A stretch of DNA of 39,913 bases from Granulicoccus phenolivorans DSM 17626 = NBRC 107789 = JCM 15570 (GTDB lineage Bacteria > Actinomycetota > Actinomycetes > Propionibacteriales > Propionibacteriaceae). A model generated the notes under the pieces. That model did not search any database. It was not told where the DNA came from and saw only the letters and a program-made list of their open reading frames with translations. Every line of letters begins with the position of its first letter. The stretch's first letter is position 1. Shown here one piece after another: positions 1 through 39,913 of this stretch. The translations under genes were made by a program, and so were the position numbers. The stretch covers positions 1 through 39,913 of the forward strand of contig NZ_AUHH01000042.1 of the NCBI RefSeq assembly GCF_000423085.1, given 5' to 3'.

Positions 1-40
1 CACCCCAGACTCAGGCACGGGCCTGGGAGGATCGTGCTAT

Positions 41-195
41 TCGCGGGCCGAGGTGCCGTGCGGCGGGCCGGCGTACCTCCCGCGGGCCCTGCAGGGCCCG
101 CACACCCGAACGCGACCCGCGCACCCACAACTCGGCCCGCGAACCACGAGCTCAACCCGCGAACCGCAGGATCAGCCCGCGAACTCTCCCCTACA
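41..195. repeat. Inverted array of degenerate 20-bp units around a CTGCAG palindrome
   Basis: The stretch is gene-free. GCGGGCC cores start at 43, 63 and 82. A perfect 20-bp palindrome (82-101, core GGGCCCTGCAGGGCCC) follows. CCCGC cores in the opposite orientation then start at 97, 116, 136, 156 and 176, so spacing is 19-20 bp throughout. The best-conserved right-hand units are 136-155 and 156-175 (CCCGCGAACC followed by variable bases). The array stops just before the stop codon of the gene at 204. A similarly built array closes the window. Function unknown. Confidence 0.8.
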
Positions 196-203
196 GGCCG
201 GTG

Positions 204-848
204 TCACCCAGCGAGGGCATCGGCGATCGGGGTGTCCCCGGTGTTGAAGGCGATGAACCGACCGATGGTGTCGTCGCGGTGGATGGCCTGGGCCGCCACC
301 TCGGCGACGTCGGCGCGCGGTACCCGGCCGGAGGTGAGGTCCTCGCCGGTCTCGATCCGGCCGGTGCCCGGATCGAGGGTCAGTCCGCTCGGCCCCAGAA
401 TCGTCCATTTCAGCCCGGACGCCTTCAGGTGCTGGTCCGCGGCCGCCTTCGCCTCGGCGTACGGGAAGAAGGAGCTCTCCGGATCCACTCCGTGATCGGG
501 ACCGGCGCCGAGATAGGAGACCATCAGGTAGCGCCCGACCCCGGCCTGCTCGGCGGCATCCATCGACCGGATCGCCGCATCGCGGTCCACCGCGTAGGTG
601 CGCTGCGGATTCCCGCCGCCGGCCCCGGCCGACCAGATCACCGCATCCTGACCCCGCATCAGCGTGGCCAGCGCCTCGGTGTCCAGGGTCTCGATGTCGG
701 CCACCACGGGGGTGGCACCGGCGGCCGCCACCTCGTCGGCGTGCGCGGGATTGCGGATGATCCCGGTCACCCCATCGCCCATCCGCCGCAGTCGGGGCGC
801 CAATTCGAGCGCCACCTTGCCATGTGCTCCGATCACCAGAATCTTCAT
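204..848 (-). CDS. NAD(P)-binding atypical SDR (NAD(P)H-binding / NmrA-like)
   Basis: The protein has 214 residues. It begins MKILVIGAHGKVA, an N-terminal Rossmann strand with a glycine-rich turn of the GxxGxxG type seen in atypical short-chain reductases of the YwnB/NAD(P)H-binding family. A conserved YAEAKAAAD segment and the WTILGPSGLT strand fit this family, whose members act as soluble NAD(P)-dependent reductases or redox sensors; the substrate cannot be told. I chose the ATG at 848 over an in-frame upstream start at 893 because the Rossmann strand begins at once and a -10-like TACGGT (856-861) lies 7 nt upstream. It is divergent from the acyltransferase. Confidence 0.85.
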   Translation of the reverse strand: MKILVIGAHGKVALELAPRLRRMGDGVTGIIRNPAHADEVAAAGATPVVADIETLDTEALATLMRGQDAVIWSAGAGGGNPQRTYAVDRDAAIRSMDAAEQAGVGRYLMVSYLGAGPDHGVDPESSFFPYAEAKAAADQHLKASGLKWTILGPSGLTLDPGTGRIETGEDLTSGRVPRADVAEVAAQAIHRDDTIGRFIAFNTGDTPIADALAG

Positions 849-903
849 GCCCTCCACCGTATCGCCCGGAAGCGATTCGGCACCGGCGCCCACCGGCGCC
901 CCC

Positions 904-909
904 TAGGCT
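904..909 (+). promoter_or_regulatory. Leaderless -10 box TAGGCT
   Basis: TAGGCT lies exactly 6 nt before the GTG at 916, so the transcript would begin at the start codon. No Shine-Dalgarno sequence precedes this GTG. The same hexamer and spacing recur before several other genes in the window. Confidence 0.6.
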
Positions 910-915
910 GAGCGG

Positions 916-1998
916 GTGCATCCGACCATCGGCGAGGCCCTGTCGCCTCGGCCCCGATCCGCCGCAGCGGACGGCCCGCGTACCGGCAACGCGTTGAACT
1001 TCGTCCGGCTGCTGCTGGCGGCGACCGTGCTGGTCTCCCACTCGTTCATCACCGCCCCCGATCCGGACCCGACCGGCGGCCGGCTGGAGGCCGCCGGCGA
1101 CCTCGCGGTCAACGGCTTCTTCGTGATCAGCGGGTACCTCATCGCCGGGTCGCGGTTGCGCACCAGCTTCGGCGGCTACCTGTGGCGCCGGGTGCTGCGC
1201 ATCTTTCCGGCGTTCTGGGTGGTGCTGATCCTGGTCGCCTTCGTCTTCTCCCCGCTGTACGCCCGGATCGCCGGAGAGCACTGGGTGCCCGAATCCGCAC
1301 TGGGCTTCGTGACCCAGAACGCCGCCCTGGCTCTGGCCCACCCCGCGATCGCACACACCCTGGTCTCGGCCCCCTACAGCATGGACTGGAACATCCCGCT
1401 GTGGACGTTGAGCTACGAGTTCACCGCCTACCTGCTGCTCGGGATCGTGATGCTGATTCCGTTCGTACGCCGGCACCTGCGCGCCGTGTTCACCGCGGGC
1501 CTGATCGCCCTGGTGCTGGCGCAACCGATCGCCTACCGGGTGTTGGGGACCTGGGAGCACCGGCTGCTGACGCTGCACGCGCTGCGACTGTTCAGTTTCT
1601 TCGCCGCCGGGGTGGTGGCGTACTGCTTCCGGGACCGGATCCGGCTCTACCCCACCCTGGGTGTCGCCGCCGGCCTGCTCACCGTCGGCCTGCATCTGCT
1701 CAACCGGCCGAACTGGTACCACCTGCCCCTGACCTACTTCCTGCTGTGGCTGGGGGCGAGCCTGCCGATCCGGCTGGGCACCCGCAACGACATCTCCTAC
1801 GGGATCTACATCTACGCCTTCCCGATGCAGCGCTTCGTCCACCTGTGGCTGGGCCCGGCCGGGGGCTGGATCGGGCAGAGCCTGCTGGCGTTCGCGATGA
1901 CCGTGCCCTGGGCGTACGCCTCCTGGCGACTGGTCGAGGCGCCGGCCCTGCGGCTGGTCCGGCTGCGGCTCAGACCCGCGCGTACCGTGCGCGAATGA
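916..1998 (+). CDS. Acyltransferase 3 family membrane protein (OafA/YrhL type)
   Basis: A 360-residue integral membrane protein with about ten hydrophobic segments. The family moves acyl groups such as acetyl onto cell-surface sugars. Visible hallmarks are the N-terminal NALNFVRLLLAATVLVSHSF segment, with the catalytic-type His of the first helix (VSHS), the FFVISGYLI motif, and FGGYLWRRVLRIFPAFW, the conserved R-x-x-RI-x-P block. The start is a GTG with a leaderless -10 six bases upstream. The 3' end overlaps the convergent DUF1206 gene by 29 nt. The acceptor molecule is unknown, since no polysaccharide genes are adjacent. Confidence 0.9.
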   Translation: MHPTIGEALSPRPRSAAADGPRTGNALNFVRLLLAATVLVSHSFITAPDPDPTGGRLEAAGDLAVNGFFVISGYLIAGSRLRTSFGGYLWRRVLRIFPAFWVVLILVAFVFSPLYARIAGEHWVPESALGFVTQNAALALAHPAIAHTLVSAPYSMDWNIPLWTLSYEFTAYLLLGIVMLIPFVRRHLRAVFTAGLIALVLAQPIAYRVLGTWEHRLLTLHALRLFSFFAAGVVAYCFRDRIRLYPTLGVAAGLLTVGLHLLNRPNWYHLPLTYFLLWLGASLPIRLGTRNDISYGIYIYAFPMQRFVHLWLGPAGGWIGQSLLAFAMTVPWAYASWRLVEAPALRLVRLRLRPARTVRE

Positions 1999-2782
1999 AG
2001 CAGTACACCGCGTAACAGGCGAATCCGGCGGCCAGCACGAGCACCAGCACCTGACCCCAGGGCGCGGCCAGGATCGCCCGGAAGGCACCATCCATGCCCC
2101 GCGCGTCCTCCGAGCGACCGGTGATCGCGGCGTTCCCGATCAGGAACCCGGCCACCAGCAGGGCGATCCCCCGCGCGAGGTAGCCGATCGTGCCGATCGC
2201 GATCGCCGCGCGACCCGGGTGCTGCACCAACTGCTTGGTGAAGCGGCGGGTGAGGCCGGTCCAGATGTGCTGGACGCCGATCCCGGCCAGCACCGCGCCG
2301 GCGATCAGAATCAGCACGAACCCGAACGGCACCGACAGGATGGTCGAGGTGGTCTGTTGGGTCTGCTCGGCCGAGCGCGAATCCCGGTTCACCAGGACGC
2401 CGACCGCCGGCACGATGAGAGCGACGGCGCCAGCGGCGTTGCCCAGGTGACTGAGCCGGTCCTTGAGCCCATCGGCGCGAATGGCCTTGGTCAGGTGCAG
2501 CACCGCCAGCAGGGCGAGCCCGGCCACCATCAGCAGCATCAGCACCAACCCGACCGGGTTTCCGACCAGCGCCGCGAACGCACCGGCCTGATCGGCGTCC
2601 TGCCCAGTACCGAGCCCGAGAGCCAGGCTGACCGCGATCCAGGCGATCAGCAGATGGATCAGACCGCTGGCCACATAGCCGGCCCGGGCTCCCCAGGTGA
2701 CCACCTTCGAGTCACCGGCCTCCTCGGCGACCTCGCTGACCCCGGCCTTGGTCCGCTCGACCTGCCGCTCCAGATCCCCCAT
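1970..2782 (-). CDS. DUF1206 membrane protein
   Basis: The 270-residue protein has a short charged N-terminus (about 30 residues) and then three repeats of a two-helix unit. Each repeat starts with a related phrase (WGARAGYVASGLIHLLIA, LSHLGNAAGAVALI, IGTIGYLARGIALLVAGFLIG), the pattern of DUF1206, which is common in actinobacteria and has no assigned function. The ATG at 2782 has a good ribosome site (GGGAGGA). It begins 30 nt after hpt and probably ends the dacB-tilS-hpt transcript. Its 3' end overlaps the convergent acyltransferase gene. Confidence 0.85.
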   Translation of the reverse strand: MGDLERQVERTKAGVSEVAEEAGDSKVVTWGARAGYVASGLIHLLIAWIAVSLALGLGTGQDADQAGAFAALVGNPVGLVLMLLMVAGLALLAVLHLTKAIRADGLKDRLSHLGNAAGAVALIVPAVGVLVNRDSRSAEQTQQTTSTILSVPFGFVLILIAGAVLAGIGVQHIWTGLTRRFTKQLVQHPGRAAIAIGTIGYLARGIALLVAGFLIGNAAITGRSEDARGMDGAFRAILAAPWGQVLVLVLAAGFACYAVYCFIRARYARV

Positions 2783-2812
2783 GGGTCCTCCCCGGCCCGC
2801 GTGGTGCTCGGC

Positions 2813-3364
2813 TCAGCTGTAGACGTGCGGTGCGAGCAGCCCGATGTCGGCCAGGTTGCGGTACCGCCCGGCGTAGTCCAGGCCGTAGCCGACGACGAAC
2901 TCATTGGGGATGTCGAAGCCGACCCACTTGACGTCCACCGCGTTCTCGGCCGCCTCGGGCTTGCGCAGCAGGGTCATGATCTCCAGGCTCGCCGGCTCCC
3001 GGGAACGCAGGTTGGACACCAGGTAGGACAGCGTGAGACCGGTATCGATGATGTCCTCCACGACCAGCACGTGCCGGCCATGGATGTCGGTATTGAGGTC
3101 CTTCAGGATCCGCACCACCCCCGAGGACTGGGTGCCCGAGCCGTAGGAGGAGATGGCCATCCAGTCCATCTCGCAGTGCACCTTCATCGCGCGCAGCAGG
3201 TCGGCCACCACCATCACCGCGCCGTTGAGCACTCCGATGATGAGCAGGTCCTTGCCCGCGTACTCCTCATCGATTTCGGCGGCGATCTCGGCAATGCGCT
3301 GGGCGACCTGTTCCTTGGTGAACAGAACGCGGGTCAGATCCTGGCTGATGTCGGCTGCATCCAC
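2813..3364 (-). CDS. hpt: Hypoxanthine phosphoribosyltransferase
   Basis: A 183-residue purine-salvage enzyme that joins hypoxanthine or guanine to PRPP, giving IMP or GMP. The PRPP-binding signature VLVVEDIIDTG spans about residues 99-109. The GVLNGAVMVVADL loop, the SSYGSGTQSSG flexible loop and the VGYGLDYAGRYRNL C-terminal base-binding segment are all present, and the length is normal. The start is GTG, 5 nt after the tilS stop, with no strong ribosome site, so coupling to tilS is likely. The tilS-hpt pair is a widely conserved gene order in bacteria. Confidence 0.96.
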   Translation of the reverse strand: MDAADISQDLTRVLFTKEQVAQRIAEIAAEIDEEYAGKDLLIIGVLNGAVMVVADLLRAMKVHCEMDWMAISSYGSGTQSSGVVRILKDLNTDIHGRHVLVVEDIIDTGLTLSYLVSNLRSREPASLEIMTLLRKPEAAENAVDVKWVGFDIPNEFVVGYGLDYAGRYRNLADIGLLAPHVYS

Positions 3365-3369
3365 GGGGT

Positions 3370-4308
3370 TCAGTCTGGCAGAACGAGCAACCGATTCCCA
3401 GCACGCCCAACCTTCAGTCCGGGCAGCTCGATCCGGGCCTGGCCGTGCCAGTTGTCGACCAGGTCAGCGACGGCCCGGACGTGGCCGAAGGTCGGCTCCA
3501 CCGCCCCGTTGGCGACCAGCCACTGACGCAGTTGGCGATAACGGATCGCCGGTTCGGGCGAGAGGCGGTTGAGCGACAGTTCGTGACCCAGATCCGACAG
3601 GTGGGCCCGGGAATCCAGGTAATCGGCATCGGTACGCAGCATGGTCGCGGTGCGGGCCAGCGCCTCGGCGATCCCCGGACCGAGTTGCTCCTCCAGCATC
3701 GGCAGCACCGTGCGACGGACCCGGACCCGGGCGAAGGTGGGGTCCTCGTTGTGCGGGTCGTTCCAGTACTTCACGCCGAGCTCGGCACAGGCCGCCTTGG
3801 TCACCGCCCGGCGTACGCCGAGGAAGGGCCGCACCAGGCGCCCCCGGCGGACCGGCATCCCCGACAGCGACCGGGCCCCCGACCCGCGGGCCAGCCCGAG
3901 CAGGACGGTCTCGGCCTGGTCGTCGAGGGTCTGCCCGAGCAGGACATCGGCGTGCACGGTGGCCGCAATCGCCTCCAGCGCGGCATGGCGGGCGTTGCGC
4001 GCCGCGGCTTCGGGCCCCTCCCCGGTGTCGACGACCTCGACGGGCACGACATCGGCGTCCAGGCCGACCTTGCGCGCGCGCTCGGCGGCCTTGGTGGCCA
4101 CGTCCCCGGACCCCTTCTGCAGACCGTGGTCGATGACCACGGCGCGGGCGCCCTGGCCGCGGCGTTTGGCGACCACGGCGACCGCGCCGGCCAGCGCGAG
4201 CGAGTCCGGTCCGCCCGAACAGCCCACCAGCAACTGGTCGGACCCGACTGCCGCGTCCACCGCGGCGACCAGTTCGAGCATCGCCGGTCCCAGAGCCTTA
4301 CGTGCCAT
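3370..4308 (-). CDS. tilS: tRNA(Ile)-lysidine synthetase
   Basis: A 312-residue N-type ATP pyrophosphatase that converts C34 of tRNA-Ile(CAU) to lysidine so that it reads AUA. The PP-loop SGGPDS is at residues 31-36, and LGQTLDDQAETVLLGLARGSG is the conserved downstream block. A shortened C-terminal region carries the LPGLKVGRAGNRL segment, as in actinobacterial forms. The ATG at 4308 has GGGAG about 6 nt upstream and overlaps the end of the metalloprotease gene by 11 nt, which suggests translational coupling. Confidence 0.95.
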   Translation of the reverse strand: MARKALGPAMLELVAAVDAAVGSDQLLVGCSGGPDSLALAGAVAVVAKRRGQGARAVVIDHGLQKGSGDVATKAAERARKVGLDADVVPVEVVDTGEGPEAAARNARHAALEAIAATVHADVLLGQTLDDQAETVLLGLARGSGARSLSGMPVRRGRLVRPFLGVRRAVTKAACAELGVKYWNDPHNEDPTFARVRVRRTVLPMLEEQLGPGIAEALARTATMLRTDADYLDSRAHLSDLGHELSLNRLSPEPAIRYRQLRQWLVANGAVEPTFGHVRAVADLVDNWHGQARIELPGLKVGRAGNRLLVLPD

Positions 4309-5275
4309 CGGTGTCTCCCATTCTGCTGAGCCAGATCTCGGGGGCGGAGATCTCGGCGGTGGTGGGCAGGGTGCGCGGTGAGCCCCAGACCCGGTTGAAG
4401 CCCGCCAGACCGACCCGATCGATCACGGTGGCACAGAATCGGGCACCGTCGCGATACTGGGCCAGCTTCAGATCCAGGCCCAGCGCGCGGCGGATCACCG
4501 CATCCGGGCCGGTCGCCTCGCGCCGAGCGTTGAACCGGGCACGGATGGTCGCGACCGACGGAATCACCGTCGGCCCGACGCGGTCCATCATGACGTCGGC
4601 ATGCCCCTCCAGCAGCGACATCAGCGCGGTCACCTCCCCCATCAGCTCCCGGACCTCGCCGCTCGGCAGCAGATCGAGCAGCGTCCGCTCCGATCGGGGC
4701 AGCTGGCGCAGGATCTGACCCAGGCCGATCTCCTCGATCTGGTCGGAGAAGCCCAGCAGGCGTTGCACCAGGCCCCGGAAGTACGCCACCAGCCACGGGT
4801 GGGCCCCGAACTGGGCGCGATGGGTGGCCTCGTGCAGGGTGACCCAGAGCCGGAAGTCGGCCGGGTTCAGCGCCAGCCGCTGCTCGATCAGCGCGATGTT
4901 GGGGGCCAGCAGCAACAACTGGCCGCCCCCGGTGAACGGGTCGTACTGCCCCAGCACCCGGGTGGACAGCCAGGCGACCAGGCTGCCGGCCTCCACGGCG
5001 TTGACGCCGACGTTGTCCTCCCCGATGTCGGCGAACAGCTCGGCCAACCAGTCCAGGGTGTACGCACCCCAGGTGGTCCGGTCGATCACCCGGATCGCGG
5101 TCGGTTCGACCGGGCCGAAGCCGGTCACCTCCGCCACCAGAGGCTCGGCGCGCAGCGCACAGGCGAGGACGTCCTCGACCACCGCGCTCGCCCCGGCCGC
5201 ATCGATCGGGGGCCCGGGACGGGTCAGCCGGGCGGCGGTCCGCTTGGCCCGGCCCCAGTTCACCCCGTCAGCCAC
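4298..5275 (-). CDS. Zinc-dependent metalloprotease-like protein (DUF2342)
   Basis: A 325-residue member of the actinobacterial DUF2342 family, sometimes labelled coenzyme F420 biosynthesis-associated. The zinc-binding HEATH motif lies at residues 148-152 after WVTL, and a helical region with further His/Glu residues follows (LEGHADVMMD, typical of the third-ligand Glu/Asp side of such zincins). The start is taken as GTG at 5275 (VADGVNWGRAKRTA), where family-like sequence begins; residues encoded further upstream look random. It sits between dacB and tilS, as in mycobacteria (Rv3627c-Rv3625c). Substrate unknown. Confidence 0.88.
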   Translation of the reverse strand: MADGVNWGRAKRTAARLTRPGPPIDAAGASAVVEDVLACALRAEPLVAEVTGFGPVEPTAIRVIDRTTWGAYTLDWLAELFADIGEDNVGVNAVEAGSLVAWLSTRVLGQYDPFTGGGQLLLLAPNIALIEQRLALNPADFRLWVTLHEATHRAQFGAHPWLVAYFRGLVQRLLGFSDQIEEIGLGQILRQLPRSERTLLDLLPSGEVRELMGEVTALMSLLEGHADVMMDRVGPTVIPSVATIRARFNARREATGPDAVIRRALGLDLKLAQYRDGARFCATVIDRVGLAGFNRVWGSPRTLPTTAEISAPEIWLSRMGDTDGT

Positions 5276-5333
5276 GGTACGCCCGGGCTGCGGTCGGTCG
5301 GGGTGGCTGGGCGCGATCTGGGGGCACGAGCAT
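5268..5333 (-). CDS. Possible 21-codon leader ORF upstream of the metalloprotease gene
   Basis: An ATG at 5333 sits 7 nt after a -10-like AAGACT (5341-5346, minus strand), as if leaderless. It opens a 21-codon frame rich in Pro, Arg and Ala whose TGA (5270-5268) lies just past the GTG (5275) of the metalloprotease. Expression is unproven. The frame may explain where the promoter is relative to the main start. Confidence 0.3.
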   Translation of the reverse strand: MLVPPDRAQPPRPTAARAYRG

Positions 5334-5369
5334 GTCCCCCAGTCTTGCACCCGGCTCTGACACACCGGC

Positions 5370-6791
5370 TCAACCCCGGCAGCCACAGGTGGCCAGCGCG
5401 GTGGCGGCACGGTCCAGCCAGACCCGGGTACGGTACTCGTCCTGTTCCCCGTTCACGATGAAGGCGAACACCACCATCGAGCCGTCGCGGGTGGGCACCA
5501 GCCCGGCCAGGGAGTGCACATTGGTCAGCGTCCCGGTCTTGCCGCGGACCAGCCCACGACCGGCCTGGCTGCCGTCCTCGACGAACCGGTTCAGCAGGGT
5601 CCCCTCGGCCCGGGCCACCGACATGCCGGTGATCAGCGGACGCAGCTTCTCGTGCTCGGGCTGGGAGGCCGCGAGGATGGCGCGGGTCAACGTGTTGGGG
5701 CTGGTCAGGTTCTCCCGGGACAGTCCGGAGCCGTCGACCACCTTCATCCCGTCGGTCCAGACCCCGAGCTGCTGCAGCGTCTCCCGGGTGGCGGTCTGGG
5801 CGTCGGCGATCGATCCGCTGCGACCGCCGCTGCGACCGATCTGGCGGAACAACACCTCCGCCCCGTCGTTGTCGGAGTGCACCAGGACCTGCTCGACGAT
5901 GTCGGACAGCGTCCGCGAGTGGTGGGTGGCGATCTCGGTGGCCGATGCGGGTGCCTGCTGGGCGGTCACGCCGTTCACCGTGATGCCCTGCCCGCGCAGC
6001 GCCTCGGCGTACACGTCGGCGGCCTTGCGGGACGGGTCGGCCTCGCGTACGCCGACACTGTCCACGCTCGGGGTCACCAGGCCCTTGTCGATCCACAGCG
6101 AACTGGTCGGGGTCACCATGTTGGTGTAGGTGCCGCGCCAGTCGGGGTTCCAGCCGGTGCCGGTGAACAACGAGGTGTCGTAGCCGAGTTGCACCTGGGT
6201 CACCCCGCGCTGCTTCAGGGCCGCCGCGGCCTGCTGGCCGTGCTGGGTCAGTTCGTCGCGGGTCAGGAACGGGTCGCCGCCGCCGACCAGCCACAGCTGG
6301 TTGCCCGCCAGCACCGAGCGGGTGTCGAAGGTGTGTTCGGGTCCGTACAGTTGCAGCGCCGCCACGGTGGTGAGCACCTTCTGGGTCGAGGCCGGGGTTC
6401 CCGAGCCGGAGCCGTTGGCGTCGAACAGGACCCGGCCGTCGGCGGCGTCCAGGACCTCACCGAACAGCTGCCCGCCGGGCAGGTCAGCGGTCCGCAGGCT
6501 CTGGGTGACCTGCTCCGCGTTGAGCCCGCTCGCCCGGGTGGCCGTGGCCAGCACCGGGTCGCCGGGAGCCACCGGGAGCGCGGCGGGGTCCGGCGGCTGG
6601 TCGAAGGTGCCCGGAGCAATGGTCGGGGAACCCCCATCGATCCACAGGCCGGTGGCATACAGCGCCCGCTCCCCGAGGAAGCGGAATCCGCCGGTCACCG
6701 CGCCGAGCACGACCACGAGCACCACCGCGCCAACGATCATCCAACGCACGGTCGGCCGGGCCCGGGACGTCTTGTCTGCCCGCTCGACCAT
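5370..6791 (-). CDS. dacB: D-alanyl-D-alanine carboxypeptidase / PBP4 family (peptidase S13)
   Basis: A 473-residue, membrane-anchored, periplasm-facing penicillin-binding protein that trims or cleaves peptidoglycan cross-links. One N-terminal membrane segment covers residues 17-34. All three active-site motifs are visible: STQK at 135-138 (SxxK), HSDNDG (SxN) and RGKTGTLTN (KTG). The start at 6791 (MVERADK) has GGAGAG six bases upstream. An in-frame ATG four codons earlier (6803) is the alternative. The gene is divergent from ppa, as in mycobacteria, and heads the minus-strand run through tilS and hpt, although the 94-bp gap before the metalloprotease may hold a second promoter. Confidence 0.94.
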   Translation of the reverse strand: MVERADKTSRARPTVRWMIVGAVVLVVVLGAVTGGFRFLGERALYATGLWIDGGSPTIAPGTFDQPPDPAALPVAPGDPVLATATRASGLNAEQVTQSLRTADLPGGQLFGEVLDAADGRVLFDANGSGSGTPASTQKVLTTVAALQLYGPEHTFDTRSVLAGNQLWLVGGGDPFLTRDELTQHGQQAAAALKQRGVTQVQLGYDTSLFTGTGWNPDWRGTYTNMVTPTSSLWIDKGLVTPSVDSVGVREADPSRKAADVYAEALRGQGITVNGVTAQQAPASATEIATHHSRTLSDIVEQVLVHSDNDGAEVLFRQIGRSGGRSGSIADAQTATRETLQQLGVWTDGMKVVDGSGLSRENLTSPNTLTRAILAASQPEHEKLRPLITGMSVARAEGTLLNRFVEDGSQAGRGLVRGKTGTLTNVHSLAGLVPTRDGSMVVFAFIVNGEQDEYRTRVWLDRAATALATCGCRG

Positions 6792-6890
6792 GCGACTCTC
6801 CATTCTTCGCGCTAACCTCGATCCAACCGCTCCCACGCTGTGCTCCGGGAGTGTGAGTCGTGAACATGTCAACCATAGGGAGAGTCACCG

Positions 6891-7460
6891 GTGACTGAAG
6901 AATTCTCCGCGCCCGCCGGCCACGAGGCAAGCACGCCGCCGAAGGGCATCCACTTCGACGTGACCGTGGAGATCCCGCGGGGCACCAAGAACAAGTATGA
7001 GCTTGATCACGCCACCGGCCGGATCCGGCTGGACCGGACGCTGTTCACCTCGACCCAGTACCCGAACGACTACGGCTTCATCGAGGGCACCCTGGGCCAG
7101 GACGGCGACCCGCTGGATGCGCTGGTACTGATCCCGGAGTCCACCTTCCCCGGCTGCCTGATCGAGTGCCGCGCCATCGGCATGTTCCGGATGACCGACG
7201 AGGCCGGCGGCGATGACAAGGTGCTGTGCGTCCCCACCGACGACCATCGCCGCGACCACCTGCAGGATCTGGACGACGTCCCGACCCACACGATCCTGGA
7301 GATCGAGCACTTCTTCACCGTCTACAAGGACCTCGAGCCGGGCAAGTCGGTCGAAGGTGCGGTCTGGGTCGGTCGCGAGGAGGCCGAGGCGGAGATCCAC
7401 GCGTCCTTCGAACGCGCCAAGGGCACCAGCTACGAGCACAAGCACGTGAACCTGTACTGA
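6891..7460 (+). CDS. ppa: Inorganic pyrophosphatase (family I)
   Basis: A 189-residue soluble enzyme that hydrolyses pyrophosphate and so drives biosynthetic reactions. The core begins at [19 protein letters not shown], and the metal-binding signature DGDPLDALV is at residues 71-79. Lys, Glu and Tyr residues of the active site ([20 protein letters not shown]) are all present. The GTG at 6891 follows an AGGGAGA ribosome site by about 7 nt. The N-terminus is about 20 residues longer than in most homologues. A strong 16-bp hairpin follows the stop. Confidence 0.97.
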
Positions 7461-7480
7461 GCCACCGCCCAGCAGGTCCC

Positions 7481-7516
7481 CGACGGGCCGGACACCACCC
7501 GGTGTCCGGCCCGTCG
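7481..7516 (+). terminator. Perfect 16-bp hairpin after ppa
   Basis: Arms 7481-7496 and 7501-7516 are perfectly complementary around a four-base loop (ACCC). The hairpin begins 20 nt after the ppa stop. It lacks a U-run, as is usual for actinobacterial terminators, and it separates ppa from the next gene, which has its own -10 box. Confidence 0.7.
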
Positions 7517-7558
7517 GCGTTGTGGTGCGCCGGCCACGCGATGCGCGAGACTGTGCCC

Positions 7559-8599
7559 ATGCGGTATCTGATGCTGATTGCCCCCGCCAGCAATCGGGCG
7601 TACGCCCAGGGGGCCGATCGGCTCGCGGCCGCGGAGTTGGCGATCTGCACCCACGCGCGGACCGAGGTCGAGGTGACCGAACTGGCCGGGGTGGGCTATC
7701 TGCGGTTCGCGACCGAAGAGCCGCTGAGTGCGGCCCAGTTGCTGATCGTGGCGCGCCAGTCGACCTTCCTGGCGCTGTTCGAACTGACCGCCGAGGACCT
7801 GCTGCGGCCGGTGCCGGTGCCCGCGGCGACCCTGTTCGACGACGATCTGCTGACCATTCCGAAGTATCCGGGCAAGACCAATGAGCAGTTCACCCGGCTG
7901 CTGGTGAACATCACCCTGGCCGCGGTCCAACGGCCGGCCGCGGACACACCGTGGACGGTGCTGGATCCGCTGGCCGGGCGCGGCACGACCGCCGCGGTGG
8001 CGCTCACCCTGGGCCTGAACGCCGCCGGCGTCGAGGGGGATCAGAAGTCGGTCGAGGCGATGAGTGCGTTCTGGAAGACCTGGTTGCGCCGCAAACGACT
8101 GAAGCATTCCGCGGACATGTCCCCGGTACGCCGTGACGGCAAGAGCCTGGGGCGGCGCTTCGACGCCACGGTCCAACCGCCGGACGCCCCCGAGCGGCCC
8201 CGACTCGAACTCACCGTCTTCACCGGGGACACCCGGCAGTCGGCGAAGCTGTTCGGCAAGCGGCGGTTCGAAGCGATCGTGACCGATGCCCCCTACGGGG
8301 TGGTGCACGGGGCGAGCACCGATGTCCGCGGGGTCTCCGGGAAGCGTGATCGTTCCCCGGCCGGGCTGCTGCGCGAGGCGATTCCGGTGTGGGCGAGTCA
8401 GCTCAAGCCCGGGGGCGCGCTGGGGATCAGTTGGAACACCCACGGACTCACCCGCGAAGAGCTGGCCGAGATGATGGCCGGGGCCGGGCTGGAGGCGCTG
8501 CAGGACGGGCCGTGGCTGCGCTTCGGGCACCGGGTCGACTCCTCGATCCAGCGCGATGTCCTGGTTGCCCGGCGTCCGATCGACCAGAACGAGCAGTAA
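7559..8599 (+). CDS. TRM11-like SAM-dependent RNA methyltransferase (UPF0020 type)
   Basis: 346 residues. The C-terminal half is a Rossmann methyltransferase of the UPF0020/Trm-G10 type: DPLAGRGTT (136-144) is the SAM-binding loop and DAPYG (243-247) the catalytic (D/N)PPY-like motif. The N-terminal 100 residues are not a clear THUMP domain. TIPKYPGKTNEQFTR links the two parts and resembles the LIGDRYSGKTNE-like segment of Trm11 homologues. tRNA N2-guanosine methylation is the likely activity by family. The ATG at 7559 sits 6 nt after a -10-like GAGACT, so it is probably leaderless; upstream in-frame codons overlap ppa and are rejected. Confidence 0.8.
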   Translation: MRYLMLIAPASNRAYAQGADRLAAAELAICTHARTEVEVTELAGVGYLRFATEEPLSAAQLLIVARQSTFLALFELTAEDLLRPVPVPAATLFDDDLLTIPKYPGKTNEQFTRLLVNITLAAVQRPAADTPWTVLDPLAGRGTTAAVALTLGLNAAGVEGDQKSVEAMSAFWKTWLRRKRLKHSADMSPVRRDGKSLGRRFDATVQPPDAPERPRLELTVFTGDTRQSAKLFGKRRFEAIVTDAPYGVVHGASTDVRGVSGKRDRSPAGLLREAIPVWASQLKPGGALGISWNTHGLTREELAEMMAGAGLEALQDGPWLRFGHRVDSSIQRDVLVARRPIDQNEQ

Positions 8600-8646
8600 C
8601 TCGCGGCAAGGCTGCGCGGTTGAGCCCGCCGACAGTGCGGTTTGGA

Positions 8647-8652
8647 TAGGCT
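8647..8652 (+). promoter_or_regulatory. Leaderless -10 box TAGGCT
   Basis: TAGGCT lies six bases before the ATG at 8659, identical in sequence and spacing to the box before the acyltransferase gene. No ribosome site is present. Confidence 0.6.
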
Positions 8653-8658
8653 CGAGAC

Positions 8659-9153
8659 ATGCCCCAGGCACGACTTCTCCTGCTCATGCGCCATGCCGAA
8701 GCCGCCGACTTCGCCCCCGGCCTCGATGATTCCGATCGTCCGTTGACCCGGCGGGGCCAGGACCAGGCGCGTGCGGTGGGTGCGGCGCTGGCCGAGCACG
8801 GCGTACGGATCGATCAGGTGCTGTGCTCCAGTGCCGCCCGGACCCGGCAGACCCTCGATCTGCTCGGCGTGCAGGCGCCGGTCACCTTTACCTCCGAGCT
8901 CTACAACGCGGGCTCCCAGGCGATCCGGGAAGAGATCGGGCTGCTGGCGGATTCGGTGTCGGTGGCGCTGGTGCTGGGGCACGCGCCGGGGATTCCGACC
9001 CTGGCGCACGACCTGTCCGATGAGCGCAGCGATCCCGAGTTGCGGGAGCGGATCGCGCGGGGATACCCGACCTCGACGCTGGTGGCGATCGAGTTGGACG
9101 GAAACTGGAACGAGTTGCGCAGCGGGAAACTGATCTGGGCCGCGCAGGGCTGA
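8659..9153 (+). CDS. SixA-type phosphohistidine phosphatase
   Basis: A 164-residue histidine phosphatase superfamily protein. The phosphate-accepting RHAEA motif is at residues 11-15. A second catalytic Arg and His occur in SSAARTRQT and in LGHAPG. The short, single-domain form with the AEAADF...DRPLTRRGQDQA phrase matches SixA proteins, which remove phosphate from histidine of phosphorelay proteins. No histidine kinase is nearby, so the partner is unknown. The gene is a leaderless monocistron. Confidence 0.88.
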   Translation: MPQARLLLLMRHAEAADFAPGLDDSDRPLTRRGQDQARAVGAALAEHGVRIDQVLCSSAARTRQTLDLLGVQAPVTFTSELYNAGSQAIREEIGLLADSVSVALVLGHAPGIPTLAHDLSDERSDPELRERIARGYPTSTLVAIELDGNWNELRSGKLIWAAQG

Positions 9154-9197
9154 GGCGCGGCTCGCCCGGGTCCGTCCCGAGCCCCGCGGCAGCGCAG

Positions 9198-9203
9198 TAA
9201 GAT
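9198..9203 (+). promoter_or_regulatory. Probable leaderless -10 box TAAGAT
   Basis: TAAGAT ends 8 nt before the ATG at 9212. No ribosome site is visible, so the transcript probably starts at or next to the ATG. Confidence 0.45.
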
Positions 9204-9211
9204 GTCCGGGC

Positions 9212-9850
9212 ATGGATGCAGTTGTGTCGCAGGCCGCCAGTCTCTTGCGCGGCGCCCTCGCCGAGGATCGCCGTCAGGTACTCGGGCTGGTCGGACCACC
9301 CGGATGTGGCAAGTCGACCCTGGCGGAGAAGCTGCGCCGGGACCTCGATGAGCTCTATCCCGGCCGGGTTGCGGTGATCGGGCAGGACGCCTTCCACCTG
9401 GCGCAGGCAGTGTTGGCCCGGCATGATCTGGATCACCTGAAGGGCGCCCCGGAGACCTTCGACGCGCGTGGCTTCGTCTCGTTGCTGCAGCGGGTGCACA
9501 CCGAGGCGGCCTATCGGCTGTACGCCCCGGTGTTCCATCGCCAACTGGAGGAATCGATCGCGGCCCAGGCCGAGATCGGGCCCGCGGTCCGGCTGGTCAT
9601 CGTCGAGGGCAACTATCTGCTGCTGGATGTGCCGCCGTGGCAGAAGATCCGCGATCTGTGCACCGAGGTCTGGTACCTCGATCTCCCCGATGATGTCCGG
9701 CAGCGCCGGTTGATCGGGCGCCGGGTCGAGCACGGGATGCCCGAGGCCGAAGCGACCCGACGGACCCTGGGCCCCGACGAGCAGAACGCCGAACTGGTGG
9801 CCACCACCCGGGCGTACGCCGATCGGGTGCTGATCCGCCCGGACGACTGA
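9212..9850 (+). CDS. Nucleoside/nucleotide kinase-like P-loop protein (YggC/FrcK type)
   Basis: The 212-residue P-loop kinase has Walker A GPPGCGKST at residues 28-36. The GQDAFHLAQAVL segment corresponds to the MDGFHL substrate-binding region of the pantothenate/uridine kinase-like group. LDHLKGAPETFDARGF, the VIVEGNYLLLD Walker B strand and a C-terminal RVEHGMPEAEA lid follow. The family includes YggC and the fructose-operon kinase FrcK, and the true substrate is not known. It runs convergently into tRNA-Thr, ten bases away. Confidence 0.85.
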   Translation: MDAVVSQAASLLRGALAEDRRQVLGLVGPPGCGKSTLAEKLRRDLDELYPGRVAVIGQDAFHLAQAVLARHDLDHLKGAPETFDARGFVSLLQRVHTEAAYRLYAPVFHRQLEESIAAQAEIGPAVRLVIVEGNYLLLDVPPWQKIRDLCTEVWYLDLPDDVRQRRLIGRRVEHGMPEAEATRRTLGPDEQNAELVATTRAYADRVLIRPDD

Positions 9851-9860
9851 GGTGGGCGGG

Positions 9861-9936
9861 TGGAGCCACCTACCGGGATCGAACCGGTGACCTACGCTTT
9901 ACGAGAGCGTCGCTCTACCTACTGAGCTAAGGTGGC
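9861..9936 (-). tRNA. tRNA-Thr (anticodon CGT)
   Basis: A complete cloverleaf is seen on the minus strand. The acceptor arm is GCCACCT/AGGTGGC. The D-arm GCTC...GAGC encloses AGTAGGTA. The anticodon stem ACGCT/AGCGT has loop CTCGTAA, giving anticodon CGT, which reads ACG (Thr). The T-arm ACCGG-TTCGATC-CCGGT is perfect. The discriminator base is U, and CCA is encoded at 9863-9861. The gene body without CCA is 9864-9936. Confidence 0.97.
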
Positions 9937-10143
9937 ACGCCGAGCAGCGTCGGCCCGCCGAGTATACCCAGACATGCCGCGCCCGGAGCAAACGCGCGCG
10001 TTGTCTCATCCACAATGCCCGCGCGGGGTGCGTGCGTGGCTCAGTTCACGGTGCCCGCCGGCAGTGCGCCCGGTCGGTTCGGGGCGATCGGGCTTCGGTC
10101 CGGTCAGACAGCGTCACCGTTGGGCGGGCAGCTTCGGTGCGCC
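9937..10143. other. Gene-free stretch 5' of tRNA-Thr
   Basis: No supported gene is seen here. On the minus strand this stretch should hold the tRNA-Thr promoter. A DnaA-box-like TCATCCACA occurs near 10007. Otherwise the sequence is GC-rich and unremarkable up to the repeat array at 10144. Confidence 0.6.
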
Positions 10144-10262
10144 GTGACGCTGGGTTTCCGATGGTGACGTTGGGTGGGTGTGGTGACGTTGGGTGGGTGT
10201 GGTGACGCTCGATCCCGTCCGGTGACTTGCTGAGAGTCCGACCGGAGACTTGCTGAGAGTCG
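10144..10262. repeat. Array of about six 19-23-bp units headed by GTGAC
   Basis: GTGAC (once GAGAC) begins at 10144, 10164, 10183, 10202, 10222 and 10245. Two units (10163-10200) are a perfect 19-bp tandem duplication, GGTGACGTTGGGTGGGTGT. Units five and six share GACTTGCTGAGAGTC. The spacing of about 20 bp matches the arrays at both window ends, although the consensus is different. It lies between tRNA-Thr and the promoter of the CapK-like gene. Confidence 0.75.
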
Positions 10263-10273
10263 GGGTGATCCTC

Positions 10274-10302
10274 TTCGCGGGCCGGCGGCGCGGGACTAGC
10301 AT
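10274..10302 (+). promoter_or_regulatory. Candidate promoter of the CapK-like gene
   Basis: A -10 TAGCAT (10297-10302) has a weak -35 TTCGCG (10274-10279) at 17-bp spacing. This would give a 5' leader of roughly 95 nt before the ATG at 10406, which has a strong GGAGGAG ribosome site. Confidence 0.4.
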
Positions 10303-10405
10303 CGAAACGCACCGGCCCGGCGTACGGTGTGCACCTGCTCGGCTCCGGGGACGGCTGACCGTTCCCGCACCGGACCGGAACGCCGGTCTTCCGGAGGAGT
10401 CTCCC

Positions 10406-11719
10406 ATGATCGGTTCCCAGATCCGCCGCCGCGCGGCCCAGGTCATCGCCCCGGGGATCGCCCGGGTCGCCGAGGAGGTCGTGGCTGCGCTCAACGCGGA
10501 CTCCACAACCGCCGCACCGGCCGCGCTCGACCGGATCTGTGCCGAGGCGACGGCGCAGGTGCCCTTCTATCAGCGGCTGGGTGCCGAGGACTTCTCCGGG
10601 ATGCCGGTGGTCAACAAGGCCATGATGCAGGAGCGTCCGGAGGACTTCCGGTCCACCGCGGTGGACCCCAAGAAGCTCTCCTCCACCACCACCTCGGGGT
10701 CGACCGGTACGCCGTTCCGGGCCTGGTTCGACCCGGTGAAGGTGACCCGGCACCGCGGCCAGCTGGCCGGTTCCTACCAATACCTGGGGGTCGATCCGTT
10801 CGGCTGGTTCGTCCACTCCCGGGCCTGGAGCCATGTGTCGCCCGCGCTGCGGATGCGGTACGCCCTCAAGGGCCAGTATCTGTACGCCGGCGAGCGCGAC
10901 CCGGCGACCGTCGCGGCGGTGGCGCAGTGGATGACCCGGCACCCCGGGGTGACCCTGATGGGGTACTCCTCCTACATCGAGGATCTGCTGCACGGTCTGG
11001 AGGCGGGCGGTTTCACCTTCCCCGCCGGCACGGTGGGCACCGTGATGGGTGGGTCCGAGCCGTCGACGAGCTATCTGGCCACCGGATCGCAGCGGCTGTT
11101 CGGGGTCACTCCGCACATGCGCTACGCCAACATGGAACTGGGCGTGATGGCGGTGACCGGCCCGGACCTCACCGCGTACCGGATCGACACCAGTTCCTTC
11201 CATGTCGAGGTCCTCGAGGAGGACTCCGACACCCCGGCGGCCCCCGGCCGGGTCGGCCGCGTCGTGGTGACCGACCTGTTCAACACCGCGATGCCGTTCA
11301 TCCGCTATGACACCGGCGACCTGGCCCGGTTCGCGGTCAACGACTCCGGACAGCCGGTGCCCAACGTGCTCACCGAACTCAGCGGCCGGCGCTTCGACAT
11401 CCTGGTCGCCGGTACGCCGCAGGCACCCCGGCGGGCCAGCGCCCTGCTGCTGCCCGATGACCAGATTCTCGAGGCAGGCCCGATCCGGCAGTTCCAGCTG
11501 CGGCAGACCGGCGTCGGGCGGTTCACCTGGCTGCTCAACGCCGAGCCGGCCGACGGGATGGAGCCCGTCCTGCGCGGCATTCTGGACGACGTGGTCGGCG
11601 ACATCGTGGAATGCCGCTTCGTCTACACCGAAGAAATTCCGATGATGAACTCGGGCAAGCGCAAGCTGTTCGTCAATGAGATGGCCGACATCGAGACGGT
11701 GCTGGCGACCGCCGACTGA
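10406..11719 (+). CDS. CapK/PaaK-like AMP-dependent ligase (phenylacetate-CoA ligase family)
   Basis: The protein has 437 residues. The adenylate-forming P-loop TTTSGSTGTPFRAWFD is at about residues 93-108. VMGGSEPSTSY and FIRYDTGDLA are the later A5/A7-type motifs, and the C-terminal MNSGKRKLFVNE segment ends in the catalytic-lysine region. The architecture and size match the phenylacetate-CoA ligase/CapK group, which activates an aryl or short organic acid as an acyl adenylate. No CoA-pathway, thiolation-domain or polysaccharide genes are adjacent, so substrate and acceptor are open. The ATG follows GGAGGAGT by about 6 nt. The gene is convergent with the RicT gene (18-nt gap). Confidence 0.85.
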   Translation: MIGSQIRRRAAQVIAPGIARVAEEVVAALNADSTTAAPAALDRICAEATAQVPFYQRLGAEDFSGMPVVNKAMMQERPEDFRSTAVDPKKLSSTTTSGSTGTPFRAWFDPVKVTRHRGQLAGSYQYLGVDPFGWFVHSRAWSHVSPALRMRYALKGQYLYAGERDPATVAAVAQWMTRHPGVTLMGYSSYIEDLLHGLEAGGFTFPAGTVGTVMGGSEPSTSYLATGSQRLFGVTPHMRYANMELGVMAVTGPDLTAYRIDTSSFHVEVLEEDSDTPAAPGRVGRVVVTDLFNTAMPFIRYDTGDLARFAVNDSGQPVPNVLTELSGRRFDILVAGTPQAPRRASALLLPDDQILEAGPIRQFQLRQTGVGRFTWLLNAEPADGMEPVLRGILDDVVGDIVECRFVYTEEIPMMNSGKRKLFVNEMADIETVLATAD

Positions 11720-11737
11720 CCGCTCCCGGACCGCGCC

Positions 11738-12643
11738 TCAGAAGTTGTCGGCCCGGTTGCGCCGGTGCCGGGCCTTCTTGCGCGGCGGCGCATCGCTGCG
11801 CTGTTCGTACGCCGCCCGCGCCGCACACGCGTCGGCCCGTGCACACTCGGTCACCTCGCCGGTGGCGCTCAGGCGCAGCACCACCGCATCGGCGGGGACG
11901 CTGTGCCCGATCACGGTGGCGGTCCCCTCGTCGGTGAGGACCTTCGCGCCCTTGGCCGGGGCCTCCCGGACGAACTCCTCGTACAGCGGATGTTCGTACT
12001 TCAGGCAACACATCAGCCGGCCGCAGGCGCCCTGGACCCGCATCGGGTTCGGCGGCAGATCCTGGTCCTTGGCCAGCCGCATCGAGATCGGTTCGAAGGA
12101 CTTGGCGAAGGTGGCGCAGCACAGGTCCCGGCCGCAGGACCCGATGCCGCCGGTGATCTGGGCCGCCTCGCGCGAGCCGATCTGCCGCAGGTCCACCCGG
12201 GCCCGGACCGCCCGGGCCAGTTCGCCGACCAGGGCGCGGAAGTCGACCCGGCCGGGTGCGGTGAAGTAGACGACGGCGAGCCGTTCGTTCTTCCGGGTGG
12301 CCCCCTCGGGATGGTCGATCCAGTCCACCCCGACGACCTTCATCGGCAGCTTCTGCTGGCGGATCAGCCGGTTGGCGGTCACCCGGAGCTGGTCGCGCTG
12401 GTGTCGGTTCGCCGCATCGCGGGCCAGGTCGGCGGCCTCGGCGCGGCCGGCGCACCGGGGCAGGTCGCCGAAGCCGTCCCCGGATTCGGCCTCCTCCGGC
12501 GCCCACACGCACCAGGCGACCTCGGCGCCGCCCTCCAGGGTGGGCACCAGTACCCGCTCCCCCACCCGGTAGTCCCCGTCGCCGGGGTCGATGTAGTGCA
12601 GTCGTCCGTGGCGTTCGAACGCCACTGCCATCACCCGAGCCAT
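11738..12643 (-). CDS. ricT: RicT-like PSP1 domain protein
   Basis: A 301-residue protein of the PSP1/RicT (YaaT) family. In Bacillus RicT forms the Y-complex with RicA and RicF, binds iron-sulfur clusters and directs RNase Y maturation of mRNAs. The hallmark cysteines are present: GGIGSCGRDLCC (Cys170, 175, 176) and GACGRLMCC (Cys207, 212, 213). The C-terminus is a basic tail (PPRKKARHRRNR). In actinobacteria PSP1 genes commonly sit beside holB, as here, with one DoxX gene between them. Start ATG 12643 is leaderless, with TAGGGT six bases upstream. RicA and RicF partners are not in the window. Confidence 0.88.
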   Translation of the reverse strand: MARVMAVAFERHGRLHYIDPGDGDYRVGERVLVPTLEGGAEVAWCVWAPEEAESGDGFGDLPRCAGRAEAADLARDAANRHQRDQLRVTANRLIRQQKLPMKVVGVDWIDHPEGATRKNERLAVVYFTAPGRVDFRALVGELARAVRARVDLRQIGSREAAQITGGIGSCGRDLCCATFAKSFEPISMRLAKDQDLPPNPMRVQGACGRLMCCLKYEHPLYEEFVREAPAKGAKVLTDEGTATVIGHSVPADAVVLRLSATGEVTECARADACAARAAYEQRSDAPPRKKARHRRNRADNF

Positions 12644-12649
12644 TCACTC

Positions 12650-12655
12650 ACCCTA
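12650..12655 (-). promoter_or_regulatory. Leaderless -10 box TAGGGT of ricT
   Basis: On the minus strand TAGGGT is followed by exactly six bases and then the ATG at 12643. No ribosome site is present. Confidence 0.55.
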
Positions 12656-12709
12656 GCGCTCCCGATGCCGCCGGTCGGTTGCCGACCGACATCCCCGGAC
12701 CGGACGCAC

Positions 12710-12743
12710 CGCGGCCCGCCCCGGAAATCCGGGACGGGCCGCG
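12710..12743 (-). terminator. 15-bp hairpin after the DoxX gene
   Basis: Arms 12710-12724 and 12729-12743 pair around a four-base loop, with one position that is a G-U pair only in the minus-strand RNA. This fits termination of the DoxX transcript, whose stop is at 12765. Confidence 0.65.
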
Positions 12744-12764
12744 TGTGGTTCGGGTGCCGCCGGC

Positions 12765-13655
12765 TCACTTGCTGGCGGCGCGGCGGCGACGCATCGCCCC
12801 GTCCACGCCCCAGGCGCCGCCGCCCAGGCAGAGCAGCAGCAGGCCGCAGCCGGCCAGGACCAGTTCGAATTCGCCGGTCAGCGCGTACCCGTGGAAGGGG
12901 TTGCCGAGCCAGTGGATGAAGACCAGCGACATGATCGCGATCGCGGCCAGACCCAGTCCGGCGACGCGGGTGAACACCCCGAAGATCAGCGTGATCGCGA
13001 TCGCGATCTCCGCACCGGCCAGCACGTACGCCACCGGTTCGGCCGGCAGATAGTCGGTGATCGCGGTGGTGTTCAGCATCTGCACGGTGTCGCTGTACTG
13101 GATCAGATGCGCCAGGCCGTGCAGCCCCATCACCGCAGCCAGGATGATCCGGAACAGGAACAGCCCCAGCGAGGCGTACCACTTGTCGGTGGTCCGGGTC
13201 GCGACCACGACCGGGGCCGGCGTCGGCCGCTGATCGGTCAGCTGCTCGGGCTGGCGGCGCCGATTGCCCAGCGCCTTGTCGCGTTCGGCACGACGGCGAT
13301 CCCGCTCGGCGAGCCGTTCGGCGTCCGGGTCCTGTTTGGCCTGGTCGGGATCGGACTTGCGGGCCGACGGCAGCGGGCGGGTCTCGTCCTCGGGCACCTC
13401 ATCGCGGTAGAGGTACTTCCAGCCCTTGCGTTTGCTGTCGGTGACCGGCTGCTGATCGGCGGTGTCCTCCTCCGCCCCGCCGGCGGCGGTGACCTCGGCG
13501 GCGTCCATCAGGGTGGTGGCCTCGGGGTCGTCGCGATCGGTGGTGCGCGGACGTTTGCCGGCCGGGTCGGCGGTGGCCGACGACTTGGCGTCCACCTCGT
13601 CGGAGACCATCTCGTCGGTGGTTCCGTCGGCGTGGTTCCGGAAGATGGTGCTCAC
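12765..13655 (-). CDS. DoxX family membrane protein with long charged N-terminus
   Basis: 296 residues. The first 150 or so are hydrophilic and of low complexity (Asp/Glu/Arg/Lys-rich, e.g. AERDRRRAERDKALGNRRR) and probably cytoplasmic and disordered. Residues from about 160 (LGLFLFRIILAAVMGLHGLAHL) form the four-helix DoxX domain, with the VAYVLAGAEIAIAITLIFGVFTRVAGLGL core. DoxX proteins are linked to redox or thiol homeostasis in actinobacteria, but the function here is unproven. The GTG at 13655 has a strong GGAGG site. The 111-bp gap after holB suggests its own promoter. Confidence 0.85.
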   Translation of the reverse strand: MSTIFRNHADGTTDEMVSDEVDAKSSATADPAGKRPRTTDRDDPEATTLMDAAEVTAAGGAEEDTADQQPVTDSKRKGWKYLYRDEVPEDETRPLPSARKSDPDQAKQDPDAERLAERDRRRAERDKALGNRRRQPEQLTDQRPTPAPVVVATRTTDKWYASLGLFLFRIILAAVMGLHGLAHLIQYSDTVQMLNTTAITDYLPAEPVAYVLAGAEIAIAITLIFGVFTRVAGLGLAAIAIMSLVFIHWLGNPFHGYALTGEFELVLAGCGLLLLCLGGGAWGVDGAMRRRRAASK

Positions 13656-13766
13656 GGATCCTCCAAAAGATAGCTGCAGGGAAAGGCTAGACCGATCGTT
13701 ACAGTCAGCCCCTCACTTATCTGGGATCGACACGCGCCACACTCGCCACAGCAGGCTCAGGAGGGG

Positions 13767-14945
13767 TCAGCGGCCCCGGAATGGTCCGCCGAGGGTCAGC
13801 ATGAGGGCCTCCATGGCCAGCAGCGGGTTGACCGCGCCCTCGATGTCGGTGCGGCACTGCAGGATGGCGTCGATGCAGGCCAGCGTCTTCTCCGGGGTAG
13901 TCCGCCGCGCCAGGGCCGTGATCGTCTCGGCCGCCTCGGCGTTGATCAGCGGCACCTCCGCCGCGATCTGGGCACTGAGCACATCCCGGTAGAAGCCGGT
14001 CAGCTCGGTCAGGGCGAAGTCGAGCTGGTCGCGCACCATCCGGGTGGCGCGCTTCTTCTGCTCCTCCTCCAGTTCCTTGAGCGCCTTCTGGGCGGCGGCC
14101 AATTGTTTGGGCTTCACGCCGGTGGTGCCGACCCCCAGGGCGGTCTCCAGGGCCGCCCGCTCCCGGGCGTCGAGTTCGGCGGTCTGCCGGGCAGCTTCCT
14201 CCTTGCCGGACTCCACCAGGTGCTCGGCGGCATTCAGGCAGGAGCCGATGTCGCGCAGCCGGCCCGGGATCTGCAACACCGCGTGCCGCCGGTTGCGGGC
14301 CGCCTCGTTGCGGGCGAGAGCGCGGGCCCGGCCGATGTGCCCCTGCGCCGCCCGGGCCGCGAAGGCCGCGGTCGACGGGTCGATCCCGTCGCGCCGGATC
14401 AGCAGTTCGGCGACCGCGGCGTCCGGGGGCGTACGCAGGCTGAGCTTGCGGCAGCGGGATCGGATGGTGACCAGAACGTCGTCCGGCGTCGGGGCGCAGA
14501 GCAACCAGACCGTACGCGCCGGCGGTTCCTCGATCGCCTTGAGCAGCGCATCGGCGGCCGGGTCGGTCAGCCGGTCGGCGTCCTCGATCACGATGATCTG
14601 ATAGCGCCCGACACCGGGGCGCAGCGACGCGGTCTGGATCAGCTCCCGGACCTCGTCGACGCCGATGCTGAGACGTTCGGTCTGCAGCAGGGTGACATCG
14701 GGGTGCGCGCCGGACAGCGTACTGCGACAGTGCTGACAGGTGCCGTCGCCGTGATTGGGGCATTGCAGCGCGGCCGCGAAGGCCCGGGCGGCATTGGAGC
14801 GCCCCGACCCCGGGGGCCCGGTGATCAGCCAGGCATGACTCATCGCGTGCCGGCCCTCGATCACCGCGCGTTGCAGGGTCGCCACGGCCCGGGGCTGCCC
14901 GACCAGGTCGGCCCACACGCCCGGCGCGGCGGTCTCGGTGGTCAT
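13767..14945 (-). CDS. holB: DNA polymerase III subunit delta'
   Basis: A 392-residue AAA+ clamp-loader subunit that helps load the beta clamp during replication. The degenerate Walker A GPPGSGRS (43-50, Lys replaced by Arg) and intact SRC arginine-finger motif (TIRSRC) mark delta' rather than the ATP-hydrolysing tau/gamma. The zinc module shows Cys62, Cys70 and Cys73, and the usual fourth Cys position is Thr. IIVIEDADRLTDPAADALLKAIEEPP is the Walker B region. A coiled, Lys/Glu-rich insert (KALKELEEEQKK) precedes the C-terminal collar. The ATG overlaps the tmk stop as ATGA. Confidence 0.92.
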   Translation of the reverse strand: MTTETAAPGVWADLVGQPRAVATLQRAVIEGRHAMSHAWLITGPPGSGRSNAARAFAAALQCPNHGDGTCQHCRSTLSGAHPDVTLLQTERLSIGVDEVRELIQTASLRPGVGRYQIIVIEDADRLTDPAADALLKAIEEPPARTVWLLCAPTPDDVLVTIRSRCRKLSLRTPPDAAVAELLIRRDGIDPSTAAFAARAAQGHIGRARALARNEAARNRRHAVLQIPGRLRDIGSCLNAAEHLVESGKEEAARQTAELDARERAALETALGVGTTGVKPKQLAAAQKALKELEEEQKKRATRMVRDQLDFALTELTGFYRDVLSAQIAAEVPLINAEAAETITALARRTTPEKTLACIDAILQCRTDIEGAVNPLLAMEALMLTLGGPFRGR

Positions 14946-15640
14946 GGCTCCATCCTGCCCGGGCGTGCTGACAGATCCGACCACTCCGCCTGCCGGCGCC
15001 GCGCAGCCAGGTTGTCCAGCAGCGGGCGGACCCGGGCGCGGACGGCCTCCTCGATCCGGTCGCGGCTGTCCCGGGCGGGCAGCACCAGGTAATGGTCGGG
15101 ATCGGCGGCGGCCAGATCCAGGAAGGCCTGCCGGACCGCCCGGTGGAACTCCAGCGATTCCGCCTCGAGCCGGTCCTTGCCCGCCTTCTGCGACACCGCA
15201 TCCTCCGGACGCACATCGAGCAGCACGGTCAGATCCGGGCGCAGGCCGTCGGTGGCCCACTCGTTGAGCTGGACCAGGTCGCCGTGCCCGAGCGTACGCC
15301 CGACCCCCTGATAGGCCAGGGAGGAATCGACGTAGCGATCACTGATCACGATCCGGCCCGCGTCGAGGGCGGGGAGCAGCACCTCCGCGACATGCTGGGC
15401 CCGGTCGGCGGCGTACAGCAGGGCCTCGGCCCGCGGGGCCAGCCGGTCGTGGGCCGGGTCGAGCAGGATCCGCCGGATGTGGCTGCCGATCGGGCTCCCG
15501 CCGGGCTCCCGGGTGCACACCACCTGTTCCCGGCAGTCGGTCTCCAGCCAGCGGGCCAACCGTTGGGTCTGGGTGGTTTTCCCGGCCCCGTCACCCCCCT
15601 CGAACACCAGGAAAAGGCCGGCTGCCGCCTCGGCGCGCAT
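14942..15640 (-). CDS. tmk: Thymidylate kinase
   Basis: The 232-residue kinase phosphorylates dTMP to dTDP. The P-loop EGGDGAGKTT is at 14-23 and TREPGGSPIG is the conserved Arg-Glu-Pro-Gly-Gly loop. The ISDRYVDSSLAYQGVGR motif is the DRY signature. The C-terminus is a little longer than usual. The start overlaps the preceding gene's stop (TGATG) and the stop overlaps holB (ATGA), so translation of these genes is probably coupled. Confidence 0.95.
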   Translation of the reverse strand: MRAEAAAGLFLVFEGGDGAGKTTQTQRLARWLETDCREQVVCTREPGGSPIGSHIRRILLDPAHDRLAPRAEALLYAADRAQHVAEVLLPALDAGRIVISDRYVDSSLAYQGVGRTLGHGDLVQLNEWATDGLRPDLTVLLDVRPEDAVSQKAGKDRLEAESLEFHRAVRQAFLDLAAADPDHYLVLPARDSRDRIEEAVRARVRPLLDNLAARRRQAEWSDLSARPGRMEP

Positions 15641-17115
15641 CAGTCACCCCAGTCCAGTTCCTTGACCCACTCGGGCCAGTTCGCCAGGAATTCGGTGCGC
15701 GCCTCGAGTTGGCCGACCAGTTGCTGTTCGTAGTCGCGCCCGGCGGCGAACGCGTCCTCCGGGCTCAGCCCGCTGATCGCGGCCAGCGCGGCCTCCCGCT
15801 CCACCAGCAGACACTCGCCGAGGGCGGCGTACACCCGCTCGGCGCGCTTGCTCAGCCGCTGCCCCGCCTTGGTCTGCGGCAGGATCGAGCAGACGTCGAC
15901 CAGATGCGCCGACCGGTCCCGGGCGGTTCGCCAGTCCGCGTCGGAGGAAGTATGGGTGAGCCGCCCGGCGCTGTCCTTCAGCTCCTTCAGCGCCATTTTG
16001 GCCAGGGTCCGCATCCCGCGCCCGGTCGGGTCGAGGCTGTGCGAGCCCAGCCGGGGTGCGCGGGTCGCGGTGACCAGATCATCCAGCAGGTGCCAGTACG
16101 CGTCGGAGTCGAGTTGGCGGACCGCGTCGGCTACCGGGACGTCGGTGAGCCAGCGCAGCCCCGGGATCAGCGAACTCACCCAGTTCGCGTCCAAATAGCC
16201 GCTCATCCCGCGCAGTTCGCTGCGCAGCGCGGCCAACTGGCGCAGAATCCCCTCAGGACCGTCCTCGCCGATCCGGTAGGACAGGTCGGCCAGGGTGAGC
16301 TTGCGCAACCGCGCCGCCAGCAGCGCCGACACATAGGTTTCCAGGGGCGAATCCGGGTCCCACGACGGCGGCTTGGGCAGATCGGTCGCTCCGATCGCCG
16401 GTGGGCCCAGGCGCTGCGCCAGGGTCGGGAAGCTCGGCACCCGTGCCCCGCCGACGGCCAGCAACTGCTCGGTCAGCCAGGTCAGCGCCTCGTAGCTGAG
16501 CGCCACCGAGGAGGTGAGGGTCACCTCCCGATAGCGGTTGGTGGTCATCCCGCCCCGGCGTACGTGCACGGCATCGCTGCGTACCCAGGCAATCGGCTGT
16601 TGTTGCGGGTTGCGCAGCTCGTACTCGGTGCGGTGGCAGGTCAGCGTCGCGGTCGGCCCGATCGCGGCCCCGCGCCGGAAGGGGCGGATCACCGCCTCGA
16701 GCTCGGGGGGTGTCTCGGCGCCGGCCAGCGGGGCCACCTTCTCCACCGGCAGTTGCGGAGCCCAGTCCGGGGCAGCCAGGTAGACCTCGTTGCGGCCGTC
16801 GGTGTTGCGGATCGCGAGCACGATGCCGGCACGCAGCAGTCGGTCGTCGCTGGCGTCGAGCACGTTGACGTTCATCGTGTACGATCCGCCCGCCCCGGCT
16901 CGCAGGGTCAAGGTGGTCAGCCCCAACTCCGGATTGGCCAACTGTGCCGAGGCGGAGGAGTACGGCATCTCGAACCGCCGAACCGGGTGCAGCACGGCGC
17001 GACGCGACCGGTTGCCCTTCGCCATTTCGTCCCTGTCCTGTAGTTGTCGGTCCTGCTCTTCGTCGTGCTCGTCCGGTGCCGGGTCGGTTCCGGATTCGTC
17101 CTGCGGTGTGCTCAC
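15640..17115 (-). CDS. Divergent CYTH-CHAD domain protein
   Basis: The protein has 491 residues. An acidic, disordered start (about 45 residues) is followed by a region (about 56-238) that tracks the CYTH triphosphate-tunnel fold in order: [52 protein letters not shown], and [18 protein letters not shown] helical C-terminal part (about 258-475) resembles CHAD ([28 protein letters not shown]). CYTH normally begins with an ExExK motif that binds triphosphate and metal; I see none, and the Lys strand reads EVYLAAP. It is therefore probably non-catalytic, with a polyphosphate- or partner-binding role as inference. Its GTG overlaps the topA stop (GTGA). The assignment rests on pattern comparison by eye. 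Confidence 0.65.
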
Positions 17116-20000
17116 TGTGCCGGCGACTCACTGGGCGCAGCGGCGGCCTTCGCCGCGGTTCGCGGCACCGTCGTGGACTTCTTGGCCGCCGTGGTCTTCT
17201 TGGCCGCCGTGGTCTTCTTGGCGGCCGTGGTCTTCTTGGCCGCCGTGGCGGTGGTCTTCTTCGCGGGCGCCTTCTTGGCCGTCGTCTTCTTCGCGGGCGC
17301 CTTCTTGGCCGTGGCCTTCTTCGCCGGCGCCTTCTTGGCCGCGGCCTTCTTCGCCGGTCCCTTGGCCCGTTTCTCGGCCAACAGCTCCGCGCCTCGCTCG
17401 GGGGTGATCTCCTCGACCGAGTCGTCGCGACGCAGGGTCGCGTTGGTCTCCCCGTCGGTCACGTAGGGGCCGAAGCGGCCGTCCTTGACCACCATCGGCC
17501 GCCCGCTGGTCGGATCGGCGCCCAGCTCCTTCAGCGGTGGCTTCGCCGCGGCCCGACCCCGCTGTTTGGGCTGGGCGTACAACTCCTCGGCCTCGGCCAT
17601 GGTGATCGAGAAGATCTGATCCTCACTGGCCAGCGACCGGGAGTCGGTGCCCTTCTTCAGGTAGGGACCGTAGCGCCCGGTCTGCGCGGTGATCTCGGTG
17701 CCGTCCTCGGTCGTGCCGACCACCCGGGGCAGGCTCAGCAGCGCCTGCGCCTGTTCCAGGGTGATGGTGTCGATCGCCATCGACTTGAACAGCGAGGCGG
17801 TGCGCGGTTTGGCCGACTTGGGCGCGTCCTCCGGCAGGACCTCGGTCACATAGGGTCCGAAGCGCCCGTTGCGCGCGACCAGGGGCAGGCCGGTATCGGG
17901 ATCGACGCCGAGTTCGCGCTCCTCCCCCATCGGCTTGGCCAGCAGTTCCCGGGCCTTCTCCAGGGTCAACTCGTCCGGCGGCAGATCGTCGGGCACATTC
18001 GCCCGCTTCTCGGTGGCCGCCTCCTCGACATAGGTGCCGTAGCGGCCCACCCGCACCGCGATGCCGGAGTCCTCGGCGTCCAGGTCGCCGGGCCGCTCCA
18101 CCCCGATCGGGAAGGTCGAGAGCTTGCGGGCATCGATGTCGCCCAACTCGGTGACCAGTTCGTGCAGGCCGGGTTCGCCCCCGTCATGGTCGCCGAACCA
18201 GAACTCCTTGAGCACGTTCAGCCGGTTCATGTCGCCCTTGGCGACCTCGTCGAGGTCGTCCTCCATCGCGGCGGTGAACTTGTAGTCGACCAGGTGGGGG
18301 AAGTTCTCCTCCAGCAGCCGGGTGACCGCGAAAGCCAACCAGGTCGGGACCAGCGCGGACCCCTTCTTGAACACGTAGTCCCGGGAGGTGATGGTGCGGA
18401 TGATCGACGCGTAGGTCGACGGGCGGCCGATCTCCAGTTCCTCGAGCTTGGCGACCAGGGTCGGTTCGGTGTAACGCGCCGGCGGCCGGGTCTCGTGGCC
18501 GGAGGCGGTCACCTCCTCCGGGCGCAGTTCCTGCCCCTGGGTCAGTTGCGGCAGGCGTGCCTGGGTCTCCTCGGCGTCCCCTTCGGTCACCCCGGCCTGG
18601 TAGGCCTTGAGGAAGCCGGGGAACGTGATCGTACGGCCGGAGGCGACGAACTCACAGGCCTCGGCGGTCTCCGGGAAGGCCGGACCGATCGCGGCCCGGG
18701 TGAACGGCTGGGCGGCCCGGGCCTCGATCCGCACCGTCATCGTCTCGCCCTTGGCATCGGCCATCTGCGAGGCGAGGGTGCGCTTCCAGATCAGTTCGTA
18801 GAGCCGGAAGCGGTCCCCGGTCAGCCCGGTCTGCGCCGGGGTCGCGAAAGCCTCACCGGCCGGCCGGATCGCTTCGTGGGCCTCCTGGGCGTTCTTCACC
18901 TTGGAGTTGTAGATCCGCGGGCTCGGCGGGAGGAAGGAGTTGCCGTAGAGCTGGGCGATCTGGGAGCGCGCCGCCTGGATCGCCTGCGAGGACAGGGTCA
19001 CCGAGTCGGTACGCATGTAGGTGATGAAGCCGCCCTCGTAGAGCTCCTGGGCCACCGACATCGTCCGCTGCGAGGTGAACCCCAACTGCCGCCCGGCGTC
19101 CTGCTGCAGGGTGGTGGTGCGGAACGGGGCGTACGGGCGACGGGTGTAGGGCTTGGCCTCCACCGAGGTGACCCGGAACTTCGCATCCTCCAGGGCGGCA
19201 ACCAGGCCGGTGGCCGTGGTCTCGTCGAGGTGCACCAGCTTCTGGTCGGTCAGTTTTCCCGACGCGTCGAAGTCGCGGCCCTGGGCGATCTTCTGCTCCC
19301 CGATGCCGACCAGCCGCGCGGGGAACTGGGGCGGTTCGGCCTCGGCCCCGGCATCGAGCACGGCGTCCAGGTCCCAGTAGGAGGCGACCTTGAACGCGAT
19401 CCGCTCCCGCTCGCGGTCGACCACCAGGCGGGTCGCGACCGACTGCACCCGGCCCGCGGACAGGCCCGGCTTCATCTTGCGCCACAGCACCGGGGAGACC
19501 TCGAAGCCGTAGAGCCGGTCCAGGATTCGCCGGGTCTCCTGGGCATCGACCAGGTCGGTATCGAGTTCGCGCGGGTTCGCCACGGCCTGCTGGATCGCCT
19601 GCGGGGTGATCTCGTGGAAGACCATCCGCTTCGCCGGCACCTTCGGCTTCAGTTCCTGCAGCAGGTGCCAGGCGATCGCCTCCCCCTCGCGGTCACCGTC
19701 GGTGGCGAGCAGGAGTTCGTCGGATTCGGCCAGGGCGTTGCGCAGTTCGCGCATCGTCGACTTCTTGTCAGCCGGAACGACGTAGATCGGCTCGAAATCG
19801 TTGTTGACATTGACCCCGGTGCGCGCCCACTTCTCACCCTTGTATTTGGCGGGTACGTCGGAGGCACTGGTGGGCAGATCGCGGATGTGACCACGGCTCG
19901 ACTCGACGATGTAGTCGTCGCCGAGATAGCTGCCGATCTTGGTCGCTTTGGTGGGCGACTCGACAATCACCAGAGTGCGAGGGGAAGCCTTCGATGCCAA
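17112..20000 (-). CDS. topA: DNA topoisomerase I
   Basis: A 962-residue type IA topoisomerase that relaxes negative supercoils. The TOPRIM domain starts at [10 protein letters not shown], with DxDxE as Asp101, Asp103 and Glu105 (ATDGDREGE). The catalytic Tyr328 is in [11 protein letters not shown]. The C-terminal half has several topoisomerase-associated repeats of the form GRYGTYVE / GRFGPYVTE / GRYGPYLK / GRFGPYVTD, as in actinobacterial TopA (no zinc fingers). The last 90 residues are a Lys/Ala tail of AKKAPAKK and AAKKTT units. The start is TTG at 20000, with AAGGA about 6 nt upstream. Confidence 0.96.
17165..17365 (-). repeat. Short tandem repeats encoding the Lys/Ala tail of TopA
   Basis: The DNA here repeats 15- and 24-nt units that translate to AAKKTT and AKKAPAKK. 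Adjacent copies are nearly identical, so expansion or contraction by slippage is likely. Such basic tails in actinobacterial TopA aid DNA binding and processive strand passage. Confidence 0.7.
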
Positions 20001-20019
20001 CAGATGTCCTTAATGCCAG

Positions 20020-20063
20020 GTCGGGTCAGCTTAGCCCGACAGGTTCCGGCTCCGTGCAGCCTA
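20020..20063 (-). promoter_or_regulatory. topA promoter region with inverted repeat
   Basis: On the minus strand two -10-like hexamers precede topA: TAGGCT (20063-20058) and TAAGCT (20033-20028). The second lies inside an inverted repeat with 6-bp arms GTCGGG/CCCGAC (20020-20025 and 20035-20040). The repeat could be an operator or a leader hairpin just before the ribosome site. Confidence 0.4.
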
Positions 20064-20120
20064 CTGGCCCACGGAATACCGCGCCGTCGCTCCGGGGGTT
20101 GCCCGGACGCACGACGGACT

Positions 20121-21614
20121 TCAGTGCACCAGCAGTGAGTCGGCGATCAGCGTACGCAGGACCGGTTCGAGGTCGGCACGCAGGGCTCCCGGATCGAGGT
20201 CGAGGAGTCCGGCGACCGCATCGCTGAGCTCGCCCAGGGTGAGGTCGCCGTCGCAGGCGCCGACCACGCCGGCGGCCGCGGTGTCCAGTTCGGCGGCCCG
20301 GCAGAATCCGCGCCGGTCGCGCAGCACGACATGGTTGGGATCGGCCGCTCCGGGCTCGCCCAGGGTCTCCTGGACCACCCCCTCGGCCACCAGCCAGCGG
20401 GTGTCCCACAGGGGCAGTTCCCGCAGATCCGCCACCGCCTGCCGCTGGTCGGCGAAGGCCGGCCCGACCGGCTGCTGGACCGCGTACGCCCACTGCTCCA
20501 CCCGCAGGTCGGGGACGGTGGCGCCGCTGCGGTGCACGGTGAACCAGCCCATCCCGACCGATTCGATCCCGAGGCGCTCGAAGTAGTCGAGCCATTCGTG
20601 GTAGTGCCCCAGATAGTCGGGATGGCCCAGCAGTCCGGCATCGGCGAGCCAGATCTCGATGTACTCGTAGGGGTCCAGGCGCTCGCGCTCCATCACCAGG
20701 GCGTCGCACCCGACCGGCACCCACGACCGCAGCCGCTCGACCCACCCGTGCGGATCCAGGATCGCCCAGTTCCCCAGCACCTGCAGGGTGCCGCCGGGAC
20801 TGAGTCGGTCGGCGCAGCCCCGGACGATCGCCTCGACCAGGCCGTCGCCGGAATGGTCGCCCTCGCGGTAGGTCAACCGCTGCCCGTCGGCGCGGGGCGG
20901 GGCCATCACGTACGGGGGGTTGGTGACGATCAGGTCGAATTGTTCATCGGCGACCGGCTCGTACAGGCTGCCCAGTCGCTGGTCCACCGTGGTCCCCGAC
21001 AGCGCGAAGGTCCAGGCCGCGAGCGCATTGGCCCGCGGGTTCAGGTCGGTGGCCACCACCCGATCGGCGTGCCGGGCCAGGTGCAGGCTCTGCACCCCGC
21101 AGCCGGCGCCGAGATCCAGCGCGGCGGCGACCGGTCGGCGCATGGTGATCTGGGCCAGCTGGGTCGAGGCCGGGGAGATCCCCAGCACGTAGTCGGGGCG
21201 CATCAGCGGGGGTGTGGAGTCCAGGCCGGGGCTGAGGTCGGCCACCACGTAGCCGTCGGTCGGGCCGCCGGGATCGTCGGAGCCGTAGGGGCGGACATCG
21301 ACCGCGGCGCTGATCCGGCCGTGCTCGGCGTGCAGCAGGCCCGTGGCGAGCAACGGCTCGACCAGGCCGGGGAGGGCGTCGGCCGCCTCGGCGGCCGAGA
21401 CGGAGTGCTGCAGCAGCCACAGCGTGATCAGGGTCGCCTGGGGGTCGCGGGCCCCGGCCAGGGCTCTGGTCGCGGCGACCGTGGAATTGCGCCCCAGCGC
21501 GGCCTGCCCGGCCGGCGTGATGCGCTCCAACACCGCGTCGACGGTGTACTCGACCGCCTGCAGGCGCTCCCGCAGGGGCGGGGCCAGGACCGGGACCGGG
21601 TCGGCGGCGGTCAT
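20121..21614 (-). CDS. SAM-dependent methyltransferase with N- and C-terminal extensions (DUF7059/DUF7782-like)
   Basis: 497 residues. The central domain is a class I methyltransferase with motif I DLGAGCGVQS (167-176) and the NPPY motif (232-235), the arrangement of HemK/RsmC-type enzymes that modify amide or exocyclic nitrogens. About 140 residues precede it and about 190 follow it (EWLDYFERLGIESVGMGWFTVHR region), a layout specific to actinobacteria and often annotated DUF7059/DUF7782. The substrate is unknown; protein glutamine or RNA guanine are possibilities by motif only. The start overlaps the prpE stop as ATGA. Confidence 0.82.
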   Translation of the reverse strand: MTAADPVPVLAPPLRERLQAVEYTVDAVLERITPAGQAALGRNSTVAATRALAGARDPQATLITLWLLQHSVSAAEAADALPGLVEPLLATGLLHAEHGRISAAVDVRPYGSDDPGGPTDGYVVADLSPGLDSTPPLMRPDYVLGISPASTQLAQITMRRPVAAALDLGAGCGVQSLHLARHADRVVATDLNPRANALAAWTFALSGTTVDQRLGSLYEPVADEQFDLIVTNPPYVMAPPRADGQRLTYREGDHSGDGLVEAIVRGCADRLSPGGTLQVLGNWAILDPHGWVERLRSWVPVGCDALVMERERLDPYEYIEIWLADAGLLGHPDYLGHYHEWLDYFERLGIESVGMGWFTVHRSGATVPDLRVEQWAYAVQQPVGPAFADQRQAVADLRELPLWDTRWLVAEGVVQETLGEPGAADPNHVVLRDRRGFCRAAELDTAAAGVVGACDGDLTLGELSDAVAGLLDLDPGALRADLEPVLRTLIADSLLVH

Positions 21615-23491
21615 GGCCGCAGCACCCCGCGCAGCGCCTCGATCACGGCCGGATCCTCGATCGTGGACGGGATGACCGCATCCTTGCCGTCGGCGATCTC
21701 GCGCATGGTCTTGCGCAGGATCTTGCCCGAGCGCGTCTTCGGCAGGGCCTGCACCACGTCGATCTGCTTGAGCGCGGCCACCGCGCCGATCTGGTCACGG
21801 ACCAGCTGGACGAGTTCGGCGCTGATGTCGGCGGCCTCCCCGGAGGCGCCGTCGCGCAGCACCACGAACCCGCGCGGCAACTGACCCTTGAGCTGATCGG
21901 CCACGCCGATCACCGCGCATTCGGCCACCATCGGATGGGTCGCCAGGACGGCCTCCATCTCGCCGGTCGACAGGCGATGCCCGGCCACGTTGATCACATC
22001 GTCGGTGCGACCCATCACGAAGACGTAGCCGTCCTCGTCGAGGAAGCCGCCGTCCCCGGTGGTGTAGTAGCCGGGGTAGGCCCGCAGGTAGCCGTTGACA
22101 TAGCGTTCCGGATCGCCCCACACCCCGGCCAGGGTGCCCGGCGGCATCGGCAGCCGGATCGCGAGCGCGCCCTCGACATTCGGCCCGAGCCGCTCTCCGG
22201 CCGGATCGAGCGCGACCACGTCGAAGCCGGGCACCGCGACCGTCGGGGACCCGGGCTTGATCGGCATCGGTTCCATGCCGCGCAGGTTGGAGGCGATCGG
22301 ATAACCGGTTTCGGTCTGCCACCAGTTGTCGATCACCGGGAGACCGGTCTGTTCGGTGGTCCAGTAGAAGGTGTCGGGATCGAGTCGCTCGCCGGCCAGG
22401 AAGACGGTCTGCAGGCTGGACAGGTCGGACTGCCGCAGAAATTCACCCTCGGGGTCGGCCTTGCGGATGGCGCGCATCGCCGTGGGCGCGGTGAACAGGG
22501 CCTTCGCGCCGTGCTCCTCGATCACCCGCCAGAAGGCGCCGGCATCCGGCGTCCCGACCGGCTTGCCCTCGTAGACGATGGTGGTGGCGCCCGCCAGCAG
22601 CGGCCCATAGACGATGAAGGAGTGGCCGACCACCCAGCCGACATCGGAGGCGGTGAACATCACCTCACCTGGCCCCACGTCGTAGATCTCATCCATGGCA
22701 TAGCACAGGCCCACCGCGTAGCTCTGGTCCCGCACGATCCCCTTGGGCTTCCCGGTGGTGCCGGAGGTATAGAGGATGTACAGCGGATCGGTCGAGTCGA
22801 CCTCCACGGGCACCGCCGGCTCGAACACCCCGGGCCGCATCAGCATGCGGTAGTCCAGGTCGCGGCCCTCGATCAGCTCCGCGGTTTCCTGGGGGCGCTG
22901 AATGATGATGCAGCTGTCCGGCTTGTGGGTGGCCATGTCGATCGCCCGATCCAGCAGCGGCTTGTAGGGCAGGACGCGGTTGCCCTCCAGGCCGCAGGAG
23001 GCGGAGATGATCACCTTCGGGGTGGCGTCGTCGATGCGTACGCTCAACTCGTGGGCGGCGAAGCCACCGAACACGACCGAGTGGATGGCCCCGATCCGGG
23101 CACAGGCCAGCATCGCGATCACCGCCTCGGCGATCATCGGCAGATAGATCACCACCCGATCGCCCTTGCCGACCCCGAGGCCCTGCAGCGCGCCGCCGAG
23201 CCGGGCGACGTGATCGAGGAGTTCGGCGTACGAATAGGTGCGCATCTCCCCAGTGATCGCGGAATGATGGATCAGCGCGGCCTGCTCCCCGCGGCCGGCG
23301 ATCACATGGCGATCCAGGGCGTTGTAGGCGGTGTTGATCCGGCCGTCGGGATACCACCGATAGATCGGCGCCGCGGTGGCGTCGAGGATCCGCTGCGGAC
23401 GCCGGAACCAGGCGACGCGGTCGGCCTGGGCTCCCCAGTAGCCCTCCGGATCGTTGAGGGCCTGCTCGAATTGCTCGGCGTAGGTAGCCAT
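21611..23491 (-). CDS. prpE: Propionyl-CoA synthetase (ACS family)
   Basis: A 626-residue AMP-forming acyl-CoA synthetase. TSGTTGKPKG is at 242-251, WWQTETGYPI is the A5 motif, YYTTGDGG is the A7 motif, and PKTRSGKILRK carries the catalytic and acetylation-target Lys. The phrase YEGKPVGTPDAGAFWRVI is characteristic of PrpE; acetyl-CoA synthetases have a different text there. It therefore most likely activates propionate, with acetate as the alternative. The ATG at 23491 has an AAAGGAG site 7 nt upstream; any longer reading frame is spurious. The 207-bp region shared with the helicase gene holds two inverted repeats. Confidence 0.9.
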   Translation of the reverse strand: MATYAEQFEQALNDPEGYWGAQADRVAWFRRPQRILDATAAPIYRWYPDGRINTAYNALDRHVIAGRGEQAALIHHSAITGEMRTYSYAELLDHVARLGGALQGLGVGKGDRVVIYLPMIAEAVIAMLACARIGAIHSVVFGGFAAHELSVRIDDATPKVIISASCGLEGNRVLPYKPLLDRAIDMATHKPDSCIIIQRPQETAELIEGRDLDYRMLMRPGVFEPAVPVEVDSTDPLYILYTSGTTGKPKGIVRDQSYAVGLCYAMDEIYDVGPGEVMFTASDVGWVVGHSFIVYGPLLAGATTIVYEGKPVGTPDAGAFWRVIEEHGAKALFTAPTAMRAIRKADPEGEFLRQSDLSSLQTVFLAGERLDPDTFYWTTEQTGLPVIDNWWQTETGYPIASNLRGMEPMPIKPGSPTVAVPGFDVVALDPAGERLGPNVEGALAIRLPMPPGTLAGVWGDPERYVNGYLRAYPGYYTTGDGGFLDEDGYVFVMGRTDDVINVAGHRLSTGEMEAVLATHPMVAECAVIGVADQLKGQLPRGFVVLRDGASGEAADISAELVQLVRDQIGAVAALKQIDVVQALPKTRSGKILRKTMREIADGKDAVIPSTIEDPAVIEALRGVLRP

Positions 23492-23544
23492 CACACCGCT
23501 CCTTTGCGTCAATGCTGTCCGCATGAATCCTGTGCGTTCACTGT

Positions 23545-23565
23545 CACGGGGTTCAGCTCCCCGTG
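23545..23565. promoter_or_regulatory. Inverted repeat CACGGGG-N7-CCCCGTG upstream of prpE
   Basis: Perfect 7-bp arms (23545-23551 and 23559-23565) sit around seven bases, about 55-75 bp upstream of the prpE start. This could be an operator or a hairpin in the prpE leader. Confidence 0.45.
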
Positions 23566-23601
23566 CAGCAATGATGCTATTCCACCCCTCCGACAGATTT
23601 T

Positions 23602-23622
23602 TGCGTTCCGGGCACGAACGCA
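23602..23622. promoter_or_regulatory. Inverted repeat TGCGTTC-N7-GAACGCA between prpE and helicase
   Basis: Perfect 7-bp arms (23602-23608 and 23616-23622) enclose a seven-base spacer. The geometry is the same as in the neighbouring repeat at 23545-23565 but the sequence differs. The site lies next to unusual T-runs (23598-23602 and near 23664), so it probably marks a control region for the divergent pair. Confidence 0.45.
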
Positions 23623-23698
23623 GCGCCGGCGGACGTGATCTGCGCCGCACGACGGTCGGAGCGATTTTTTGTCGGTACGCCGTGGCAGCCTTGGGGGC

Positions 23699-26059
23699 AT
23701 GAGTGTTCCGGACTGGCTGCGCGCCGACCCGCGGGTCCGCGGGTGGCAGCACCGTCCGGCGCGCCCCAGGGTCTGCGGCACCTGGCCGAGCTGGCTGCCC
23801 GAGCCTGTCCGCACGGCGGTGGCGGCGACCGGGATCGACGCGCCGTGGGAGCATCAGACCCGGGCCGCCGAGGCGGCCCACGCCGGCCGGCACACCCTGC
23901 TGGCCACCCCGACCGCCTCCGGCAAGACGCTGGCCTACCTGCTCCCGGTCCTGGCCGCCACCTGGGGCGGGACGCCGACCAGCGCGCCCCCGGCCGGCGA
24001 ACGGACCAGGGCCGATCGGGTCCGGGAGCTGTTGTCCCGGCCGCACACCGCCCTCTACCTGGCCCCGACCAAGGCGCTGGCCCACGACCAGGTCGCCAGC
24101 TGTCGCCGGCTGGTCGAGGGGGGCCTGGAAGCCTGGCGAGTGGGTCCGCTCGACGGGGACTCGACCACCGCGGAGCGGGAGTGGGCGCGCGATCACGGCA
24201 CCTATCTGCTGTCGAATCCGGACATGCTGCACCTGTCGATCCTGCCCAACCATGCCCGGTGGGCGGGGTTCCTGAGCCGCCTGCGGTATGTGGTCATCGA
24301 CGAGGCCCACCGCTATCGGGGCCTGTTCGGTGCGCACGTGGCCCAGGTGCTGCGTCGGCTGCGCCGGATCTGTGCCCACTACGGGGCCGATCCGGTGCTG
24401 CTGGGCGCCTCGGCGACGATGCCCGCGGGGGATCGGTTCTTCGCCGACCTGATCGGGGTCGATCCGGCCGCGGTCGAGGTGATCGACACCGACACCGCTC
24501 CGCACGCCGCGCTCGACTTCGCCCTGCTGGAGTGTGCCGACGACCTGACCGCCGACACCGCCGACGTGTTCGGCCGGTTGGTCGCCGGCGGCGCCCAGTC
24601 CTTGTGCTTCGTCGGGTCCCGGGTGGGGGCGGAGTTGGTGGCCGAGCGGACGCGGCGACTCACCGACACCTCGGTGCTGGCCTACCGAGCGGGGTATCTG
24701 CCCGCCGAACGGCGGGAGTTGGAGCGCGAACTGAAGGCCGGTCGGGTCCGTGGGGTCGCGGCCACCAACGCGCTGGAGCTGGGCATCGACGTGTCCGGCA
24801 TGGACGCGGTGGTGGTCTCCGGATTCCCGGGACGGCTGTCGGCGCTGTGGCAACAGGTCGGGCGGGCCGGCCGCAGCGGGCGGGACGCGACCGCGGTGCT
24901 GGTGGGCCGACCCGATCCGCTGGACGCCTGGCTGCTGGACCATCCCGACCAGATCTTCACCGGCCCCATCGAGGCGACCGCGCTGCACCCGGAGAACCCA
25001 CGCGTGCTGGGGCCGCATCTGGCCGCGGCCGCCCAGGAACTGCCGGCCGATGCGACCGACCGGCGCTGGTTCGGCCCGCGCACGGTGGAGTTGCTGACCC
25101 AACTGGCCGACGAGGGGGTGCTGCGGCGTCGGCCCGGCGGGTGGTACTGGACCCATCCGGCACGCGCGGTGGATGCGATCGATCTGCGCGGCCTGGGCGG
25201 CGCGGTGCCGATCGTCGACCGGGCCTCCGGTCGGGTGATCGGTGAGGTGGACCAGCACGCCGCCGACCGCACCGTCCATGAGGGCGCGATCTACCTGCAC
25301 CAGGGCGAGCCCTGGCGGGTCGTGGAGTACGCCGCCGAGGCCGCGTTCGTCGAACCGGCGCCGCGTGCCGGGTTCTGGACCCAGCCGAGTTCGAGCACCG
25401 ACATTCGCATCCTGAACGAGATCTCGCGCCGTCGGTTGGGAGCCGGCCGGATCACCTTCGGGGAGGTGGAGCACAGTTCACAGGTGACCGGGTATCTGCG
25501 CCGCGACGAGCGCACCGGCAAGGTCTGGGATTCGGCGGCGCTGGATCTTCCGCTCCGGCGATTCAGCACCCAGGCGGTGTGGTGGACGCTGCCGGAGTCG
25601 GCGTACGCGGGGCTGGGGCTGGATGCCGCCGCCGTGGCGGGGGCTGCCCATGGCGCCGAGCATGCCGCGATCGGGCTGGTGCCGATGTTCGCTCCTTGCG
25701 ACCGGTGGGACATCGGCGGGGTCTCCACGGTGCACCATCCCGACACCGGCCAGTGGACGGTGTTCGTGCATGACGGTGCCGCCGGCGGGTCGGGATTTGC
25801 CGCGGCGGCGTACGAGGCGGTGGCCGACTGGCTCACCGCGACCTGGGACCGGCTGCGCCGCTGTCCCTGCAGCAACGGCTGCCCGGCGTGCGTGATCTCC
25901 CCCAAGTGCGGATCGGGCAACCAGGTCCTGGACAAACAGGCCGCGACCGCATTCCTGGGGCTGTTCGTCGCGCCGGCCCGCACCTTCCTCCCCGAACCCC
26001 ACCCCCAACCGGGGTCGGCGCCGGGTCGCGCCGATCCGATCGACCTCACCGCGTCCTGA
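23699..26059 (+). CDS. DEAH-box helicase with DUF1998 zinc-binding C-terminus (MrfA-like)
   Basis: A 786-residue superfamily 2 helicase. PTASGKT (71-77) is motif I, LAPTKALAHDQ motif Ia, VVIDEAHRYRG (DEAH 201-204) motif II and LGASATM motif III. ATNALELGIDVSGMDAVVVSGFPG and QQVGRAGRSG are motifs V and VI. Near the end, CPCSNGCPACVISPKCGSGN is the four-cysteine DUF1998 metal site found in MrfA/Hrq1-like DNA-repair helicases. It is the actinobacterial helicase usually found beside the Tad secretion genes; here an 8-kb block intervenes. The ATG at 23699 has a CAGCCT -10-like box 7 nt upstream, so it may be leaderless. Confidence 0.93.
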   Translation: MSVPDWLRADPRVRGWQHRPARPRVCGTWPSWLPEPVRTAVAATGIDAPWEHQTRAAEAAHAGRHTLLATPTASGKTLAYLLPVLAATWGGTPTSAPPAGERTRADRVRELLSRPHTALYLAPTKALAHDQVASCRRLVEGGLEAWRVGPLDGDSTTAEREWARDHGTYLLSNPDMLHLSILPNHARWAGFLSRLRYVVIDEAHRYRGLFGAHVAQVLRRLRRICAHYGADPVLLGASATMPAGDRFFADLIGVDPAAVEVIDTDTAPHAALDFALLECADDLTADTADVFGRLVAGGAQSLCFVGSRVGAELVAERTRRLTDTSVLAYRAGYLPAERRELERELKAGRVRGVAATNALELGIDVSGMDAVVVSGFPGRLSALWQQVGRAGRSGRDATAVLVGRPDPLDAWLLDHPDQIFTGPIEATALHPENPRVLGPHLAAAAQELPADATDRRWFGPRTVELLTQLADEGVLRRRPGGWYWTHPARAVDAIDLRGLGGAVPIVDRASGRVIGEVDQHAADRTVHEGAIYLHQGEPWRVVEYAAEAAFVEPAPRAGFWTQPSSSTDIRILNEISRRRLGAGRITFGEVEHSSQVTGYLRRDERTGKVWDSAALDLPLRRFSTQAVWWTLPESAYAGLGLDAAAVAGAAHGAEHAAIGLVPMFAPCDRWDIGGVSTVHHPDTGQWTVFVHDGAAGGSGFAAAAYEAVADWLTATWDRLRRCPCSNGCPACVISPKCGSGNQVLDKQAATAFLGLFVAPARTFLPEPHPQPGSAPGRADPIDLTAS

Positions 26060-26100
26060 CCCGGCCGACGGGGACAGGTAGGCCCGATCACATTTGCGTC

Positions 26101-26134
26101 ATTTCGAGAAATCGGGGCGGATTTCGGGTGAAAT
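26101..26134. promoter_or_regulatory. Two ATTTC-GAAAT palindromes 20 bp apart
   Basis: ATTTC-GA-GAAAT (26101-26112) and ATTTC-GGGT-GAAAT (26121-26134) start exactly 20 bp apart, in an AT-richer patch just before the LuxR-type regulator. They are good candidates for a two-site operator, perhaps for autoregulation. Confidence 0.5.
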
Positions 26135-26169
26135 GGATTCAATCGGACCATCTGCCCGCCGGAGTTGTC

Positions 26170-27030
26170 ATGCGCGAAGCCAGCCACCCGCTGCATCGGG
26201 CCGACGACCGCGAACTCGTCCGAAGTTCCCTGCGCGCGATGGGCTCCAAGCCCTTCGTCGACATCCTGTTCGGTGGTCTGGTCGACAACACCGGGCTGGT
26301 GATCAACGTCCAGTTCGGGGCCAATACCCGCATTCTGATGGGGCATCGCGTGCGGGCCGGTGAGGGCCTGGGTGGCAAGTCGATGCAGCAGGCCCGACCG
26401 GTGGGAGTCAGTGACTATTTCGAGGCCCAGGACATCACCCACATCTTCGACGACATCGTCCGGACCGAAGGGTTGTGCACCCTGGTCGCCATCCCGGTCC
26501 TGGTCGAGGACCGGGCGCGCGGCGTGCTGTACGCCGGGACCCGCAACCGCTTCGATCTCGGTTCGGCGGTGTTGCGGGAGTTCCAGCAATCGGCGTCGCT
26601 GATCAGCTACGAGCTGCGCGTGCGCGACGAGGTGGACCGGCGGATCAGCATCCTGCGGATCGCGGAGAACGAGGGGCTCAGCCGCGACCGTGAGGTGTTG
26701 GACACGCTGCGGGAGAACCTCGCCGAACTGATCTCGATCGCCCGGCTCACCGACAACCCCGAGCTGACCGCCAGCCTGACCACCATCGCCGCCCGGCTGG
26801 GCGAAGCCGGCGCCGGCGAACCGGCCCCCGATGCGCCACGGCTGTCCAAACGCCAACTCGATGTGCTGCACCAGGTCGCCCTGGGGTGCGAGTACGCCGA
26901 GGTCGCCCGGCGGCTCGGGCTGCAACTGGTGACCGTGCGCAGCTATATGCGCGCCATCATGGCCAAGCTGGATGCCTCCAACCGCGTCGAGGCGGTGGCG
27001 GTGGCCCGCCGACACGGCCTGCTGCTGTAG
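26170..27030 (+). CDS. GAF domain LuxR-type transcriptional regulator
   Basis: A 286-residue regulator. Residues of about 28-148 form a GAF-like sensor domain (VDILFGGLVDNTGLVINVQFG, LVAIPVLVEDRARGVLYAGTR). A predicted coiled helix follows (about 150-215). The LuxR/NarL-type helix-turn-helix covers about 224-284 (LSKRQLDVLHQVALG, YAEVARRLGLQLVTVRSYMRAIMAKL). The ATG at 26170 has GGAG five bases upstream; a GTG at 26128 is possible but falls in the palindromic control region. It precedes an MHS transporter in the same direction and probably controls it in response to a small ligand. Confidence 0.87.
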   Translation: MREASHPLHRADDRELVRSSLRAMGSKPFVDILFGGLVDNTGLVINVQFGANTRILMGHRVRAGEGLGGKSMQQARPVGVSDYFEAQDITHIFDDIVRTEGLCTLVAIPVLVEDRARGVLYAGTRNRFDLGSAVLREFQQSASLISYELRVRDEVDRRISILRIAENEGLSRDREVLDTLRENLAELISIARLTDNPELTASLTTIAARLGEAGAGEPAPDAPRLSKRQLDVLHQVALGCEYAEVARRLGLQLVTVRSYMRAIMAKLDASNRVEAVAVARRHGLLL

Positions 27031-27055
27031 CCGCGGCGGGTCCGGCGGACCACCC

Positions 27056-27121
27056 CGACCGAAAGCGACCCATCGGTCGAAAAAGTGACCAATTGTTCGT
27101 AATTACGTCCTTCGGGACGTA
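27056..27121. promoter_or_regulatory. Phased GACC repeats and UUCG hairpin before the MHS transporter
   Basis: GACC occurs at 27057, 27067 and 27087 (10- and 20-bp steps). CGACCGA/TCGGTCG form a 7-bp inverted repeat (27056-27062, 27073-27079). At 27104-27121, TACGTCC-TTCG-GGACGTA forms a 7-bp stem with a stable UUCG tetraloop. The last may end the regulator mRNA or lie in the transporter leader, and the GACC sites may bind the LuxR-type protein. Confidence 0.4.
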
Positions 27122-27199
27122 TTCAGACCTCCCACGGTTCTCGAACACTGGTGTTGTGCACGCAGGCGTGCCCTTCATCCGGAGTCAAAGGAGACCCCC

Positions 27200-28588
27200 A
27201 TGACCACAACCGGCATGACCACAACCGGTCAGCCGCGCAAGCAGCCGTCGATGGCTCGCGTCGCCGCCGCCACGACCATCGGGACCACGATCGAATACTT
27301 CGACTTCTTCATCTACGGCACCGCTGCCGCCCTGGTGTTCCCGACCGTGTTCTTCCCTGCCCTCGGTGCCGCCGCCGGCACCGTGGCCTCGTTCGCCACC
27401 TTTGCCGTCGCGTTCTTCGCTCGCCCGCTCGGGGCGATCATCTTCGGCCACTTCGGTGACCGGATCGGACGCAAGCGCGCCCTGGTGACGACACTGCTGA
27501 TGATGGGGTCGGCCACCGTGCTGATCGGCCTGCTGCCGCCGAGCACCGCGATCGGCATCTGGGCGCCGATCCTGCTGGTCGCGCTGCGCTTCGTGCAGGG
27601 TCTGGCCGTGGGCGGGGAATGGGCCGGTGCCGCGCTGCTGGCCGCCGAGTACGCGCCACCGAAGCTGCGCGGCTTCTTCTCCTCCCTGCCGATGCTCGGC
27701 CCGGCGATCGGTTTCGGGCTCGCCAGCGCGACCTTCCTGGTCACCAACATCGCCCTGGGCGACAAGTCCGACGCGTTCGTCTCCATCGGCTGGCGTGTGC
27801 CGTTCGTGTTCAGCGCCCTGCTGGTGCTGATCGGTCTGTGGATCCGGATGAGCATCGAGGAGACTCCCGTGTTCCGGGCCGAGCTCGATCGCACCACGGC
27901 CGCCCCCCAGGCCAAGAAGCTGCCCGTCCTGGAGGCCCTGCGGCTGCGCTGGAAGGAGATCGTGCTCGGCGGCATGGCCTTCAGCGGACTGTTCGCCTTC
28001 TTCTACATCGGCACCTCCTTCCTCACCTCCTACGGGACTGCCACGCTGCACCTGCCGCGCAACGAGGTGCTCGCCGGCGGCATCGTCGCGTCGGTGTTCT
28101 TCGCGATCGCCACGGTGGGCTCCGGCTGGGTGTGTGACCGGGTCGGCCGCAAACGCGCCCTGGTCGGCGCCGGCATCATCGGCCTGGTCTGGGCCCTGGT
28201 GATGTTCTCGGTGCTGGACGCCGGCGGGAGTGCCGAGCGCGGCAGCGCGGTGATGTTCACCATCGGCCTGTCGATGACCCTGGTCGTGGTGGGCTTCATG
28301 TTCGGCCCGGCCGGTTCCTTCCTCCCCGAGTTGTTCCCGACCCGGTTCCGCTACACCGGTGCGGGCATGGCGTACAGCCTCGGGGCGATCCTGGGTGGCG
28401 CGGTGCCGCCGATCGTTGCGGTCAGCATCGTGGCGGCCTACGGCGGCTTCGGGGTGGGCCTGATGTTGGCCGGCATTGCCGCGGTCAGCGTGATCACCAC
28501 CATCGCCCTGCGGGAGACCCGGGGCAGCGATCTCGACGCTGCCGAGCACCGCGAGCCGGAGGCGGCCCTCTCGCCGGCCGCGCGGTAA
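27200..28588 (+). CDS. MHS family MFS transporter
   Basis: A 462-residue, 12-helix proton symporter of the metabolite:H+ (ShiA/KgtP/ProP) branch. The ATTIGTTIEYFDFFIYGTAAA start and the loop 2-3 motif RPLGAIIFGHFGDRIGRKRAL are diagnostic, and RFVQGLAVGGEWAGAALLAAEY is the classic MHS helix 4 text. The second half repeats GWVCDRVGRKRAL. Typical substrates are dicarboxylates, shikimate or aromatic acids, and the real one is unknown. The ATG follows AAAGGAG by about 6 nt. It is likely regulated by the upstream GAF-LuxR protein. A hairpin terminator follows. Confidence 0.92.
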   Translation: MTTTGMTTTGQPRKQPSMARVAAATTIGTTIEYFDFFIYGTAAALVFPTVFFPALGAAAGTVASFATFAVAFFARPLGAIIFGHFGDRIGRKRALVTTLLMMGSATVLIGLLPPSTAIGIWAPILLVALRFVQGLAVGGEWAGAALLAAEYAPPKLRGFFSSLPMLGPAIGFGLASATFLVTNIALGDKSDAFVSIGWRVPFVFSALLVLIGLWIRMSIEETPVFRAELDRTTAAPQAKKLPVLEALRLRWKEIVLGGMAFSGLFAFFYIGTSFLTSYGTATLHLPRNEVLAGGIVASVFFAIATVGSGWVCDRVGRKRALVGAGIIGLVWALVMFSVLDAGGSAERGSAVMFTIGLSMTLVVVGFMFGPAGSFLPELFPTRFRYTGAGMAYSLGAILGGAVPPIVAVSIVAAYGGFGVGLMLAGIAAVSVITTIALRETRGSDLDAAEHREPEAALSPAAR

Positions 28589-28617
28589 CAGTCGGCACGC
28601 CCGGCCGACTCGGCAAC

Positions 28618-28650
28618 GGGGCGGATCATGGCTCAGCCACGATCCGCCCC
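28618..28650 (+). terminator. 15-bp hairpin after the MHS transporter
   Basis: Arms 28618-28632 and 28636-28650 pair around TCA with one A-C mismatch. The hairpin starts 30 nt after the transporter stop and ends before the next gene's -10 box. Confidence 0.6.
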
Positions 28651-28666
28651 CGTTCGCGTTGCTGCG

Positions 28667-28672
28667 TATCCT
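28667..28672 (+). promoter_or_regulatory. Leaderless -10 box TATCCT
   Basis: TATCCT ends seven bases before the GTG at 28680. An in-frame TTG at 28659 would lie upstream of this box and is not used in this reading. Confidence 0.5.
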
Positions 28673-28679
28673 GAGCCCC

Positions 28680-29435
28680 GTGACGGTGACTGCGACTGCG
28701 AATGACGTGTTCTACATCGTCGACCTCGGCGGGGTGTTGGCCAACGGCCTCCTCGGCGGCACCCTGGCCCGCACCATGCGGATGGATCCGGCGGGCTTCG
28801 TGGTGCTGGCCATCATCTCCGGTCTGGGGGGTGGCTTTCTGCGCGACATCTCGCTGCAGCAGGGTTTTCCGGCGGCGCTGACCACGCCGGCGTACCTCAT
28901 CGTGGCGTTGATCGCGGCCGGGATCGCCTTCGTGGTGCACCTGGAGCGCAAGTGGGCCCAGTGGCTGCTGGCGGTGATCGACGCGCTGGCCCTGGGCTGT
29001 TGGGCGGCCACCGGCACCTCGAAGGCCCTGGTGGCCGGACTGGACTGGCTGCCGTCCATCATGCTCGGCATTCTCACCGCGGTGGGTGGCGGAATGATCC
29101 GGGACGTGCTCGTCGGCCGCGTGCCCGCGGTCTTCGGCGGCAGCACCCTGTACGCCACCAGCGCGCTGATCGGCAGTGCGATCATGGCGATCTGTCAGAG
29201 TCAGGGACAGTCGACCCTCGGCATGGCCCTGTCCATCATCATCGGCGGCGGCTTCTGCCTGGTGGCCCGCTGGCGCCACTGGCGACTGCCCGAGCCCGTG
29301 GACCTGCGCCTGCCGCGCCGCACGCTGACCTGGCCGACGCGCCTGCGGCGCAGCGATTCGGGGGATGGGTCCCGCTCGCGGGCCGAGGGCCGCGACGACA
29401 TCGGCGACGAACCCGAGGGCGACGAACCCCGTTGA
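28680..29435 (+). CDS. TRIC-type cation channel family protein (UPF0126)
   Basis: A 251-residue membrane protein of seven predicted helices made of two UPF0126 repeats. The glycine-rich signature appears twice: ISGLGGGFLRDI in the first repeat and TAVGGGMIRDVLVGRVP in the second. Bacterial TRIC homologues are trimeric monovalent-cation channels. The C-terminal 45 residues are a charged cytoplasmic tail (SRSRAEGRDDIGDEPEGDEPR). It appears monocistronic, with its own leaderless promoter. Confidence 0.88.
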   Translation: MTVTATANDVFYIVDLGGVLANGLLGGTLARTMRMDPAGFVVLAIISGLGGGFLRDISLQQGFPAALTTPAYLIVALIAAGIAFVVHLERKWAQWLLAVIDALALGCWAATGTSKALVAGLDWLPSIMLGILTAVGGGMIRDVLVGRVPAVFGGSTLYATSALIGSAIMAICQSQGQSTLGMALSIIIGGGFCLVARWRHWRLPEPVDLRLPRRTLTWPTRLRRSDSGDGSRSRAEGRDDIGDEPEGDEPR

Positions 29436-29482
29436 TCGGCCGCCGTGCGGACACCCCCGCCACCCGGCTCGTCGGCCCCGGA

Positions 29483-29488
29483 TAGGCT
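29483..29488 (+). promoter_or_regulatory. Leaderless -10 box TAGGCT
   Basis: TAGGCT ends seven bases before the GTG at 29496 and is the third exact copy of this hexamer at a leaderless start in the window. Confidence 0.55.
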
Positions 29489-29495
29489 CACCTGC

Positions 29496-30257
29496 GTGAC
29501 TTCCCCGGCCCACGCCCCTGCGGCCGCGGGGCCGCGTACCTCGTGGCGCCGCCGCTGGGTGCTGTTCAACCTGCTGATGGCCCTGTTCGCGCTGATCTGG
29601 GTCACCGTGCACAACATTTTCTGGGGCACTCCCCCGCCGCCGGATCAGGAGCCGGGCCTGTTCCCCGAACGGTTCAGCGCCGCCGAGCGGCTCGCCGACC
29701 AGTTCAGCTACTTCACCGTGTGGAGTGCGACGCTGGTCGCGCTGGCGATGGCGCTGATCCTGGTCCGGCCCGGGACCCGCAGCCGGGTCATCCGGGTGCT
29801 CCACCTGACCTCGCTGGTGATGATCACGATCACCGGATTGGTCTACTGGACCATGCTGGCGGCCACCTCGACCGACCTGCTCTCGGTCGGCAATCTTTCC
29901 CTGCATCTGTTCACCCCGGTGGTGACGCTGCTGACCTGGCTGGTGGCCGGCCCGGCCGGATGGCTCGAACTGCGGCTGCTGCCCGGCATTCTCGTGGTGC
30001 CGGCCCTGTGGCTGGTCTTCACCTTCGTCCGGGGCGCGATCCTGGGCGTGTATCCCTATGGCTTCATCAATCTGGTCCGGGTCGAGCTCGGCGAGGTGGT
30101 CCGGTTCGTGGCCCAGGTGCTGGGGGTCGCGGTGGTCCTCGGTGCGGCGTACTGCCTGATCGACCGGGTCCTGCCGGGCCGGGCCCGTGCGCGGGCCGGT
30201 CGGATCATCCGCGCGGTGACCGAGCGTACGCCGGTGGGTCGGCGGACGACCGAATAA
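29496..30257 (+). CDS. Pr6Pr-like integral membrane protein
   Basis: 253 residues with six predicted membrane segments (WVLFNLLMALFALIWVTVHNIFW, YFTVWSATLVALAMALI, VLHLTSLVMITITGLVYWTML, HLFTPVVTLLTWLVA, ILVVPALWLVFTFVRGAI, VLGVAVVLGAAYCLID). The YFTVWSATL, LHLFTPVVTLLTWL and YPYGFINL phrases match the actinobacterial Pr6Pr family (FAR-17a/AIG1-like), whose role is unknown. The GTG start is chosen from the leaderless -10 box upstream. The gene is convergent with the PNPOx gene, with a 160-bp gap. Confidence 0.8.
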   Translation: MTSPAHAPAAAGPRTSWRRRWVLFNLLMALFALIWVTVHNIFWGTPPPPDQEPGLFPERFSAAERLADQFSYFTVWSATLVALAMALILVRPGTRSRVIRVLHLTSLVMITITGLVYWTMLAATSTDLLSVGNLSLHLFTPVVTLLTWLVAGPAGWLELRLLPGILVVPALWLVFTFVRGAILGVYPYGFINLVRVELGEVVRFVAQVLGVAVVLGAAYCLIDRVLPGRARARAGRIIRAVTERTPVGRRTTE

Positions 30258-30263
30258 CGGTGG

Positions 30264-30295
30264 CGTCCCTGACCGGGCGGGCCCAGCCAGGGACG
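30264..30295. terminator. Candidate hairpin between convergent genes
   Basis: CGTCCCTG (30264-30271) and CAGGGACG (30288-30295) are perfectly complementary around a 16-base GC-rich loop, 6 nt after the Pr6Pr stop. It could serve either strand. The remaining 120 bp to the PNPOx stop show nothing further. Confidence 0.4.
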
Positions 30296-30417
30296 ACGGC
30301 CGGCACACCATTTCGACCCACGTGGGGACTACTCACGAAGGCCGGTCCGACGACGATCGTCGCACCGCGGCGCGACGAATGCAAGGACCCACCCGGGTAG
30401 GCCCGCGCCGGAGCGCC

Positions 30418-30909
30418 TCAGTCCACTCCGGTCAGCGCGCCCATCCGGATCGGGATGATCCGCTCGATCGTGACGTCGCGGGCCAAGGGCAGGGACTGCC
30501 ACATCCGCTGCCCGCCCCGGGTGCGCAACAGCGGCCCGACCAATCGGTGGAATCGGTGGACCTCCGCCTCGGTGGAGGGTCGCTGCGGCCCGACGGTGGC
30601 GATCATGCGGACCCCCGGCGGCGCGATGAAGCGGCCCTGGAGGAAGGATCTCGCCCACAGCAGGGCCCCACTGTCGACGGCGAGGATCGTCACCCGGGGG
30701 TCCCGATCGACGTTCACGGCGAGTCGGGTGTTGAACTTGTCGAAGTAGACCCCGTGCCCCTTCTGCCGTGGCAGGAACGACCCGATCGGGGTCACGTGGG
30801 GTGAACCGTCCTCGTTCAGCGAGGCGATACTGCAGTGGAACGTGCTGCGGATGGTGCGGGGCACCAGCCGGCGGACCAGCGCCCACTCCTCGTCGGTGAT
30901 CTCCATCAT
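30418..30909 (-). CDS. Pyridoxamine 5'-phosphate oxidase-like FMN/F420-binding protein
   Basis: A 163-residue split beta-barrel protein. FHCSIASLNEDGSPHVTPIGSF is the typical first strand pair, VYFDKFNTRLAVNVDRDPRVTI the middle, and the PGVRMIATVGPQRPSTEAEV stretch the barrel end. Family members bind FMN, F420 or haem and catalyse redox reactions; the cofactor cannot be decided by eye. Two consecutive ATGs (30909, 30906) follow a GAGGAGGAG site. It is the last gene of the hydrolase/SDR/thioesterase group, separated by 107 nt that contain two hairpins. Confidence 0.82.
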   Translation of the reverse strand: MMEITDEEWALVRRLVPRTIRSTFHCSIASLNEDGSPHVTPIGSFLPRQKGHGVYFDKFNTRLAVNVDRDPRVTILAVDSGALLWARSFLQGRFIAPPGVRMIATVGPQRPSTEAEVHRFHRLVGPLLRTRGGQRMWQSLPLARDVTIERIIPIRMGALTGVD

Positions 30910-30920
30910 CTGCTCCTCCT

Positions 30921-30941
30921 CGAGGGCGTTGCCCGCCCTCG
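30921..30941 (-). promoter_or_regulatory. 8-bp hairpin abutting the PNPOx ribosome site
   Basis: CGAGGGCG and CGCCCTCG (8-bp perfect arms, five-base loop) end directly against the GAGGAGGAG ribosome site in the minus-strand RNA. It may be an mRNA-stabilising or translation-controlling hairpin. A second, weaker hairpin is at 30977-30993. Confidence 0.4.
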
Positions 30942-31016
30942 GCGATCGACATTGATTCGGCCTTGATGTTGATCTCGCCGTCGTGGTGACGGCGCTGCGT
31001 GCATCATCCTGGTGAA

Positions 31017-31430
31017 CTAGCGGGTCATCCTGGCGACCGTGCCCGATCCGACAGCGCACAGGTAGTCCTCGCCGGCACTGCGGACGTGGATCGCGACCTG
31101 GGTCGCGGCCGTCCTGGAGGTGCTGCCCTGGATGGAGGCCCGCGCGATGAGCCGCTCCCCCTGCGCCGGACGCAGATAGGTGATGCTCACGCCGGCGGTC
31201 AGGATATCGGTGCCGAGCAGGTAGCCTCCAGCGAACGTGAGTGCGTTGTCGGCCAGATAGCACAGGATGCCGCCGTGGACGTACCCGTGCTGTTGGAGGA
31301 ACTGCGGTTGCACCGGGAGTTCCAGCACAGTGCCCGCCTCGTCGTACTGGCTGATCACCGTCCCCAGCGCCGCACTGAACGGCTGGGCCGCCAGCACCTG
31401 TTGCGCAACGTCGAGAGTCGGGGCAGTCAT
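31017..31430 (-). CDS. PaaI-type hotdog thioesterase
   Basis: A 137-residue hotdog-fold acyl-CoA thioesterase. QQHGYVHGGILCYLADNALTFAGG holds the conserved HGG and the catalytic-type Asp61 of the PaaI/YbgC group. VSITYLRPAQGERLIARASI is the second conserved strand. It hydrolyses an acyl-CoA whose identity is not visible. The ATG overlaps the SDR stop as ATGA, so it is co-translated with the operon. Confidence 0.88.
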   Translation of the reverse strand: MTAPTLDVAQQVLAAQPFSAALGTVISQYDEAGTVLELPVQPQFLQQHGYVHGGILCYLADNALTFAGGYLLGTDILTAGVSITYLRPAQGERLIARASIQGSTSRTAATQVAIHVRSAGEDYLCAVGSGTVARMTR

Positions 31431-32401
31431 GAGTGGTGTCCTGGTGTCATCGGAGGCGTCCTTTCGTCGGTCCAGCGGGCTGGGTGAAGTCCGAGCCTCG
31501 GGGGTGCTTCGCGGGCCGGTACGCCGGCATCGGTCCAGGCCCACGGCGGATCACCGATCGCGACTTGGGTGACTGCCCACAGCCGGTCCCGTTGGGCGGC
31601 GTTGCGAGCGGCCCGGGGCAGCGGCACCGGGTGCAGGCGCTCATCGACGTAGCTGTCGGCACCCCGGGCGTGGCGTGGGGCGGCCAGGACCAGCTGGGCG
31701 TACACCCCGGCGATCTGCTCCGGCCGCGCGGCCAGGTGGTTCTTCGGTGCGTACAGGGCTCGGAGCAGGCGAGGTTGGGCGGCCAGCCGGACGGGGTCGA
31801 GGCGTACCGCCGGGACGCGCAGACAGCTGACATCAAGGACGTCACCGACGCGTTCGGCGAGGGTGACCGCGGTCATCACCTGGGCGAGCTTGGCGTGGTA
31901 GTACGCCCGGGTGGGGGTGAACCATGTCGGCTGATCGAGTTCCTCGAACCGGATCGCGAGCCGGGGCATGGTCACCAGCCCCTTGCTGGCAACGAACACC
32001 ACCCGGGGTTGCGGTGCGGCAGCGAGGGCGGGGCTCAGTCGGGCGGTGAGTTCCACCGGTCCGAGATGGTTGGTCGCCCAGAACAGCTCGTGTCCGGCGG
32101 CAGTGATCCGCGCGGTGCGGACGGATTGGTCGAAGACGGCGGCGTTGTTGATCAGCGCGTCCAGCGGACCGGCCGCCACGATCTGCTCGGCCGCCGCACG
32201 GATGCTCGCCGGTGCGGCGAGGTCCAGTTCGACCGGTTCGATGCGCGCCTGCTGGTCCTCGGGCAACCCGGCGTACGCGGCGCGGGCCCGGTCGAGATCG
32301 CGGCACAGGGCGAGCACCTGGTGCCCCGCACCCGCCAGCGCCGTGGCCGCGCGCAGCCCGATCCCGATGTTGGCACCGGTGATGGCGATCCGTCGGGTCA
32401 T
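31427..32401 (-). CDS. Short-chain dehydrogenase/reductase (retinol dehydrogenase-like)
   Basis: The protein has 324 residues. The cofactor motif TGANIGIG is at 8-15, the NNAA motif at 84-87, the catalytic Ser at 138 (VVFVASKG) and YxxxK as Tyr166-Lys170 (YYHAK). An Arg (CRD) after the second strand suggests NADP preference. It is longer than a basic SDR and has the extended C-terminus of the retinol dehydrogenase/WW-oxidoreductase-like group, which act on hydrophobic alcohols, ketones or aldehydes. Both ends overlap the neighbouring genes by 4 nt (ATGA). Confidence 0.88.
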   Translation of the reverse strand: MTRRIAITGANIGIGLRAATALAGAGHQVLALCRDLDRARAAYAGLPEDQQARIEPVELDLAAPASIRAAAEQIVAAGPLDALINNAAVFDQSVRTARITAAGHELFWATNHLGPVELTARLSPALAAAPQPRVVFVASKGLVTMPRLAIRFEELDQPTWFTPTRAYYHAKLAQVMTAVTLAERVGDVLDVSCLRVPAVRLDPVRLAAQPRLLRALYAPKNHLAARPEQIAGVYAQLVLAAPRHARGADSYVDERLHPVPLPRAARNAAQRDRLWAVTQVAIGDPPWAWTDAGVPAREAPPRLGLHPARWTDERTPPMTPGHHS

Positions 32402-33513
32402 CGTGCGCGCCCTCCCGCGCCCGGCGACCCGCCGAGCGATCGGGACGTGGCGACCCGGTCGGCCAGCCGCACCAACGCCGCGACGTACTCCTCGGTGCGA
32501 GCGAAGTGGACGTCGTGGGAACTGCGCACCGGCAGCGTCACGTTGTCCCCGAGCAGGCCCTCCACTCGCGCGAGATCATCATCGCTGAGCGCCGCGAGCA
32601 GGTTTCCGTCGCGATCGTGGCGGGTCGGCATCGCTTTCACGAACGTGGTCGGGCAGGCCACCGCAGCAAGGGTGGCGCCCTGGTCGAAGCCTCGCAGCCA
32701 CGTGCTGTCGGCGAATGTGCCGGTGAACCGGAGATCGAAGGGGTGACTCATCGTCTCCCAGATCCGGTTGATGTTGACCCCGGCCCACCTGATCACCGGC
32801 AGCCTGGTGGGGTCGGCCCGGCGCTGCCGAACAACGCTGCGGGTGAACAGTGTCCAGAAGGGCCCGAAGAAGCGCTTCCAGTAGCTGCGGGGCATGTACC
32901 AGCAGACCCAGTCCCGTTCGGCATCCTGGGCGAGGAAGTCGACCGCGTTGGCCCAGGCGTCGACGTAGACATAGGTCTTCGCGATCCGGTCCGGCTCGGT
33001 GGAAAAGAACGGCGAGTCCTCGAACAGGACCCCGTACACCAGCTCGGGTCGCCGCGCCGCAATCAGCGCTCCCACCAGGCCACCGGAGGAGTGCCCGGCG
33101 ACCACGGCCGGGCCGCCGAAGACCTGCTCGATGACAGCGGCCAGGTCATCGGCGATCCGGACGGCGGTGTAGTCGTCCGGATTCCAGGTGCTCCGGCCGT
33201 GACCGTGCACGTCGACCACCACGACGTGGTAGGTGCCGATCAGCCCCGGGAGCGCCTTGGGGTACTCCTGCCACACGGTTCCCTGCCCCGGGATCAGCAG
33301 CAGCGGCATGCCTCCGGTCGGCCCCTCGGCGATGTTGAGCTCGAGACCATCGCGGATGCGGACCCGCCGCTCTGCGAACCCGAGTCGGTGGGCTTCCTGG
33401 ACGTGCTTGGTGAAGTAGTCCCTGGTGTGCTTCACCGCGAGCCGGGCCCGCACCACGAAGACCAGAGTCGTGCAGACCACGGAGACGATGACGTTCAGCA
33501 GCACGAGATTCAT
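32398..33513 (-). CDS. Membrane-anchored alpha/beta hydrolase
   Basis: 371 residues. One N-terminal membrane helix (about residues 2-21, LVLLNVIVSVVCTTLVFVV) leads into an alpha/beta hydrolase fold. LLLIPGQGT is the oxyanion region, DVHGHGRS a conserved loop, and GHSSGG (nucleophile Ser142) the elbow. SSHDVHFAR near the C-terminus supplies the catalytic His, and the acid lies between them. Residues of about 190-260 form a large aromatic cap (SYWKRFFGPFWTLF), which suggests a hydrophobic substrate. It is the first gene of the operon, divergent from tetR. An upstream mini-ORF stops on its start codon. Confidence 0.86.
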   Translation of the reverse strand: MNLVLLNVIVSVVCTTLVFVVRARLAVKHTRDYFTKHVQEAHRLGFAERRVRIRDGLELNIAEGPTGGMPLLLIPGQGTVWQEYPKALPGLIGTYHVVVVDVHGHGRSTWNPDDYTAVRIADDLAAVIEQVFGGPAVVAGHSSGGLVGALIAARRPELVYGVLFEDSPFFSTEPDRIAKTYVYVDAWANAVDFLAQDAERDWVCWYMPRSYWKRFFGPFWTLFTRSVVRQRRADPTRLPVIRWAGVNINRIWETMSHPFDLRFTGTFADSTWLRGFDQGATLAAVACPTTFVKAMPTRHDRDGNLLAALSDDDLARVEGLLGDNVTLPVRSSHDVHFARTEEYVAALVRLADRVATSRSLGGSPGAGGRAR

Positions 33514-33560
33514 CGCCGGTCACCTCGCCGGATGGGGCCGGTCGTCAGGACGGTTCGCAT
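33510..33560 (-). CDS. Possible 16-codon leader ORF of the hydrolase operon
   Basis: The ATG at 33560 follows AGGGGG by four bases and encodes MRTVLTTGPIRRGDRR. Its TGA (33512-33510) overlaps the hydrolase ATG (33513-33511) as ATGA, the same coupling geometry used inside the operon. No codon bias can be judged at this length. Confidence 0.35.
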   Translation of the reverse strand: MRTVLTTGPIRRGDRR

Positions 33561-33582
33561 GATTCCCCCTGGGGGCTCGATA

Positions 33583-33624
33583 GCGTACGCGAGCATAACA
33601 AAATTTCTGTTACACTTCTAGGGT
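33583..33624. promoter_or_regulatory. Divergent promoter/operator region of tetR and the hydrolase operon
   Basis: An AT-rich island in GC-rich DNA holds TAACA-AAATTTC-TGTTA (33596-33612), a 5-bp inverted repeat with a 7-base spacer. A plus-strand -10 TAGGGT (33619-33624) has the repeat over its -35 position. On the minus strand TATGCT (33597-33592) can serve as the -10 for the operon. One repeat thus overlaps both promoters, as expected for a TetR repressor site. A GCGTACGC palindrome (33583-33590) sits alongside. Confidence 0.6.
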
Positions 33625-33648
33625 GAGTTCGCGTATGAGGGAGAAGTG

Positions 33649-34236
33649 ATGACTCCGGGACGGCAGCGATGGCTGGAGGCCGGAGTCGAAGCGCTGGCCG
33701 AGGAGGGGGCGGTCGATGCCCTCCGCATCGACCGGATGGTGGAGCGGGTGGGGTTGTCGACCGGCTCCTTCTACTACCACTTCCAGGGCATGCCCGGTTT
33801 CAAGAAGGCCCTGCTCGCGCACCTCGAGGAGGTGCAGACCGCCGGATTCGCTGACCTGATCGCCGCCACCCCGGTGGATCCCGGCAATGCCGCCCACTCC
33901 GCGGCCAACCTGATCGAGACGCTCGCGGCCGCTCGGGCCGGCTACCGGCGCCCGCGACTGGAGGCGGCGCTGCGTGCCTGGGCGCTCACCGATCCGGACG
34001 CCGCCCACGTCCAGGCCCGGATCGACGAGTCCCGGCTGGAGACGATCCGGGCGGTCTGGCGCCAGGTCACCACCGATGAGGAAGAGGTACGCCTGGGCGC
34101 ACTGCTGCCCTACGTGATCGCCATCGGTGCCAGCGCCATCATGCCCCCGCTCAGCGATGACGACCTGGACCGCCTCTACCAGCGCATCATCAGTCTCACC
34201 CCGCCGGGTGCTTCGGAGAGCGAAACACTGCGGTGA
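33649..34236 (+). CDS. TetR family transcriptional regulator
   Basis: A 195-residue repressor. The N-terminal helix-turn-helix is clear: WLEAGVEALAEEGAVDALRIDRMVERVGLSTGSFYYHFQGMPGFKKALLAH with the usual GSFYYHF recognition-helix end. The C-terminal ligand domain is helical and ends PLSDDDLDRLYQRIISL. The ATG at 33649 is preceded by AGGGAG (5-nt spacing); a GTG one codon earlier is possible. A four-codon frame (33635-33649) ends on the start as TGATG. It is divergent from, and probably represses, the hydrolase-SDR-thioesterase-PNPOx operon. Confidence 0.9.
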   Translation: MTPGRQRWLEAGVEALAEEGAVDALRIDRMVERVGLSTGSFYYHFQGMPGFKKALLAHLEEVQTAGFADLIAATPVDPGNAAHSAANLIETLAAARAGYRRPRLEAALRAWALTDPDAAHVQARIDESRLETIRAVWRQVTTDEEEVRLGALLPYVIAIGASAIMPPLSDDDLDRLYQRIISLTPPGASESETLR

Positions 34237-34287
34237 CGCCGTGCGGGTCCGCTCATCCCGGCCGCGGGCAGCAGGCCGCGCCCCGGG

Positions 34288-34668
34288 TCAGCGCGGCGAC
34301 GGCGCGGGCTGCAGGGTGCCGGCGTACGCCCGGGCGCTGACCTCGGCGGGCAGCCCGGCCGGGCGCGGTCGTACGCCGACGGCGACCACGACGGTGATCA
34401 CATGGTCGACCTCGTCGCCGGCGTACGCACACGACACCAGCCGGGCCCCGTTGCGGGCCGCCACCGGTGCGGCCTGCCGACAGGATTGCGCACCGGGCCA
34501 GGCGGCCACGCTGAATGCGACCGCGTCGGCCGCGACCCGGGCCCGATGGGCAGCCACCACATAGCCGACCACGACCGCGGCCACCCCGCCGATCAGCATC
34601 GTCAACGCCAGCAGGAGCACGGTCAGCATCGTGCCGCTGCCGTGCTCGCCGCGCCGGTTCGGTTCCAT
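34288..34668 (-). CDS. Tad locus TadE-like protein (Rv3654c type)
   Basis: A 126-residue protein with one N-terminal membrane helix right after a short basic start (MEPNRRGEHGSGTMLTVLLLALTMLIGG). It lacks the Glu at position 5 that true class III pilins have, as is typical of the helicase/secretion-neighbourhood TadE-like family. Two cysteines (SCRQ, SCAY) may form a disulfide outside the membrane. The ATG follows GGGGAG by 5 nt, 2 nt after the tadE stop. It is the last gene of the Tad run and convergent with tetR. Confidence 0.82.
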   Translation of the reverse strand: MEPNRRGEHGSGTMLTVLLLALTMLIGGVAAVVVGYVVAAHRARVAADAVAFSVAAWPGAQSCRQAAPVAARNGARLVSCAYAGDEVDHVITVVVAVGVRPRPAGLPAEVSARAYAGTLQPAPSPR

Positions 34669-34670
34669 CG

Positions 34671-35051
34671 CTACTCCCCCGGTTCCAGGTGGACCTGTGC
34701 GGTCGCAGCCAGGGGCACCTGCGGGGCGATCCCGCCCAAGGGTCGGGCGGTGACCCGGACCGTGGCCACGATCACCTGCCCCTGCCGGGCCACGGTGACC
34801 GTGGCACCCTGCGGCGCTGCTGCGCGGGTGCGCTGGACCGCGGCGGTGTCGCCGCGTGCGCTGTGCCGCGCCGTTTCGCCGGCGGTGTCCAGGCACCGGG
34901 CCTGCAGCATCAGCACCGACACCAACCAGGCCAACCCGACCACTCCCATGGCCACGACGGTCAGTCCCACCGCGAGTTCGGCGGTGACCATCCCCCGATC
35001 GCCGCGGCCAGACCCACTCGCCGACGCCGATCGCGTCCCGGTGCTGTCCAT
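34671..35051 (-). CDS. TadE family minor pilin (Rv3655c type)
   Basis: The 126-residue protein carries a class III prepilin signal: Gly20 then MVTAELAVGLTVVAMGVVGLAWLVSV, with Glu at +5 and a hydrophobic helix. It should be processed by a prepilin peptidase such as TadV, which is not in the window. It probably caps or initiates the Flp pilus. The ATG has GGAGGG four bases upstream. A single Cys occurs just after the helix (LQARCLD). Confidence 0.87.
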   Translation of the reverse strand: MDSTGTRSASASGSGRGDRGMVTAELAVGLTVVAMGVVGLAWLVSVLMLQARCLDTAGETARHSARGDTAAVQRTRAAAPQGATVTVARQGQVIVATVRVTARPLGGIAPQVPLAATAQVHLEPGE

Positions 35052-35071
35052 ACGTCCCTCCTCCGGGGCGC

Positions 35072-35089
35072 CGACCCGGGCCGGGGTCG
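35072..35089 (-). terminator. Small hairpin between flp and tadE
   Basis: CGACCC (35072-35077) and GGGTCG (35084-35089) pair across a 6-base loop, within the 82-bp gap between the pilin and the minor pilin. It could act as a partial terminator or processing site that favours the major pilin. Weak on its own. Confidence 0.3.
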
Positions 35090-35133
35090 CCCATTGCGGG
35101 CGGCCCCGGGCCCGAGGGTGCCGTGCGGTCGGA

Positions 35134-35415
35134 TCAGTTGTTCATGCCGCTGACGGTCCGGATGATCCACATGATCAGCTCGATCAGCAGCTGCTGGATC
35201 GTCGGATCGCTGAGGACCTTGATCAGCACGCCGGCGAAGCTCACCGCGGCAACGGTGCCGACGGCGTACTCGGCGGTGGACATGCCGCGCTCGTCGCGGG
35301 TCGGCGGGCCGGTCACCTCGAGGTCGGCCGGGGCCTGCGAGCCCAGCTCCGCGAGGCGGCAGGTCGTGGGGTTGGTGCCGGTGATGGCGGTGTGGGACAG
35401 GTGCTGCTCGAACAT
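35134..35415 (-). CDS. flp: Flp-type major pilin (DUF4244)
   Basis: 93 residues. A long 44-residue leader ends in DERG, and cleavage after Gly44 would give MSTAEYAVGTVAAVSFAGVLIKVL, with the Glu5-Tyr6 pair diagnostic of Flp pilins. The mature form would be 49 residues, one hydrophobic helix and a short tail, matching the DUF4244 family found in actinobacterial Tad loci (Rv3656c position). Leaders are usually shorter, so a start further downstream cannot be excluded, but no better ribosome site is seen (GGAAGGG precedes 35415). A 159-bp upstream gap suggests its own promoter. Confidence 0.87.
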   Translation of the reverse strand: MFEQHLSHTAITGTNPTTCRLAELGSQAPADLEVTGPPTRDERGMSTAEYAVGTVAAVSFAGVLIKVLSDPTIQQLLIELIMWIIRTVSGMNN

Positions 35416-35505
35416 GGTGTATTCCCTTCCTCGGGCCCGCCCGGTGCGGCGGACACCCAGAGGATGGGCGTTGACCGCGATTCCCGACGGCGGCCACCGC
35501 CGGCC

Positions 35506-35543
35506 TGTGGACAGGGCTCCGGCGGCCGGACGACTGTGCACAA
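35506..35543 (-). promoter_or_regulatory. Two DnaA-box-like sites upstream of flp
   Basis: On the minus strand TTGTGCACA (35543-35535) and CTGTCCACA (35514-35506) each match the actinobacterial DnaA box TTGTCCACA at eight of nine positions. They are in the same orientation and 29 bp apart. They lie in the flp promoter region, not at an origin. Confidence 0.35.
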
Positions 35544-35574
35544 CCACCCGGGTAACCCGCCCGGCTTCCCCGGG

Positions 35575-36363
35575 TCACAGCATGGCCAGAATCAGGCTGC
35601 CGACCACCGGAACGACGCCCAGGATCATGAACGCCGGCAGGAAGCAGATCATCAGCGGCGCCACACTGCGGACCCCGACCGTCTTCGCCGCCCGCTCCCG
35701 GTGCGCCCGCCGGGTGTGCGCGGACTCCACCCGATGGGTCTGCAGGATCTCCGCCAGCGCCGACCCGGCATCCGCGGACCGGGCCAGATCCCGGGCCACC
35801 GCCCGCCACGCTTCCTCCTCCGCCAGCAACCGCCAGGCCTCCCGGTCGTTCATCCCGACCTCGATGCCGGTCAGCACCAGGCCCAGGTCCTCCGCCACCG
35901 GGCTCGGCTCCGCGCCCGCCTCCCCGGTGGCCCCCGCAGCCGACAGTGCCTCGGCCACCCGGGCCGTCCCGATCCGCAACGGCAGCCCGGCCTGCAGGGT
36001 CGCCGCCAGCAGCCCCAGGGCCTCGGGCAGTTCCAGAACCAGCGTCTCCCGACGCCGCCGGATCCGGTCCGGTTGGATCAGCCCCAGCCCGACGAACCCG
36101 GCCGCCCCAGCCAACAGCGCCAGCACGACCGACCAGCCCCCGGGCAGCACCCCTTGTCCGAGCAGCAGCACCGCCACCACCACCGCGGCCGCGACACCAC
36201 CGCGCACCGGTACCGCCAGCGCCCGTTCCCGCTCGGTCCAGGCCCGCCACCACGGCGGTACGCCGCCGCCGGGCAGCAGCCGCACCGGCCGGTCGGGTGG
36301 GACCAGCGCCCAGACGCCCAGCGCGGCCGACCAGATCGCCGCGACCACCAGCAGATCTCTCAT
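35575..36363 (-). CDS. tadC: TadC-type secretion inner-membrane protein (GspF family)
   Basis: 262 residues. It has N-terminal membrane helices, then a cytoplasmic GspF/TadC domain (ETLVLELPEALGLLAATLQAGLPLRIGTARVAEAL...), then two C-terminal membrane helices (RSVAPLMICFLPAFMILGVVPVVGSLILAML). With TadB it forms the membrane platform for Flp pilus assembly. The ATG overlaps the tadB stop as ATGA. Confidence 0.9.
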   Translation of the reverse strand: MRDLLVVAAIWSAALGVWALVPPDRPVRLLPGGGVPPWWRAWTERERALAVPVRGGVAAAVVVAVLLLGQGVLPGGWSVVLALLAGAAGFVGLGLIQPDRIRRRRETLVLELPEALGLLAATLQAGLPLRIGTARVAEALSAAGATGEAGAEPSPVAEDLGLVLTGIEVGMNDREAWRLLAEEEAWRAVARDLARSADAGSALAEILQTHRVESAHTRRAHRERAAKTVGVRSVAPLMICFLPAFMILGVVPVVGSLILAML

Positions 36364-37151
36364 CGCGCCGCCACCTTGTTCGCCAGTCGTTCGGTCCACA
36401 GCACCCCGAGGCAGGTCAGCCCGATCCCGACCACCAGCCCGAGCTGTCCCGGCAGCGACCCGGTGAGGAAACCGATCGGGTCCCCGCCCAGGGTGTAGCC
36501 GAGCCCGATCCCGGCCAGTGGCAGCCCGGCCAACAGTCGACCGGTCATCCGGGGCGCCGCCAACTCTCCGCTGACCACCAGGTCCACCTCGTGATCGGTG
36601 CGCAGGGTGTCCGCGACGGTGGCCAGCGTCTCGCCCATCGGGGCGCCGGTGCGGGTGCTGACCTGCCAGGCCCGGGCCAGGCTCTGCAATCCACCCAGCC
36701 CCGGCTCGGCGGCCTGCTCGAGCCAGCGCGCCACCGGGTCCCCACCGATCCGGACCAGGGCCGCCGCCGGCGCCAGCACCGGACATTCCTGCGCCGCCGC
36801 GGCCAGGGCGCTCTCGGGCACCTTGCCCAGCCGCAGTTCCCCGGCCAGGACCGAACAGGCGTAACTGACCTCGCGCTTGTCCCGCATCGCCCGCCGGGCC
36901 CGGTTCCGGTCCCGGATCAGCTTGACCACGGTCGCGGTGACCAGGCCCAGCGCGACCACCGGCGCGAGCGTCCCTGGCCCGCCGGCCAGATAGGTGGCCA
37001 CGACCAGGGTTCCCACGGCCGCTACCGCCGGCCCGACCGGGCGGGCCGATCGCTTCGGTTCGACCCGCGGCGTGATCCGCCGGGTCCCCGGCAGCGGGGC
37101 CCCGAACAGCAGCCACCCGGCCAGCGCGGCACAGCCCATGGCGAGGATCAT
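36360..37151 (-). CDS. tadB: TadB-type secretion inner-membrane protein (GspF family)
   Basis: 263 residues. Two N-terminal hydrophobic stretches and a GspF-type central domain (VSYACSVLAGELRLGKVPESALAAAA, RTGAPMGETLATVADTLR) are followed by two membrane helices at the C-terminus. It is the partner of TadC in the pilus assembly platform. Both ends overlap the neighbours by 4 nt (ATGA). Confidence 0.9.
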   Translation of the reverse strand: MILAMGCAALAGWLLFGAPLPGTRRITPRVEPKRSARPVGPAVAAVGTLVVATYLAGGPGTLAPVVALGLVTATVVKLIRDRNRARRAMRDKREVSYACSVLAGELRLGKVPESALAAAAQECPVLAPAAALVRIGGDPVARWLEQAAEPGLGGLQSLARAWQVSTRTGAPMGETLATVADTLRTDHEVDLVVSGELAAPRMTGRLLAGLPLAGIGLGYTLGGDPIGFLTGSLPGQLGLVVGIGLTCLGVLWTERLANKVAAR

Positions 37152-38302
37152 CGGGTCAGCAGCCTTTCCAGGTCCGCCAGCCCGGGCCCCGGGCGGGCCC
37201 CGCCGGCGGCGTCGAATTCGACCGCGGGGACCACCTCGACCAGGTCCCGTCGCCGCTGCACGGTGGCGATGGTGGCGACCCGCCGTCGGCCCTGCCCGTG
37301 CGCGGCCCGGTCGCGCTGCAGATGCACCACCACGTCCAGGGCCGCCGCTGCCTGGGCGTGCACCGCGGCCCGGTCCAGGCCGCCGAGGGCGCCGAGGGCT
37401 TCCAGCCGGGCCGGTACGTCGTCGGCGGAGTTGGCGTGCACGGTGCCGCAGCCGCCCTCGTGGCCGGTGTTCATCGCGATCAGCAGGTCGCGCAGCTCGG
37501 CCCCGCGTACCTCACCCAGCACCAGCCGGTCCGGCCGCATCCGCAGCGCCTGGCGGACCAAGTCGGTGAGCGTGATGCCGCCGGCCCCTTCCGCGTTGGG
37601 ATGGCGGGCCTCCAGGCGTACGCAATGGGGGTGGTCGGGCTGCAGTTCCCGGGAGTCCTCCACGATCAGCAGCCGCTCGTGCGGCGGAACCAGGCCCAGC
37701 AGGGTCGCCAGCAGCGTGGTCTTCCCGGTTCCGGTCCCGCCGGAGATCAGGAACGCCCGCCGCGCGGCCACCAGCATCCGCAGCAGGATCGCGCCGCGCT
37801 CGGGCAGGGCCCCGTTGGCGACCCAGTCGGCCAGGCTGAGCCGGTGCCGCGACGGGACGCGCAGCGACACACAGGTCCCCGGCGCGGCGATCGGCGCCAG
37901 CACGGCGTGCAGACGGGTCCCGTCGGCGAGTCGGCCGTCGACGTAGGGGACGCCGTCGTCCAGCCGGCGCCCGACCGCGGCGGCGAGGCGGGTCGCCAGG
38001 CGGCGTACCTCGGCCTCGGATTCGAAGGTGATCCCAGCGGGTTCCAGCCCGGCACCGCGATCCACCCACACCTGGTCCGGCCCATTGACCAGCACATCGG
38101 TCACCCCGGGAGTGTGCAGCAGCGGATCCAGGGCCCCGGCGCCCAGGGATTCCCGGCGCAGCGCCTCGACCGCCGCCATCAGCGCAGCGTCGCTGACCAG
38201 CAGGTGCTCCGCGCGCATCGCCTCGGCCACGTCGGCCGGGGTCGGCGTACGCCCCAGCGTGGCCAGGAACGGGCGGATCCGGGCCAGATCGGTGCCCTCC
38301 AT
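37148..38302 (-). CDS. tadA: TadA secretion ATPase
   Basis: The 384-residue hexameric ATPase powers Flp pilus assembly. Walker A GGTGTGKTT is at about 188-196. LLIVEDSRELQPDHPHCVRLEAR is the Asp box, TDLVRQALRMRPDRLVLGEVRGAEL the Walker B region, and NTGHEGGCGTVHANS the His box. The N-terminal domain (VTDVLVNGPDQVWVDRG) is normal for CpaF/TadA. The start may be this ATG or a GTG one codon earlier (38305, overlapping the ssd stop as GTGA); there is no clear ribosome site, so coupling to ssd is likely. Confidence 0.94.
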   Translation of the reverse strand: MEGTDLARIRPFLATLGRTPTPADVAEAMRAEHLLVSDAALMAAVEALRRESLGAGALDPLLHTPGVTDVLVNGPDQVWVDRGAGLEPAGITFESEAEVRRLATRLAAAVGRRLDDGVPYVDGRLADGTRLHAVLAPIAAPGTCVSLRVPSRHRLSLADWVANGALPERGAILLRMLVAARRAFLISGGTGTGKTTLLATLLGLVPPHERLLIVEDSRELQPDHPHCVRLEARHPNAEGAGGITLTDLVRQALRMRPDRLVLGEVRGAELRDLLIAMNTGHEGGCGTVHANSADDVPARLEALGALGGLDRAAVHAQAAAALDVVVHLQRDRAAHGQGRRRVATIATVQRRRDLVEVVPAVEFDAAGGARPGPGLADLERLLTR

Positions 38303-39342
38303 CACGCCGCCAGCCAGTCCGCGGCGAGCCGGTCACAGGTACGCCGCCAGCGCCGGGAGGCGACCAGATACGGCGGATCGCCCCGCTCGGCGCCGCGCGG
38401 CAGCGCCGGATCGTGCCGGGTCCCGGCCAGCAGGGGCAGCCCGAGGGTGTCGGCGATCGTCTCCGGGGACAGGCCGACGGTGCGCCGGTCCCGGGTGATC
38501 ACCCCGGTGGGGTCCGCGGCCAGCCGCAGCCGGGTCTGCCGCGCGGCGGCCAGGGCCCGGAGCTGACTGCCGACCACCAGCACCAGGTGGGCGCAGTGCC
38601 GGATCGCCTCGGTCGTCGCCGGGGACGGCTCCCGGGGCAGGTCGACCAGGACCAGGTCGTGGGTGCGGCCCAATGACCGGAGTACCGCCGCGGTGGCCTC
38701 CGGATGGGGGCGGAACACCTGCTCGCGGGGCATCGAGAGCACATCGATGCCCTCGACGGTGATCAACTGCTCCGACAGGTCGCCCAGGTAGCCGTCGGCG
38801 TCGCCGAACTGCGGCCACCGCCAGCCCTCGGCGCGCTCGGCCCGCACCAGCAGGTCCAGTCCCCCGCCCAGCGGGTCCAGGTCCACCAGGGCGCAGCGCC
38901 GCCCGGCGGCCGTCGCCGCCTGGGCAACGCCGACCGCCAGTGTGCTCGCCCCGACCCCGCCGGAGGCGCCGAGCAGGCCGACCAGCGAACCCGCCGGTTC
39001 CTGGCTGCGGCCGGCCAGCAGACCGGTCAGCCATCGCGTCCCCTCGGGCAGCACGATCACGGTCGCATCCAGCGGCGCCGACCAGGCACACAGCCGGGCG
39101 TGCGTCTCCGCCCGCCCGACCAGGGCACGCCGGACGCCGGGCAGCAGGCCGGACTCGGCGACCTGCTCGACCCGGTCGAGGCCGATCACCACGACCGCGG
39201 TGTCCCGGGCCGGGTCGCTCGCCTCGGCGGTCACCGACACCTCGGCTCCGACGGCGGCAGCACCGGCCTGGACGAGTTCGATCAGTTCGGGGTCGCCGCT
39301 GATCACCGCGACCCGGTGGGGATGTGCAGAGTGGTTTTCCAT
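38302..39342 (-). CDS. ssd: Ssd/CpaE-like Tad-locus ATPase (TadZ type, Rv3660c homologue)
   Basis: A 346-residue MinD/ParA-like protein. A receiver-like N-terminal part (VAVISGDPELIELVQAGAAAVG) is followed by a deviant P-loop in LLGASGGVGASTLAVGVA, where the lysines of a true Walker motif are missing, as in Ssd/CpaE homologues. VLVDLPREPSPATTEAIRHC is the Walker B side. It probably positions the pilus machine; the mycobacterial homologue affects septum placement. The ATG at 39342 is chosen because a -10-like CATCTT (39354-39349) lies six bases upstream, suggesting a leaderless start; an in-frame ATG at 39390 is the alternative. Confidence 0.88.
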   Translation of the reverse strand: MENHSAHPHRVAVISGDPELIELVQAGAAAVGAEVSVTAEASDPARDTAVVVIGLDRVEQVAESGLLPGVRRALVGRAETHARLCAWSAPLDATVIVLPEGTRWLTGLLAGRSQEPAGSLVGLLGASGGVGASTLAVGVAQAATAAGRRCALVDLDPLGGGLDLLVRAERAEGWRWPQFGDADGYLGDLSEQLITVEGIDVLSMPREQVFRPHPEATAAVLRSLGRTHDLVLVDLPREPSPATTEAIRHCAHLVLVVGSQLRALAAARQTRLRLAADPTGVITRDRRTVGLSPETIADTLGLPLLAGTRHDPALPRGAERGDPPYLVASRRWRRTCDRLAADWLAA

Positions 39343-39489
39343 GCCCGAAAGATGGCTGTCCGGCGGCTCGGTGGTGCGCTGTCGGGGCATCTGGGGATAA
39401 CCCTCGCGACCGCCCGGAACCTGTGAACAGTCATCGAAGGATTCTTCGTGTTTACCTTCCGTTCATGCCCGGAGTGGGGTAGAAAGGAG

Positions 39490-39504
39490 GCAAGGAATCC
39501 TTGC
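39490..39504. promoter_or_regulatory. 15-bp palindrome upstream of the 6C RNA
   Basis: GCAAGGA-A-TCCTTGC has perfect 7-bp arms around one base. It lies between the ssd start and the small RNA, next to an AGAAAGGAGG run, and could be a regulator site for either transcript. Confidence 0.4.
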
Positions 39505-39562
39505 ACAACCGCTCGGAACCCACGCGTTGACCAGCCATCATCAGCGGCAGTTGCAGCCACGG

Positions 39563-39652
39563 GCTTGCCCGGGCCAACACTTCTACCGCGCGCTTGTTAA
39601 CCGGGCCGGAGGTGCTCCGAGGCACTCATCCCCGGATGGGTGCCTCTTTTCT
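39563..39652 (+). ncRNA. 6C small RNA (B11-like)
   Basis: Two consecutive stem-loops are followed by a U-run. Hairpin 1 pairs GCCCGG (39567-39572) with CCGGGC (39601-39606) and AACA with TGTT inside, leaving a C-rich loop (CTTCTACCGCGCGCT). Hairpin 2 (39619-39646) has a 12-bp stem with a C-rich loop (CATC-CCCG-GATG) and then TTTTCT. This is the architecture of the actinobacterial 6C RNA. The mycobacterial member B11 also lies beside the ssd gene (Rv3660c). A -35-like TTGACC (39527-39532) is compatible with a start near 39563, but the -10 is poor, so the 5' end is approximate. Confidence 0.82.
39619..39650 (+). terminator. Intrinsic terminator of the 6C RNA
   Basis: A 12-bp GC-rich stem (39619-39630 with 39635-39646, one G-U pair) with a four-base loop is followed by TTTT at 39647-39650. 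It is the only classical U-tract terminator seen in the window and doubles as the second 6C hairpin. Confidence 0.85.
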
Positions 39653-39739
39653 GTGCCTTCCTGCTCTTCCGGTTCCGGTCAGGCCCGCCCGGTCAAGTCA
39701 TGTGGAGTGGTGCCTTTGGGGCGTTCGTGGGGCGCGGCT

Positions 39740-39913
39740 CGCGGGTTCTCCCGCGGGTCCGCGGGTCTTTCATGACGGGTCCGCGGGTCTCCATGACGGC
39801 TCGCGGGTCCTCATGACGGCTCGCAGGTCCGGATCCGGCCCGCGGCCCCTGCAGCACCCGCGCCACCGAACTCAACCCGCGCCACCGAACTCAACCCGCG
39901 CGATCGCCGGCAG
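39740..39913. repeat. Second inverted array of 20-bp units with CCCTGCAG centre (cut by window end)
   Basis: CGCGGGT cores begin at 39740, 39760, 39782 and 39802, then CGCAGGT at 39822 and CGCGGCC at 39841; two extra half-spaced copies are near 39752. Units at 39782 and 39802 carry TCATGACGG-like tails. The centre is CCCCTGCAG (39846-39854). Inverted CCCGCGCC units then begin at 39857, 39876 and 39895, and the first two are a perfect 19-bp tandem duplication (39856-39893). Orientation switch, centre motif and period all match the array at 41-195. Confidence 0.8.

Follow-up and report, generated by a model that had tools for sequence, protein, structure and literature searches.

Homing endonuclease genes code for a site-specific nuclease able to spread by cut and repair. 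Among the dispersed repeats of bacterial chromosomes, REP elements are hairpins of 20–40 bp carrying a GTAG or CGTC tag (PMC3733652), and their partner gene, flanked by two copies of the repeat, codes for the RAYT protein, a Y1 tyrosine transposase (PMC2817692). As for nucleases, a Caulobacter DUF559 protein has been assigned to the PD-(D/E)XK superfamily and is described as the cause of an SOS response (PMC12907096). The stretch of DNA analysed here (the window, 39,913 nucleotides) is contig C40 of the 4.12-Mb, 74-contig assembly of Granulicoccus phenolivorans (G000), and carries at its left edge a mirrored array that is compared below with these systems.

The left heads of this array (GCGGG) start at positions 43, 63 and 82, with steps of 20 and 19 bp, while the right heads (CCCGC) start at 97, 116, 136, 156 and 176, with steps of 19, 20, 20 and 20 bp; an extra CCCGC at 79 overlaps the innermost left head. 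The palindrome GCGGGCCCTGCAGGGCCCGC is the middle of a 26-bp core, the innermost inverted pair of heads being placed about the CTGCAG at 89–94. The first-pass annotation had described heads running one way, a 20-bp palindrome with a CTGCAG centre, then five reversed CCCGC units at a 19–20-bp spacing, and this description was confirmed. It had also proposed a comparison with shuffled sequence: among 5000 dinucleotide-preserving shuffles of window positions 1–220, the best gave three heads in a mirrored chain, and none (0/5000) reached the eight of the array. The array is noncoding, lying downstream of the 3' end of a minus-strand gene whose stop codon it adjoins, and the description of conserved heads and spacing with diverged interiors holds. 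A strict phase of two helical turns does not, given that the spacing is 19, 20 or 21 bp depending on the genome and the unit. DNA has a helical repeat of 10.5 bp per turn, so that 19–20 bp correspond to ca. 1.8–1.9 turns and the heads drift round the helix instead of keeping strictly to one face. Another element of this family, absent from the first-pass annotation, sits at the opposite (right) end of the window, with left heads CGC[AG]G at 39740, 39760, 39782, 39802, 39822 and 39841, a CTGCAG centre at 39849 and right heads CCGCG at 39858, 39877 and 39896.

Features of the window and the partner gene elsewhere in the G. phenolivorans assembly
Feature	Position	Strand	Basis or remark
Mirrored array	41..195	none	Head positions; shuffle test; BLAST matches at many other places of the assembly; all-against-all match 33-182
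Exact 20-bp palindrome GCGGGCCCTGCAGGGCCCGC	82..101	none	Identical to its own reverse complement
Gene, NAD(P)H-binding-like by eye	204..857	-	Own gene prediction and homologues
Second element, same family	39733..39901	none	Core pattern C40:39841-39861 with 1 mismatch; model R1 match 39800-39901
G. phenolivorans partner gene	contig C32:293-1174	-	Outside the window, between two arrays

The proposal to scan the whole genome for further copies, whose absence would have spoken against the reading, led to a repeat family. BLAST of window positions 1–400 against the G. phenolivorans assembly gave 68 matches, and the core pattern, which fits C40:81-101 without mismatch, had 91 forward and 92 reverse matches (≤3 mismatches) vs. 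29 and 38 for the reversed-pattern control, near-palindromic sites being possibly counted on both strands in these totals. From the fetched loci of this genome, 78 cores (≤3 mismatches) were collected, 62 of which were distinct with 60 bases on each side. On the left, CGCGG occurs before the centre at 8 (48/62), 27 (29/62), 46/47 (47/62) and 66/67 (29/62); on the right, CCGCG occurs after the centre at 3 (47/62), 22 (43/62), 41/42 (44/62) and 60–62 (20/62), which gives steps of 19, 19, then 19–20 bp. Common to the copies are thus two inverted heads that together span 26 bp, with more heads outwards every 19–20 bp. Several of them are clustered, 120–370 bp apart, and several contig ends of the assembly fall within arrays. 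The expansion mechanism suggested earlier is borne out by identical adjoining units, local clusters and dispersed copies. A distant-mode search with the window array found no match in either the plasmid or the phage collection, and an origin from a plasmid or a phage was rejected on that ground. Most likely, the window array represents one of the dispersed, non-autonomous copies of an intergenic repeat specific to the lineage. Some copies in this genome also have the flanks GGTCAAGTC / GACTTGACC in common (window position 39690, L016, L012 and L158), which are possibly the outer ends of longer elements.

When the copies were mapped against gene ends, as had also been proposed, convergent gene pairs were favoured. 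Based on our own gene caller and a hand count, the 25 sites having both neighbours (L157 being left out as ambiguous) comprise 12 convergent, 10 tandem and 3 divergent pairs, vs. 27, 98 and 48, respectively, for the 173 array-free gaps of at least 60 bp in 400 kb of the same genome (convergent, 12/25 vs. 27/173: P = 0.00055). No core was found within the predicted genes of contigs C3 and C5. Such a position downstream of genes, often between convergent ones, together with the GC-rich palindromic centre, is what a structured RNA or a bidirectional transcription terminator would show. However, the RNAalifold consensus of 50 copies contains three pairs (-0.68 kcal/mol), none of which changed on both sides, and the two arms of a copy pair no better with each other than with arms swapped in from another copy, whether in G. 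phenolivorans (22.50 vs. 23.75 pairs in 48 positions, copies oriented by profile) or in the interiors of the Dietzia elements presented below (7.20 vs. 6.99, P = 0.25). Moreover, no Rfam match covers the window array, and separate terminator-like hairpins precede some arrays, as seen by eye in L015 and L227. The folded RNA left open by the first-pass annotation is therefore rejected, and an RNA or terminator origin as a whole is very unlikely.

The same annotation had recognised neither CRISPR nor REP in the array, and both exclusions stood up to the analysis. Against CRISPR are the 19–20-bp period, the two inverted arms and the interiors related between copies. The case of classical REP elements mobilised by a Y1 (RAYT) transposase is closer, the G. 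phenolivorans copies being dispersed, often clustered, species-specific extragenic palindromes. Nevertheless, no Y1_Tnp domain (PF01797) was found in G. phenolivorans, nor in nine of the 12 other array-bearing genomes, and the Y1 genes of the remaining three were read by eye as flanked by other repeats, of the GGGGAC type. Because the transposase is absent from the former and keeps other repeats in the relatives that have it, REP/RAYT is hardly tenable as an explanation. Concerning the tags, neither GTAG nor CGTC occurs in the 50-copy G. phenolivorans consensus; GTAG is present inside the heads of genomes G127 and G008 and of Dietzia. The elements are inverted about a centre, and a clean empty site was not found at the one G127/G008 array site or at the Dietzia loci. 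Y1 (RAYT-like) genes of genus g9 are flanked by GGGGACGGTTCC or GGGGACAGTCCCC repeats (L390-L393, G127:C1:2707373 and L276), which form a distinct system within these genomes.

Beyond G. phenolivorans, the sequence-only family model R1 matched six of the 147 family genomes, one of them its own. By eye, arrays were recognised in its own genome, G055, G158 and G027, and none in G058 and G135; two of the genomes other than its own carry the same architecture with different heads. In an order-level sample, a tandem-head pattern matched 55 of 391 genomes; since its reversed control also matches in several genomes, it was used only to find loci. The innermost inverted pair spans exactly 26 bp in 17 of 50 such loci, belonging to nine genomes (33/50 being without it), and this span was no part of the query. 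The heads themselves are genome-specific: TTCGCGGG in G. phenolivorans, TTCGCTACC in G127 and G008, TTCGCTGCC in G055, TTCGCCTGYCTTG in G047 and G145, TTCGCGTAC-like in G067 and TTCGCCACC in G353. The core TTCGCTACC-N8-GGTAGCGAA (≤1 mismatch) occurs in 0/396 genomes drawn from the phylum, and that head family is thus patchy. A further head pattern, TTCGC-N16-GCGAA, was discarded as uninformative because, among 117 family genomes, it was matched by all kinds of genome, mostly above the reversed control, with matches often coding-like by eye.

When 800 kb of other actinobacterial loci were scanned without regard to the heads, one convincing array emerged, in Dietzia sp. NCCP-2495. This genome has 28 cores (≤3 mismatches; control, 0), and 20 elements with the full 20/26/20 geometry in 20 loci. 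Among the 26 genomes of the named loci, three of Dietzia have 30, 2 and 4 matches (≤2 mismatches), the last two being sister species; the 1–5 matches in six non-Dietzia genomes, of the two-mismatch kind, are read as chance, with eight genomes having control matches. One Dietzia element, L387:1473, is a near-perfect palindrome with an interior unlike that of all other elements, as though the one arm had served as a template for the other. Another element of Dietzia sp. NCCP-2495 is read in frame as an early part of L388:1334-2251, a 305-residue reading frame coding for a short-chain-dehydrogenase-like protein.

Other palindromes were met on the way. An 800-kb stretch of G127 holds a second palindromic family, with GCTACCGA heads, 19-bp steps and a TTGCTGCCGAAA-type centre (e.g. 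at 2444678, 2693118 and 3102326), relatives of which appear to follow the same gene in a further species (L315). In L211 (G376), TTCGCTGGTCGAGCCCGTCGAGACC repeats are spaced by 19 and about 33 bp, and resemble palindromes of other high-GC actinobacteria.

The 300 proteins from 111 array loci were then compared. An AbiEi/DUF559-like family recurs in four loci; it was picked by its look and not by its rank, as ATP-binding and aminotransferase-like families recur in six and five loci, respectively. Its gene lies between two arrays in four genera: G. phenolivorans (L027), G047 (L240), G067 (L222) and G127 (L343), and so does its orthologue in G008 (L341). The G055 homologue has both of its arrays at the 5' end, with none seen past the 3' end. 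A profile of four proteins found five independent array loci in 322 kb, including the G127/G008 orthologue, four of these five matches being those it was built from; elsewhere it found none in 440 kb of G. phenolivorans, one in 800 kb of G127 and none in 800 kb of other actinobacterial loci. In wide windows round arrays of 12 genomes, 19 of the 20 were without a homologue and none of the 20 held a further one. With the G. phenolivorans protein, tblastn retrieved seven PLSDB records, and further ones came from a second query; since secA, purB and gatA are present in the records of Tsukamurella tyrosinosolvens, these were taken as chromosome pieces. No relative of the protein was found in viral contigs. 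Among open-access papers, we recognised no description of these arrays or of an AbiEi/DUF559-repeat pairing, although other wording might find one.

The pairing was also looked at away from arrays: the two 350-bp flanks of each gene were compared with each other and their best local match was scored, with a cut-off of 45 set after the scores had been seen. Fourteen of 19 homologues reached it (range 47–168), vs. three of 806 control genes (0/80 in Tsukamurella; 3/726 in G. phenolivorans and G127). Without the six homologues found through arrays, 9 of the 13 met by sequence search or annotation did so (vs. 3/806; Fisher P = 3.6e-16), as did four of the six examined after the pattern had been noticed (P = 2.9e-8). 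The five failing homologues are those of G055, the second of G127 (L274), T. tyrosinosolvens L424 and L430:6171-7136, and Nonomuraea L435. Two of the three control genes above the cut-off lie beside G. phenolivorans arrays, so that arrays can flank other genes as well, and the third has GGGGACGGTTCC-type repeats in both flanks. The association of repeat and gene is well supported.

The flanking repeats vary with the gene. The Tsukamurella, Arthrobacter and Collinsella homologues, found by protein search, have different repeats, each common to both flanks of the same gene, and even paralogues of one strain differ: CGCTGCCG heads with 19-bp steps in L423, GGGGGA tandem units in L426 and long hairpins in L427 and L431. 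The L427 repeat occurs at 20 places in eight records of the same T. tyrosinosolvens strain, or about half as many copies since palindromes count on both strands, and its best place is outside annotated genes in six of the eight records. Dispersed places were also found for the flanking repeats of L422 (14), L425 (7) and L423 (4).

Change in the arrays could be followed between the close relatives G127 and G008, which have orthologous arrays. All steps are of 20 bp in the eight G127 arrays read, and at least one step of 21 bp occurs in seven of eight G008 arrays. Identical adjoining units show that arrays grow by unit duplication. At one G127/G008 array site, no array was seen by eye in 19 other loci of the genus. 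The interval from gcvT to an amidohydrolase gene holds a single array in G008 and two in G127, in the same orientation and 7.3 kb apart; the intervening segment (L355:3150-10395), absent in G008, codes for an IclR regulator, a Cucumopine_C-domain protein and a peptide ABC transporter. The difference is explained by recombination between arrays, be it a deletion or an insertion. The 7.3-kb segment, along with the two control genes beside G. phenolivorans arrays and the 19/20 wide windows without a homologue, also suits a passive association, in which recombination- and insertion-prone repeats owe their spread to another agent, with AbiEi/DUF559-like genes as cargo that often landed there or was caught between copies. 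Yet the homologues of Tsukamurella, Arthrobacter and Collinsella each come with their own repeat on both flanks, and cargo capture is further disfavoured by each paralogue of one strain having its own; we regard a passive association as rather unlikely, though it is the strongest of the alternatives.

The partner protein has about 300 residues, with an AbiEi-type helix-turn-helix region at the N-terminus and a putative DUF559/REase-like (PD-(D/E)XK-type) region at the C-terminus. AbiEi models match the N-terminal and middle regions of all six proteins tested, which PADLOC names AbiEi, and the G. phenolivorans protein has an AbiEi_4 helix-turn-helix match (E = 2e-5). DUF559 is above cut-off in L274, L427, L431, L432 and L430:6174-7136, with weaker REase_MTES_1575 matches. 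No Pfam nuclease domain was called in the array-flanked proteins of the Propionibacteriaceae type, and their nuclease-type reading comes from an alignment (A3) with DUF559-positive relatives. In 11 aligned homologues, E206, D238, E249, D251 and G252 are invariant, an E, D, ExDG pattern which we take to be that expected of the PD-(D/E)XK fold. Against solved structures, a profile of the six proteins gave only matches to methyltransferases with E = 0.56 or worse. The homologue records name the genes as antitoxins, hypothetical or DUF proteins. An AbiE-type toxin-antitoxin or phage-defence locus with incidental repeats would agree with the AbiEi calls of PADLOC and Pfam, but no AbiEii is annotated among the neighbouring genes of the eight named loci that come with gene tables (L422-L427, L431 and L432) and the gene is a single unit between repeats, which makes such a locus extremely improbable.

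These domains bear on the protein-binding array that the first-pass annotation had kept among its readings, for which the AbiEi/DUF559-like protein would be the candidate binder. According to one version, the arrays are operators: an AbiEi-like helix-turn-helix repressor binds those next to its own gene, and the dispersed copies are regulatory or chromosome-organising. The AbiEi matches of all six proteins, the inverted and tandem half-sites, which may suit cooperative binding, and the arrays' showing no sign of a fold are in line with it. Nonetheless, promoters are not expected between the convergent genes that the arrays favour (12/25 vs. 27/173), repeats are found on both sides of the gene and not upstream alone, the protein has kept a putative nuclease-type domain, and presence at a given site varies between species. 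Operators are consequently improbable.

With some reservation, we favour a single-gene module made of the repeat and the AbiEi/DUF559-like gene, in which the protein would recognise the heads and cut or nick DNA, and repair would spread the repeat. Judged from sequence, recognition of the heads by the protein is likely, and mobilisation of the arrays by it is our best guess. The heads would be half-sites: two inverted ones span the 26-bp core, and others follow at 19–21-bp intervals outwards along both arms. The partner protein would recognise those of its own genome's repeat and cut or nick at the heads or at target sites; repair would then copy the repeat into intergenic sites, unit duplication would lengthen the arms, and recombination between copies would multiply, delete or exchange the adjoining DNA.

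Taken more widely, this module might represent a new class of mobile repeats found widely across Actinomycetota: instead of a transposase, a helix-turn-helix PD-(D/E)XK nuclease would recognise the heads of its own lineage and spread the arrays by cut and repair copying, with one repeat family per paralogue; many high-GC extragenic palindromes would then be footprints of AbiEi/DUF559-like genes. We advance this generalisation with somewhat more doubt than confidence. Many species-specific palindromes of high-GC bacteria have an unexplained origin, and the pairing, if true, would provide an explanation shared by them and the AbiEi/DUF559-like genes. It would also allow a prediction for any genome, from the gene to its flanks and from these to dispersed repeats, and offer a possible nuclease-driven route by which noncoding repeats spread, break assemblies and rearrange chromosomes. 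Array and partner gene point to a little-noticed kind of self-spreading DNA.

As regards the described systems, the likeness to REP/RAYT lies in dispersed, clustered, species-specific extragenic palindromes, in a partner gene flanked by two copies and in partner and repeat sequences that differ together between lineages (PMC2817692). The partner is here an AbiEi/DUF559-like protein instead of a Y1 transposase, and a 26-bp inverted core with arms of 19–21-bp units takes the place of the tagged hairpin (PMC3733652). Like MITEs, the arrays are short noncoding repeats beside genes, occasionally within a reading frame (Dietzia L388), but they come without a demonstrated parent insertion sequence or target duplication, and their arms grow by unit duplication. 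With the Vsr-like/DUF559 PD-(D/E)XK nucleases (PMC12907096), several homologues share the type of C-terminal domain and the invariant acidic residues, whereas the N-terminal AbiEi-type helix-turn-helix region and the flanking cognate repeats are additions. The AbiEi antitoxins of type IV toxin-antitoxin systems correspond to the N-terminal and middle regions of the partner protein, which differs from them by its extra C-terminal domain and by the lack of an AbiEii partner in the annotated loci. Finally, as in homing endonuclease genes, a putative site-specific nuclease gene could spread by cut and repair; in the arrays, however, it would be the recognised sequence itself that spreads.
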